A DNA stretch of 46,361 nt from an uncultured Pirellulaceae bacterium. Lineage in GTDB: Bacteria; Planctomycetota; Planctomycetia; Pirellulales; Pirellulaceae. The stretch covers positions 1 to 46,361 of the forward strand of contig CAMYKF010000731.1 in the NCBI GenBank assembly GCA_947258905.1. Direction: 5' to 3'. The notes beneath the pieces were generated by a model. That model did no database searches. It had not been told where the DNA came from and worked only from the letters and a program-made list of their open reading frames with translations. This document shows, piece by piece, positions 1-46,361 of this stretch. A program made the translations under genes and the position numbers. Every line of letters begins with the position of its first letter. Position 1 is the first letter of the stretch.

Positions 1-102
1 GTGTCCGAGCACAACCAGTCCCGCGAATCGGGCTGTCGCAAGTACTGTCTAAAGAACGGACCCTGGCTGCTGGTGTGGTCCGAGCCACATAACGACCGCC
101 TA

Positions 103-648
103 TCAACTCGCCAATCGTGCGAAAACTTCTCGTGGATTAGCGTATTTGCGACCTTCCGCATCAGAGAGTGCCGACATCGGAGTCTTATTCAAGCGATACC
201 CGACTTCGCTCGGAGCCATGTCTCCTTTCAGGCAATACTTGGCTTCCTCCACCAGTTCGTTCATCGAGCCGGTTACCGAGCGGTTTAATGCCTTACCGAA
301 GTAGACCGTCGCACTGGCGGGTGCAATGAACTTCCGGTAGACAAACTGCTGGCCGTCGTCCGCCGCGAACTCGCGAATAGTTTGCAGCGCCCGGGCGATG
401 AAGATACCATCATCGGTGATCCCCTTGCCGTACATCACACAAGAATAAAGCGAAGCCGTGTTGGTCAAAATCATGTATTGGACTCGATCAGCCGTGAATA
501 AGTGAGCGGACCAGTCGGCATATGGATTCTCATCCAATGGCATCTCTGTAAACGTGCCCGCTTTGATCTTCTTGTTCAGCTTTTGAGAGAGTCGAAAGAT
601 CACGATACGCATTCTTTCTGCGAAAAGTTGCTCTTGGACTTTTTGCAC
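103..648 (-). CDS. DUF6933-like hypothetical protein
   Basis: 181 aa ORF, well-formed protein (QKLNKKIKAG...NPYADWSAHLFTADRVQYMILTNTASLYS...) resembling the DUF6933 family. Confidence 0.75.
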   Translation of the reverse strand: MQKVQEQLFAERMRIVIFRLSQKLNKKIKAGTFTEMPLDENPYADWSAHLFTADRVQYMILTNTASLYSCVMYGKGITDDGIFIARALQTIREFAADDGQQFVYRKFIAPASATVYFGKALNRSVTGSMNELVEEAKYCLKGDMAPSEVGYRLNKTPMSALSDAEGRKYANPREVFARLAS

Positions 649-699
649 GGGAGAATCAATCCACGTCCAGACAGGTTTTGGCGCCTGAACAATCTCACG

Positions 700-987
700 T
701 TAACGCCGCCCCGGAATCTTCCGTTGCTGCGGTCGCTTGCGGCTCCTTGCCATGGGCACTCTCTTTAACCGCTGACGTTCCGCCTTTGCGTCGTCTCTGA
801 TCATTTGGAATCGAACAAGCGATACGAATCTCTCGCTGACTTCAATTCCGCAGTGTTGTAACGCATCGACAACCTGCGCAGGTTTAGCATGCATCCCCAT
901 TCGGGCAAACATATCCGTGATCGCTTTACGTCTATTCGTGGTCATCCACTTCCTGTTTTCGCTCACGTTATTATAATCGACTGACAC
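700..987 (-). CDS. small HTH-like protein
   Basis: 95 aa; 'AKPAQVVDALQHCGIEVSERFVSLVRFQM' resembles the planctomycete winged-helix-like pattern (P-x-E-V-V-E-A-L-x-x-x-G-I-x-V-S). Confidence 0.5.
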   Translation of the reverse strand: MSVDYNNVSENRKWMTTNRRKAITDMFARMGMHAKPAQVVDALQHCGIEVSERFVSLVRFQMIRDDAKAERQRLKRVPMARSRKRPQQRKIPGRR

Positions 988-1044
988 CTCGCTTGAGCCT
1001 GCTGCGTGCGCGGTTCAGGGACCCGGCATGATATAATCGCCAAC

Positions 1045-1530
1045 ATGTCGATTAAGATCACTTGCGAGTCGTGCCAAAAACAGCACCCTCGACCTGGCCC
1101 AGGACCCCGATAATGGAATCCCCCTGGCACCTACGGAATCCGTGCCACCGGAAACCAATCCGGCTGCACTCACACCCGGCATCACGGATCACATGAAGGC
1201 CACCCACCGGTCATCGCCCGTGCCCGCCCAAAAACCGCCACCCGATTTGTCGGGCAAGTTGCCCGCGCTGTCTGGACAAGACGCGCGGCGCAAACGCGAA
1301 GACGAAATCGTCGCCGGCGTGACCCCCAAAGACGACTGGCGCAAGGATCTGAAACCGGTAGTCGATGATCACAGTTGCGATTTGATGGATGGCAGCATTG
1401 TGGACGGATTGCTGATGATCGTGGCCGGCGTTGTATTTGCGTCTGGGCATGGAATATGGGCTACATCATTGGCGCCGGTGTCGCCCTGATCGTCTTTGGC
1501 CTGGTGGCGTTGCTGCGCGGTCTTGCCTGA
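1045..1530 (+). pseudogene. decayed planctomycete-type zinc-ribbon/membrane hypothetical protein
   Basis: Starts MSIKITCESCQK then is disrupted; continues in another frame (STLDLAQDPDNGIPLAPTESVPPETNP...SIVDGLLMIVAGVVF) and ends in a third (VWAWNMGYIIGAGVALIVFGLVALLRGLA*). Confidence 0.55.
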
Positions 1531-2033
1531 CAGGCTGCGTAAACGGCCAAAACGTTCACGGATTGAAACACCTGCTGGTCCCTGATCTGCCGCTGCAACA
1601 ACACCGGCGCGTACGCGCTTGCGAGCGCGGCAAAAAATGTCTACTTGAGGGCTCGCCAAGGCAGCGAGGTGGCTGGTGGTGGGGAAGCAAACGGGTCGGC
1701 AGCGCGATACGCCGCATGAAGTTTGGCAACTCGAAATGCATTGGGAAGCTGGCGACATTTTGGCGCGTGCGTTTTTTTGGACGGGTGGGCGCGAGTTGCG
1801 TATAAGGGACCGGACGGGTGTTGGCGCGCGACTCATGGATCTCTGACTGCGCACGGATATGGCGTACGTATAACGACGCCATCGACGACAAAAATCTTAA
1901 AAATTCCGGCGTAAAACCCATCAGTTTGGGGATTATTTTCCAGCTGCTTTTGCTGACGGCGGGACAGCGTGCTTGCCGACAGGAATCAGCAGCGGATTTC
2001 TGTTTCTGTTTTGTCAAGGACAAGGGAGTACGT

Positions 2034-2504
2034 ATGTCTCATCATCACCCACAGTCATCCCAGGACCAACTGCCTGAGCAAAAGGAGGTGAATCGGCGCA
2101 AGTTTGTGCAGACGATTATGGCATCGATACCAGCCGCCAGTCTGGCTTGCGCTATTCCGGCCATGGCCGGCGACTCTGGTGACACGCCATCCGATGTGCG
2201 CAGGCCCAGCGGCGAGTGGATCTGCGCCATCCAGGTGTTGTTCCAGTTCGGCGATGACCTTTCGCTCTATTTAATGTTGAACTGCTCAACCAACGAGTTC
2301 TACAATTTTGTGGGAACCGCGAATATGCCCTTGGGCAAATGCGACAATCCCGAAGCCGGCGGTTGCCATCTGATGTCCACCTTCAATACCTATCCGCGCA
2401 CGGACGATGAGTTGGGGTGGGTCCTTTCTCCGGATCTGGATGACGCAGCGGTCAAGCGAGTGGAGTATGTTTGCACGGCCATGAGGGCCAGTGTCACCCG
2501 CTAA
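2034..2504 (+). CDS. hypothetical secreted protein with Tat-like signal
   Basis: ATG at 2034; NRRKFVQTIMASIPAASLACAIPAMA signal-like N-terminus followed by Cys-containing domain. Confidence 0.55.
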   Translation: MSHHHPQSSQDQLPEQKEVNRRKFVQTIMASIPAASLACAIPAMAGDSGDTPSDVRRPSGEWICAIQVLFQFGDDLSLYLMLNCSTNEFYNFVGTANMPLGKCDNPEAGGCHLMSTFNTYPRTDDELGWVLSPDLDDAAVKRVEYVCTAMRASVTR

Positions 2505-2593
2505 ATCTTCAATGGAATGATGCGGTCGCGGCAAGTCTGCCCCTTGCCGTGTCGCCGCGTTCCAGATTGGAGACGTCAACGGGACCTTCCGCT

Positions 2594-4546
2594 TTACGCG
2601 TCACGCGCTGTCAGCGGTCGGCTGCTGCGTGCACCGCGAAAACACAGCCGGGTGGCAACCATATGGATACTGGAATGGTGGCTGTTGTCACTGGAATGCG
2701 TCTTATACGAACGCAACGTCTGTTCCATCAACTCGGGCTGGTCGATTTTGACCGGTGTAGTGTGTGAAATGGTGGCAGTCCATTCACGGGCATCCGGATC
2801 TTTTTCCAAATAGCCGCCTTGAATCCCGCTCAAGAGTTCCTGGTAGAATGGCAGCCGCTTTCCAATGTTTTCCAAAAATGCCACGGCGTCATTGAAGGGC
2901 GTGCAGGCATACGGTGACGAGTCCGGGCCTGGTGGCGACAAAATAACCGGCACATCAATGGATGACGGAAGCTCGGCGCGATCAATCCACGTATCGTCGA
3001 CCATAGTCATCCCGTTCAGGTCAGAAACCTCAACGGAAACAGGGGGTAAAACAATGGTGTCGCCGCGACGTCGCCAGGTGATGTGGCTGTGCAGCTGAGG
3101 ATATTGGCGGGGACGCGGAACCCGACGGAAGACTTCATGAAACTCCCCGGATCCTGTCACCGCCACCACGAGATAGTCGCCGGGCGTCAACTCGGTTTCC
3201 ACAGGACTGGTCCCGGCGGAAACGGACTTGTTGACCTGGGGAAAGCCTTGCTCATCCAGCGGGCAGAAAGTGACTTGCGCGCCGACTGGATTGGTAGTCA
3301 GCATGACAGGCACTTTTGTTGAGGGTGAGGCAGGCCAAAGATTCCACCCCAAGGCGCCTCCGGTCGCCAGCAAACCGCCACCGATCAACACTTTGCCGAG
3401 AAACTGGCGTCGTCCGGTACGTGGCAAGACATCCCGGCTGGCCAGTTCCCGTCTCAAGGCCCCGTTGTTCAGCACACGCAACAGGTCGTACTGCATTGCC
3501 TGGGCCGACTGATACCGCTTGAGCGGTGATTTGGACAAGGCCTTGGCGCAAATCGTCGCAATGCTCGCGGGAATTGGCGGATCCAGACCACGCAGATTCG
3601 GCGGTTCGACATGCAGAATCTGGTCGAGGATAACGCGACTGTTGCCCTTAAAGGGACGTCCGCCGGACAGGGCTTCGAACAACACCACGCCCAACGAGAA
3701 TACATCGCTGCGTGCGTCGACTTGCTCGACATCGCCCCGCGCCTGCTCGGGAGACATGTAGGCAATCGTCCCCTTTAATAGGCCAGATACGGATTGCTGA
3801 AGACCGCTGTCGATGACCTTGGCCAGGCCAAAGTCGAGAACCTTGATGTGACCCAGCCGGTCAATCATGAGGTTCCGCGGTTTAATGTCACGGTGCACCA
3901 CGCCCCGGTCGTGGGCAAACTGCATGGCTTCGGCCGTTTCCATGATCCAGCGTGCGGCATCGTCAACAGGCAGCGGACCTTCGATCAGCACATCATGCAT
4001 GGAGATTCCGTCCACCCATTCCGTGACGCACACGTTCCACGCGGCGTGTTCGAAAGCATCCAGCAATCTCACGATGCGGGGATGATTCAGTTTCTTGAGC
4101 GCTTCCACCTCTCGTTGAAAGTTGAGTTCGCCGACTGGCAAGTCCGTTGCCCGAGTCAGCTTGAGCGCCACGCGACGATGACGGTTTGCGTCGAATGCGA
4201 GAAAGACGACGGCAAATCCGCCGCTGCCGGTTTGTTCCACCAGTTCGTAACTGCCAATCTTGCAAGGATATTCCGTCTCTTGCGTGCACATCGCAGCGGC
4301 AGTGTCGGCAGTATTCTGCAACAGGGAGTTGCCTGCAGGCTGGTGATCGCCATCAAAATGCTTGTCGACGTGCACCAACTCCTGCTGCAGCACGGTGCGT
4401 GCCTCGTCACCATGACAACGCTCAAGGAAATCGTCATGTCGTGGTTCATGACCCAGACTTCTGGCCATCTCGTAATCCGAAAGAATCGAATCGAGCGCGT
4501 TGCGGATCGCGGGATTCGTGCGATGCCAGGTTGTCATATGGGACAT
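2594..4546 (-). CDS. serine/threonine protein kinase with C-terminal transmembrane/extracytoplasmic region
   Basis: HRDIKPRNLMID, DFGLAKV, SPEQARGD motifs; TM segment FLGKVLIGGGLLATGGALGWNLW. Confidence 0.95.
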   Translation of the reverse strand: MSHMTTWHRTNPAIRNALDSILSDYEMARSLGHEPRHDDFLERCHGDEARTVLQQELVHVDKHFDGDHQPAGNSLLQNTADTAAAMCTQETEYPCKIGSYELVEQTGSGGFAVVFLAFDANRHRRVALKLTRATDLPVGELNFQREVEALKKLNHPRIVRLLDAFEHAAWNVCVTEWVDGISMHDVLIEGPLPVDDAARWIMETAEAMQFAHDRGVVHRDIKPRNLMIDRLGHIKVLDFGLAKVIDSGLQQSVSGLLKGTIAYMSPEQARGDVEQVDARSDVFSLGVVLFEALSGGRPFKGNSRVILDQILHVEPPNLRGLDPPIPASIATICAKALSKSPLKRYQSAQAMQYDLLRVLNNGALRRELASRDVLPRTGRRQFLGKVLIGGGLLATGGALGWNLWPASPSTKVPVMLTTNPVGAQVTFCPLDEQGFPQVNKSVSAGTSPVETELTPGDYLVVAVTGSGEFHEVFRRVPRPRQYPQLHSHITWRRRGDTIVLPPVSVEVSDLNGMTMVDDTWIDRAELPSSIDVPVILSPPGPDSSPYACTPFNDAVAFLENIGKRLPFYQELLSGIQGGYLEKDPDAREWTATISHTTPVKIDQPELMEQTLRSYKTHSSDNSHHSSIHMVATRLCFRGARSSRPLTARDA

Positions 4547-4569
4547 GGAAACAAATCAGGGGAAGGCAT

Positions 4570-5190
4570 TCAGGGGATGGCTTGGGAGGCAGGGGCAGAC
4601 TCGAGGCACGCAGGTGGTTGACCGGCAGGATCACTGTGGTTCAAGCGATTCCAGACGTCACGGATCAGGACCAGCTTTCGTTGCACGGTACGTGAGGACA
4701 CACCCAGTCGCCGGGCAATCTCATCAGTATCGTGGCCGTCCAGTGCCAAATTGAGAATCTCGCGTGACCCCGCATCCAGCAGCCGCAACAGGTAATTGAT
4801 GTCGTCTTGCAATTCAATCTGCAAGGTGGGGGGAGGACGTCGATCCTGTAGTTCGGAAAGCGAAATCTCCTGGTCTGCGAGCAGGCAGCGTTTGTCCGCT
4901 GTCGCATGACGCCGACGATCAATCAACTTGTGAAAAAGGCACGTCTCAAGGTAACGCCACAAGGAAATCGGAGTGTCCTGACGGGCGACCGAATCGGATC
5001 CAAAGTGGCGTAACGCATTGCGGAAAACACTTTGGGTCAGGTCTTCCTCGTCACAGTCAAATGACTCGTTGCGAAGTAGACGGCGGGCCTTGGCCAGAAT
5101 GCGGGGCCAGTATTTTTTGCAGATATCATTGCCCGCGGTTTCATCGCCGCGCGACAGGTCCAAAGTCCACCTTGAAACGGATCCGGGCAT
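4570..5190 (-). CDS. ECF-type RNA polymerase sigma factor
   Basis: Sigma-2-like region (EEDLTQSVFRNALRHFG) and sigma-4 HTH (TDEIARRLGVSSRTVQRKLVLIRDVW); immediately upstream of the kinase. Confidence 0.85.
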   Translation of the reverse strand: MPGSVSRWTLDLSRGDETAGNDICKKYWPRILAKARRLLRNESFDCDEEDLTQSVFRNALRHFGSDSVARQDTPISLWRYLETCLFHKLIDRRRHATADKRCLLADQEISLSELQDRRPPPTLQIELQDDINYLLRLLDAGSREILNLALDGHDTDEIARRLGVSSRTVQRKLVLIRDVWNRLNHSDPAGQPPACLESAPASQAIP

Positions 5191-5548
5191 GGGGGGTCAC
5201 CGATTTTGTAGCCGCTTCTCTATCGTCCGTGACGTCGCCGTCGAGATCGAACATAACAATCGTTGTGGTGCGAAACAAGCTAATTCAGAATAGCTGAGTA
5301 GATGAACGTTTTCAGGGGGATTGGCTTCCCTGGGTCCGGGCCGTCAAGTTAGGAATCTTAACGATTGCCCAGCTTCACATACACAATGTCGAATTGACAG
5401 CAATCCATGCATTGCTTGCATGCTGGGGAAGGGAATTCCTGATACGGATTAAGGGGAATACCGATTTCGTCGTGCCTCCGCTAATGGCATAATCCCCGCG
5501 GAATTCAGGGCTTGATCACCTTGAATTTCTGGCTGATCAGCCGCGTTT

Positions 5549-5590
5549 AGCTCTTGTCGGGAACTGCCCTTTCCGACCGGAGCTTTTTTT
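5549..5590 (+). terminator. intrinsic terminator, plus strand
   Basis: 15-nt arms AGCTCTTGTCGGGAA / TTTCCGACCGGAGCT (near-perfect with G-U pairs, one mismatch), 6-nt loop, then T7. Confidence 0.65.
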
Positions 5591-5600
5591 ATGTTGGTCT

Positions 5601-6326
5601 TTAACCGGGAATCTGCTGAGCCGACGGGACGTTCATTGCAATACAATTCGCGCCCCCAGGCACAGCGGCATCTTTCCCCGGCTGTGCGGCATCGACCAGC
5701 TGGGAGACTCGCGAACCGCCCAGCAGATACGGGCAGATCACTTCATCCACTCCCAGTTTGGCCATCCGGCCCGCCAGGTTTCCCTCCAGTGACAAACTGT
5801 AAACCGCTAGCCGGGGATGCAGGTCCTTGCAGGTCATGGAGATGAGCAGGTTGTCGACATCGGACTGGGTGGCAGCTACCACGCACCGTGCGTTGGCCAG
5901 ATTGGCGTGCGCCAGTGCCAGTTCACTGGCGGGCGATTCTTCGATCAGAGGTACATCGGGAAAGCGGACACGTAACGACTCGATTTCTGATTGATCGTCG
6001 CTGATTACCGCTACGCGATGCTGGCCGGCATACAGGAATTCCAGAATGGATCGGGCGAACACGCCTGATCCGCAGATGATGACGTGGTTTTTGAGCCGAC
6101 TGGCCATGCGTTTCATTCTCCGTTGCAAAAAGACACCGCGGATATCACCGTCAACAAAAACACTGGTTATTCCCGCCGTCCAGCAACACATGCAAACGAT
6201 GGAAACCAGAATTAAACCGGACGTAAATGCCCGACCGGGAGGACTCAGTTTGTGGAATCCGAGTGTCCCGGCGGCGATGAGCGCGGCAACGATGAGAGCC
6301 AGTTTGAGTACGCGTTGTAAAACCAC
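5601..6326 (-). CDS. K+-channel-like TrkA-N (RCK) domain protein lacking pore loop
   Basis: Two hydrophobic segments then RMKRMASRLKNHVIICGSGVFARSILEFL...VAVISDD Rossmann fold. Confidence 0.75.
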   Translation of the reverse strand: MVLQRVLKLALIVAALIAAGTLGFHKLSPPGRAFTSGLILVSIVCMCCWTAGITSVFVDGDIRGVFLQRRMKRMASRLKNHVIICGSGVFARSILEFLYAGQHRVAVISDDQSEIESLRVRFPDVPLIEESPASELALAHANLANARCVVAATQSDVDNLLISMTCKDLHPRLAVYSLSLEGNLAGRMAKLGVDEVICPYLLGGSRVSQLVDAAQPGKDAAVPGGANCIAMNVPSAQQIPG

Positions 6327-6368
6327 TTGTATTCAGGGGGACAAGCAAACAGCAGGTTCAATTTTCGA

Positions 6369-7229
6369 TCAGCTTCCCGCCCCGGCGAGCACCTCGAATT
6401 CCTCTCGTGAGGACTCGACAACTTCTTCCCGGCGATCCGGTTCCAAACCGGCAATGATCCGGTTATGCGAATATTGTTCTGCATCCAGGGGCTGGGCCTC
6501 GCTGCCGATCCCGTCGCTAATCGCCACATGATTGGCGGCTTCCACGACCTCGGACAACGGCGTGGGCAAAGGCTGTGCCTGGTTGCCGTGATGATGACCG
6601 ATGACTCCGGTGATCTCGGCCGGGAATCCCCATCGTCGCGCGCAAATCTCGCCGACTTCCTGATGCGAGATGCCCAGAACTTCCTCTTCAACCCTTAGAA
6701 TCTCGTGCGGATCGGCCGCTTCGACCAGCTTGCTGTAATCGGATGACAACAACTGGGTGAGGACCAGTTTGCCAATGTCGTGCAACACGCCACCGAGGAA
6801 TGCCTGATCGGGATCACAAACTTCTTTCTGCCGTGTCAGATTTCGTGCAACCGAGGCACAGCCCAGGGAATGTCGAAACAGTTGCTCCCGAAAGCCCTGT
6901 CCGTGATCACCTTCGCGAAACATCTTCATCGCCGCAAACGACGCAGCCAGCCGCGAGATGTTGCGACTGCCCAAAATAACGACCGCGTGCGCGATGGTGT
7001 CAATTTGCCGGGCATATCCGTACAGCGGGCTGTTGGCCACGGCAAGCACACGGGCTGCCATGGCCGGTTCCGTTTCAATGATAGAAACAACTTCATCCGT
7101 CTGGCCTTGCGGATCCTGGCAGGCGTTGAGCAATGCCAGCGCGCCAGCTGGCAACGGCTGGACAGAATCCAGATCCTGCAGTTGCGTCAGCAGCATTTCG
7201 CGATTGGCCGAGAAAGCAGAGTTCGTCAT
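6369..7229 (-). CDS. HDOD domain protein
   Basis: AARVLAVANSPLYGYARQIDTIAHAVVILGSRNISRLAASFA and LHDIGKLVL motifs. Confidence 0.9.
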   Translation of the reverse strand: MTNSAFSANREMLLTQLQDLDSVQPLPAGALALLNACQDPQGQTDEVVSIIETEPAMAARVLAVANSPLYGYARQIDTIAHAVVILGSRNISRLAASFAAMKMFREGDHGQGFREQLFRHSLGCASVARNLTRQKEVCDPDQAFLGGVLHDIGKLVLTQLLSSDYSKLVEAADPHEILRVEEEVLGISHQEVGEICARRWGFPAEITGVIGHHHGNQAQPLPTPLSEVVEAANHVAISDGIGSEAQPLDAEQYSHNRIIAGLEPDRREEVVESSREEFEVLAGAGS

Positions 7230-7434
7230 GGAAGTCCGGGGAAATCAAGCGAGTTCGATGGTCAGAGTACTGCCGCCGGGTTATCGATGGGGCAACGGAG
7301 CGCTTGTCCGTCAAAGTCCGCGAGGCCCGGAATTGGACCGTGGGGCAGTCCGGCACTGACGATTGGACGGAATACAGGGGATCCTGCCACCGAACTGACC
7401 CGTCAGCGGGTTGGCCAGGCGGGCTGCGGGCTGT

Positions 7435-8502
7435 CTATCTCAGCTGCCGGTCGATCGATTGAATGTAGATCAGGACTTCGGCCACAGTTTGATACAAGTC
7501 CAGCGGAATTTCGCTGCCGATCTCGACCTGACTGTACAGGGCTCGTGCCAATGGTTTCCGCTCGACCACCGAGACTTCGTGGGCCCGCGCGATCTGGATG
7601 ATTTTGCGCGCGAGATGATCGCGACCCTTGGCGACAACCACGGGCGCAACCATGGTTCGCGGCTCGTACTTCAAAGCTACGGCAAAATGCGTGGGGTTGG
7701 TGATGACCACCGTCGATGAGGGGACATCCTGTAACATGCGGCGCTGGCTCATCTCGCGTTGCAACCGCTTTCGACGCGCCCGTACATGCGGATCGCCCTC
7801 TTCTTCCTTGTGTTCGTCCCGCAGTTCCTGGCGGGACATTTTCAGATCCTCGATATGTTTCCATTTTTGAAAGACGAAATCGCCGATACCCAGCAGGACC
7901 AGGCCAGCCGAAACACCGGTCATCATGACCAGCAACAGGTCCAGCATCATGTCCAGGGAACGCTCCAGAGAATCATCGGCCAGCCAGCCGACCTGATCGT
8001 ACCGTGTTACCACGATGAAATACACAATGCCCGAGATCACCGAGAGTTTGAACAGGGACATCACGCCCCGCATTACGGAACGGGTCGAAAACAGCTTCGA
8101 AACACCCTTTGCGGGATTCAGTTTTTCAAGGTCCAGGTGCAACGCCTTGGGGGATAGCTGAAATCCAGTCATCAGACCGCCGGTCAGCAATGTGGCAACA
8201 AACGTGATCAAAACCACTGGCAGACAGATCAACACGACCTGCCACGTGGATTGTGTCAGCAGGTTTGTCCACAACTGATCATCCCGTGCCGCCGGGCCAA
8301 AATCAGACAGCAATTCGACGATTGCTTCTTGCAGCCCATGCATGAACCAGTCGCCCAGAAGAGCGAACACGAGGGACGTAATCAACAATGCGATGCCATT
8401 GGTCAGGTCGGTACTGTAGGCGATCTGACCCTTTTCGCGGGACCGTTCCAGCTTGCGCGGCGTCGGTTGTTCGGTGCGGTTCTGGTCAGTCTGACTGGAC
8501 AT
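7435..8502 (-). CDS. flhB: flagellar export apparatus protein FlhB
   Basis: EKTEQPTPRKLERSREKGQ-type N-terminus; autocleavage motif NPTH in VVITNPTHFAVAL. Confidence 0.97.
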   Translation of the reverse strand: MSSQTDQNRTEQPTPRKLERSREKGQIAYSTDLTNGIALLITSLVFALLGDWFMHGLQEAIVELLSDFGPAARDDQLWTNLLTQSTWQVVLICLPVVLITFVATLLTGGLMTGFQLSPKALHLDLEKLNPAKGVSKLFSTRSVMRGVMSLFKLSVISGIVYFIVVTRYDQVGWLADDSLERSLDMMLDLLLVMMTGVSAGLVLLGIGDFVFQKWKHIEDLKMSRQELRDEHKEEEGDPHVRARRKRLQREMSQRRMLQDVPSSTVVITNPTHFAVALKYEPRTMVAPVVVAKGRDHLARKIIQIARAHEVSVVERKPLARALYSQVEIGSEIPLDLYQTVAEVLIYIQSIDRQLR

Positions 8503-8524
8503 GATGGGTTATCGGCGAGGACCG

Positions 8525-9301
8525 TCAAAGCGAATGCAGCAGGGATTCAATCATCTGGCGGGCGGCAGCCATCTGGGAGTGCAGACCGCTCCAGATTTGT
8601 GGCAAAAAGATCAGCATGGCCAACAAGCCCAGCAACAAGCGAATTGAAAGGCCGATGGAAAACAGATTGAGAGACGGCACGGCGCGGGCCAGCACCAGCA
8701 AGGCGATGAGCGCCAACATCATCACGATGGCGACCGGCATGGCAATCATCAATCCGTTGCCAGTGAGTTCGGCAAAGGCCCCACCGGCCAAACTGACTGA
8801 CTGCATATCCCAATGATTACCGGCAGGCACCAGGCGAAACGACATATCCAGTGTCCAGACCAGAAAATGATGCAGATCCAGCACGAAAAACATGACCAGG
8901 GCGATCGATTGCATAATCGTGGCCACAATGTTGTTGATCGCTCCCGACGATGGATCGGTCATGGTCGCCATGCTCAACCCGAGTTCCTGGCCGATATAGG
9001 CGCCGGCAATCTGCATGGGGACAAAGAACAGATGGAAGGTAAAAGCCAGCAATCCTCCGAGCATCAGTTCACGTACGACCAGCACGATCAGCAACGCCCA
9101 GTTATCGGAATCGGTGGCCCAAATCAATGCAACTTCGCCTGGCCCGTCCTGGCCGGCAAACCAGAACAGCGTCAGCGAAAGCACCAACCCCAGCTTGACC
9201 AGTCGCGGCGGCCTGAGCGATGTCCACACCGGTACAATCATCCAGAATGTAGCAACGCGCACCAGAATCAGCGCGAAGCACAGAATCCAGGCTTCGGTCA
9301 T
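8525..9301 (-). CDS. fliR: flagellar export protein FliR
   Basis: Multi-TM, ELMLGGLLAFTFHLFFVPMQIAGAYIGQELGLSMATMTDP; position between flhB and fliQ. Confidence 0.93.
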   Translation of the reverse strand: MTEAWILCFALILVRVATFWMIVPVWTSLRPPRLVKLGLVLSLTLFWFAGQDGPGEVALIWATDSDNWALLIVLVVRELMLGGLLAFTFHLFFVPMQIAGAYIGQELGLSMATMTDPSSGAINNIVATIMQSIALVMFFVLDLHHFLVWTLDMSFRLVPAGNHWDMQSVSLAGGAFAELTGNGLMIAMPVAIVMMLALIALLVLARAVPSLNLFSIGLSIRLLLGLLAMLIFLPQIWSGLHSQMAAARQMIESLLHSL

Positions 9302-9567
9302 GTCGCAACGCCCGCCATCTGTTCAAACAGCTTCTGCGTAAACGCGATGAGCACATTAAGACTCCATGTCAGCGACAGCGCGATGACAACGGCGACGGCC
9401 AGAATGCGCGGCGCGAAGGTCAGCGTCTGCTCCTGAACACTGGTGATGGTCTGCAACATTGCGATGACCAGTCCCACGACCAGACTGGTGATGACCGTGG
9501 GTGCAACCAGCAGGAGACCCGTGAACAGGAACTCGCGAACCAGTTGTGCCATTTCGTCAGGTCCCAT
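9298..9567 (-). CDS. fliQ: flagellar export protein FliQ
   Basis: 89 aa; LVVGLVIAMLQTITSVQEQTLTFAPRILAV. Confidence 0.95.
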   Translation of the reverse strand: MGPDEMAQLVREFLFTGLLLVAPTVITSLVVGLVIAMLQTITSVQEQTLTFAPRILAVAVVIALSLTWSLNVLIAFTQKLFEQMAGVAT

Positions 9568-9593
9568 GATTAACTTCCTTGAATTGAACTGGA

Positions 9594-10192
9594 CTATTCA
9601 TCAGGTGTTTGTTTCAGCTGGCTCATCGTCTGGGCGATTTGTGCAGCTAGTGGACGGTCGCCCAGCCCCGAGATGATTTTCGCGGCTTCGCGTTCTGGCA
9701 GCATATCCAGCAAGCGTACCGCCATTTCCATGTTGCCATCGTCACACAGTTGTCGAATGAGACCGGCAGCCTCCTCGTCCGCCATCTCCTTCAGCACCTT
9801 GGAGACGGTACGCAAGTTTTCAGACAGGACCGGAGCTGGCAGGTCGCTGGCCGTTGCCCCGGCCGGGGCTCGTCAATCATGAACGTCAGCTGTCGTTGGC
9901 GTTCCTCCAGCAGTTTTTCCCGGTCCAGCAAGTGCTTTTCACGCTGGCGGATTGAATCGTTGAGTCGCAAAACCGTTTCCGCCGGCAAGCTGCCTGGTTG
10001 ATGCTCGCCATGATGGGTCACGCTGGTCCGGGTGACGTCTTGCTGGCTGGTCGGTTGGCGGGATGTCGGGGCAAGCTCGGCCTGAGCCGACTCTTCAGGC
10101 TCCACTGGAGCCGGGCGCAGGAACCAGGAAGCTGTCGCCGCCGCCCCAAACAACACCACGCCGGTAACGAACATGATCAAAAACCTCGTCAT
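9594..10192 (-). pseudogene. MotE-like protein in two overlapping frames (frameshifted, split, or programmed frameshift)
   Basis: ORF 9791..10192 (TM + coiled coil ending ...RQRQLTFMIDE) and ORF 9594..9815 (MADEEAAGLIRQLCDDGNMEMAVRLLDMLPEREAAKIISGLGDRPLAAQIAQ) together form one MotE-like architecture; offset is -1. Confidence 0.6.
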
Positions 10193-10195
10193 CGA

Positions 10196-10663
10196 TTATT
10201 CTCCTTCTGGTCGGGACCACTGTCTCATGATGATTTCAGACAGATCATTCAGCTCTGCCTTTTCCGCGGCCACAGTCCGCGCTGCCTGCTGTTCGTGTTC
10301 GAGCAGTTCATACGATTCAGCCTTGATTCTCTCTGCGGTGCTGGCGGCGACCTTGTGGTGCCAGTTCGCCATTTTTTGGTCGACACCTTCCCGGGCCGAG
10401 TCTATTTCGTGACGCAGGTGTTTCAGCACATCCTGGTGTGCATGAGCCAGTCGCGCACCGCCACTCAAATCCTGGTGGCTGGCATCGGTCACCTGATCAA
10501 ATCGCACATACAGGTCGTTCAGACGCTGTACGGACCGGTCCAGCTCGGCCTTGCAGCGAGCCGCTTCCATTTCTGCCAGCCGCTGCCTTTGCTTCTGGTA
10601 CTTGTGCAATTTTGCGATGGAAAAATGAGTCCGGGACACGTGTTCACTCCGTTTTAATGTCAT
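10196..10663 (-). CDS. fliJ: FliJ-like flagellar export coiled-coil protein
   Basis: Charged coiled coil directly after fliI; ATG at 10663 overlaps the fliI stop (ATGA). Confidence 0.8.
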   Translation of the reverse strand: MTLKRSEHVSRTHFSIAKLHKYQKQRQRLAEMEAARCKAELDRSVQRLNDLYVRFDQVTDASHQDLSGGARLAHAHQDVLKHLRHEIDSAREGVDQKMANWHHKVAASTAERIKAESYELLEHEQQAARTVAAEKAELNDLSEIIMRQWSRPEGE

Positions 10664-12000
10664 ACATGCGTGGCCGGCACGGTCGCCGATGCCAGCTGGG
10701 CGAGCCGTTCGATTTGGCTCATGGTTTGTTCCCACGTAACGAATTGACCGACGGGTTGTTGCAGAAAACGGTCCAGTTCCGGTTTCAGGCGAACAGCCAG
10801 ATCAACAATGCCGGAAGTACCGGGCTGGTAAGCTCCGATTCGAATCAGGTCCTCGACTTCGTGGTACTCGCCGAGCATTTCGCGTAACCGCAATACCCGC
10901 TGGATATGGGCGGCTTCGGTCACCTGATTTGCTACACGGCTGACACTGGACAGGATGTCGACGGCCGGGAAGTGACCTTTTTCGGCCAGCTTGCGATCCA
11001 AAACGATGTGTCCGTCCAGCATGGAACGCGCGGCGTCGGCGACCGGCTCGGAGGTATCGTCCCCGTCGACGAGCACGGTCAATATGCCTGTGATCAGACC
11101 GCAGTCGCTGGTGCCCAGTTGTTCGATCAGGTTGGCCAGCAGCTGAATCGCCGAAGGTGTGAACCCGCGAGAACTGGGAGGCTCGCCAATCGACAAACCG
11201 AGCTCGCGTTGCGACCAGGCCAAACGCGTCAGGCTGTCGGCCATGAACAGCACATGTTTGCCCTGTCGCCGAAACCAGTCGGCAATGGTGAGAGCAGTTT
11301 GGGCCGAACGAATGCGCAACAGCGGGGGTTGTTCGGCAGTGGATACGATAACCACCGAGCGTTGCAGGCCGCGTGTTCCCAGGCATTGCTCGATAAAGGG
11401 ACGTACTTCGCGGCCGCGTTCCCCAACCAGCACAACGACGTTGACATCGGATTGCGCGTGTCGGGCAATTTCGCCCAGCAGCGTACTCTTGCCTACGCCG
11501 CTGCCCGCAAACAATCCGATGCGCTGCCCGGCTCCGATGGTCAGCATGCCATCGAGGGCTTTTTGTCCAGTGACAAACGGCTGGTTAATGGGCCGGCGCG
11601 TCATCGGATCGGGTGAGGCATTCTGCAAGGGAATCCAGTCTTCAAAGATCAGCGGTGCTGCGTGATCGAGTGGCTGGCCCAGTGCGTCGATCACGCGACC
11701 CTGCAGCCGTGCTCCCACTGGAACCAGCATCTGGCGATTTAATCCAACGACCGTGGCGCCTGCAGTCAGCGAAACCGTTGATTGCAACGGCATGAGTTGT
11801 GAATGACCGGAGGAAAAGCCCACGACTTCTGCCAACACCGGCTGACCATGCCCGCTGAGCACGTAACACAACTCGCCCACGGTGGCTGTCAGCGTGGCGG
11901 TGAGAATGCCACGCGCGCTAACCAGATGCCCGGCGTTCCGGAAATCGGCGCAGTCCCTGACCCGGGAGACCAGTTTGTCGACGTTCAATTTCGGCTTCAT
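10660..12000 (-). CDS. fliI: flagellum-specific ATPase FliI
   Basis: Walker A GLFAGSGVGKSTLLGE, LVGERGREVRPFIE, VLFMADSLTRLAWSQRELGLSIGEPPSSRGFTPS; start taken at MKPKLNVDKL. Confidence 0.97.
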   Translation of the reverse strand: MKPKLNVDKLVSRVRDCADFRNAGHLVSARGILTATLTATVGELCYVLSGHGQPVLAEVVGFSSGHSQLMPLQSTVSLTAGATVVGLNRQMLVPVGARLQGRVIDALGQPLDHAAPLIFEDWIPLQNASPDPMTRRPINQPFVTGQKALDGMLTIGAGQRIGLFAGSGVGKSTLLGEIARHAQSDVNVVVLVGERGREVRPFIEQCLGTRGLQRSVVIVSTAEQPPLLRIRSAQTALTIADWFRRQGKHVLFMADSLTRLAWSQRELGLSIGEPPSSRGFTPSAIQLLANLIEQLGTSDCGLITGILTVLVDGDDTSEPVADAARSMLDGHIVLDRKLAEKGHFPAVDILSSVSRVANQVTEAAHIQRVLRLREMLGEYHEVEDLIRIGAYQPGTSGIVDLAVRLKPELDRFLQQPVGQFVTWEQTMSQIERLAQLASATVPATHV

Positions 12001-12577
12001 GAAGAATCTCCAATAAGCTTTGCCGGATTTCGCCCAGCTGAATGGTCGGATCGTAAAACAACGCAAAGCTGTTGGCGTCCAGCCGCGCGCCACCGCGTGG
12101 CAAGTCGGGACTGGGTAGCCAGGTGACCTGGTCATATACGGCCCGTACCGATTCATCACCCGTTTTCAACTGTTGCAACAATTCCAGATCCTGTGGATGG
12201 AGCAATACCGTGGCAGCATCGTGGGCATCAACGTGCACCAGCAGCTCGTCAATCATTTCCGACAGCGGATATTCATCGGCCTCAATCTTGCCAAACAGGA
12301 TCTTGCCGGCAATCGTCACTGCCAGCTCGATCGCCAGTTGATGCAGGACAGCGATCGATTCGCTACGTCCGGAATGCAATTGCAGCAATTGCTCAACCAG
12401 TTGCTCCAGCGATTCACCCAGGTGTTCTACAGGTGTCGGGCCCGCCGGTGCGGTTGGCGCGGACGACGTAATCGTCGTCCTTGGGGATTTGCAATCCGCA
12501 ACTTGATCACCGGACAGCCGCACCTCGCACGGAGACTGGTGGAATTGCACGCGATGGATGGACCCTGATCGGCTCAT
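11918..12577 (-). CDS. fliH: flagellar assembly protein FliH
   Basis: FliH-like C-terminal domain (LHQLAIELAVTIAGKILFGKIEAD...GGARLDANSFALFYDPTIQLGEIRQSLLEIL) between fliG and fliI. Confidence 0.85.
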   Translation of the reverse strand: MSRSGSIHRVQFHQSPCEVRLSGDQVADCKSPRTTITSSAPTAPAGPTPVEHLGESLEQLVEQLLQLHSGRSESIAVLHQLAIELAVTIAGKILFGKIEADEYPLSEMIDELLVHVDAHDAATVLLHPQDLELLQQLKTGDESVRAVYDQVTWLPSPDLPRGGARLDANSFALFYDPTIQLGEIRQSLLEILHEAEIERRQTGLPGQGLRRFPERRASG

Positions 12578-13575
12578 GGCAGTTCGTTCAACTCCCCGTT
12601 GGCGTCAAGCTGGGCGATCAGCTGGGCGATTTGCCTGCGGGCGGCGGCGACTTCTTCATCGCTGGACGCCTGTTGAAATTCCATTTCCTCCTGCAAGGCC
12701 GCGGTCGCGCGTTTGGAGAGGTTTTCAAAAATCCGGCCGCTGATCTCCCCGTCCACGTCTTGCAAGGCGACCACCAGCTGCCGGGTGTCGACCTGACCCA
12801 GCAATTTTTGCACCGAGCGGTTGTCATACTGGACGATGTCGTCGAAGACGTACAGTAATTCCTGCAGTCGCGTGGCGGTTTCCGGGTCGCTCTCCCTCAA
12901 CTGTTCCATCAGTCGCGCCCGGGTTGCCTTGGGCAATGCCCGCAGCAAATCCGCAGTCTTTTGGTCGATATCCCGGTTTTCCATTTGAGCCGGTTCGATC
13001 AGCGCGCCTTTTTCCACCGTGGTCCGTGCGACCCGCATCAGCAAATCCTGTGGCACACTGTTTGGTTGTTGCAGGGCAAAGAAAGCACCGGGTTGTTGTT
13101 CGGCCGGCAGCAGGTCCAGGACGCTGGCCGCTGCTGCGTTATCCAGGCAGGAAAGCACCATGCCGATCGTTTTGGCGTGCTCATTGGCCAGGGCACCGGC
13201 AATCTGCAGCGGAGCCAGACGTTGCAGGTCGGCGATGGGATCATCCGAGGGCTGGAAGATCTTGAGGCGGGGGCGTGCAGGCACTGGCGCGACAACTTCT
13301 TCCTCGTCATCCACGGGCAAATCGTCAAACGATTCGGCAGCCCAGTTGGATGGTGCATTGGCTGTTTTCAGGGCAAAACGAAAAAAGGTCTCAAAATCAT
13401 CCAGCACGTCGTTCAGTTCATCAGCCTGCGGTGGCTGGCTAGCCAGTTGGTCAAGAGCTTCGCGCACCTGGTCCGCCTTGTCGCCCGCCAGCCCTGCCAG
13501 CGCAGGCTCGGTGACGTCGCTTCCCAAGCCGGATAGCAACAAGGCAATTCGATGAACATCATTGAAACGTTGCAT
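12574..13575 (-). CDS. fliG: flagellar motor switch protein FliG (divergent)
   Basis: NEHAKTIGMVLSCLDNAAAASVLDLLP and FDDIVQYDNRSVQKLLGQVDTRQLVVALQDVDGEISGRIFENLSKRA. Confidence 0.93.
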   Translation of the reverse strand: MQRFNDVHRIALLLSGLGSDVTEPALAGLAGDKADQVREALDQLASQPPQADELNDVLDDFETFFRFALKTANAPSNWAAESFDDLPVDDEEEVVAPVPARPRLKIFQPSDDPIADLQRLAPLQIAGALANEHAKTIGMVLSCLDNAAAASVLDLLPAEQQPGAFFALQQPNSVPQDLLMRVARTTVEKGALIEPAQMENRDIDQKTADLLRALPKATRARLMEQLRESDPETATRLQELLYVFDDIVQYDNRSVQKLLGQVDTRQLVVALQDVDGEISGRIFENLSKRATAALQEEMEFQQASSDEEVAAARRQIAQLIAQLDANGELNELP

Positions 13576-13626
13576 GGGAGACAGGTTTCACCCTGCGAGT
13601 TTTCCAGGTCGGTGCTTAATCTGGCG

Positions 13627-15207
13627 TTAGGCCGCCCGGCGAGATTCTTCCGGGACAGCACCCGTTTCGCCGGCAGATTCATCATTGATCCATGCCGCCA
13701 TGATGCTGGACAACAGCTCGGGATTCTTTCGTGCCAATGTGGCCAGTTCGCTCAATTGCCGGGCGCGTTGCGGCGTTATGGTGGCAGCTCCGTCGCCGCC
13801 TCCGGGAACTTGCACCGGTGTGATTCGTTTCAAGGTCAGCAATCCCAGAATCAGGGCCACCAGCGCAGCCACGCCCAGGGAAATATTGCGAATCAACGGC
13901 ATCCAGGCCTCCAGCGGTGCAGCTGGTTCGATGAGATCCAGCAAAGTCGGCTCTTCGGCTGCCATGGTCTCAACGACGACCAGTTCAATTCGATCCTTGC
14001 GCGAGTCGTCAAACCCGACTGCCTGCTTGATCAGGGATTCGATTTCCACACGCGTAACGTTGGGTTGCGTGGCGGAGTCGTCGCTTTCATTGCCGGTTGT
14101 GGATGTTGCGTCATCGCCGGCTGCACCTGGCGGTTGGGGTAACTCCACGATGGCGGCAATGGAAAGTCGCTTGACGCCACCGGGCAAGGTGGTTCTGGTT
14201 TCCTCGACGCCGTTATCAAAGTATTCCGTTTTGCTAGTTTCGCTCTCCATCATGACCTGCTTGGAACCCGAGCGGCGTGTGCCGCCATTCAGGTTGGCGG
14301 CGGCACCGGCCTCGCCTGTGGCCAGCGGATCGGCCTGGGTTCCTGTGGTAGTGGTGATTTCCTCGCTGGCAGGAACTTGCTCCTCGGAGTCATAACTTGT
14401 GCCCTTTTGTTCAATCTTCTGCAGATCGACCTCAGCGGTAACCCGTACCACCGAGCGACCGGACCCCAGCAGCGTTTCCAGCATCGTTTCTGCCTTGACC
14501 GCCAGGTCGTTTTCGATGTGTCGGCGGTATTCCAGCTGTCCGCCGATCGCCGTTCCGGTTTCGTCCGCGTCAAACATCTGGCCTTCCGTGTCGAAGACCT
14601 TGACGTTTTGGCGACGCAAACCTTCCACGCTGTTGGCCACCTGCGAGGCAATCAGTGATGACAGGTCGCGAGTGAATCGCTGACCGGCTTGCATCTCGAT
14701 CGTCACGCTGGCCGTGCGCTCCACCTGTTTATTGATAAAGGCGGAACGTTCGGGGACGCCCAGATGCACGGTTGCCGACTGGATTGACTTGAGACGGGCA
14801 ATCGTTTTGCCCAGTCGAAATTCCAGGTGCCTGGCCTTTTGACGTTCCTTGGCTCCCGGGTCCGTCAGTAAGAACGAACTCCCCGGTTCCGGCTCACGCT
14901 GGTCGGGAGGCACGATGTCCTGGATCGCCGCGATGGCCTCAGCCCATCGGTTCTCGTCGACCATGATCCGGTTGCCCAGCACATTGCTCTTGTAGGCGAT
15001 CCCGCGATCATCAAGGGTGCTTTTAACCTCCGCAGCGATCTGCGGATCGAGATCATTGGCCAGCGGAATATAGCTGGGTTGCATGACCCACCAGGCAACG
15101 CCGGCGATCATCAGCACACTGAGTGTGCCCATGGCTATTACGGACACACGAGCCGTCACGCTGGTCTGGTCCCAGACCTTGCGTAATGAGTTCACAAGAT
15201 TGTTCAC
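13627..15207 (-). CDS. fliF: flagellar MS-ring protein FliF
   Basis: PLANDLDPQIAAEVKSTLDDRGIAYK; ARHLEFRLGKTIARLKSIQSATVHLGVPERSAF; C-terminal FliG-binding-like segment. Confidence 0.97.
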   Translation of the reverse strand: MNNLVNSLRKVWDQTSVTARVSVIAMGTLSVLMIAGVAWWVMQPSYIPLANDLDPQIAAEVKSTLDDRGIAYKSNVLGNRIMVDENRWAEAIAAIQDIVPPDQREPEPGSSFLLTDPGAKERQKARHLEFRLGKTIARLKSIQSATVHLGVPERSAFINKQVERTASVTIEMQAGQRFTRDLSSLIASQVANSVEGLRRQNVKVFDTEGQMFDADETGTAIGGQLEYRRHIENDLAVKAETMLETLLGSGRSVVRVTAEVDLQKIEQKGTSYDSEEQVPASEEITTTTGTQADPLATGEAGAAANLNGGTRRSGSKQVMMESETSKTEYFDNGVEETRTTLPGGVKRLSIAAIVELPQPPGAAGDDATSTTGNESDDSATQPNVTRVEIESLIKQAVGFDDSRKDRIELVVVETMAAEEPTLLDLIEPAAPLEAWMPLIRNISLGVAALVALILGLLTLKRITPVQVPGGGDGAATITPQRARQLSELATLARKNPELLSSIMAAWINDESAGETGAVPEESRRAA

Positions 15208-15279
15208 GTCAACTGCCCCTTAACGCGATTGAAGTTGAATTGGATTTGGCGGAGTTTGCCAATCGGGTGCGACGCAGAC

Positions 15280-15576
15280 CTAAACCTGCATTCGCATGAT
15301 CTCCTGATAGGACTCCACCAACTTGTTACGCATCTCCAGCACCAGTCGAAACGACAGGTCGGCACGAGCCGCCGTCAGGACAACCTGGTGCAGACCGTCC
15401 GACTTGCCGGCCGCCAGTTCCTCGATGGCCTTGTCGGCTGCCAGTTGCTGCTGGTTGGCCTCGGTAACCATTTGCGCGAACGCGTTTCCCGGTGACTTGT
15501 CAGCGGACCTGGCCGTGGCGGACGTTGCCGCGGCGGGGGACACGCTGGTGACCGGAATGATCGGTGAAACCGACAT
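15280..15576 (-). CDS. fliE: flagellar hook-basal body protein FliE
   Basis: 98 aa; SFRLVLEMRNKLVESYQEIMRMQV C-terminus. Confidence 0.93.
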   Translation of the reverse strand: MSVSPIIPVTSVSPAAATSATARSADKSPGNAFAQMVTEANQQQLAADKAIEELAAGKSDGLHQVVLTAARADLSFRLVLEMRNKLVESYQEIMRMQV

Positions 15577-16019
15577 CAGCGATTACCTCGCAGCAAGGTC
15601 AGTGTCTGCTGTGCCATCTCGCGAAACGAACGAATCGAGCGCAGGTTCGCTTCGTACGCCCGGCTGGCCGTGATCATGTCGACCATCTCGTAGGGAATTT
15701 TTACATTGGGCATGGCCACCATGCCGTCCGCATTGGCGTCAGGGTGGCCGGGATTGTAGACCATGGGAAGTTCGCCTTGATCCTGCGTGACGCCCAGCAC
15801 GCTGACGCCGGCCATTCGGTCGACCGTACTCTGGCTGGCATCCTGCGGATCACCCATTTGCGCAGAAAACACGACTTGTTGTCGACGATAGGGTCCGCCT
15901 TCGGGAGAGCGCGTAGAGTTGGCGTTCGCGATGTTATTCGCGATAACTTCCATGCGATAGCGCTCCGCCGTCATACCGGTGGCGCTAATATCAATTGCGG
16001 AAAAAGTGGAGTTAAACAT
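15576..16019 (-). CDS. flgC: flagellar basal-body rod protein FlgC
   Basis: MFNSTFSAIDISATGMTAERYRMEVIANNIANANSTRSPEGGPYRRQ; start at ATG 16019. Confidence 0.96.
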   Translation of the reverse strand: MFNSTFSAIDISATGMTAERYRMEVIANNIANANSTRSPEGGPYRRQQVVFSAQMGDPQDASQSTVDRMAGVSVLGVTQDQGELPMVYNPGHPDANADGMVAMPNVKIPYEMVDMITASRAYEANLRSIRSFREMAQQTLTLLRGNR

Positions 16020-16062
16020 ATTCTGCCCAACATGTTTACGATCTGGCCTGGTTTTTGAATCG

Positions 16063-16404
16063 CTACTGTCCGGTAATGGCGCTCCGCAAAAGTGAAAACT
16101 TGGCCAGCAACAGGTGCGAGTACGTCTCGAATTGCAATGAGTTTTTGGTAAGCAAGCCCAACTCACGGTCCAGATCGACGTTGTTTCCGTCCTCGCGCTT
16201 AACCAGCCCGCGTGTTTCCTCGACGATGGCTTGCACAGCCGGATCACTGGCCAGCTGCTCCATCGACTGTTGAAAACTCACATCCAGGTTGCGGTAGCCG
16301 GGAGTGTTGACGTTCGCAATGTTCTGACTGACAACGCGATGCCGGACCTCGGCTTGCTGCAACAGTTGGCTGAGCGTATCGATTTGGGAAGATTTGCCGA
16401 TCAT
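16063..16404 (-). CDS. flgB: flagellar basal-body rod protein FlgB
   Basis: VVSQNIANVNTPGYRNLDVSFQQSM. Confidence 0.95.
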   Translation of the reverse strand: MIGKSSQIDTLSQLLQQAEVRHRVVSQNIANVNTPGYRNLDVSFQQSMEQLASDPAVQAIVEETRGLVKREDGNNVDLDRELGLLTKNSLQFETYSHLLLAKFSLLRSAITGQ

Positions 16405-16551
16405 ATGAACTAGATCGTCTGTACTGGCAAGCAGCTTTAGTCAAATCCTGCTGTTGCTGGCGTCAGGATAATGGCAGTTTGCGACGACAGCGTTGACTGC
16501 TGGCGCGAATTTCGTGGTAGAAGCGAAAAGTCGGAATATGGCAGCTGTGTG

Positions 16552-16578
16552 ACAAGTTCCGGCGCAGTCAATCGATAA
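16552..16578 (+). promoter_or_regulatory. candidate sigma-28-type promoter upstream of motA
   Basis: ACAAGTTC-N11-ATCGATAA; closely resembles the candidate at 42855-42882. Confidence 0.4.
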
Positions 16579-16622
16579 GGAAGCAGCAGGTGACAACGCG
16601 CGTCAGGAAAGCCTCGAGAAAC

Positions 16623-17399
16623 ATGGACATCGCCACCATCATTGGACTGCTGCTGGGGACCGGTCTGGTTATTGGCTCGATCTTGATGGGGGGCGGAGGC
16701 GGCCTTGGGCCCTTTATTAATATTCCGTCCATGATGATCACGATTGGTGGATCCTTTTCCGCCTTGTTGATCAACTTTCCGCTGAAGAACGTGCTGGGCG
16801 TGGTTTCGGTCGTCAAGAACTGCTTCATGCACAAGCTGCCCAGTGCGCAGGAAGTCATTGAACAGTTCAAAGTCTATGCTGGCATCGTTCGCAAGGATGG
16901 AATTTTGGCGTTGGAAAACAGCTTGGAAGAAGTCACCGATCCGTTTCTGCTGCGTGGCCTGGAAATGGTGGTTGGCGGCAATTCTCGCGAGGATATCCAG
17001 CAAGTGCTGGAGACCGAAGTCGCTTACATTGAACAACGTCACCAGGGCGGCAAAAAGATTCTTGAGTCTCTGGCCGCTGCCGCTCCGGCCTTCGGCATGA
17101 TCGGAACGCTGATTGGTCTCGTGCAGATGTTGCGTACCCTGGACGACCCCAGCCAGATCGGTGGCGGTATGGCGACGGCCCTGTTGACCACGTTGTACGG
17201 TGCCCTGACGGCCAACCTGTTTTGCATCCCGCTGGCCGGAAAACTGGAAAGCCGCAGCACTGAGGAACTAACCGTGCGGGAATTGATGACGGCGGGTTTG
17301 GTCTCCCTCGTCGACGGTCAAACTCCGCGGGCGCTGGAGGAACGACTGCTGGCCTTTGTGCCTCCGGGATCGCGCCCGGTTACTGAACAGGCAGCCTGA
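16623..17399 (+). CDS. motA: flagellar motor stator protein MotA
   Basis: MDIATIIGLLLGTGLVIGSILMGGG...FINIPSMMITIGGSFSALL; GMIGTLIGLVQML; alternative GTG start 16590. Confidence 0.97.
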   Translation: MDIATIIGLLLGTGLVIGSILMGGGGGLGPFINIPSMMITIGGSFSALLINFPLKNVLGVVSVVKNCFMHKLPSAQEVIEQFKVYAGIVRKDGILALENSLEEVTDPFLLRGLEMVVGGNSREDIQQVLETEVAYIEQRHQGGKKILESLAAAAPAFGMIGTLIGLVQMLRTLDDPSQIGGGMATALLTTLYGALTANLFCIPLAGKLESRSTEELTVRELMTAGLVSLVDGQTPRALEERLLAFVPPGSRPVTEQAA

Positions 17400-17416
17400 C
17401 AACACGCAGTGAACGC

Positions 17417-18115
17417 ATGAGGAAGAAGAGCCCACCTCCGGAATCCAATGGTGACGTGCCGCTGTGGTTCATGACTTACAGCGACGTGATCACGCTGATG
17501 ATGACATTTTTTATTCTGCTTTTGACTTTTGCCACCAGCGAACCGGAAAGATTTGAACAGATGAAGATATCAGTTTTTGGTGCCAGCGGAGCGACGGGAC
17601 TGGTCGACGAAAAGCCGGAAGGAATTGAAAAGGACTCATGGGCACTGCGTGTCCGGCCCCGCGCCAGCCGCTTGACCAGCCGCGGATCGGAAGTGCCGCC
17701 CGTCGAACGCGACGCACCCCGGGAATCCCTCGACAAAGGCCTGAAGGGTCTGGAGCAAGATCAGGAAAGGCAGATCGTCAACGTTCTGACGATTGTTTTG
17801 CCAGGCAATTCCCTGGGGACCCCGCAGGGTGAGTTGTACGACTTTGGTGAACACAACATGAAAATGCTGGCCAACATGATGCGTGTTCGATCCTGGCAGG
17901 CAACATTTGAAATTTCCGCCGACTACCAGCTGAATCGGGCACTGGCCTGTATGCAGTTCATGTATCACGACCTCGGTATCGGGCCCGAACAGGTCGCCGT
18001 AAGCCGGGATGAATTTGCTGACATCGCGAACGACGACATTCGCATCATTCTGAGAAATTTCAAAAACCGCTCCCATGTCCAAACGCAATCGCAAACCGCC
18101 GAGCAAGCCCAGTAA
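17417..18115 (+). CDS. motB: MotB-like stator protein 1
   Basis: N-terminal TM with conserved Asp: LWFMTYSDVITLMMTFFILLLTFA; C-terminus weakly OmpA-like. Confidence 0.85.
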   Translation: MRKKSPPPESNGDVPLWFMTYSDVITLMMTFFILLLTFATSEPERFEQMKISVFGASGATGLVDEKPEGIEKDSWALRVRPRASRLTSRGSEVPPVERDAPRESLDKGLKGLEQDQERQIVNVLTIVLPGNSLGTPQGELYDFGEHNMKMLANMMRVRSWQATFEISADYQLNRALACMQFMYHDLGIGPEQVAVSRDEFADIANDDIRIILRNFKNRSHVQTQSQTAEQAQ

Positions 18116-18815
18116 CGCCTATCTGATCTCGTTCGGCGACACAATGACGGCCATGCTGGCCTTTTTCATTGTGCTCAACACGCTGGCCAAGGAACAAACA
18201 GGTGCCAACCTGCATGCCGGGACCGGTTCCTTTGTTACGGCAATCAACTCCATGGGCTTGCCCGGGCTGTTTGCCGGTGACACGTCCAAACGGGTGCACC
18301 AGATGCAGGACGCCAGTCCCAAATACGTCGTCAATGATAGTGACCAGACGAGTGAGGGCGCTGGTGAAGGACCAGATGAAGAGGACAACCAGTTGCGTGT
18401 ACTGGACCGCGATGCCGAGAACATGCAACGTGTGATCGTCGAGCTGGAGCAGCAATTCGATGTGCAACTGACCTCGCTGGAGACCAGCTCGGTGGCATTC
18501 GACCTGTTTGAAAAGCTGGGCACAGGAGATGAGATTCTGCCAGACTCGGCTCGCAAGGTGCTGATTCAGTCAATTGGTACCATGTCGCGGCCCGCTTATC
18601 GCATGGAGGTCAACGTCTGGTCACCCACACCCAGTGCCAGCGCATTGAAACGATCGACCGAATCGGCATTCCTCATCCGTCAGGCCATTCGCCGCGAGTT
18701 TCCCTTGCTCACGCGTCGCGATGACGCCATCAGGGCCACCGCCAATCTGTGGCCGCACAGCGATGAACGCCGCCCCGTCATGTCAATCACGCTGATCAAG
18801 GAAACCACCGAGTGA
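18075..18815 (+). CDS. MotB-like stator protein 2
   Basis: YLISFGDTMTAMLAFFIVLNTLAKE (TM with Asp) and weak OmpA-like C-terminus; overlaps MotB-1 by 41 bp. Confidence 0.75.
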   Translation: MSKRNRKPPSKPSNAYLISFGDTMTAMLAFFIVLNTLAKEQTGANLHAGTGSFVTAINSMGLPGLFAGDTSKRVHQMQDASPKYVVNDSDQTSEGAGEGPDEEDNQLRVLDRDAENMQRVIVELEQQFDVQLTSLETSSVAFDLFEKLGTGDEILPDSARKVLIQSIGTMSRPAYRMEVNVWSPTPSASALKRSTESAFLIRQAIRREFPLLTRRDDAIRATANLWPHSDERRPVMSITLIKETTE

Positions 18816-18848
18816 GGGACAGGCGGCATCCATGCAGTGCCCGGCGAT

Positions 18849-19169
18849 CTAGCCGGCTTCGCGTTGCTTTTTCCGGAAATGCGGCGCGGGCACTGCGGGC
18901 GAATGGCCTTGCAGGCGAATCGTGTCGACGGTGCGTCGAGATCCGAGGATGGCAATGGCATGTTCAACGCGGGAAATCTGGTTGCGCAAGGCAAATTCGG
19001 GCGAATTGGCCCGGTGCAACAATGCATCGGACAGTCCGGGAATCTCGCGAATCAGCGCCAGCATCTGCTCCATCTCGGTATGGGGCGATTGCGCCAATTC
19101 CTCGAGACTGCGCAGACGATGGCTGATGACTTCAGCAGTTTCCTGGCTTGGGGTTGCCTGACTCTCCAT
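18849..19169 (-). CDS. short HDOD-like fragment or protein
   Basis: MLALIREIPGLSDALLHRANSPEFALRNQISRVEHAIAILGSRRTVDTI matches only the HDOD N-terminal part; 106 aa. Confidence 0.55.
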   Translation of the reverse strand: MESQATPSQETAEVISHRLRSLEELAQSPHTEMEQMLALIREIPGLSDALLHRANSPEFALRNQISRVEHAIAILGSRRTVDTIRLQGHSPAVPAPHFRKKQREAG

Positions 19170-19186
19170 AATCCCTACCCAAATAT

Positions 19187-20638
19187 CTAACCCAGAAAAT
19201 CCAGCAAGTTGTTACTTTGCAGAATCGACAGCGCTGCGTAGTTGAATTGCATCGTCGTTTGCAGAGTCTGCATTTCCACAATGACGGCCGCCAGATCCGC
19301 CGACTCCTGTTTGTTTAGTCGCGATTTCAAATCGAGTTGATGGTCCTCGTTTCGAGCAGCCAGCTGTTCAAGATCCTGCAACGCGACGGACTGTTCGCCG
19401 ACGTGATCCAGCAAGTGGCTGCTGAGGCGTTCCAGATCCACCGCTCGGCGTTCAAATGCACGGTTCAGTTCCGCATCGTCGAAATGTCGGTTATTCAGCA
19501 AATCATCTTTTAGCTCCAGCAAGACCGTGATTGCATCCGCCGTTCCCGTGAACTCGATAGATTCCGTGCCGGTAAACCGGATGCCGGATGAATCGATATT
19601 GGCGACGCGCCCCGACAATTCGCTGCTTACCACCTGGTTCGAGGAAAAGTCAATATCGGTTGTAGTCTGGCCGCCGTCAGTCGATAGAGTACCGCTGGCT
19701 GACAAAGGGACATCGCCGGAGAATCCCGCAAGCACGGCGGTTGTGTCAATAAACACCACCTCGCCCAGAGGACCTGTCACACGCAGGTTGGTGTCCGTTG
19801 ATTCCCAGTCGACCGCCGCGCCGCCGTTAAGCGAAACACGGCCTGACGTGCCGTTACCGCTGATGTCCTCGATCGTCAGCCGATGATCTCCCATGGATCC
19901 GATGACGGTATCACCCGCTAAGCTATCTGTGCCTGGCGTGATGCCTGATCCGGCGCGGTAGATAGTGGCACTGTGTTGAACGAGCAGGTTCGTACGGCCA
20001 ATTTCGCTGTCGGTACCTGTGCCCGCCTGGGCGCCGGTAGCACCCAGAAACAGGGACTCGCCGCGTGCAGCAGCCTGAAACACCTCAACCCCGGTAAAGG
20101 TAGAGCGGATGGAAATGGACTCACTGATTACCGTTTCGGCGTTCTGTTGAGCACCGGCGTAAACGACCAGCGGAATCGCCAGGCCTGAATCCTCGAGCAG
20201 CTCGAACGGCCGGGTCTCAAACGCGGTCCCTGAATAAAGATAACGACCCTGATCGCGGGAATTGGCGGTGGCCACCAGTTGGTCGATGATGCCGTCGACT
20301 TCGGCAGCCAGAGCGGCACGGTCGGATTGCCCGAACGACTGCGGGGCGTCCAGTGCAATCTGTTTCGCGCGGTTGATCAGGTTGTTGACCTCCAACAGGC
20401 GACTGACGCTGGTGTTCAGGGGCTGCTGCAACTCGGCAATGCGCAGATTTTGCGTTTCCAGCTGGCCCAGCGCACGATTCAGCGTCCGGATCGATCTGGT
20501 CACGACCGGGTTTTCCGACGGCGTCGAGTATTGCAGGCCGGACGAAGCCTGCTGCTGCAGCGTCGCCATGCGAGTCAGGTGGTTGCGGTTTTGATAGATG
20601 GCCGTGCGGGACATCGACAGGGGCGTTATTCGAAACAT
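19187..20638 (-). CDS. flgL: flagellar hook-filament junction protein FlgL
   Basis: RITPLSMSRTAIYQNRNHLTRMATLQQQASSGLQYSTPSENPV; flagellin-like termini; adjacent to flgK. Confidence 0.9.
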   Translation of the reverse strand: MFRITPLSMSRTAIYQNRNHLTRMATLQQQASSGLQYSTPSENPVVTRSIRTLNRALGQLETQNLRIAELQQPLNTSVSRLLEVNNLINRAKQIALDAPQSFGQSDRAALAAEVDGIIDQLVATANSRDQGRYLYSGTAFETRPFELLEDSGLAIPLVVYAGAQQNAETVISESISIRSTFTGVEVFQAAARGESLFLGATGAQAGTGTDSEIGRTNLLVQHSATIYRAGSGITPGTDSLAGDTVIGSMGDHRLTIEDISGNGTSGRVSLNGGAAVDWESTDTNLRVTGPLGEVVFIDTTAVLAGFSGDVPLSASGTLSTDGGQTTTDIDFSSNQVVSSELSGRVANIDSSGIRFTGTESIEFTGTADAITVLLELKDDLLNNRHFDDAELNRAFERRAVDLERLSSHLLDHVGEQSVALQDLEQLAARNEDHQLDLKSRLNKQESADLAAVIVEMQTLQTTMQFNYAALSILQSNNLLDFLG

Positions 20639-20642
20639 CAGC

Positions 20643-22607
20643 CTACCTCACCATATTCATTAGCTCGGCGAGCGTTTCATCGATCGCGGTGATCACGCGA
20701 GTCGCGGCCTGAAAGGAGCGTTGATACTGCAACATCAAGACCATTTCCTCGTTTGGATCCACGCCGGAAATTGCTTCGCGTTCCCTGAGCAGGGAATTGT
20801 CATAGACAGCAAGGTCCGTCTGCATAAACGTCAGTTCATTGACCTCGATCGCGATATCCGCGGTCATGCCGTCAACAAAATCTTCAAACGAAAGACTGTC
20901 GGCAACCAAAGGCTGCTGACGAAGACGTAGCATCCGCTCAATGTTGCTGCCATCGCCAGCGTGGAGAGTCCGTCCCGCGGCAAGCCGATCCGGATGATCG
21001 GAAATCTCGGCTGACACGCGAATATCACCTGCCCGAGTACCCTCAAAGAATGTATTCAGGCCAAGGCCGACCAGCAGCCGTGACGTATCCGCGTCGGCAA
21101 CTGCAAACACCTCAAACGAATCCTTGTCTCCTAGCTGTCCGGACTCAATGGCCAGCGAAACACCGTCTCCCACGTCGATGACCGAGCCAGGTTCATAGCC
21201 CCGACCCAGATTGAATTCCGACAAGACCTGACCCGATTCGTCCAGGACACCGAGGCTGAGCGACTCCGACACGCCCACCTGACCGCTGCCGATCACTTCG
21301 AACCGCAAAGTCCGATTGTCTGTTCCCTGGTAAACTCCCGAAAACGCAATCAATGCATCGCCGGATACCCCGCTACGATCCGGTGCGTCGGGCAGCTGAC
21401 CCGCAAAATCAAAGCCATATCCTGGCTCGGCAAGAATTGACAACGCGTTGGTGTCAGGATTGATGACCGCCTGCAAATGCGGCAGTTGGCTGATTTCATC
21501 TGCGATGTCCTGCAGGGATTGAGTATTGGGATCGATCGAAATGCGGTTCTGGCTAATGCCTCCCTCGGGATCGTGAATCGACACGAACAATTCGCCGCGT
21601 GCGATGTCAAACGGCAACCCGGCATCGGTCAGTGGCAATGACGCATCCCGGACGACACGGTGTGTGGTGAGCAAGTTAAAAGGTCCGGACGCGCTGACGC
21701 CGGTGGACTGAACATGATCGAGTTCCTGAATCAGTGTGGCCGCCAGTTCATCCAGCTGTTGCTGGAGGGCGGGTATCAAGTCATTTAGCGCTTGCGCGCT
21801 GGCCGCCAGCCGGCCGCCGCCAAATTCGAGTGGAGTGGTGCCATCCGGCCTTGTGAACGTCACCGTGCCATCGTTGAGGTAATGGGCCTCGATCGCGAAG
21901 GTTGTATGCGAAATCGAAACGTGATTTTGGGCAAACTGGTAGGCGAAGCCTCGTTCCCGGGGTAATGCCACAATATCGATGGATTCGGCGATCTCGTTGA
22001 CCAATTGCTGATGTGCATCCAGCAGGCTGTTGGGCTGCTGCCCGGCCGCCTGGGCCTGCGTGATTTGACGGTCCAGTCGGGACAGCGCCTCCAGCTGGCG
22101 ATTCACCGATTCGATCTCCTGGTCAATATCCTGCCGAGTGGCGGTTTGCAGGCTTCCCAGATCAGCGGTAATCGAGTTCAGTTCATTCGCCAGAGTTCGC
22201 GACTTGTTGATGACGACGTGTCGCCGGGTGCCGTTGTCAGGCTGACCCTGCCACGCGTGCAATTCGTCAAAGAACTGTTGCAGTCGCTCATTTAGCGATC
22301 CAGCGGAAGGGCTCAAACGACGCTCCACCTGACTGGCGATATTCAGCGCCTGATCAACCTGACTGAGGCTGGCAATATTACGCGTCAGTGCCGATTCCAC
22401 AGCGCGACTGGCAATCTGGTTAATCCGACTGATGCTGGCGCCGGTGCCTCGCCAGAATTGGCCATCATACAGTGGCTGATCCTCTACTTGCCGGACGGTC
22501 TGGCGATGGTAACCCGGTGTGTTGGCGTTGGCGATGTTGTTGGCCACGATATCCATCGCCAGTTGACTGCTGCGCAGCGCGGACAGTCCGGCATTGAAGC
22601 TGAACAT
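20643..22607 (-). CDS. flgK: flagellar hook-associated protein FlgK
   Basis: FSFNAGLSALRSSQLAMDIVANNIANANTPGYHRQTV; C-terminus LMLQYQRSFQAATRVITAIDETLAELMNMVR. Confidence 0.96.
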   Translation of the reverse strand: MFSFNAGLSALRSSQLAMDIVANNIANANTPGYHRQTVRQVEDQPLYDGQFWRGTGASISRINQIASRAVESALTRNIASLSQVDQALNIASQVERRLSPSAGSLNERLQQFFDELHAWQGQPDNGTRRHVVINKSRTLANELNSITADLGSLQTATRQDIDQEIESVNRQLEALSRLDRQITQAQAAGQQPNSLLDAHQQLVNEIAESIDIVALPRERGFAYQFAQNHVSISHTTFAIEAHYLNDGTVTFTRPDGTTPLEFGGGRLAASAQALNDLIPALQQQLDELAATLIQELDHVQSTGVSASGPFNLLTTHRVVRDASLPLTDAGLPFDIARGELFVSIHDPEGGISQNRISIDPNTQSLQDIADEISQLPHLQAVINPDTNALSILAEPGYGFDFAGQLPDAPDRSGVSGDALIAFSGVYQGTDNRTLRFEVIGSGQVGVSESLSLGVLDESGQVLSEFNLGRGYEPGSVIDVGDGVSLAIESGQLGDKDSFEVFAVADADTSRLLVGLGLNTFFEGTRAGDIRVSAEISDHPDRLAAGRTLHAGDGSNIERMLRLRQQPLVADSLSFEDFVDGMTADIAIEVNELTFMQTDLAVYDNSLLREREAISGVDPNEEMVLMLQYQRSFQAATRVITAIDETLAELMNMVR

Positions 22608-22609
22608 AA

Positions 22610-23140
22610 CTAGCAGTCCGTTTTGAGGATATTGGTCGCGTCCTGAGGCGAAAGCCGGCCGGAAGAGGAATAAGTCGGTGCACCAGGTTTCTGGTCCATC
22701 AGTTCCATGGCGATTTGGTGATACAAATCCAGCGACTGGCGGATTAGAAAAGACTGGGTACGGTTGTGTTTTTGAATCGTGGACTCCAATTCCTTGAGGC
22801 GAGCCCGTTGCTGACGAATCGTTTGCGAATGCCCGGCATCCAGCCCGTCCAGCAGTGCACGAACGGTGGCCTGGTCAGCCGGGACTCCCAGATAATCTCC
22901 CAGTACCGTTTTCAGTTCACCCCGCTCCCGGGTCAGCTGCTCCGATTGCCGGGCCAGCGATTGCATGGGGTCGTTTCCCGAGAGTGATTCCGTCAACGTG
23001 GGCGGTAAACCCAGCTGACCGTAGATCGAGTTGGCGAAGTCGATGTAACGCTCAAGCAGTTCAATTTCACGCGACAGATGAGTGATACATTGACGCGCTA
23101 CGTCATGCTTGCTGATGTTTCGGTTTTGTTTTTCGTTCAT
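22610..23140 (-). CDS. flgN: FlgN-like chaperone
   Basis: Helical 176 aa protein between flgK and flgJ, end SSSGRLSPQDATNILKTDC. Confidence 0.65.
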   Translation of the reverse strand: MNEKQNRNISKHDVARQCITHLSREIELLERYIDFANSIYGQLGLPPTLTESLSGNDPMQSLARQSEQLTRERGELKTVLGDYLGVPADQATVRALLDGLDAGHSQTIRQQRARLKELESTIQKHNRTQSFLIRQSLDLYHQIAMELMDQKPGAPTYSSSGRLSPQDATNILKTDC

Positions 23141-23475
23141 GGCATTTCGGCGGGACTTTCTGCCCGCGGGCTGTTAGTCAGGGATTGCTCCAGCAACTGG
23201 CCGATGCCCAGGGAATCGCTGCCGGCCAGATGCTGGCTCATAAACAGGTCAAACATGCTGCCAAACGTATCGGAGCGATCACCGGCGAACATGCCGTCTT
23301 CCGATACGGTCGTGCGCATGGTCTTTAGCAGCATGGCCAGGAACACACTCTCGAATTCCGTGCTGACCGCTGCTGCCGAGTCAGGGTCCTGTGCGGCTGC
23401 CGTCAGGTTGCCGGGGATTCCCCCCTGAATCAGGCTGCCTGCGGGCAATCCGTTGCCGATTCCCTGTATGTCCAA
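23137..23475 (-). CDS. flgJ: FlgJ-like rod-binding protein (no muramidase domain)
   Basis: STEFESVFLAMLLKTMRTTV...FDLFMSQHLAGSDSLGIGQLLEQSL. Confidence 0.8.
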   Translation of the reverse strand: MDIQGIGNGLPAGSLIQGGIPGNLTAAAQDPDSAAAVSTEFESVFLAMLLKTMRTTVSEDGMFAGDRSDTFGSMFDLFMSQHLAGSDSLGIGQLLEQSLTNSPRAESPAEMP

Positions 23476-23494
23476 TTGATTGCTCCGTTAAGAA

Positions 23495-24751
23495 TTACTG
23501 AAACTGCAGCTTGGCGTGCAACGCTCCGGATGCCTTGAGCTGTTGAAATATTGAACTCAGATCGCGTGGCGTCACACCCAGCGCATTAAGCGCACGAGCC
23601 AGTTCGCCGACGGTAACCGCCTGATCGATAACGTTTAGCGGGGAGGAGCCTTCGAAAACATCGATGCTGGTGCGCGGTACCACGGCTGTCACGCCGTCGG
23701 AAAACGGTGCAGGTTGGGAGACCTGCGGTGATTCACCCGTGATGACTGACAGATTGGCGTGACTGATGGCCACGCGAGACAGGCGTACATTTTCTCCAAT
23801 CACCACAGTGCCGGTGCGCTCGTTGATCACTACTCGTGCTTCTTCGTCGGGAATCACGCGAATGGACTGAACCAGCGCAATGAATTGTTGCGGCACGTGT
23901 CCATGACTATGCGGAACCAGCACATCCACGGATCCCGCATCAAAGACGCGGGCATGACCGGACCAGAATTCATTGATCGCCCCGACTATTCGTGACGCCG
24001 TTTCCAAGCCGGGTGACTGCAGAATCAGACGAAACTCGGACACCGATTGCATGTCGGCCCGAGACACCGTTTTTTCGATCGTGGCGCCATTGGCGACGCG
24101 GCCGGTCGTTGGATGATTTTGCTGAACCGAAGCGGCATCCCCCGAGAAACTGAAACCGCCAACCGAAATTGGACCGTTGGCAATTGCGTAGACTTCGCCG
24201 TCGACTCCATAAAGTGGTGTCAGCATCAACACGCCGCCCTGCAAACTGGAGGCGTCGTCGAATGTCGACACCAGCACGTCGATCGGATTGCCGACCTTGT
24301 GTTGCATCACATCGACTTCGGCCGTTACGGTGACCACTGACAAATTGTCGGTTTTATCGAGTGCGTTAAGCCGAATGGCGGCGCGCTGTTCGGGACTGGC
24401 ACGCAAATCAAAGCGTTCCAGCATGTTCAGCGCAAACTGACGTGTAACCGGATTCTTGCTGCCAGTGCCGTTGAGTCCAGTGACCAGTCCCATCCCGGTC
24501 AGCTTGTTGGTTCGATAGCCTTGCAGTCGTGTAATGTCCCTGATACGAACTCCCGTTGAGTGCGACACAGGAATAGCAACCGGAGCAGGCGTGACCGGTG
24601 CAGCTTGCAGTGACATGGGAGCCGGCAGGGTCTCCAGTGCCCGTGGCTGAGTTGACTGGGCACAGCAACTGGCAGCAAGCAGCCAGCTCAGCAATGCGAA
24701 AAGAACCGCTGACAGCGGCCAGCAGGTCGTGTTGGCAGGGATTTTGGACAT
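23495..24751 (-). CDS. flgI: flagellar P-ring protein FlgI
   Basis: RIRDITRLQGYRTNKLTGMGLVTGLNGTGSK; ARVVINERTGTVVIGENVRLSRVAISHANL. Confidence 0.96.
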   Translation of the reverse strand: MSKIPANTTCWPLSAVLFALLSWLLAASCCAQSTQPRALETLPAPMSLQAAPVTPAPVAIPVSHSTGVRIRDITRLQGYRTNKLTGMGLVTGLNGTGSKNPVTRQFALNMLERFDLRASPEQRAAIRLNALDKTDNLSVVTVTAEVDVMQHKVGNPIDVLVSTFDDASSLQGGVLMLTPLYGVDGEVYAIANGPISVGGFSFSGDAASVQQNHPTTGRVANGATIEKTVSRADMQSVSEFRLILQSPGLETASRIVGAINEFWSGHARVFDAGSVDVLVPHSHGHVPQQFIALVQSIRVIPDEEARVVINERTGTVVIGENVRLSRVAISHANLSVITGESPQVSQPAPFSDGVTAVVPRTSIDVFEGSSPLNVIDQAVTVGELARALNALGVTPRDLSSIFQQLKASGALHAKLQFQ

Positions 24752-24768
24752 TTCAATCTCGTTATCGA

Positions 24769-25389
24769 TCAAAATGGCCAAAACTTGTTAACCCGTCGAC
24801 CCAGCCAGCCTTGATTGGTGAAATGGGATTCCGGGCCAGCTCCTTCGTACAAGATCCGCAGTTCAGCCACGTTGCTGGACTGGACGGAATTGTCGGCCCG
24901 AATGTCATGACTGCGTACGATTCCGGAAACAGACAGGCGTTTCTGATCTCCCTCCACCAGAACATTCCTGACGCCCGCAACCACCAGATTTCCGTTGGGC
25001 AGCACATCCACCACGGTGACGGAGAAGCGGTCCTGGAACTGTCGATCGCTGGAGAAATTCACGTCTCCGTCGAATTCGCGGTCCGAGTTCACATTGAACT
25101 GTGCCGATGCAGACCCGGAAGACGGATTGCCAGCATAAGCAAAGCCAGCATTGGCTGAAGATGCTGTCTGTTTGCTCATGCCGCGTGTATCCGAGTTGGC
25201 AACGTCGGTTTCTTCCTCGATCGCAATCGTCAAGATGTCGCCGACACAGCGAGCCTTGAGGTCTTGAAACAAAAATGCCTTGCGCGAATCACGTTGTTGC
25301 CACAACGACTGGGCAGGCAAATCGGCAGCGATCAGAAACAGCGAGCCGCACGCAGTCGCGGCCAGCAAAAAACGGAATACGGAGTGCAT
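24769..25389 (-). CDS. flgH: flagellar L-ring protein FlgH
   Basis: SLWQQRDSRKAFLFQDLKARCVGDILTIAIEEETDVANSD; NGNLVVAGVRNVLVEGDQKRLSVSGIVRSHDI; start at ATG 25389. Confidence 0.94.
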   Translation of the reverse strand: MHSVFRFLLAATACGSLFLIAADLPAQSLWQQRDSRKAFLFQDLKARCVGDILTIAIEEETDVANSDTRGMSKQTASSANAGFAYAGNPSSGSASAQFNVNSDREFDGDVNFSSDRQFQDRFSVTVVDVLPNGNLVVAGVRNVLVEGDQKRLSVSGIVRSHDIRADNSVQSSNVAELRILYEGAGPESHFTNQGWLGRRVNKFWPF

Positions 25390-25411
25390 GTTTAACGATT
25401 CCTTGTGCGGA

Positions 25412-26437
25412 TCAGAGTTCCAATTCGATGCGGGCCGAATCGATGACACGGCCAAAGACAATTTTTTTGGAGCGTGGATTGCGCAGCGGAATGACATCGC
25501 CTGCCTTGCCGGACCGCAGCACTTCCATGCCAGACATCGTGATGCGTAATGATCCCTGCACGGCAACGACCGTCACCAGGTCGCGCGGTCGCACCAGCAC
25601 AGGGTCAGCCGAACCGGCAGCCGCGATATCGACAGCTCGTATGGTTTGCTGCGCTTGCAGTCGCCGCGTCGCGACGCCGCCGCGAACTGCAGTCGATGAC
25701 CACTGGCCATGATCGGGCCGGTCAAAAAGTCTCCGTTCAACGTGCGTGTTCTCGTCATTCAGAACTTCGTTCTTCTCGATCGGACGGCTGGTCACCAGCA
25801 CTTCGCGAAATACGGACGTGCGAGTTGCCACGCGGAGTCGTGACACCAACTGGCTGCCATCGAAGACTCCCAGCGTTACGGATTTTCGTCCGATCAGCGA
25901 ATCGGCATGGTCCAGCGGTTCGAGTGTGAGCCGGGCCGGATCAATGTCAGGCAAATCAGCAGGCACCTGCGGGCGGGAAATCAACTCGACCAGAACATCT
26001 GATTCACCAAAATTCAGACCTTGCGACACGTGACGGGAAATTGCCTGAACAATCGATTCATTGTCGAAGGCAAGTTTTCCAGGCTGAACCCGTACCTCAT
26101 GGGAACCGGTCAGCTGAAATTCCCGGGGCTTGAATCCGGCAATCAGCAAGCGAGCCAGGGCCTCGTCACGACTAATGGCTGTCGATACTCCAGCGTCGCC
26201 CACGGCAATATCAAGCCGCGACATGGCGTTACGCCTGGCCGGCTGGCCTCCATCGAGCTGAGCGAGGTCGCCCAGTGATACGACCTCTGCATCGGTGTTG
26301 ATCGTGGGACGGAGTGCAATGCGCACCGGATCCTGTCCGGTTACGGCGGTCAATGGAAGAATCACCAGTACCGACCATACCAGGACTGCACTGGCAACTC
26401 GTCGATTGCACAAAGGGAAGGTCACATCCATGAGCAA
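25412..26437 (-). CDS. flgA: flagellar P-ring chaperone FlgA
   Basis: SAF-type C-terminus: QTIRAVDIAAAGSADPVLVRPRDLVTVVAVQGSLRITMSGMEVLRSGKAGDVIPLRNPRSKKIVFGRV. Confidence 0.85.
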   Translation of the reverse strand: MLMDVTFPLCNRRVASAVLVWSVLVILPLTAVTGQDPVRIALRPTINTDAEVVSLGDLAQLDGGQPARRNAMSRLDIAVGDAGVSTAISRDEALARLLIAGFKPREFQLTGSHEVRVQPGKLAFDNESIVQAISRHVSQGLNFGESDVLVELISRPQVPADLPDIDPARLTLEPLDHADSLIGRKSVTLGVFDGSQLVSRLRVATRTSVFREVLVTSRPIEKNEVLNDENTHVERRLFDRPDHGQWSSTAVRGGVATRRLQAQQTIRAVDIAAAGSADPVLVRPRDLVTVVAVQGSLRITMSGMEVLRSGKAGDVIPLRNPRSKKIVFGRVIDSARIELEL

Positions 26438-26450
26438 GGATCCGCGGAGA

Positions 26451-27236
26451 TTATCGTGTCAGCTGGGCCGTGTTGGACAGCATCTCGTCGCCGGCCTGAA
26501 TAGCGCGGGAGTTGATTTCATAGGCTCGTTGGGCCGTGATCAGCGACACCAGTTCCCGGACAACCTCGACGTTGGAGCCTTCCAGAAAACTTTGCCGCAA
26601 CGTGCCCACGTTCCCGCCGGAGATGCCGAGCTCGGCGTCGCCCGATCCGTCGGTGGCCGAATAGAGATTGCCCCCCTCGTTGCGTAACCCCATCGGATTC
26701 ATGAATCGATACAGGGAAATGGTGCCGAGTGTGCTGCTGGTCCCGTTCACCGCGGCAGACACGGTTCCATCCACTCCAATGCGCAGATTCGCCAGGGGCA
26801 CGTCGTTGGGCACGGTGATGTTGCCATCCACAACAAATCCGTCTCCGGTCACGAGAAGTCCGTTGCCGTCGATGCGAAGGCTGCCGTCGCGCGTGAAACG
26901 TTCATCACCATTGGGAGTCAGCACCTTGAAAAACCCGTCGCCCTCGATCGCGACGTCGGTGGGGATGCCCGTTTCCTGCAGCACGCCCTGGGTAAACACC
27001 TTGGTGGTACCAACTGCGCGAACACCGCTGCCGATTTGCAGGCCGATGGGAGTCGTTTGACCGGCTGCTACCTCCGAGCCCGCTGTCCGTTCTGTGGCAT
27101 ACAGGAGATCAGCGAAGTCGACCTGGCTGCGCTTGAATCCACTGGTATTTACGTTGGCCAGATTGTTGGCCGTGTTGTCGATCAACAGCTCCTGGGCACG
27201 CATGCCGGTAGCGCTGGAGAAAAAAGCTCGTAACAT
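26451..27236 (-). CDS. flgG: flagellar basal-body rod protein FlgG
   Basis: FFSSATGMRAQELLIDNTANNLANVNTSGFKRSQVDFADLLY; C-terminus EVVRELVSLITAQRAYEINSRAIQAGDEML. Confidence 0.96.
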   Translation of the reverse strand: MLRAFFSSATGMRAQELLIDNTANNLANVNTSGFKRSQVDFADLLYATERTAGSEVAAGQTTPIGLQIGSGVRAVGTTKVFTQGVLQETGIPTDVAIEGDGFFKVLTPNGDERFTRDGSLRIDGNGLLVTGDGFVVDGNITVPNDVPLANLRIGVDGTVSAAVNGTSSTLGTISLYRFMNPMGLRNEGGNLYSATDGSGDAELGISGGNVGTLRQSFLEGSNVEVVRELVSLITAQRAYEINSRAIQAGDEMLSNTAQLTR

Positions 27237-27279
27237 ATTTCATTCCTCCGAAAAAAACGAGCAAACGGCAGTCAGTTTT

Positions 27280-28011
27280 TCAGGAGTCAAACGTTGTGAA
27301 CTGCTGAATCACTTCGGAAATGGAACGCAATCCCTGCTGCGCGGCCTCGAAATGTCGCATGCCGATGATCATGGCGATCATCTCGGTGACCAGCGATGTA
27401 TTGGAAGATTCAAGGCTGCCCTGGATCACGGCGCCTGCCGCGGGCCGCGAAGTCACGTCTTCCGGTGCCCGGAATCGAGTGTCGCCCACCGCTTGCAGGA
27501 CTCCCAGGTTATCGAAGGTTACAAGATCGAGTTGCCCGATCTCTTCTCCTTTGGCGCGAACCGTGCCGTCCGCGTTAATCACGATATCTGACAGCTGTGC
27601 GTCTGCCGGCACCGTTAGTGCTTGCCCGTTTCCCAGAACATTGGATCCGTCAGCCGTGACCAGCCGGCCGTCGGTCGACAGGTGGAAATTGCCATTTCGG
27701 GTGTACATGTTGCCGTTGGGAGTTTCGATGACGAACATGCCCTCGCCATTGATAGCCAGATCAAGCTTGCGCCCGGTGTCGATCAGGTTTCCCTCAGTAA
27801 AGTCGATATAGGTGCGTGCTGAAGTGCTTCCGCGAAGATCGGTGTTCACGTCACCCGATTGCAGCTCTTCGTTGCTGCCACGAGTACTGACAGCAAGGAT
27901 AGTGCGTCGAAATCCGGCAGCGTTGGCGTTGGCCAAATTGTTGGCAATCACATCGTGCTGTCGCGAGGCCACATCCATGGCAGAGGCGTGACTATAAATT
28001 CCAGAGAACAT
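27280..28011 (-). CDS. flgF: flagellar hook-basal body protein FlgF
   Basis: VASRQHDVIANNLANANAAGFRRTIL; LVTEMIAMIIGMRHFEAAQQGLRSI. Confidence 0.85.
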   Translation of the reverse strand: MFSGIYSHASAMDVASRQHDVIANNLANANAAGFRRTILAVSTRGSNEELQSGDVNTDLRGSTSARTYIDFTEGNLIDTGRKLDLAINGEGMFVIETPNGNMYTRNGNFHLSTDGRLVTADGSNVLGNGQALTVPADAQLSDIVINADGTVRAKGEEIGQLDLVTFDNLGVLQAVGDTRFRAPEDVTSRPAAGAVIQGSLESSNTSLVTEMIAMIIGMRHFEAAQQGLRSISEVIQQFTTFDS

Positions 28012-28129
28012 GAGGCGGGTCGCTTTTCCATCAACGGGTCACGGTGGTTGTTGTGCGCGCAAATTGACGCAATGTCGTCATTCGCAATTGGCGGGCCAAC
28101 GCAGGGAAAAACCCAAAAAGCCTGTTTCG

Positions 28130-28256
28130 TTCGCCAAATCCGAACTTTCGCCAAATCCTGGCAGCATGCTGGTGCAAAACGCTGGCGAAAGTTTTTCGCT
28201 GATAGCAGAAATCCGGGACCGTCGACCCGCGACAAAATCCGGATTTGTCGAAAGTT
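28130..28256. promoter_or_regulatory. cluster of four related motif copies plus dyads in the divergent fliL/flgF intergenic region
   Basis: TTCGCCAAATCC at 28130 and 28147 (direct), AACTTTCGCCA (28183-28193, inverted), GAACTTTCGACAAATCC (28239-28255 region, inverted). Confidence 0.55.
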
Positions 28257-28398
28257 CAATTCCCGACACGTCGATATTGTTTGTGTAACCGTCAAAGTCA
28301 GGCGGTTTTGAAAGCAGGGCAGTTGCTTTCACAAGGGCAGAATAAAGGCCGTTTCCGAGCATTCGCTGACGAAGCGGCCGCATTAAGAGTCAGGGCAG

Positions 28399-28905
28399 AT
28401 GACTGATAATGCTGAAATTCAATTAACAGAGGACAAGCCTCGCGGCTTCATGTCGCTGGTTCTCTGGCTAATGGTTGTTTGCGTTGCGATTGGCGGCGGC
28501 TTTGCGACGCCGTTCCTCATCGATCACTTTCAGGCGAACGCTGAAGAAAGTGAATCCAGCGTAACTCCTCGCGACCAGGACGAACCTCCTGCGTTGGTCG
28601 AATTTGGCGAAGTTGTCGTCAATCTCAACGAGTCGCGACTGAATCGTTATCTACGCCTCAATATATCCTTGCTGGTCGACCAGTCCGCCAAGGACTCCGT
28701 TGAAACATCGGTGAAGGAAAATCAGCCGATTCTCAAGAGCTGGTTGCTCAGTTATCTGGCCGACAAGGGCATGGATGACATTCGCGGCGCCACGGGACAG
28801 AACCGGCTGCGACGAGAGATTCAAAGTCATTTCAATTCCGTCATGTACCCGGGCACGGAACCAAAGATCCGCAATGTGCTGTTTCAGGAATTCAACATTC
28901 AGTAA
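28399..28905 (+). CDS. fliL: flagellar basal body-associated protein FliL
   Basis: Single TM, VEFGEVVVNLNESRLNRYLRLNISLLVD; directly upstream of fliM. Confidence 0.88.
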   Translation: MTDNAEIQLTEDKPRGFMSLVLWLMVVCVAIGGGFATPFLIDHFQANAEESESSVTPRDQDEPPALVEFGEVVVNLNESRLNRYLRLNISLLVDQSAKDSVETSVKENQPILKSWLLSYLADKGMDDIRGATGQNRLRREIQSHFNSVMYPGTEPKIRNVLFQEFNIQ

Positions 28906-28928
28906 CACCGAAGTCCCCATGACAGGAA

Positions 28929-29837
28929 GTGACCACAGCCATGACGATGCCAACCACCTCCACGGTGGAAAAATTTGATTTCTCCAAACCGTCCCGGCTG
29001 TCGCCGGGCAATGCCGATCAGTGGCAGCACTGGCTGGATTTGTTTGCTACGGAATTTCGTGAGAAGTGGTATCAACTGGCCAGCGTGGAAACAGAATTGC
29101 AGATTGGTGACCAGGCGGCTCTGGTCTTTGAAGTAGTGCGGCAGCGGCTGCCTCGACCGGCGATTGCCTGGTGCTTCAGTATCGGAACGGACAAGGTGCC
29201 TACGCTGCTGGTGTTCGATCGGCCGTTGGCGCTGGGTCTGGTCATGCAACTGCTGGGCGAGCAGCAGCAGGAGTTGCCGGATGATCGGCCCCTGTCGGCC
29301 ATCGAGCATTCCCTGTGCGAAATGATGTTCCGCCGCATCGTGGACTCATTAAGCGAATCGTGGCCCCAGAAGGAACCGCTGGAGTTCGAGATGCAGGAGG
29401 TGGACCTGTTTCCCCATCGCAGCAGGATTTGGGAGCCGCGCAAAACGGTGTACACGTGCAACTTTGGATTCAACATCGGTGACGGTACAAGCATCTGCCA
29501 GTGGATCCTGCCTCAGGAAGAACTGGAGGGGGTGCTGGAGCAGCTCGATGTACCGCGTGTGGAGTTCAGCGAGGCCGGTCGACAGCGTATGGAACAGCGA
29601 GTCTTTGATGTGCCAGTGGAAGTGACGGTGGAACTCGGGCGGACCCAGGTGCCGGTGTCACGACTGGCGACGCTGGCAGCCGGCGACGTCCTGTTGTTCG
29701 AGCAACGAATCAACGAACCACTGCCGCTCGTAGTGGCAGGCCAAAAAAAATTCTACGGCTGGCTGGGACGCGCAGGCAACCGCCAGGCGTTCAAGGTAAC
29801 GGAAGTTTGCCAAAGTGATCGGGGAGTACGGGAATGA
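28929..29837 (+). CDS. fliM: flagellar motor switch protein FliM (divergent, N-terminally short)
   Basis: VEKFDFSKPSRLS...; C-terminal SpoA-like RVFDVPVEVTVELGRTQVPVSRLATLAAGDVLLFEQ; fliL-fliM-fliN order. Confidence 0.88.
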   Translation: MTTAMTMPTTSTVEKFDFSKPSRLSPGNADQWQHWLDLFATEFREKWYQLASVETELQIGDQAALVFEVVRQRLPRPAIAWCFSIGTDKVPTLLVFDRPLALGLVMQLLGEQQQELPDDRPLSAIEHSLCEMMFRRIVDSLSESWPQKEPLEFEMQEVDLFPHRSRIWEPRKTVYTCNFGFNIGDGTSICQWILPQEELEGVLEQLDVPRVEFSEAGRQRMEQRVFDVPVEVTVELGRTQVPVSRLATLAAGDVLLFEQRINEPLPLVVAGQKKFYGWLGRAGNRQAFKVTEVCQSDRGVRE

Positions 29838-30220
29838 GCGAAGATCGAATTCGTAAAGAATCTCATGAGGTCGCTGGCCAAAACCAGGATTCCGGAAGCG
29901 ATGCCGCTGTCGTCGAAACCAAAACACCCGAATTTGCGTCGGTCACAGACACGTCCAGACCGAATCCGGAAAAAACACTGAATCGGTTTCTGGATGTCGA
30001 AGTCACGATATCCGCAGAACTGGGACGCGTAACCATACCCATCGGAGATCTGGTGGAACTGGGGGAAGGATCGGTCGTGGAACTCAACCGCTCGATCTCA
30101 GCTCCTGTGGATCTCATGGCGCAAGGTCTGCGGGTGGCCACCGGTGAAGTGGTCGTGATTGATGATTGCTTTGCAATACGCATCAAATCCATCGAGTCTG
30201 TGGAGAACGGCAACCAGTAG
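29834..30220 (+). CDS. fliN: flagellar motor switch protein FliN
   Basis: FLDVEVTISAELGRVTIPIGDLVELGEGSVVELNRSISAPVDLMAQGLRVATGEVVVIDDCFAIRI. Confidence 0.95.
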   Translation: MSEDRIRKESHEVAGQNQDSGSDAAVVETKTPEFASVTDTSRPNPEKTLNRFLDVEVTISAELGRVTIPIGDLVELGEGSVVELNRSISAPVDLMAQGLRVATGEVVVIDDCFAIRIKSIESVENGNQ

Positions 30221-30269
30221 ACCAGCAACTTCGGACAATCAACTTCGCGAGCGAGGCACGCGGGAAACC

Positions 30270-30986
30270 ATGAAAATCAAGACTACGGCAGGCAAGCACA
30301 AGTTGCTTTGGCTCATCGGCGGAGCGCTACTCATCGGGGCAGCGTGGTTGCCGATCAATCCGGCCAACGCGCAGCAAAACGAACTCCGCCAGGTGTCGGG
30401 GCAATTGCAGCCGCAGGCGAACGCTCCTGCAGCCAGCGGCATTTTCGCCGCCCCACCGGCCGCCGCGTCGTCCCTGCACGCGCCGGTTGTGGAAGAGCAA
30501 GCCCGGCAGCCTGCATGGTTGCGGTCCGCGGAATCGGGTGCGCGCGAAATCAATGTGCCAGGTCTCATCAGCCAACTTGCCATGTCGACCATGCTGGTGC
30601 TGTGTTTGTGTGTGGCGGGTTTGGTGGTATTAAAGAAACTGCGAAATGGCACGCTGGCCACGGGAATCAAGTCAACCGCAACGTCCTCCGCAGATCTGGA
30701 AGTGGAAGCGACTTTAAAGCTTGGCAATGGCCATCTGCAAATCGTTCGAGCCGCTGATACACGCCTCGTCGTGGCCAGCGATGCGTCGGGAATCAAGTCG
30801 GTGCAGCCAATTGGCTCGCTGTTTGCCCAGGAGTTGCAGCGCGAGGAAGAACTAGCCAGCCGTCACAACGACCGTCCTGCCACCGGTGGGCGAACCGAAG
30901 AGGAATCCGGACGGTTTCCAGGATTTGTGAACATGCGTGGAATCAGGGGATTGCATCAGTTAGGGCCCTCGGGTCCGGCAATCTGA
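30270..30986 (+). CDS. fliO: FliO-like flagellar biosynthesis protein
   Basis: Single TM then LEVEATLKLGNGHLQIVRAADTRLVVASDASGIKSV; between fliN and fliP. Confidence 0.75.
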   Translation: MKIKTTAGKHKLLWLIGGALLIGAAWLPINPANAQQNELRQVSGQLQPQANAPAASGIFAAPPAAASSLHAPVVEEQARQPAWLRSAESGAREINVPGLISQLAMSTMLVLCLCVAGLVVLKKLRNGTLATGIKSTATSSADLEVEATLKLGNGHLQIVRAADTRLVVASDASGIKSVQPIGSLFAQELQREEELASRHNDRPATGGRTEEESGRFPGFVNMRGIRGLHQLGPSGPAI

Positions 30987-31004
30987 CCACGAAAGGAATC
31001 AATA

Positions 31005-31673
31005 TTGTTCGAGTCTGCAATACAAAGCGAAGGGTTTCAGGAACTGGCTGCGCCTATGCAACTGGCCATGTTTCTGGGCGGCATGGTGTTGCTGGCCGGT
31101 GCACTGGTTTCACTGACCGCCTTCACGCGGATCGTGATTGTGCTGTCGTTCGTCCGCCGCGCCCTGGCGACTCAGGAAATCCCGCCCAACCCCGTGATTA
31201 TTGGCCTGTCGCTGTTTCTCACATTGTTCGTCATGGGTCCGACCATCAATCAGGTTAACAACAATGCCATTACGCCATTGCTGGCCGGTGAAATTGAAAC
31301 CGCAGAAGCACTGCACAGGGCCAGTGGGGACTTGCGGATCTTCATGCTGGGACAAACACGCGATCGCGACATACAGCTGTTTCTGGATATCTCCAACCAG
31401 CCCGACATTGCGACCCCGGAAGACACACCCATGCGGATCCTGATTCCGGCATTTATCGTCAGCGAACTGAAAACGGCATTCATCATGGGGTTCTGCATCT
31501 ACGTCCCGTTTCTGCTGATCGATCTGGTGGTGTCCACGGTCTTGATGTCGCTCGGGATGATGATGATGCCGCCGATGATCGTTTCCACGCCTTGCAAGAT
31601 CATGCTGTTCGTGATGGTTGACGGCTGGCATTTGGTCGTGCTTTCGCTGGGCAACAGTTTTATTCCGCACTAG
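31005..31673 (+). CDS. fliP: flagellar export protein FliP
   Basis: SLTAFTRIVIVLSFVRRALATQEIPPNPVIIGLSLFLTLFVM; IPAFIVSELKTAFIMGFCIYVPFLLIDLVVSTVLMSLGMMMMPP; TTG start. Confidence 0.97.
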   Translation: MFESAIQSEGFQELAAPMQLAMFLGGMVLLAGALVSLTAFTRIVIVLSFVRRALATQEIPPNPVIIGLSLFLTLFVMGPTINQVNNNAITPLLAGEIETAEALHRASGDLRIFMLGQTRDRDIQLFLDISNQPDIATPEDTPMRILIPAFIVSELKTAFIMGFCIYVPFLLIDLVVSTVLMSLGMMMMPPMIVSTPCKIMLFVMVDGWHLVVLSLGNSFIPH

Positions 31674-31699
31674 TTTGGCCCTCCCCTGCAACATTCGAC

Positions 31700-33847
31700 A
31701 TGAGTAACCAGCTGTTAACGACTGATTCGAATAGCGCGTTTGCGCGGCGAAGCGACACGATGCTGTCGGTCGCCTTGCTGGCGGTTATTGTGGTGTTGCT
31801 GGTGCCGCTGCCATCGATGGTGCTGGACATGCTGCTGGCATTCAACCTGTCATTGTCCATCCTGCTGCTGCTGATCACGCTAGGCGCGCGACAGCCCCTG
31901 GAAGTCTCCATTTTTCCTTCTCTGCTGTTGTTGCTGACGCTGTACCGCTTGTCGCTGAACGTGGCCACAACGCGTTTGATTTTGCTCAATGGCGATGCCG
32001 GCAAGATCGTGTCGACCTTTGGCGGATTCGTCGTCGGCGGCAGCCTCACTGTGGGGATCGTAATCTTCCTGATTCTGGTCATTATCCAGTTCATTGTGAT
32101 CACCAAGGGAGCCAGCCGGATTTCGGAAGTCAACGCGCGATTTGTGCTGGATGCCATGCCGGGCAAGCAAATGGCCATCGACGCCGAACTGAATTCGGGC
32201 GCGATTGACGAGCAAGAAGCGAAGGAGAAACGCAATTTGTTGACGCGCGAGGCCGAGTTTTTCGGAGCCATGGACGGTGCCGGAAAATACGTGCGTGGAG
32301 ATGCTATTGCCGGCCTGATCATTACGTTCGTCAATATTCTGGGCGGCATTATCTTTGGCATGGGCAGCGGATTGTCCTTTGCCGAGGCCGTCCAGTTGTA
32401 TACGACGTTGACAATCGGTGATGGCCTGATTTCGCAAATCCCCGCGCTGATCATCGCCACCACGGCAGGTATTCTCGTGACCAAGGCATCCAGCGGGACC
32501 AGTATCGGTCACGAGCTGGGGCTGCAACTGCTGGCGCGTCGACAACCGCTGATCGTGGGCGCAGTGATTATGTTTGCAGTTTCCCTTACTCCCGGATTGC
32601 CCAAGCTGCCGTTTATTGTTCTCGGTATTGCCCTGGTGGTTTACGCACGACGCATGCCTGCCCCGGTACACACAGCAAGCGACACGGGGCCTGACAGCAA
32701 AGAGCCTCCCAAACCATCGCCCGAAGAAGCGGGGCTGGAACAATTCGTCAACACGGATCGTGTGGGCCTGGAAATCGGCGCGGCGATTATTCCGCATACC
32801 ACAGCGGGTGGCATCAATTCGTTGCCAGACAGAATTTCCTCGATGCGGCGTGATCTGACTCGCAAATTCGGCATGTGGATTCCGGTCGTTCGCTTGCGTG
32901 ACAGTTTGAGCCTCGATTCACAGGCCTATCGTGTCATGATCAACGGACGAGAAGTCGGCCGGGGCGAAATCAACCCCGGCCAGTTCATGGCTATCGATTC
33001 GGGCACAACCACACTGGAACTGGAGGGCCAACCAACCACCGAGCCGGCCTTTGGCCTGAAGGCCCTGTGGATTCCGGCAGCATCCCGTCAGCGGGCCGAA
33101 CTGGGTGGTTACACGGTCGTGGACGCACTGACCGTTCTGGTTACCCACCTCGGCGAGCTATTGAGGCGGCATGCCGATGAACTGTTGAGCCGGGAAGACA
33201 TGCAAAAGATGCTGAACAAACTGCGCGATACGGCTCCTACCGTCGTGGATGAACTCAAGCCGGAAGTCGTGCGGGCCGCGGTATTGCGACGCGTGCTGAC
33301 CAACCTTTTGTCGGAAAGGGTTCCCATTGCCTCACTGGAGCTGATTCTTGAGTCGGTCGTTCATCATGGCGCGTCGTGCAAGGAACCGGATGTCCTGACG
33401 GATCGTGTGCGGGAAGACATTGGTCAGGTGATCTGCGAAAGATTTCGCACTGCCCAGGGACACGTGCGAGTGATCGTCATCGATCCGCATCTCGAACAAC
33501 GTTTGCGGGCTCACCTTGTCGAGGGCCGACTGGTGTTGTCCGCGGGCGTGATGGAACTGTTGGTCAGCGAACTGAAGAAGCTGTGGGAGCCCATGCTGCT
33601 CAAAGGCGAGGACGTTGCGGTGTTGACCGATGGCAGCTTGCGTCGACCCTTGCGTCGCCTGATTGAGCGAGCCATTCCTGAACTGGCCTGCATTTCCTAC
33701 GCGGAGATACCCAGCGACCTGATGATTGAACCATTATCCATTGTGAGAGTTGATTCTGTCTTTGCCGACGGAGGCGTTGCCGAAACGGGGTCGATGGAAC
33801 CGGCGGAAATGACCCGTAACACCACCCCTTTGACTTCAGCAGCGTAG
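31700..33847 (+). CDS. flhA: flagellar export protein FlhA
   Basis: LLAFNLSLSILLLLITLGARQPLEVSIFPSLLLLLTLYRLSLNVATTRLIL; FVLDAMPGKQMAIDAELNSG. Confidence 0.98.
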   Translation: MSNQLLTTDSNSAFARRSDTMLSVALLAVIVVLLVPLPSMVLDMLLAFNLSLSILLLLITLGARQPLEVSIFPSLLLLLTLYRLSLNVATTRLILLNGDAGKIVSTFGGFVVGGSLTVGIVIFLILVIIQFIVITKGASRISEVNARFVLDAMPGKQMAIDAELNSGAIDEQEAKEKRNLLTREAEFFGAMDGAGKYVRGDAIAGLIITFVNILGGIIFGMGSGLSFAEAVQLYTTLTIGDGLISQIPALIIATTAGILVTKASSGTSIGHELGLQLLARRQPLIVGAVIMFAVSLTPGLPKLPFIVLGIALVVYARRMPAPVHTASDTGPDSKEPPKPSPEEAGLEQFVNTDRVGLEIGAAIIPHTTAGGINSLPDRISSMRRDLTRKFGMWIPVVRLRDSLSLDSQAYRVMINGREVGRGEINPGQFMAIDSGTTTLELEGQPTTEPAFGLKALWIPAASRQRAELGGYTVVDALTVLVTHLGELLRRHADELLSREDMQKMLNKLRDTAPTVVDELKPEVVRAAVLRRVLTNLLSERVPIASLELILESVVHHGASCKEPDVLTDRVREDIGQVICERFRTAQGHVRVIVIDPHLEQRLRAHLVEGRLVLSAGVMELLVSELKKLWEPMLLKGEDVAVLTDGSLRRPLRRLIERAIPELACISYAEIPSDLMIEPLSIVRVDSVFADGGVAETGSMEPAEMTRNTTPLTSAA

Positions 33848-33859
33848 GAGGTGTGAGCC

Positions 33860-34051
33860 ATGTCAAAGAAACAACAACCCATTCCAGTCGTGCGTATCGT
33901 TGTCCTTTTGTCACTGTCATCCCTGACGCTGTTGGGAGTAGCGACAGGGCTGTCGCCGGCAGTCATTCTGGCACGAGTCAGCATTGGCACGGGACTGATC
34001 GTGCTGGTGACCCTGATCAGCCTGAAGCTGTTCGGACTGATCGCCATGTAG
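33860..34051 (+). CDS. small membrane protein, 63 aa, two predicted TM segments
   Basis: MSKKQQPIPVVRIVVLLSLSSLTLLGVATGLSPAVILARVSIGTGLIVLVTLISLKLFGLIAM; GGAGGTG upstream; between flhA and fliA. Confidence 0.65.
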   Translation: MSKKQQPIPVVRIVVLLSLSSLTLLGVATGLSPAVILARVSIGTGLIVLVTLISLKLFGLIAM

Positions 34052-34109
34052 TGGACAGGACAACAGGAAACCACGTCAGGAAGACAGTTTTACAAGGATG
34101 TAAATCGCA

Positions 34110-34814
34110 ATGGACTCCGCTACCAACGTCTACCGCGATGCCGCGAAAAAACAAAAACGCGACAAGCTGGTGCTGGACCATTTGGAATATGTCCGCCAGA
34201 TCTGCGGCACTCTGGCCAAACGACTGCCGGACATTGTCGATCTGCCGAACCTGCAGTCGGCAGGCACTGTGGGTCTGATCGAGGCGGCACAAAGTTTTGA
34301 TGAATCGCGGGGTGTGGCCTTCAAAACGTTTTCCTACCCGCGAATCCGCGGCGCCATTATTGATGAAATCCGACGCAACTCGCCTCTTTCCCAGCGGATC
34401 ATGACGGCTGTCAGCAAGGTGCGCACAGCCATCGAGAACATGGAGCCACCGGCAACGCCCGAGTCGATTTCCGAAGCCACCGGTTTGGGCGTTGAGGAGG
34501 TTGAGGAGTGCCTGGCTGCCATGCGGATCGCCAACCCGCAAAGCTGGGAAGAGTCAGGCAAAATGCCCGGAAAAACCATCCACCCCGAAACGAGGCTGGA
34601 GCATGAAGAGCAAAAACAGTTGCTGGCAGACGCGATTGAACAACTGCCGAAACGCGATCGAAGTGTGGTGCAGATGTACTACCAGGAAGAACTCAGGCTA
34701 AAGGAAATCGGCGTGATTCTGGGTATATCGGAATCGCGCGTCTCGCGGGTGCTGGCGCGGGCAGAGTTGCAGTTGCGCGAATGTATTCGCCGGAGAGAGA
34801 ACCCGACAGCGTAA
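34110..34814 (+). CDS. fliA: flagellar sigma factor FliA (sigma-28)
   Basis: LPDIVDLPNLQSAGTVGLIEAAQSFDESRGVAFKTFSYPRIRGAIIDEIRR; sigma-4 RDRSVVQMYYQEELRLKEIGVILGISESRVSRVLARA. Confidence 0.96.
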   Translation: MDSATNVYRDAAKKQKRDKLVLDHLEYVRQICGTLAKRLPDIVDLPNLQSAGTVGLIEAAQSFDESRGVAFKTFSYPRIRGAIIDEIRRNSPLSQRIMTAVSKVRTAIENMEPPATPESISEATGLGVEEVEECLAAMRIANPQSWEESGKMPGKTIHPETRLEHEEQKQLLADAIEQLPKRDRSVVQMYYQEELRLKEIGVILGISESRVSRVLARAELQLRECIRRRENPTA

Positions 34815-34859
34815 AAGAATCAGACACACATGGTTAGTTGAAACAAGGAGGTGGAAACC

Positions 34860-35069
34860 ATGTCCGGTTCCATCAAGAAGCAAGGCAACCCGGTCATCTC
34901 GGCTTCCCAAACAGCCGATCACGGCTCGTCCGCCACCATACCCTGCGGGTTGGACCAGGGGACGGGCGGAAACTCAATTGAAGTCGTGCGTGAAGGGGAT
35001 GTGGTTCGCGAGATCCATGTGCATTGCGGTTGCGGCGAAAAAACGAAAGTGATTTGCAGCTATGAATAA
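34860..35069 (+). CDS. small CxC-containing protein in the fliA operon
   Basis: MSGSIKKQGN...NSIEVVREGDVVREIHVHCGCGEKTKVICSYE; AAGGAGG RBS; overlaps next start by 8 bp. Confidence 0.7.
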   Translation: MSGSIKKQGNPVISASQTADHGSSATIPCGLDQGTGGNSIEVVREGDVVREIHVHCGCGEKTKVICSYE

Positions 35070-36072
35070 AACGAGTGGTCAGTCAGAACTTCGGCGGCGC
35101 ACCGGGGGCGCATGTCTGCCGTGTAAAAACCGAATGGGGATCTCTCCTGTTTTCAGGAGCGCCATGCTTGCCGTTTATTCCGGTGTTCTGGTGTTGTTTG
35201 CCGGGTGTCAAATGCCCTGGCTGCCCCGGACGGGTAATGCACCTGCCATGATGAACTCCGGCGGTCGTATGGTTTCTTCGCGTACGGCGGGTAGCCAATT
35301 CGAGCCGGTTTCCAGTCACCCGCAGCGGGCTGTCGCCGATGTCCGGCCGATGGATCCAATGCCGAACGGAATGCACTACGCAAACCATCATGCTCCCCCT
35401 GCCGCTTATGGCCCCACATCGCAACAGACGGCCTGGCAGCAAGAGTTGCCGCCCCGCCCCGCTGAACCATACGGCGTCAACTACCCGGCACAGCACGGCC
35501 ATTATCCCGCCGTGGAGCAGATTCCTGCCCCCCTGGGCGCGGCTCAGGACGGCAGCATGCTGCGGGGCAGAATGGCCAGACCTGCTGCACCGTTTTACGC
35601 CGATGAATTCACCCGCGTACTGCCGCAATCCGCCACCGAACGAGTGATTGAATTGAGCAGTGACGTAGCCCGGTTGCAAGAGGATCTGGGGGAAGTGCGG
35701 GAAGTCCTAGAGCGTCTCAAGACAGACAACAGCGAATTGAGGCAAATGCGTCAGCAACAGGACCTGAGGCTTTCCAGCCTCGAAGAGGAACTGGCGACTT
35801 CGCAGCAAAACGAAGCCGCAACACGTTCCCGTTTCGAGATGCTGGTTCAGCGGATTGAACTATTTAATGATCGCCGACAACGACAGATTACCGATCTGCA
35901 CACAATTATCGATCAACTGGAAGACCATTTGAGTCAGGGAGATGAATCCCCGCAGGTCAATGACTCGCCACCACCCGGGCAGCCCGTTCCTGAACAGACG
36001 CAAACCCGTTCCAATCCCTACCGCAATTCACCTGGAGGCCTTCATGTGCACTTGCGAAGTGCCAGCCGTTAG
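35062..36072 (+). CDS. putative lipoprotein with C-terminal coiled coil
   Basis: YSGVLVLFAGC lipobox-like; Pro-rich linker; coiled coil LSSDVARLQEDLGEVREVLERLKTDNSELRQMRQQQDLRLSSLEEEL. Confidence 0.8.
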   Translation: MNKTSGQSELRRRTGGACLPCKNRMGISPVFRSAMLAVYSGVLVLFAGCQMPWLPRTGNAPAMMNSGGRMVSSRTAGSQFEPVSSHPQRAVADVRPMDPMPNGMHYANHHAPPAAYGPTSQQTAWQQELPPRPAEPYGVNYPAQHGHYPAVEQIPAPLGAAQDGSMLRGRMARPAAPFYADEFTRVLPQSATERVIELSSDVARLQEDLGEVREVLERLKTDNSELRQMRQQQDLRLSSLEEELATSQQNEAATRSRFEMLVQRIELFNDRRQRQITDLHTIIDQLEDHLSQGDESPQVNDSPPPGQPVPEQTQTRSNPYRNSPGGLHVHLRSASR

Positions 36073-36790
36073 TACCCATCCGGCCAAAACGGTTGATCAG
36101 CTTGCGGAGACGCCACCAACGCTGGTCAGGATCGTGAGGTGTTGCTGGTTGGCCTGGATAAGTCTGTCACTGTTTTCAGGTTGTCAACCTGTGACACCCC
36201 TTGTGGCACAACCGCCAGCGGTCCATCTCGAAGTGCATGCGCCGCTGTTGATTCAGCGTACTCGCAGAATTGCGGCAATGTGTTTTGAAAACAACACCCG
36301 ATTTCGCGATATTGGCCATGCCGCGCCGCTGGAACTGGCGTCGGCCATGCGGAGACAAGGCTGTTGTGAACTGGTGAATATGAACCACGTCTCAAACGCT
36401 CCGTGTCCGATGGACGCGGTATTGCGGGCCGAGTATCCGATCGCAACGCTGGCCGGGGCATGGCGTCACCTGCATGCCGATGCGGTGATGTTTTCCCGCA
36501 TCAATGAATTCAGTCCCTACCCTCCCCTGTCACTGGGGATCACGATCCGTGTTGTGGATGCGGCAGACGCCGTGCTGATCGGCGCTTTGGATCAACATTG
36601 GACATTGGCCGACCCGCAAGTACTGGCGGCGTATGAGGTCTATTTGCACGAGCGCTTTCCACACTGCCGTCATCCGGAAGTGTACTTGTCCAGTCCGCTC
36701 GTTTTCACCCAGTTCGTCATGCTTCAGGTAGCCAGCGAATGGTGTCGTGCGCGCGGACGAGCGTCGCTGCCGCCAGGTGCCGGCCGATAG
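36044..36790 (+). CDS. putative lipoprotein, LpoB/CsgG/FlgT-like fold suggested
   Basis: SLFSGC lipobox-like; RIAAMCFENNTRFRDIGHAAPLELASAMRRQGCCELVNMN...TIRVVDAADAVLIGALDQHW; overlaps preceding gene. Confidence 0.65.
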   Translation: MCTCEVPAVSTHPAKTVDQLAETPPTLVRIVRCCWLAWISLSLFSGCQPVTPLVAQPPAVHLEVHAPLLIQRTRRIAAMCFENNTRFRDIGHAAPLELASAMRRQGCCELVNMNHVSNAPCPMDAVLRAEYPIATLAGAWRHLHADAVMFSRINEFSPYPPLSLGITIRVVDAADAVLIGALDQHWTLADPQVLAAYEVYLHERFPHCRHPEVYLSSPLVFTQFVMLQVASEWCRARGRASLPPGAGR

Positions 36791-36813
36791 GCGTGACGGC
36801 GCAACCGATCTTG

Positions 36814-38451
36814 TCACCCCAGTTCGACGTCGCCAGCCAGTGAGAACTGCCGTGGCTCGATCGCTGAAGCAGCACGGCGTTGTGCTCCCCGGCCGTTGGG
36901 CTGCACCGGGGCGCCGGTTTCGGGGTCGGTGATTTCGTCCAGCTTGACCACTTTGCATCGACTTCCGCCGTGCCCTCGAGCTTCGGACATGGCCAGATCG
37001 GCAACGTCAAATACGCGATTGGCCAGCGGCGAGTGATCCAGACCGGTTTGGCACAGCACTGCTCCCACACTGATGGTTACCGGAGTCGTGCGACGCGTGG
37101 CTCCCGGTGTGCGGTTTTCGATTTCGGTGCACAATTGCTGCATCAGTTGCTGCAGGGATTCTTCATCTTCAACTTCAACCAGCGCGATAAATTCATCGCC
37201 TCCATAGCGGGCAACCAGGCCATCTGGAATGAAGGAATCGATAAATTTTGCCGTCCATGAAATGGCGAAGTCCCCTGCCAAATGACCGTGTCCCTCATTG
37301 ATGGAATTGAAATCGTCGATATCAATCACGAGAATGGCAAAGCACTTTTTGTGGCATGATTCCGAACGGATTCTTTCCAGCAACCGGCCGGCAAAATAGT
37401 CGCGGTTATAGACACCGGTTAGGGGATCACGGCATGTCCGGTCCTCCAGGCTGGCGACCAGCTTTCGTAGCAATTCGTTTTCCCGTTCCAGCTGATTCAG
37501 GCTCTGGTCACTGGCTGGTGACTGTGTCCCGGCATCCTCGGACACAAGTTGTTCGTTAGCCTGTCCCAGCAAATGACTGATGGAGGGAAGGTCCTGCACA
37601 TTCACGGAGAACAAGGTAGCCTTTTTCTCGATATCATCCCGCACACAATCCATCAGCCACTTGATGTCCTGTTCGACCAATTGCAGGTGCCGGCGACATA
37701 CCGTATCAATCGTGGCCAGTGCATCTCCCTGGTTGTGACAACAAAAGAATTCACCGACAGCGGCACTTGCCACACTGGCAGCAATCAACGAAAAGCGGGG
37801 ACTGTCGAGATGCTTCTCCAGTTCCGCCGGGGACAGGGCGTGGCACAACGCCGCTTCGGCATACCGCTCCGGCAGACTCATGCTGCGCAATAACGCCGCG
37901 CCGATTTCAGCATGATTGGTTTTCAGACGTTGCCGCTCAAGTTCATGCAGGGGGATGTTCTGTTGCAAAGCCTCGTCGACCAACTGGCAATATTCGGCCT
38001 CGTGCCGGTCCAGTAAAGCCAGTCTGCCGAAATCAAGCAGCAATCCGCACACCGAGGCCTCGCTTCGCTGGATTCGGCCGCAGGCTTCGGCCAACCGCGA
38101 CATGGCACATCCCTGAATAAACGATTGGCACCAGAAATCGCGGAAATAGTGTTCGTCGACGCCAAGTTGTGACGAGAATGACTCAAGCTTGAAACTCAGG
38201 ACCAGGCCAGCAACTTCCGATTTGCCAATCCATGAGATTGCGTGTTCCAGCGTGCTGATTTCCGATTTGGCGCGATAGGCAGGTGAGTTGGAAGCCTGCA
38301 AAATCCTCGCGGTCAGGACGGGATCCACCTTGATCTCGGCAGCCAGTTGCACCACCGCGATTTCCTCATCGGCAAACATCTCCAGAACCCTTACAGCAAC
38401 CGGAGGGAACGCTGGCAAACGGTAATTGTCAGATAAATTGGGACTTGGCAT
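36814..38451 (-). CDS. HDOD-GGDEF protein (putative diguanylate cyclase)
   Basis: N-terminal HDOD (LTARILQASNSPAYRAKSEISTLEHAISWIG) and C-terminal DPLTGVYNRDYF...ARYGGDEFIALVE. Confidence 0.94.
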   Translation of the reverse strand: MPSPNLSDNYRLPAFPPVAVRVLEMFADEEIAVVQLAAEIKVDPVLTARILQASNSPAYRAKSEISTLEHAISWIGKSEVAGLVLSFKLESFSSQLGVDEHYFRDFWCQSFIQGCAMSRLAEACGRIQRSEASVCGLLLDFGRLALLDRHEAEYCQLVDEALQQNIPLHELERQRLKTNHAEIGAALLRSMSLPERYAEAALCHALSPAELEKHLDSPRFSLIAASVASAAVGEFFCCHNQGDALATIDTVCRRHLQLVEQDIKWLMDCVRDDIEKKATLFSVNVQDLPSISHLLGQANEQLVSEDAGTQSPASDQSLNQLERENELLRKLVASLEDRTCRDPLTGVYNRDYFAGRLLERIRSESCHKKCFAILVIDIDDFNSINEGHGHLAGDFAISWTAKFIDSFIPDGLVARYGGDEFIALVEVEDEESLQQLMQQLCTEIENRTPGATRRTTPVTISVGAVLCQTGLDHSPLANRVFDVADLAMSEARGHGGSRCKVVKLDEITDPETGAPVQPNGRGAQRRAASAIEPRQFSLAGDVELG

Positions 38452-38698
38452 GGCTTGGTCCTGAAGGATTGGGGGAGGGACGGGAAAATGCGCCCGGGAC
38501 GAGCATGCGGCTGACAGGTAATCGAATCCGGTCAGGCAAGACTTGCCGATTGCGAAAAAGAAAACGCCGGGAAATTGCCCGCGGGGAAACGCTTGTGACA
38601 GTCCAGCTGGTCGCAGCGATGGCGACGATCACCGGGGTTTATCGGGATCGGGAACCAGTCAACGGGTGCCGGGTCCCGGGTGTCCGGGCCGACGCAGC

Positions 38699-40681
38699 CT
38701 ATCCAGGCAGCGACAGAGTTCCCAGTTGCGATGCCAGGAACGCGCTGGTGTTTTGCAGGCTGCTGAGACTGGATTCAATCGCCGCAAACTGGCTGATCAG
38801 CTGTTGCTGACGGGTCTCGAACAACGCATTCATCCTGTCCACATTGGTGTCGATCGAAGCCAGCTGGTCCTCATAGGACTCGTTAGCTGTGCTGAAACGA
38901 CCGGTTTCCGGATCCAGCAAGTTATCGATGAGCCCTTCCATCGTAGCCGCAAATCCGCGACTTATCGTTAGCTCGCTTTGGTAGGTGCCGCTCACCTGTG
39001 AAGGAGCAAGGGTCACCAGCAATTGCAGGCCCGTTGAATTCGCATTTTCGCTGTCGGCGGCCAGAACCCGGCCGTTACCGGTCGCTATTTCCGTTTCGCC
39101 GTCGACAATGAAATAGCCTGCGACATCCTTGCCCCGCGCATACTCGCTACCGTCAAATCCAAGGGCAACTGCCGCGGTGCCGCTCATGCTGCCGACTTCC
39201 GAGCGGGTGCCATAAACCACTGATTCAATGGCCAGAGCATTGCCTTCAACGGTTACGGTAACGTCGCGTGCGCCCAGTGTGGTCGACTGGTTGATCACCG
39301 CTTGCAGATGTTCAGCCATTTCCGTTTGCGTGTAGGTTCCATGAGTGAGAGTCAACGCGTCGCTATCCAGTCCGTCGACGGCAATGGAAAACGAATCGTT
39401 CGAACCATCAATAACCACGCTGCCGCCAATGGTGCCGGTCGCCGTAATGTTGGCTCGCTCCGCTGCTTGCGTAATCACGACGTCCCAGGGGTCCGTTGAA
39501 CTGGCGGTCCGGGCCGTTCCGGTGATGAAAGAGATCTGAGGGCTGGTTGATTGGCCGTCGAGCGCAAAAAGCTGCCGAATGCCGGCAGGGTCGACGCCTT
39601 CCAGGTTGCCCTGCAAGGCACTGTCAAGCTTGGCCGAGTTGATTTGCAACTGTCCACGCTCGTTGAAGGTAATGCCCACAGCAGACAGGCGGTTGAGGGG
39701 GGCGTTGATGTTCGGAATGCTGTTATTCAGCGCATTGCGCAACTGGTTTCTGATGGAGTTGACCGAACTGGAACCGATCAGCAGCCCGGCTTCCTCCGTT
39801 TCGGCGTTGTAAGCTGTTTGCTCGTCAATGTAATCCATCACATTATTGAAGGAAGCGACAAAACCCTCGATGGCCGAGCGGGCTGGCTCGGTGTCGCGTT
39901 CCACGTTGATCGTCAGCGGATTGGCGGGATCGGCCGCCAGCAGGTTCAGCGTCAATCCCTGTAACACATCGTCGACCGTATTGGATTCCCTGGTGATGTT
40001 GATCGCGCCGGCTCCGGAGCCGAGCGTGATGACGGCGTCAGTCGCCTGTTGCACGGGAAGTCCGGAGAAGTCAATTCGGGTTTCCCCGCCAGTGCCCGAT
40101 TTTGTCCCGTTGGTGATGCTGATCTGATTGGCGGCGCCGGTATGATGCGAGGTCAAAAGCAGCCGGCTGCCGGTGCCATCATTCACGATGGTGGCGACGA
40201 CGTCGGCCGACGCGGCGTTGATCGAGTTGACAAATCCCTGCAGCGTATTGTTATCCTGGGTGATGTCGATGGAAACGATATCGCGGTTGCCGACCTGAAT
40301 ATCTACAGTGCCCTGTGTCAGCAGGGACTCGGGGCTGGCGAGAGCCTGTGACGAGATTTGCGCTGCCTGGGCCAGTTGCGTGACCTGGACCTGGTAGGTG
40401 CCGGCGGCCGCGTTTTCATCGGCTGCGACCTGCAGTACGGATTCGTCACTGGAGGTTGCCGCGAACACCGAGAATACGTCATTGGTTGAACTGCTGAGCT
40501 GCCGGGCAGCACTTTGCAACGCCACCACGTTGGCCTCGATTCCCTGAAAGGCGCTTTGCCGGACCACAATTTCCTGCTTTTGCAGCTCCATGCGATCCAG
40601 CTGGCTTTGCTGGATCGAAAGCAATCCTTCAATGATCGTCGAGGTATCCAGTCCCGAGACGAGACCGTCGATGGAAAACAT
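38699..40681 (-). CDS. fliD: flagellar filament cap protein FliD
   Basis: MFSIDGLVSGLDTSTIIEGLLSIQQSQLDRMELQKQEI; C-terminal SIDTNVDRMNALFETRQQQLISQFAAIESSLSSLQNTSAFL; start at ATG 40681. Confidence 0.96.
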   Translation of the reverse strand: MFSIDGLVSGLDTSTIIEGLLSIQQSQLDRMELQKQEIVVRQSAFQGIEANVVALQSAARQLSSSTNDVFSVFAATSSDESVLQVAADENAAAGTYQVQVTQLAQAAQISSQALASPESLLTQGTVDIQVGNRDIVSIDITQDNNTLQGFVNSINAASADVVATIVNDGTGSRLLLTSHHTGAANQISITNGTKSGTGGETRIDFSGLPVQQATDAVITLGSGAGAINITRESNTVDDVLQGLTLNLLAADPANPLTINVERDTEPARSAIEGFVASFNNVMDYIDEQTAYNAETEEAGLLIGSSSVNSIRNQLRNALNNSIPNINAPLNRLSAVGITFNERGQLQINSAKLDSALQGNLEGVDPAGIRQLFALDGQSTSPQISFITGTARTASSTDPWDVVITQAAERANITATGTIGGSVVIDGSNDSFSIAVDGLDSDALTLTHGTYTQTEMAEHLQAVINQSTTLGARDVTVTVEGNALAIESVVYGTRSEVGSMSGTAAVALGFDGSEYARGKDVAGYFIVDGETEIATGNGRVLAADSENANSTGLQLLVTLAPSQVSGTYQSELTISRGFAATMEGLIDNLLDPETGRFSTANESYEDQLASIDTNVDRMNALFETRQQQLISQFAAIESSLSSLQNTSAFLASQLGTLSLPG

Positions 40682-40755
40682 GCTGGACTCCGCAGTAACG
40701 CTAAAGTGATGAACGTGCAGGCCGGCAAAACCGTGGTACGAGGGTTGTGGCAGCC

Positions 40756-40789
40756 AAAAAAAAGAGGAGGCCTGTGGGAACAGGCCTCC
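40756..40789 (-). terminator. intrinsic terminator downstream of fliC
   Basis: On minus strand: GGAGGCCTGT-TCCC-ACAGGCCTCC (perfect 10-bp stem) followed by TCTTTTTTTT. Confidence 0.92.
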
Positions 40790-40875
40790 CTGGTTTGGGC
40801 ACCGTAACCTGCCGGAGCCCGCTGATGAAAGACGGACTCTCCTCCCGGCGATGCCCGGCCGGTTTGATGTCACGA

Positions 40876-42363
40876 TTAACCAAGCAACGACAGAACCAGC
40901 TGCGAGGTCTGCGACGCACTGGACAATACCGACGTGCCGGCCTGTACCAGTACCTGTTGCTTGGTGAAGTTGGTAATTTCTTCTGCGAAGTCGGTGTCAC
41001 GAATGATCGACTCGGCGTTGACGGTGTTTTCCAGCGTCGCCCGCAGGTTATTGGCGGTGGATTCCAGGGTGTTGCCCTGGAACGCACCCAACGTACCCCG
41101 CAGGTTGGTGATATCGTCGATTGCGGAATCGATGACACCCAAAGAGTCTTGCGAGCCACTGGCAGTCGTAACGTCGATCGACTTCCAATTCGAAAACTGG
41201 TTGCTGGGAAGGTTGTTTCCGAGCGCGTCACTGCTGGCTTTCAGGATCGATAGCTGGGCCGTTTGTCCCGCATTGGCTCCGATCTGGAACGTCAGCGTGC
41301 CGTCTGCCACACCAATGTTGGCGCCGGCTACATCAGCGGTTTCAGCGGCATCCGTGGCGTTGGCCTCGACCGTGAAGGTCAGACCGTTGAAGTCACCGGA
41401 AGAAGCCGAGATCACATTGCCTGTGGCCACAACATTGTCCAGAGTCGAACCGCCAGGTCCGGTCAAATCGACAATCAGGTTCTGGCCAATCTTGGTAACG
41501 ATTCCCGTACCGCTATTTGTATCGACTGTCGCATCACCGATACCGGTTTGGTCGTTGAAGGAGGTGTCGAGGCTTGACGCCACGGTAAAATTCTGACCGA
41601 AGTTCTTTGAAGTCAGCACCAATTCACCGGAGCCGCTCTTCAATGAAGCAATCACACCAGTATCGCTGGTGACGGAATTGATGGCATCGCGAACCTGGGT
41701 GTTGGTCATACCGGCCGTCAGGTTCACCTGCGTCGAACTGTTAAACGTCAGCGTTTCGTCCAATGCGAGGTTGCTGTCGTTGTCCAGTACACTGGTCGCT
41801 GCACTGCCGCTGGTATCGATCTGGCCCTTCTGGGCGTTCTGATCAATATTGTCAATCGCAAACGTTCCGACGGTCGTGTCGGACGTTGCGTTCAAATCGG
41901 TAACAAACGTATTCGTGGAAGTGGCATTCAATCCAGCGCTGCCATCGAGCAGCTTCTTGGTTCCAAACTGGGTATTGGCCGCAATACGGTCAATCGTTGC
42001 CAGGGCGTTTGTGATTTCTGCCTGATTGGCGGCGAGGGCATCTTCATCGTTGACACCGGCGTTGGCGGAATCCAGAGCCAGTCCACGAATTTTGACCAGC
42101 AGACTGTTGATCTCTGTCAACGCGCCTTCCGCGGTTTGCACCATGGAAGTGGCTTTTTCCGAATTTTCGATTGCCTGTCGCAAACCGGCAATTTGTGCTC
42201 GCTGCTTTTCAGAAATGACCAGCCCTGCAGGACCGTCGGCACCACGGTTGATTTTCAAACCGGATGACAACCGTTCCAGCGAACGGTTAAGGTTCATCGA
42301 ACTGCGGTTGAGATTGTGCTGTGCGCTCAACGCGCCAACGTTGTTGGCAAGTGTAAGAGCCAT
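40876..42363 (-). CDS. fliC: flagellin
   Basis: LTLANNVGALSAQHNLNRSSMNLNRSLERLSSGLKINRGADGPAGLVISEKQRAQIAGL; C-terminal ANNLRATLENTVNAESIIRDTDFAEEITNFTKQQVLVQAGTSVLSSA. Confidence 0.98.
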   Translation of the reverse strand: MALTLANNVGALSAQHNLNRSSMNLNRSLERLSSGLKINRGADGPAGLVISEKQRAQIAGLRQAIENSEKATSMVQTAEGALTEINSLLVKIRGLALDSANAGVNDEDALAANQAEITNALATIDRIAANTQFGTKKLLDGSAGLNATSTNTFVTDLNATSDTTVGTFAIDNIDQNAQKGQIDTSGSAATSVLDNDSNLALDETLTFNSSTQVNLTAGMTNTQVRDAINSVTSDTGVIASLKSGSGELVLTSKNFGQNFTVASSLDTSFNDQTGIGDATVDTNSGTGIVTKIGQNLIVDLTGPGGSTLDNVVATGNVISASSGDFNGLTFTVEANATDAAETADVAGANIGVADGTLTFQIGANAGQTAQLSILKASSDALGNNLPSNQFSNWKSIDVTTASGSQDSLGVIDSAIDDITNLRGTLGAFQGNTLESTANNLRATLENTVNAESIIRDTDFAEEITNFTKQQVLVQAGTSVLSSASQTSQLVLSLLG

Positions 42364-42478
42364 TGGTAAGTACCTCCAAAAGTAAAACGATTGGAAGCCC
42401 GACTACATCCCTGTCGTTGCGCGGCACGTCCGTGGAAAAGCGCTTGATCGTGCTTCAGTGAAAATTTGATGCCCGGAT

Positions 42479-42847
42479 CTACCGCAAAAATGCCTCCGCA
42501 GTCAATTCGGCTGACTGCCGGTTGAAGAAGGTGCCCGATTGAATTTTTTGCTGAACCTCAGCAATTCGATCGAGACGTATCTCCGGTGATTCCGCGAGTT
42601 TTTGAACCAGACCCACCAGTTCCGGGTCGCGGGCGTGTTGGGCGTGGACTGAATTTGCATCAGCCACCCCGCTGCCGGGGGTTCGGGAATCGAACCGGGC
42701 ATGCGGCGAATTGACTTTGGCTGTACCGCCCGGAATGCGTTCCGGGGAGCCGCCTGGCAAATCGTTGATGTTCACGTCAACAATCTCGCTAGAGGAAAGG
42801 TTGGACGAATAGGTGATCGAGCCGCTTCGGGGGAACTTGTCAGGCAA
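42479..42847 (-). CDS. flgM: FlgM-like anti-sigma-28 factor
   Basis: C-terminal LVGLVQKLAESPEIRLDRIAEVQQKIQSGTFFNRQSAELTAEAFL; next to fliC. Confidence 0.8.
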   Translation of the reverse strand: MPDKFPRSGSITYSSNLSSSEIVDVNINDLPGGSPERIPGGTAKVNSPHARFDSRTPGSGVADANSVHAQHARDPELVGLVQKLAESPEIRLDRIAEVQQKIQSGTFFNRQSAELTAEAFLR

Positions 42848-42854
42848 CTTGCAA

Positions 42855-42882
42855 TAAAGTTCCGGGTCGCAAAAGCCGATCA
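42855..42882 (+). promoter_or_regulatory. candidate sigma-28 promoter for the TPR operon
   Basis: TAAAGTTC-N12-GCCGATCA; 7/8 matches to each half of TAAAGTTT / GCCGATAA (usual spacer N11). Confidence 0.6.
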
Positions 42883-42922
42883 GAAATAAGTGTTAGGGCA
42901 GATAGGCACAAATTGACGATTA

Positions 42923-42956
42923 CACCGATTGGTGAGAACGCTTTCACCGATTGGTG
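42923..42956 (+). repeat. tandem dyad repeat, CACCGATTGGTG x2, 22-bp period
   Basis: CACCGATTGGTG at 42923-42934 and 42945-42956; each carries the inverted repeat CACC-N4-GGTG; followed by (a)gaACGCT in both copies. Confidence 0.7.
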
Positions 42957-42997
42957 GAACGCTCAAATGCATCGACGATTTTCAGGGCAGCGCCGTC

Positions 42998-45151
42998 GTG
43001 GCAGAAAAATCGCGGAAAAAATGGATGCTTCGCTCCATCCTGCTAGCAGGCCTGTTTTCACAGGGGCTGTTGTCGGGTTGGCTGTATTTGTCGTTGAGTC
43101 GCACTCACGACCTACCCCCCGCCATCCCTGCCGAGATCGTGCTGTCCACGCCCGATGCGCCTTCCAGCGCGGACGTCTATACACCGCAACAATACCGGCA
43201 GTTGGCTGAACAGTTGTTACGCGGGGACAACCCGGGGCAGGCGATTCCCCACCTGCTGAATGCCGCGCCATCGCGACTGGAGGAAGCTGACGACGATCTG
43301 TTGTGGCGGATAGCACTTTGTTACGAGGCCGCGGAAGATTATTCCCGAGCTGCCCGCTGGTACGATCTCGTGGCCAATCGTTCCTCACGTGCTTTGCTGA
43401 TTCAAGCTTGCCGATACGGCCTGGCTCGATGCCGAATGCACTCTGGTGAGCAGGAGGCCGCACGACAGCTGTTGTGGCGATATTACCTGACCTTTCGTCA
43501 CGAAGATCCGGGCCAGTTAAATACCGAAGGGCTGTTGCTGCTTGCTCACAGTTTTGGCGACACCCAACCGGCCGATGCACACGGCCTGATGCGTCGTGGC
43601 TTGATGATAGAAAGCGGGCGTCCGCCGCTCAATGTCGATCGGCAGTTGCAGTTGGTGACGGATCTGGAAAAGGCAAACATCGACACGCGTGCCGTCATGG
43701 GGGAACAGGACGCTCAAGTCCCCGCTGCAGTAACCATTGATGACGTGATGCGAACGGGATCAGGTCCGGATAATCTGATCGCCAGTTTTGATGCACGGCA
43801 AGTCACCCTGCTATTTCTCTTTCAATGTCTTTCCAGCAAGTTGCAGATACCGGTGGAGATGACCGATCAGGCTCGCGAGCGAGCTGAACAGGAGCGAATC
43901 AGCCTGATGATGGATCATGTCAATTTGTCTGCCGCGCTCGATGCCCAGACATTGCCGTTTGAACTGGGATGGAGCTGGCGGGACGACGCGATTGTAATTT
44001 ACGTTCTGCAAGAAGCGCCGCAGGAAATACAACAGGGCCTGCATGACCAGGCGGCACTGCGCATCCTGCAACGGGTGTTGATGCTGGCTCCCGATCACAA
44101 GCACGCAGCCTGGTTGCGATTTTTCCTTGCCAATCTGCAGTACCGTCTGGGCCAACGGGCCCTGGCGATGGCGGTGCAGCGCGACTTGCTGAACGGTCAG
44201 CTGGACCCCCGTTTGCGTCAGGCCGTGAACTTCAATCTGGGACAACTGTATTTGTTGGCCAATGACGCCGTTTCGGCAGTTGGCCCGTTCAGTCGCGTTG
44301 TGGACTCCAACACGAGCGGGCTGGTTCAGTCCGTTGGATGGATCAAGCTGGGCCAGATACACGCTGAACTCGGACAGATTCCGCAGGCGGTGGCAGCTTT
44401 TTCCCGGGCGAGTCGGACCAGCGAAGATGGCAATGTCAGGCAACTCGCGGCAATCGGACTGGTGGCTGCGTATTTGCTGGACGGCCAGTACCGTTTGGCC
44501 GGGAGAACCGTGACGGAGAGTCAGCCACTGCTGATTGACCCGCAATTGCGACAGGTCTCGAAATATCTGGCGGCGTTGAGTTCGGCGGGTCGCCAGCACG
44601 AATCGCTCGAGGAAAGCCAGCAAATGGAATTGCTGGAAGGCTTGTCTCAATGGCAGTGGAATTCGGACCACGGCAAATACGGACACTTTCTTGCCGCACG
44701 GGGATACGAGTACCTGGGTTTTCATGACTACGCGATCGAATATTCGATGCGGTCCCTTGCCGAATCGCCCGCGCCGTGGCTGTATGGGCAAAACCTGCAA
44801 CAGCTTTCGCGTTTGCTGATCAAGCAACACCATTTCGGCCAGGCACGTGCCGTGTTGCACAGCGCGCTGCAGAACCCGGATTTTCAGGGCCGGGCCATGG
44901 CGCTGGGCACGCTGGCTCAAATCGAATTTCAAAGTGACCACCACGAGCAATGTCTTGACTATTGTCGCCAGCTCCTGGCCGGCGACGCTGCTCCGGACCA
45001 GTATGCGGAGGCCCTCAAGTTGATGGGCAAGATCTACGAACAACGTGGCGAGCATTACCAGGCTGCGTTGTGCTTTGCAGGGTTGCTGCCGGAATTGATG
45101 CAACCAGTGGATACGGGTCAACCGCAGGAGAATGCAGATGTGGTGCAATAG
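42998..45151 (+). CDS. membrane-anchored TPR protein with embedded secretin-N/STN-like segment
   Basis: GTG 42998 start preferred (VAEKSRKKWMLRSILLAGLFSQGLLSGWLYLSL signal anchor); TPR arrays; track ORF begins at 42929. Confidence 0.8.
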   Translation: MAEKSRKKWMLRSILLAGLFSQGLLSGWLYLSLSRTHDLPPAIPAEIVLSTPDAPSSADVYTPQQYRQLAEQLLRGDNPGQAIPHLLNAAPSRLEEADDDLLWRIALCYEAAEDYSRAARWYDLVANRSSRALLIQACRYGLARCRMHSGEQEAARQLLWRYYLTFRHEDPGQLNTEGLLLLAHSFGDTQPADAHGLMRRGLMIESGRPPLNVDRQLQLVTDLEKANIDTRAVMGEQDAQVPAAVTIDDVMRTGSGPDNLIASFDARQVTLLFLFQCLSSKLQIPVEMTDQARERAEQERISLMMDHVNLSAALDAQTLPFELGWSWRDDAIVIYVLQEAPQEIQQGLHDQAALRILQRVLMLAPDHKHAAWLRFFLANLQYRLGQRALAMAVQRDLLNGQLDPRLRQAVNFNLGQLYLLANDAVSAVGPFSRVVDSNTSGLVQSVGWIKLGQIHAELGQIPQAVAAFSRASRTSEDGNVRQLAAIGLVAAYLLDGQYRLAGRTVTESQPLLIDPQLRQVSKYLAALSSAGRQHESLEESQQMELLEGLSQWQWNSDHGKYGHFLAARGYEYLGFHDYAIEYSMRSLAESPAPWLYGQNLQQLSRLLIKQHHFGQARAVLHSALQNPDFQGRAMALGTLAQIEFQSDHHEQCLDYCRQLLAGDAAPDQYAEALKLMGKIYEQRGEHYQAALCFAGLLPELMQPVDTGQPQENADVVQ

Positions 45152-46055
45152 AAAGGACACTGCCGTGTCACGCTCGCGCTACCCGATTCTGTTGGCGGTG
45201 GCCTGGTTGACTGTCGGCTTGCTGACTTTGCCAGGGAGTACTTGCTATGGCAGTCCCCAGCAAGCCATACCGGCCGCAGCTTCGAAAAAGTCTGCCACCG
45301 ACTCGGATTACGAATTGTCAGGAGAGCTGTTTCCAGATCTGGAATCACTGCGTAGCGAACTGAATAGTGAGGCCCGGATGCTTGATGGCGTGTTGTCAAA
45401 GGCCGATCCGCAAACTCCGCCATCAGCCATCGCTGATTTGTTGTCATCCGAACTGGAAACGTCGCGGCAAGTGGAGGAACTGGGCAACAAGATGCTGCAA
45501 TTGATGGAAGTGCACCGTCAGCGACGTGCGTCGCGGCAATCTTCGTCTGACCAGGAATCTCCGCCTGACACTGACGCAGCCGGCTCCCCTGCCCGGCCGA
45601 TGACGCCGGACCATCAGTCGTCCGCGACAAGCTCGACAGACGACGGGTCGGAAGCCAGTGATTTGGGGCGAACAGACATTTCGCATAACCTGCAAACGAC
45701 CACCGTGCTGGACCGCCCGCCCGACCAGCTGGCGGTAGCCGACAACCTGTTTTATTCAGGCGAGTACGCGTTGGCACAAGAGCTGTATCAAGTCGCACTT
45801 GTTCACGCGCCGGCCGGGCCATCTCGCACCTGGATTCAGTTTCAGCTGGCCAGCTGCCTGAAACGCACAAGCCAGGTTGGTGAAGCGCAGAAGCTACTCC
45901 GCGAGATTACGGCAACACAGGGCATCGAAGAGGTCACTGCCAATGCCCGCTGGTGGTTGGAAACCACCGAACGCAAAAAAAAGCTTCAGGAAGAACTGGA
46001 CATACTCGAAACATTTACTGCCCACAAGGAGGCCGATAATGGCATCGACCAATGA
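45132..46055 (+). CDS. secreted protein with C-terminal TPR-like repeats
   Basis: Signal-peptide-like N-terminus; coiled/low-complexity middle; LAVADNLFYSGEYALAQELYQVALVHAPAG...WIQFQLASCLKRTSQVGEAQKLL. Confidence 0.75.
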   Translation: MQMWCNRKDTAVSRSRYPILLAVAWLTVGLLTLPGSTCYGSPQQAIPAAASKKSATDSDYELSGELFPDLESLRSELNSEARMLDGVLSKADPQTPPSAIADLLSSELETSRQVEELGNKMLQLMEVHRQRRASRQSSSDQESPPDTDAAGSPARPMTPDHQSSATSSTDDGSEASDLGRTDISHNLQTTTVLDRPPDQLAVADNLFYSGEYALAQELYQVALVHAPAGPSRTWIQFQLASCLKRTSQVGEAQKLLREITATQGIEEVTANARWWLETTERKKKLQEELDILETFTAHKEADNGIDQ

Positions 46056-46361
46056 TCACCAAATTAATGAACACTTGCTGCGACAAGTGGAGATCTACAA
46101 TCGTGCTCTGCCCGTCGCCGAGGAACTGGCGCAGCGATTTGAGGCAAGTCCACAACAGCAGGCCAAACTGGCAACGCTTGATGAATGGATGCAACAGGCG
46201 GCACACGAGAACCGGCAAATTCAGGAGTTGATACCGAATGGACCCGAAGCAGCTGGATTGGGGGCACAGGCCAAGGCTACCGCGCAACAACTTAACCAGC
46301 TGATCGCCCGTATGATCGGGTTGTTTGACATGATGGAAAAGCACGCCAGACGGGTCAAAGC
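46039..46361 (+). CDS. small helical protein, possibly FliT/FlgN-like chaperone (truncated by window edge)
   Basis: MASTNDHQINEHLLRQVEIYNRALPVAEELAQRFEASPQQQAKLATLDEWMQQAAHENRQIQEL...; GGAGG upstream. Confidence 0.55.
   Translation, partial: MASTNDHQINEHLLRQVEIYNRALPVAEELAQRFEASPQQQAKLATLDEWMQQAAHENRQIQELIPNGPEAAGLGAQAKATAQQLNQLIARMIGLFDMMEKHARRVK

Follow-up and report, generated by a model that had tools for sequence, protein, structure and literature searches.

A probable RpoN/FliA-type flagellar control region between flgF and fliL in a planctomycete, with a conserved palindrome as candidate upstream activating site

What controls the two flagellar operons that diverge from the spacer between flgF and fliL in an uncultured Pirellulaceae bacterium? 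We analysed a window of 46,361 nucleotides, which makes up contig C731; the genome assembly to which it belongs is fragmented (G000; 5.5 Mb in 763 contigs, 84% complete). Direct reading bears out a 387-bp spacer at 28012-28398 that separates flgF on the minus strand from fliL on the plus strand, and Pfam bears out the identities of both genes. The minus-strand operon runs flgF-flgG-flgA-flgH-flgI, and the plus-strand operon runs fliL-fliM-fliN-...-fliP-flhA-...-fliA. The first-pass annotation had described a four-copy AAATCC motif in this spacer as a candidate site of a master flagellar regulator. The spacer is indeed a flagellar control region with operator-like elements, but its signal is carried by elements other than the AAATCC motif: what is conserved is another palindrome, together with predicted promoters of the sigma-54 and the sigma-28-like type.

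Five divergent flgF/fliL spacers were compared: that of the window genome, those of the other two genomes of its genus (G001 and G002), and those of two further genera (G029 and G014). The congeners have flgF at the same place, 59% identical; the G002 contig ends within the spacer. The nearest named relatives found by alignment query are Planctomycetaceae metagenome bins (~40% identity in FlgF), and a single-protein FlgF query against genome contigs returned no match. Three HDOD-domain ORFs lie inside the flagellar cluster (36814-38451, 6369-7229 and 18849-19169), one of them fused to GGDEF. There are two flagellin-type genes, at 40876-42363 and 19187-20638 (flagellin and probable flgL); a clear sigma-28 -35/-10 pair was looked for upstream of the flagellin gene and none was found.

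Table 1. Positions of spacer elements and of flagellar genes in the window.
Feature	Position	Strand	Remarks
flgF (rod protein)	27280..28011	-	Pfam; first gene of its operon; ortholog identically arranged in G001
Predicted sigma-54 promoter for flgF, TGGCCCGCCAATTGCG	28083..28098	-	Predicted start near 28072
Copy 1, CGTTCGCCAAATCC	28128..28141	+	Lineage-specific; absent in relatives
Copy 2, GAACTTTCGCCAAATCC	28142..28158	+	Absent in relatives
CAGCATGCTG, perfect 10-bp palindrome	28162..28171		As such not conserved (alignment)
Palindrome GCTGGCGAAA-GTT-TTTCGCTGA	28181..28202		Candidate upstream activating site; includes copy 3 (28183-28193)
CGACAAA-N7-TTTGTCG dyad	28230..28250		Not conserved
Copy 4, GAACTTTCGACAAATCCGG inverted	28239..28257	-	Plus-strand CGAAAGTTC overlaps fliL -35
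Sigma-28-like promoter for fliL, GAAAGTTC-N12-GTCGATAT	28250..28277	+	Same position and spacing in G001 and G002; expected start ~28284
Block from -10 to GTAACCGTCAAAGT	28270..28298	+	29 bp; constant length in five spacers, 18-19/29 identical
fliL	28399..28905	+	Pfam; first gene of its operon
FliA-type sigma-28 factor	34110..34814	+	170.9 bits, under curated cut-off of 189.6
FlgM, anti-sigma-28 factor	42479..42847	-	Pfam

The flgF side carries a predicted sigma-54 promoter. Such promoters are marked by a GG and a GC, spaced ten bases, in the context TGGCAC-N5-TTGCA. The window site, TGGCCCGCCAATTGCG, has a weighted score of 13.5 out of 15 and is the joint best of the whole window. All five divergent spacers have a predicted -24/-12 promoter ahead of flgF, between -69 and -101; the orthologous sites read TGGTCCGAGAGTTGCA in G001 and G002, TGGCACAGAGGTTGCA in G029 and TGGCATAGTAGTTGCT in G014, and the GG/GC spacing is present in the four orthologs as it is in the window. 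The score of each spacer was equalled by at most 7 of 300 shuffles. A site at -85 precedes flgF in G010, a genome where the divergent fliL was not found, and a search before flgF of G031 found none. On the fliL side, no sigma-54 site was consistent across the genomes compared.

Before fliL, the congener equivalent of the sigma-28-like site is AAAAGTTG-N12-ACCGATAA. The window site scores 12 of 16 against the consensus TAAAGTTT-N11-GCCGATAA, with N12 as spacer, a value equalled by ~9% of shuffled spacers; since the score alone is weak, the assignment leans on the conserved position. The -10 runs into a block with a GYAAYCGT end and a few more bases common to the five spacers. Searched with one mismatch, the conserved CGATA block gives background matches in most family genomes. 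Ahead of fliL there is also a GAAAGCA-N7-TGCTTTC inverted repeat (28310-28330), with the counterpart GAAAGCA-N6-TGCTTTC in G001. Elsewhere in the window, a near-consensus sigma-28 promoter, TAAAGTTC-N12-GCCGATCA (42855-42882, plus strand), separates flgM from the divergently oriented gene of a TPR protein; it is stronger than the related fliL site. A GTAATCGTCAA motif near flgM (42923, minus strand) resembles one before fliL.

G000, G001 and G002 agree at all 19 specified bases of the palindrome GCTGGCGAAA-N3-TTTCGCTGA and differ at the three central ones. Each of these genomes has a single copy of it, always in this spacer, the runner-up sites of the three scans carrying 3 mismatches. The congeners match the 22-bp palindrome at 19 and 20 positions, compared with a best of 18 in 200 shuffled spacers; as G001 and G002 are closely related, this conservation amounts to two independent lineages. 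The palindrome is absent from G029 and G014, though their flgF sigma-54 promoter is retained, and its conservation holds within the genus only. Upstream activating sites of NtrC-family proteins are conserved dyads that precede the sigma-54 start by some 80-200 bp. The palindrome fits this range, at ~111-120 bp ahead of the flgF start as predicted; its centre is at -119.5 in the window and near -112 in the congeners. To our knowledge it is unlike the binding sites of FlrC, FleQ, FlbD and FlgR. Several of the motif comparisons were made after the data had been seen. A genome-wide search with the exact pattern AAAGTT-N11-15-CCGATAA gave few matches and no regulon. A second GCGAAA-N3-TTTCGC site in the window genome (contig C508) was set aside, as it appears by eye to lie within a coding region.

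Genes for the corresponding regulators are present. Each of the five genomes tested carries rpoN. An NtrC-family enhancer-binding protein is encoded directly upstream of fliK-flgD-flgE in G001, G002 and the window genome, where the gene is cut by the contig end. An ortholog is encoded at L102:4680-5789. The protein combines HTH_8 with a sigma-54 interaction domain, GAFTGA being seen in G001 and G002, and no receiver domain was detected in it; its AAA+ part matches the structures of FlrC, FleQ and ZraR by sequence. A relative, 52% identical, lies upstream of flgD-flgE in G029. Between the enhancer-binding protein gene and fliK there is a predicted sigma-54 promoter, scoring 15/15 in G001 and G002 and 13.5 in the window genome. 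Similar sigma-54 promoters were seen at an ORF in the fliK position in several family genomes (L309:13113, minus; L102 ~6089, plus; L308:2184, plus; L312:4444, minus; L313:5690, plus); they lie upstream of the ORF, two at its 5' end, and two are perfect at 15/15. A second FliA/WhiG-family sigma factor, at G000:C394:3783-4448, reaches 261 bits, over the curated cut-off; it outscores the FliA of the flagellar cluster and has orthologs in G002, G029 and G014.

From these comparisons we consider, with a probability of roughly 0.6, that the spacer is an RpoN/FliA flagellar control region in which the palindrome serves as the upstream activating site. Leftward, sigma-54 RNA polymerase would transcribe flgF from the promoter at 28098-28083, and GCTGGCGAAA-N3-TTTCGCTGA, centred ~120 bp upstream of the flgF start, would be the upstream activating site of its activator. 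The likeliest activator would be the NtrC-type protein encoded directly upstream of fliK-flgD-flgE. Rightward, the promoter at 28250-28277 would start the fliL operon, the sigma-28 gene included. The GAACTTTCGNCAAATCC copies are lineage-specific; two of them face outward and place CGAAAGTTC at a would-be -35.

RpoN/FliA hierarchies with an NtrC-family activator are known from Vibrio (FlrC), Pseudomonas (FleQ), Caulobacter (FlbD) and Campylobacter/Helicobacter (FlgR) (PMC3930126). The window genome has in common with them FliA, FlgM, predicted sigma-54 promoters ahead of genes for the rod and for hook length, and an enhancer-binding protein, here encoded among flagellar genes, whose AAA+ part matches FlrC and FleQ structures. 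In Campylobacter and Helicobacter, too, rod and hook-length genes form an RpoN class (PMC3930126), which the sigma-54 promoter at fliK fits. The window genome differs in its host, a member of the Planctomycetota, and in an activator without a detected receiver domain.

The repeats noticed at first are present in the spacer, as direct reading and a repeat search confirmed. TTCGCCAAATCC stands in direct orientation at 28130-28141 and 28147-28158, spaced 17 bp, AACTTTCGCCA is inverted within the palindrome, and the inverted GAACTTTCGACAAATCCGG matches copy 2 at 16 of 17 positions; both embedded dyads, CAGCATGCTG and CGACAAA-N7-TTTGTCG, were also correctly located. A count of four copies is generous: there are two full-length 17-mers (28142-28158 and the inverse of 28241-28257) and a near-copy (28128-28141, 13/14), and the third is only an 11-bp fragment of the different, conserved palindrome. 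Two more AAATCC words are found, at 28209 and at 28235. The inverted 17-mer at 16/17 was unmatched in 400 dinucleotide shuffles of the spacer (best 15), as were its five AAATCC/GGATTT words in 5000 (best 4), which indicates that the crowding is real. The best direct repeat at a fixed length of 17 is unexceptional by the same kind of shuffle. TTCGCYR words, counted after the sequence had been seen, number five, compared with at most four in 2000 shuffles. In a scan for sigma-70 promoters and terminators, the repeat cluster did not rise above shuffles. Read on the minus strand, copy 2 has its CGAAAGTTC facing flgF, and a recognisable -10 is missing.

The orthologous spacers of G001, G002, G029 and G014 lack the motif, and the best match to each copy in any relative is only 9-12 of 17. 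Lineage-specific copies, two of which form a 17-bp tandem, could be functionless and have arisen by chance, through duplication and inversion in place in the recent past. We regard this as possible but on the whole unlikely: a half-site is common to the copies and the conserved palindrome, and one copy overlaps the conserved -35.

The palindrome was found at neither fliK nor any other flagellar operon of the three genus genomes. This counts against the upstream-activating-site model, since recurrence would be expected if one activator served both flgF and fliK. What recurs at both fliL and fliK is another motif, GTAATCG[CT]TACAG; the true site of the activator may lie there, with the palindrome serving a separate regulator of this spacer only. 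G001 and G002 have a sequence of this type ahead of their fliK sigma-54 promoter, and the window genome has a less exact one; the constant-length block ending in GYAAYCGT stands before fliL in five spacers, and GTAATCGTCAA lies near flgM as well. This motif was, however, assembled post hoc, and it lies anywhere from ~206 to 420 bp from the flgF sigma-54 start, whereas it keeps a fixed distance from the fliL -10. The fixed and the variable distance together suggest that it is better understood as a core promoter element of fliL, and we find it doubtful that it is the activator's site.

Under the upstream-activating-site model, the GAACTTTCGNCAAATCC copies may be lineage-specific additional half-sites of the same regulator, as a TTTCGNCA-like half-site is common to the copies and the palindrome. 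A more ambitious version would have one flagellar regulator of undescribed specificity, recognising the TTTCGNCA-like half-site, bind palindrome and copies alike, the copies having recently accumulated about a conserved core operator through which the sigma-54 and sigma-28 promoters are coupled. This version is speculative, and we think it rather unlikely.

It is improbable that the GAACTTTCGCCAAATCC copies are themselves the operator of a master flagellar regulator binding all four, as the first-pass annotation had suggested. Their crowding and the inverted 16/17 pair do exceed shuffles, and copies flank both promoters, but orthologous spacers are without them and copy 3 belongs to another palindrome. 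Moreover, CTTTCGNCAAATCC with at most one mismatch has 21 matches in its own genome and 17-52 per genome in six relatives, so that a single site is at background level throughout; the own-genome matches checked beyond this spacer fall mostly within long ORFs, and flagellar genes show no enrichment. The motif as written is thus missing from orthologous spacers and at background singly, findings that the annotation itself had named as speaking against its proposal. Least probable is an action of the inverted copies through structure, as DNA cruciform or leader-RNA hairpin: the single-strand DNA fold of 28120-28262 is stabler than shuffles (z -3.3, 0/200 as good), but when the spacer is folded as RNA read towards flgF, its structure does not exceed that of shuffles (z -0.7), the repeats that form the fold are missing in the congeners, and the spacer matches no Rfam family at gathering threshold.

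Studholme and Dixon, as cited in PMC2754498, reportedly predicted a sigma-54 regulon of Planctomycetia in 2004. A regulon prediction for this class places some motility genes under sigma-54; the parts of that source drawn on here do not name flgF/fliL, fliK or a binding palindrome (PMC12316311). In Rhodobacter sphaeroides, CtrA is described as a shared regulator of divergent flagellar promoters (PMC6180460). The planctomycete locus is similar in that an upstream region is common to divergent flagellar operons, but both the regulator and the phylum are different.

The literature searched says little about how planctomycetes control their flagellar genes. The locus illustrates that a conspicuous repeat cluster is not necessarily the conserved control element. 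What it offers is a testable map: the rod genes are assigned a predicted sigma-54 promoter and the switch/export operon a sigma-28-like one, the gene next to fliK is a candidate for the activator, and a site of 22 bp is a candidate for binding.
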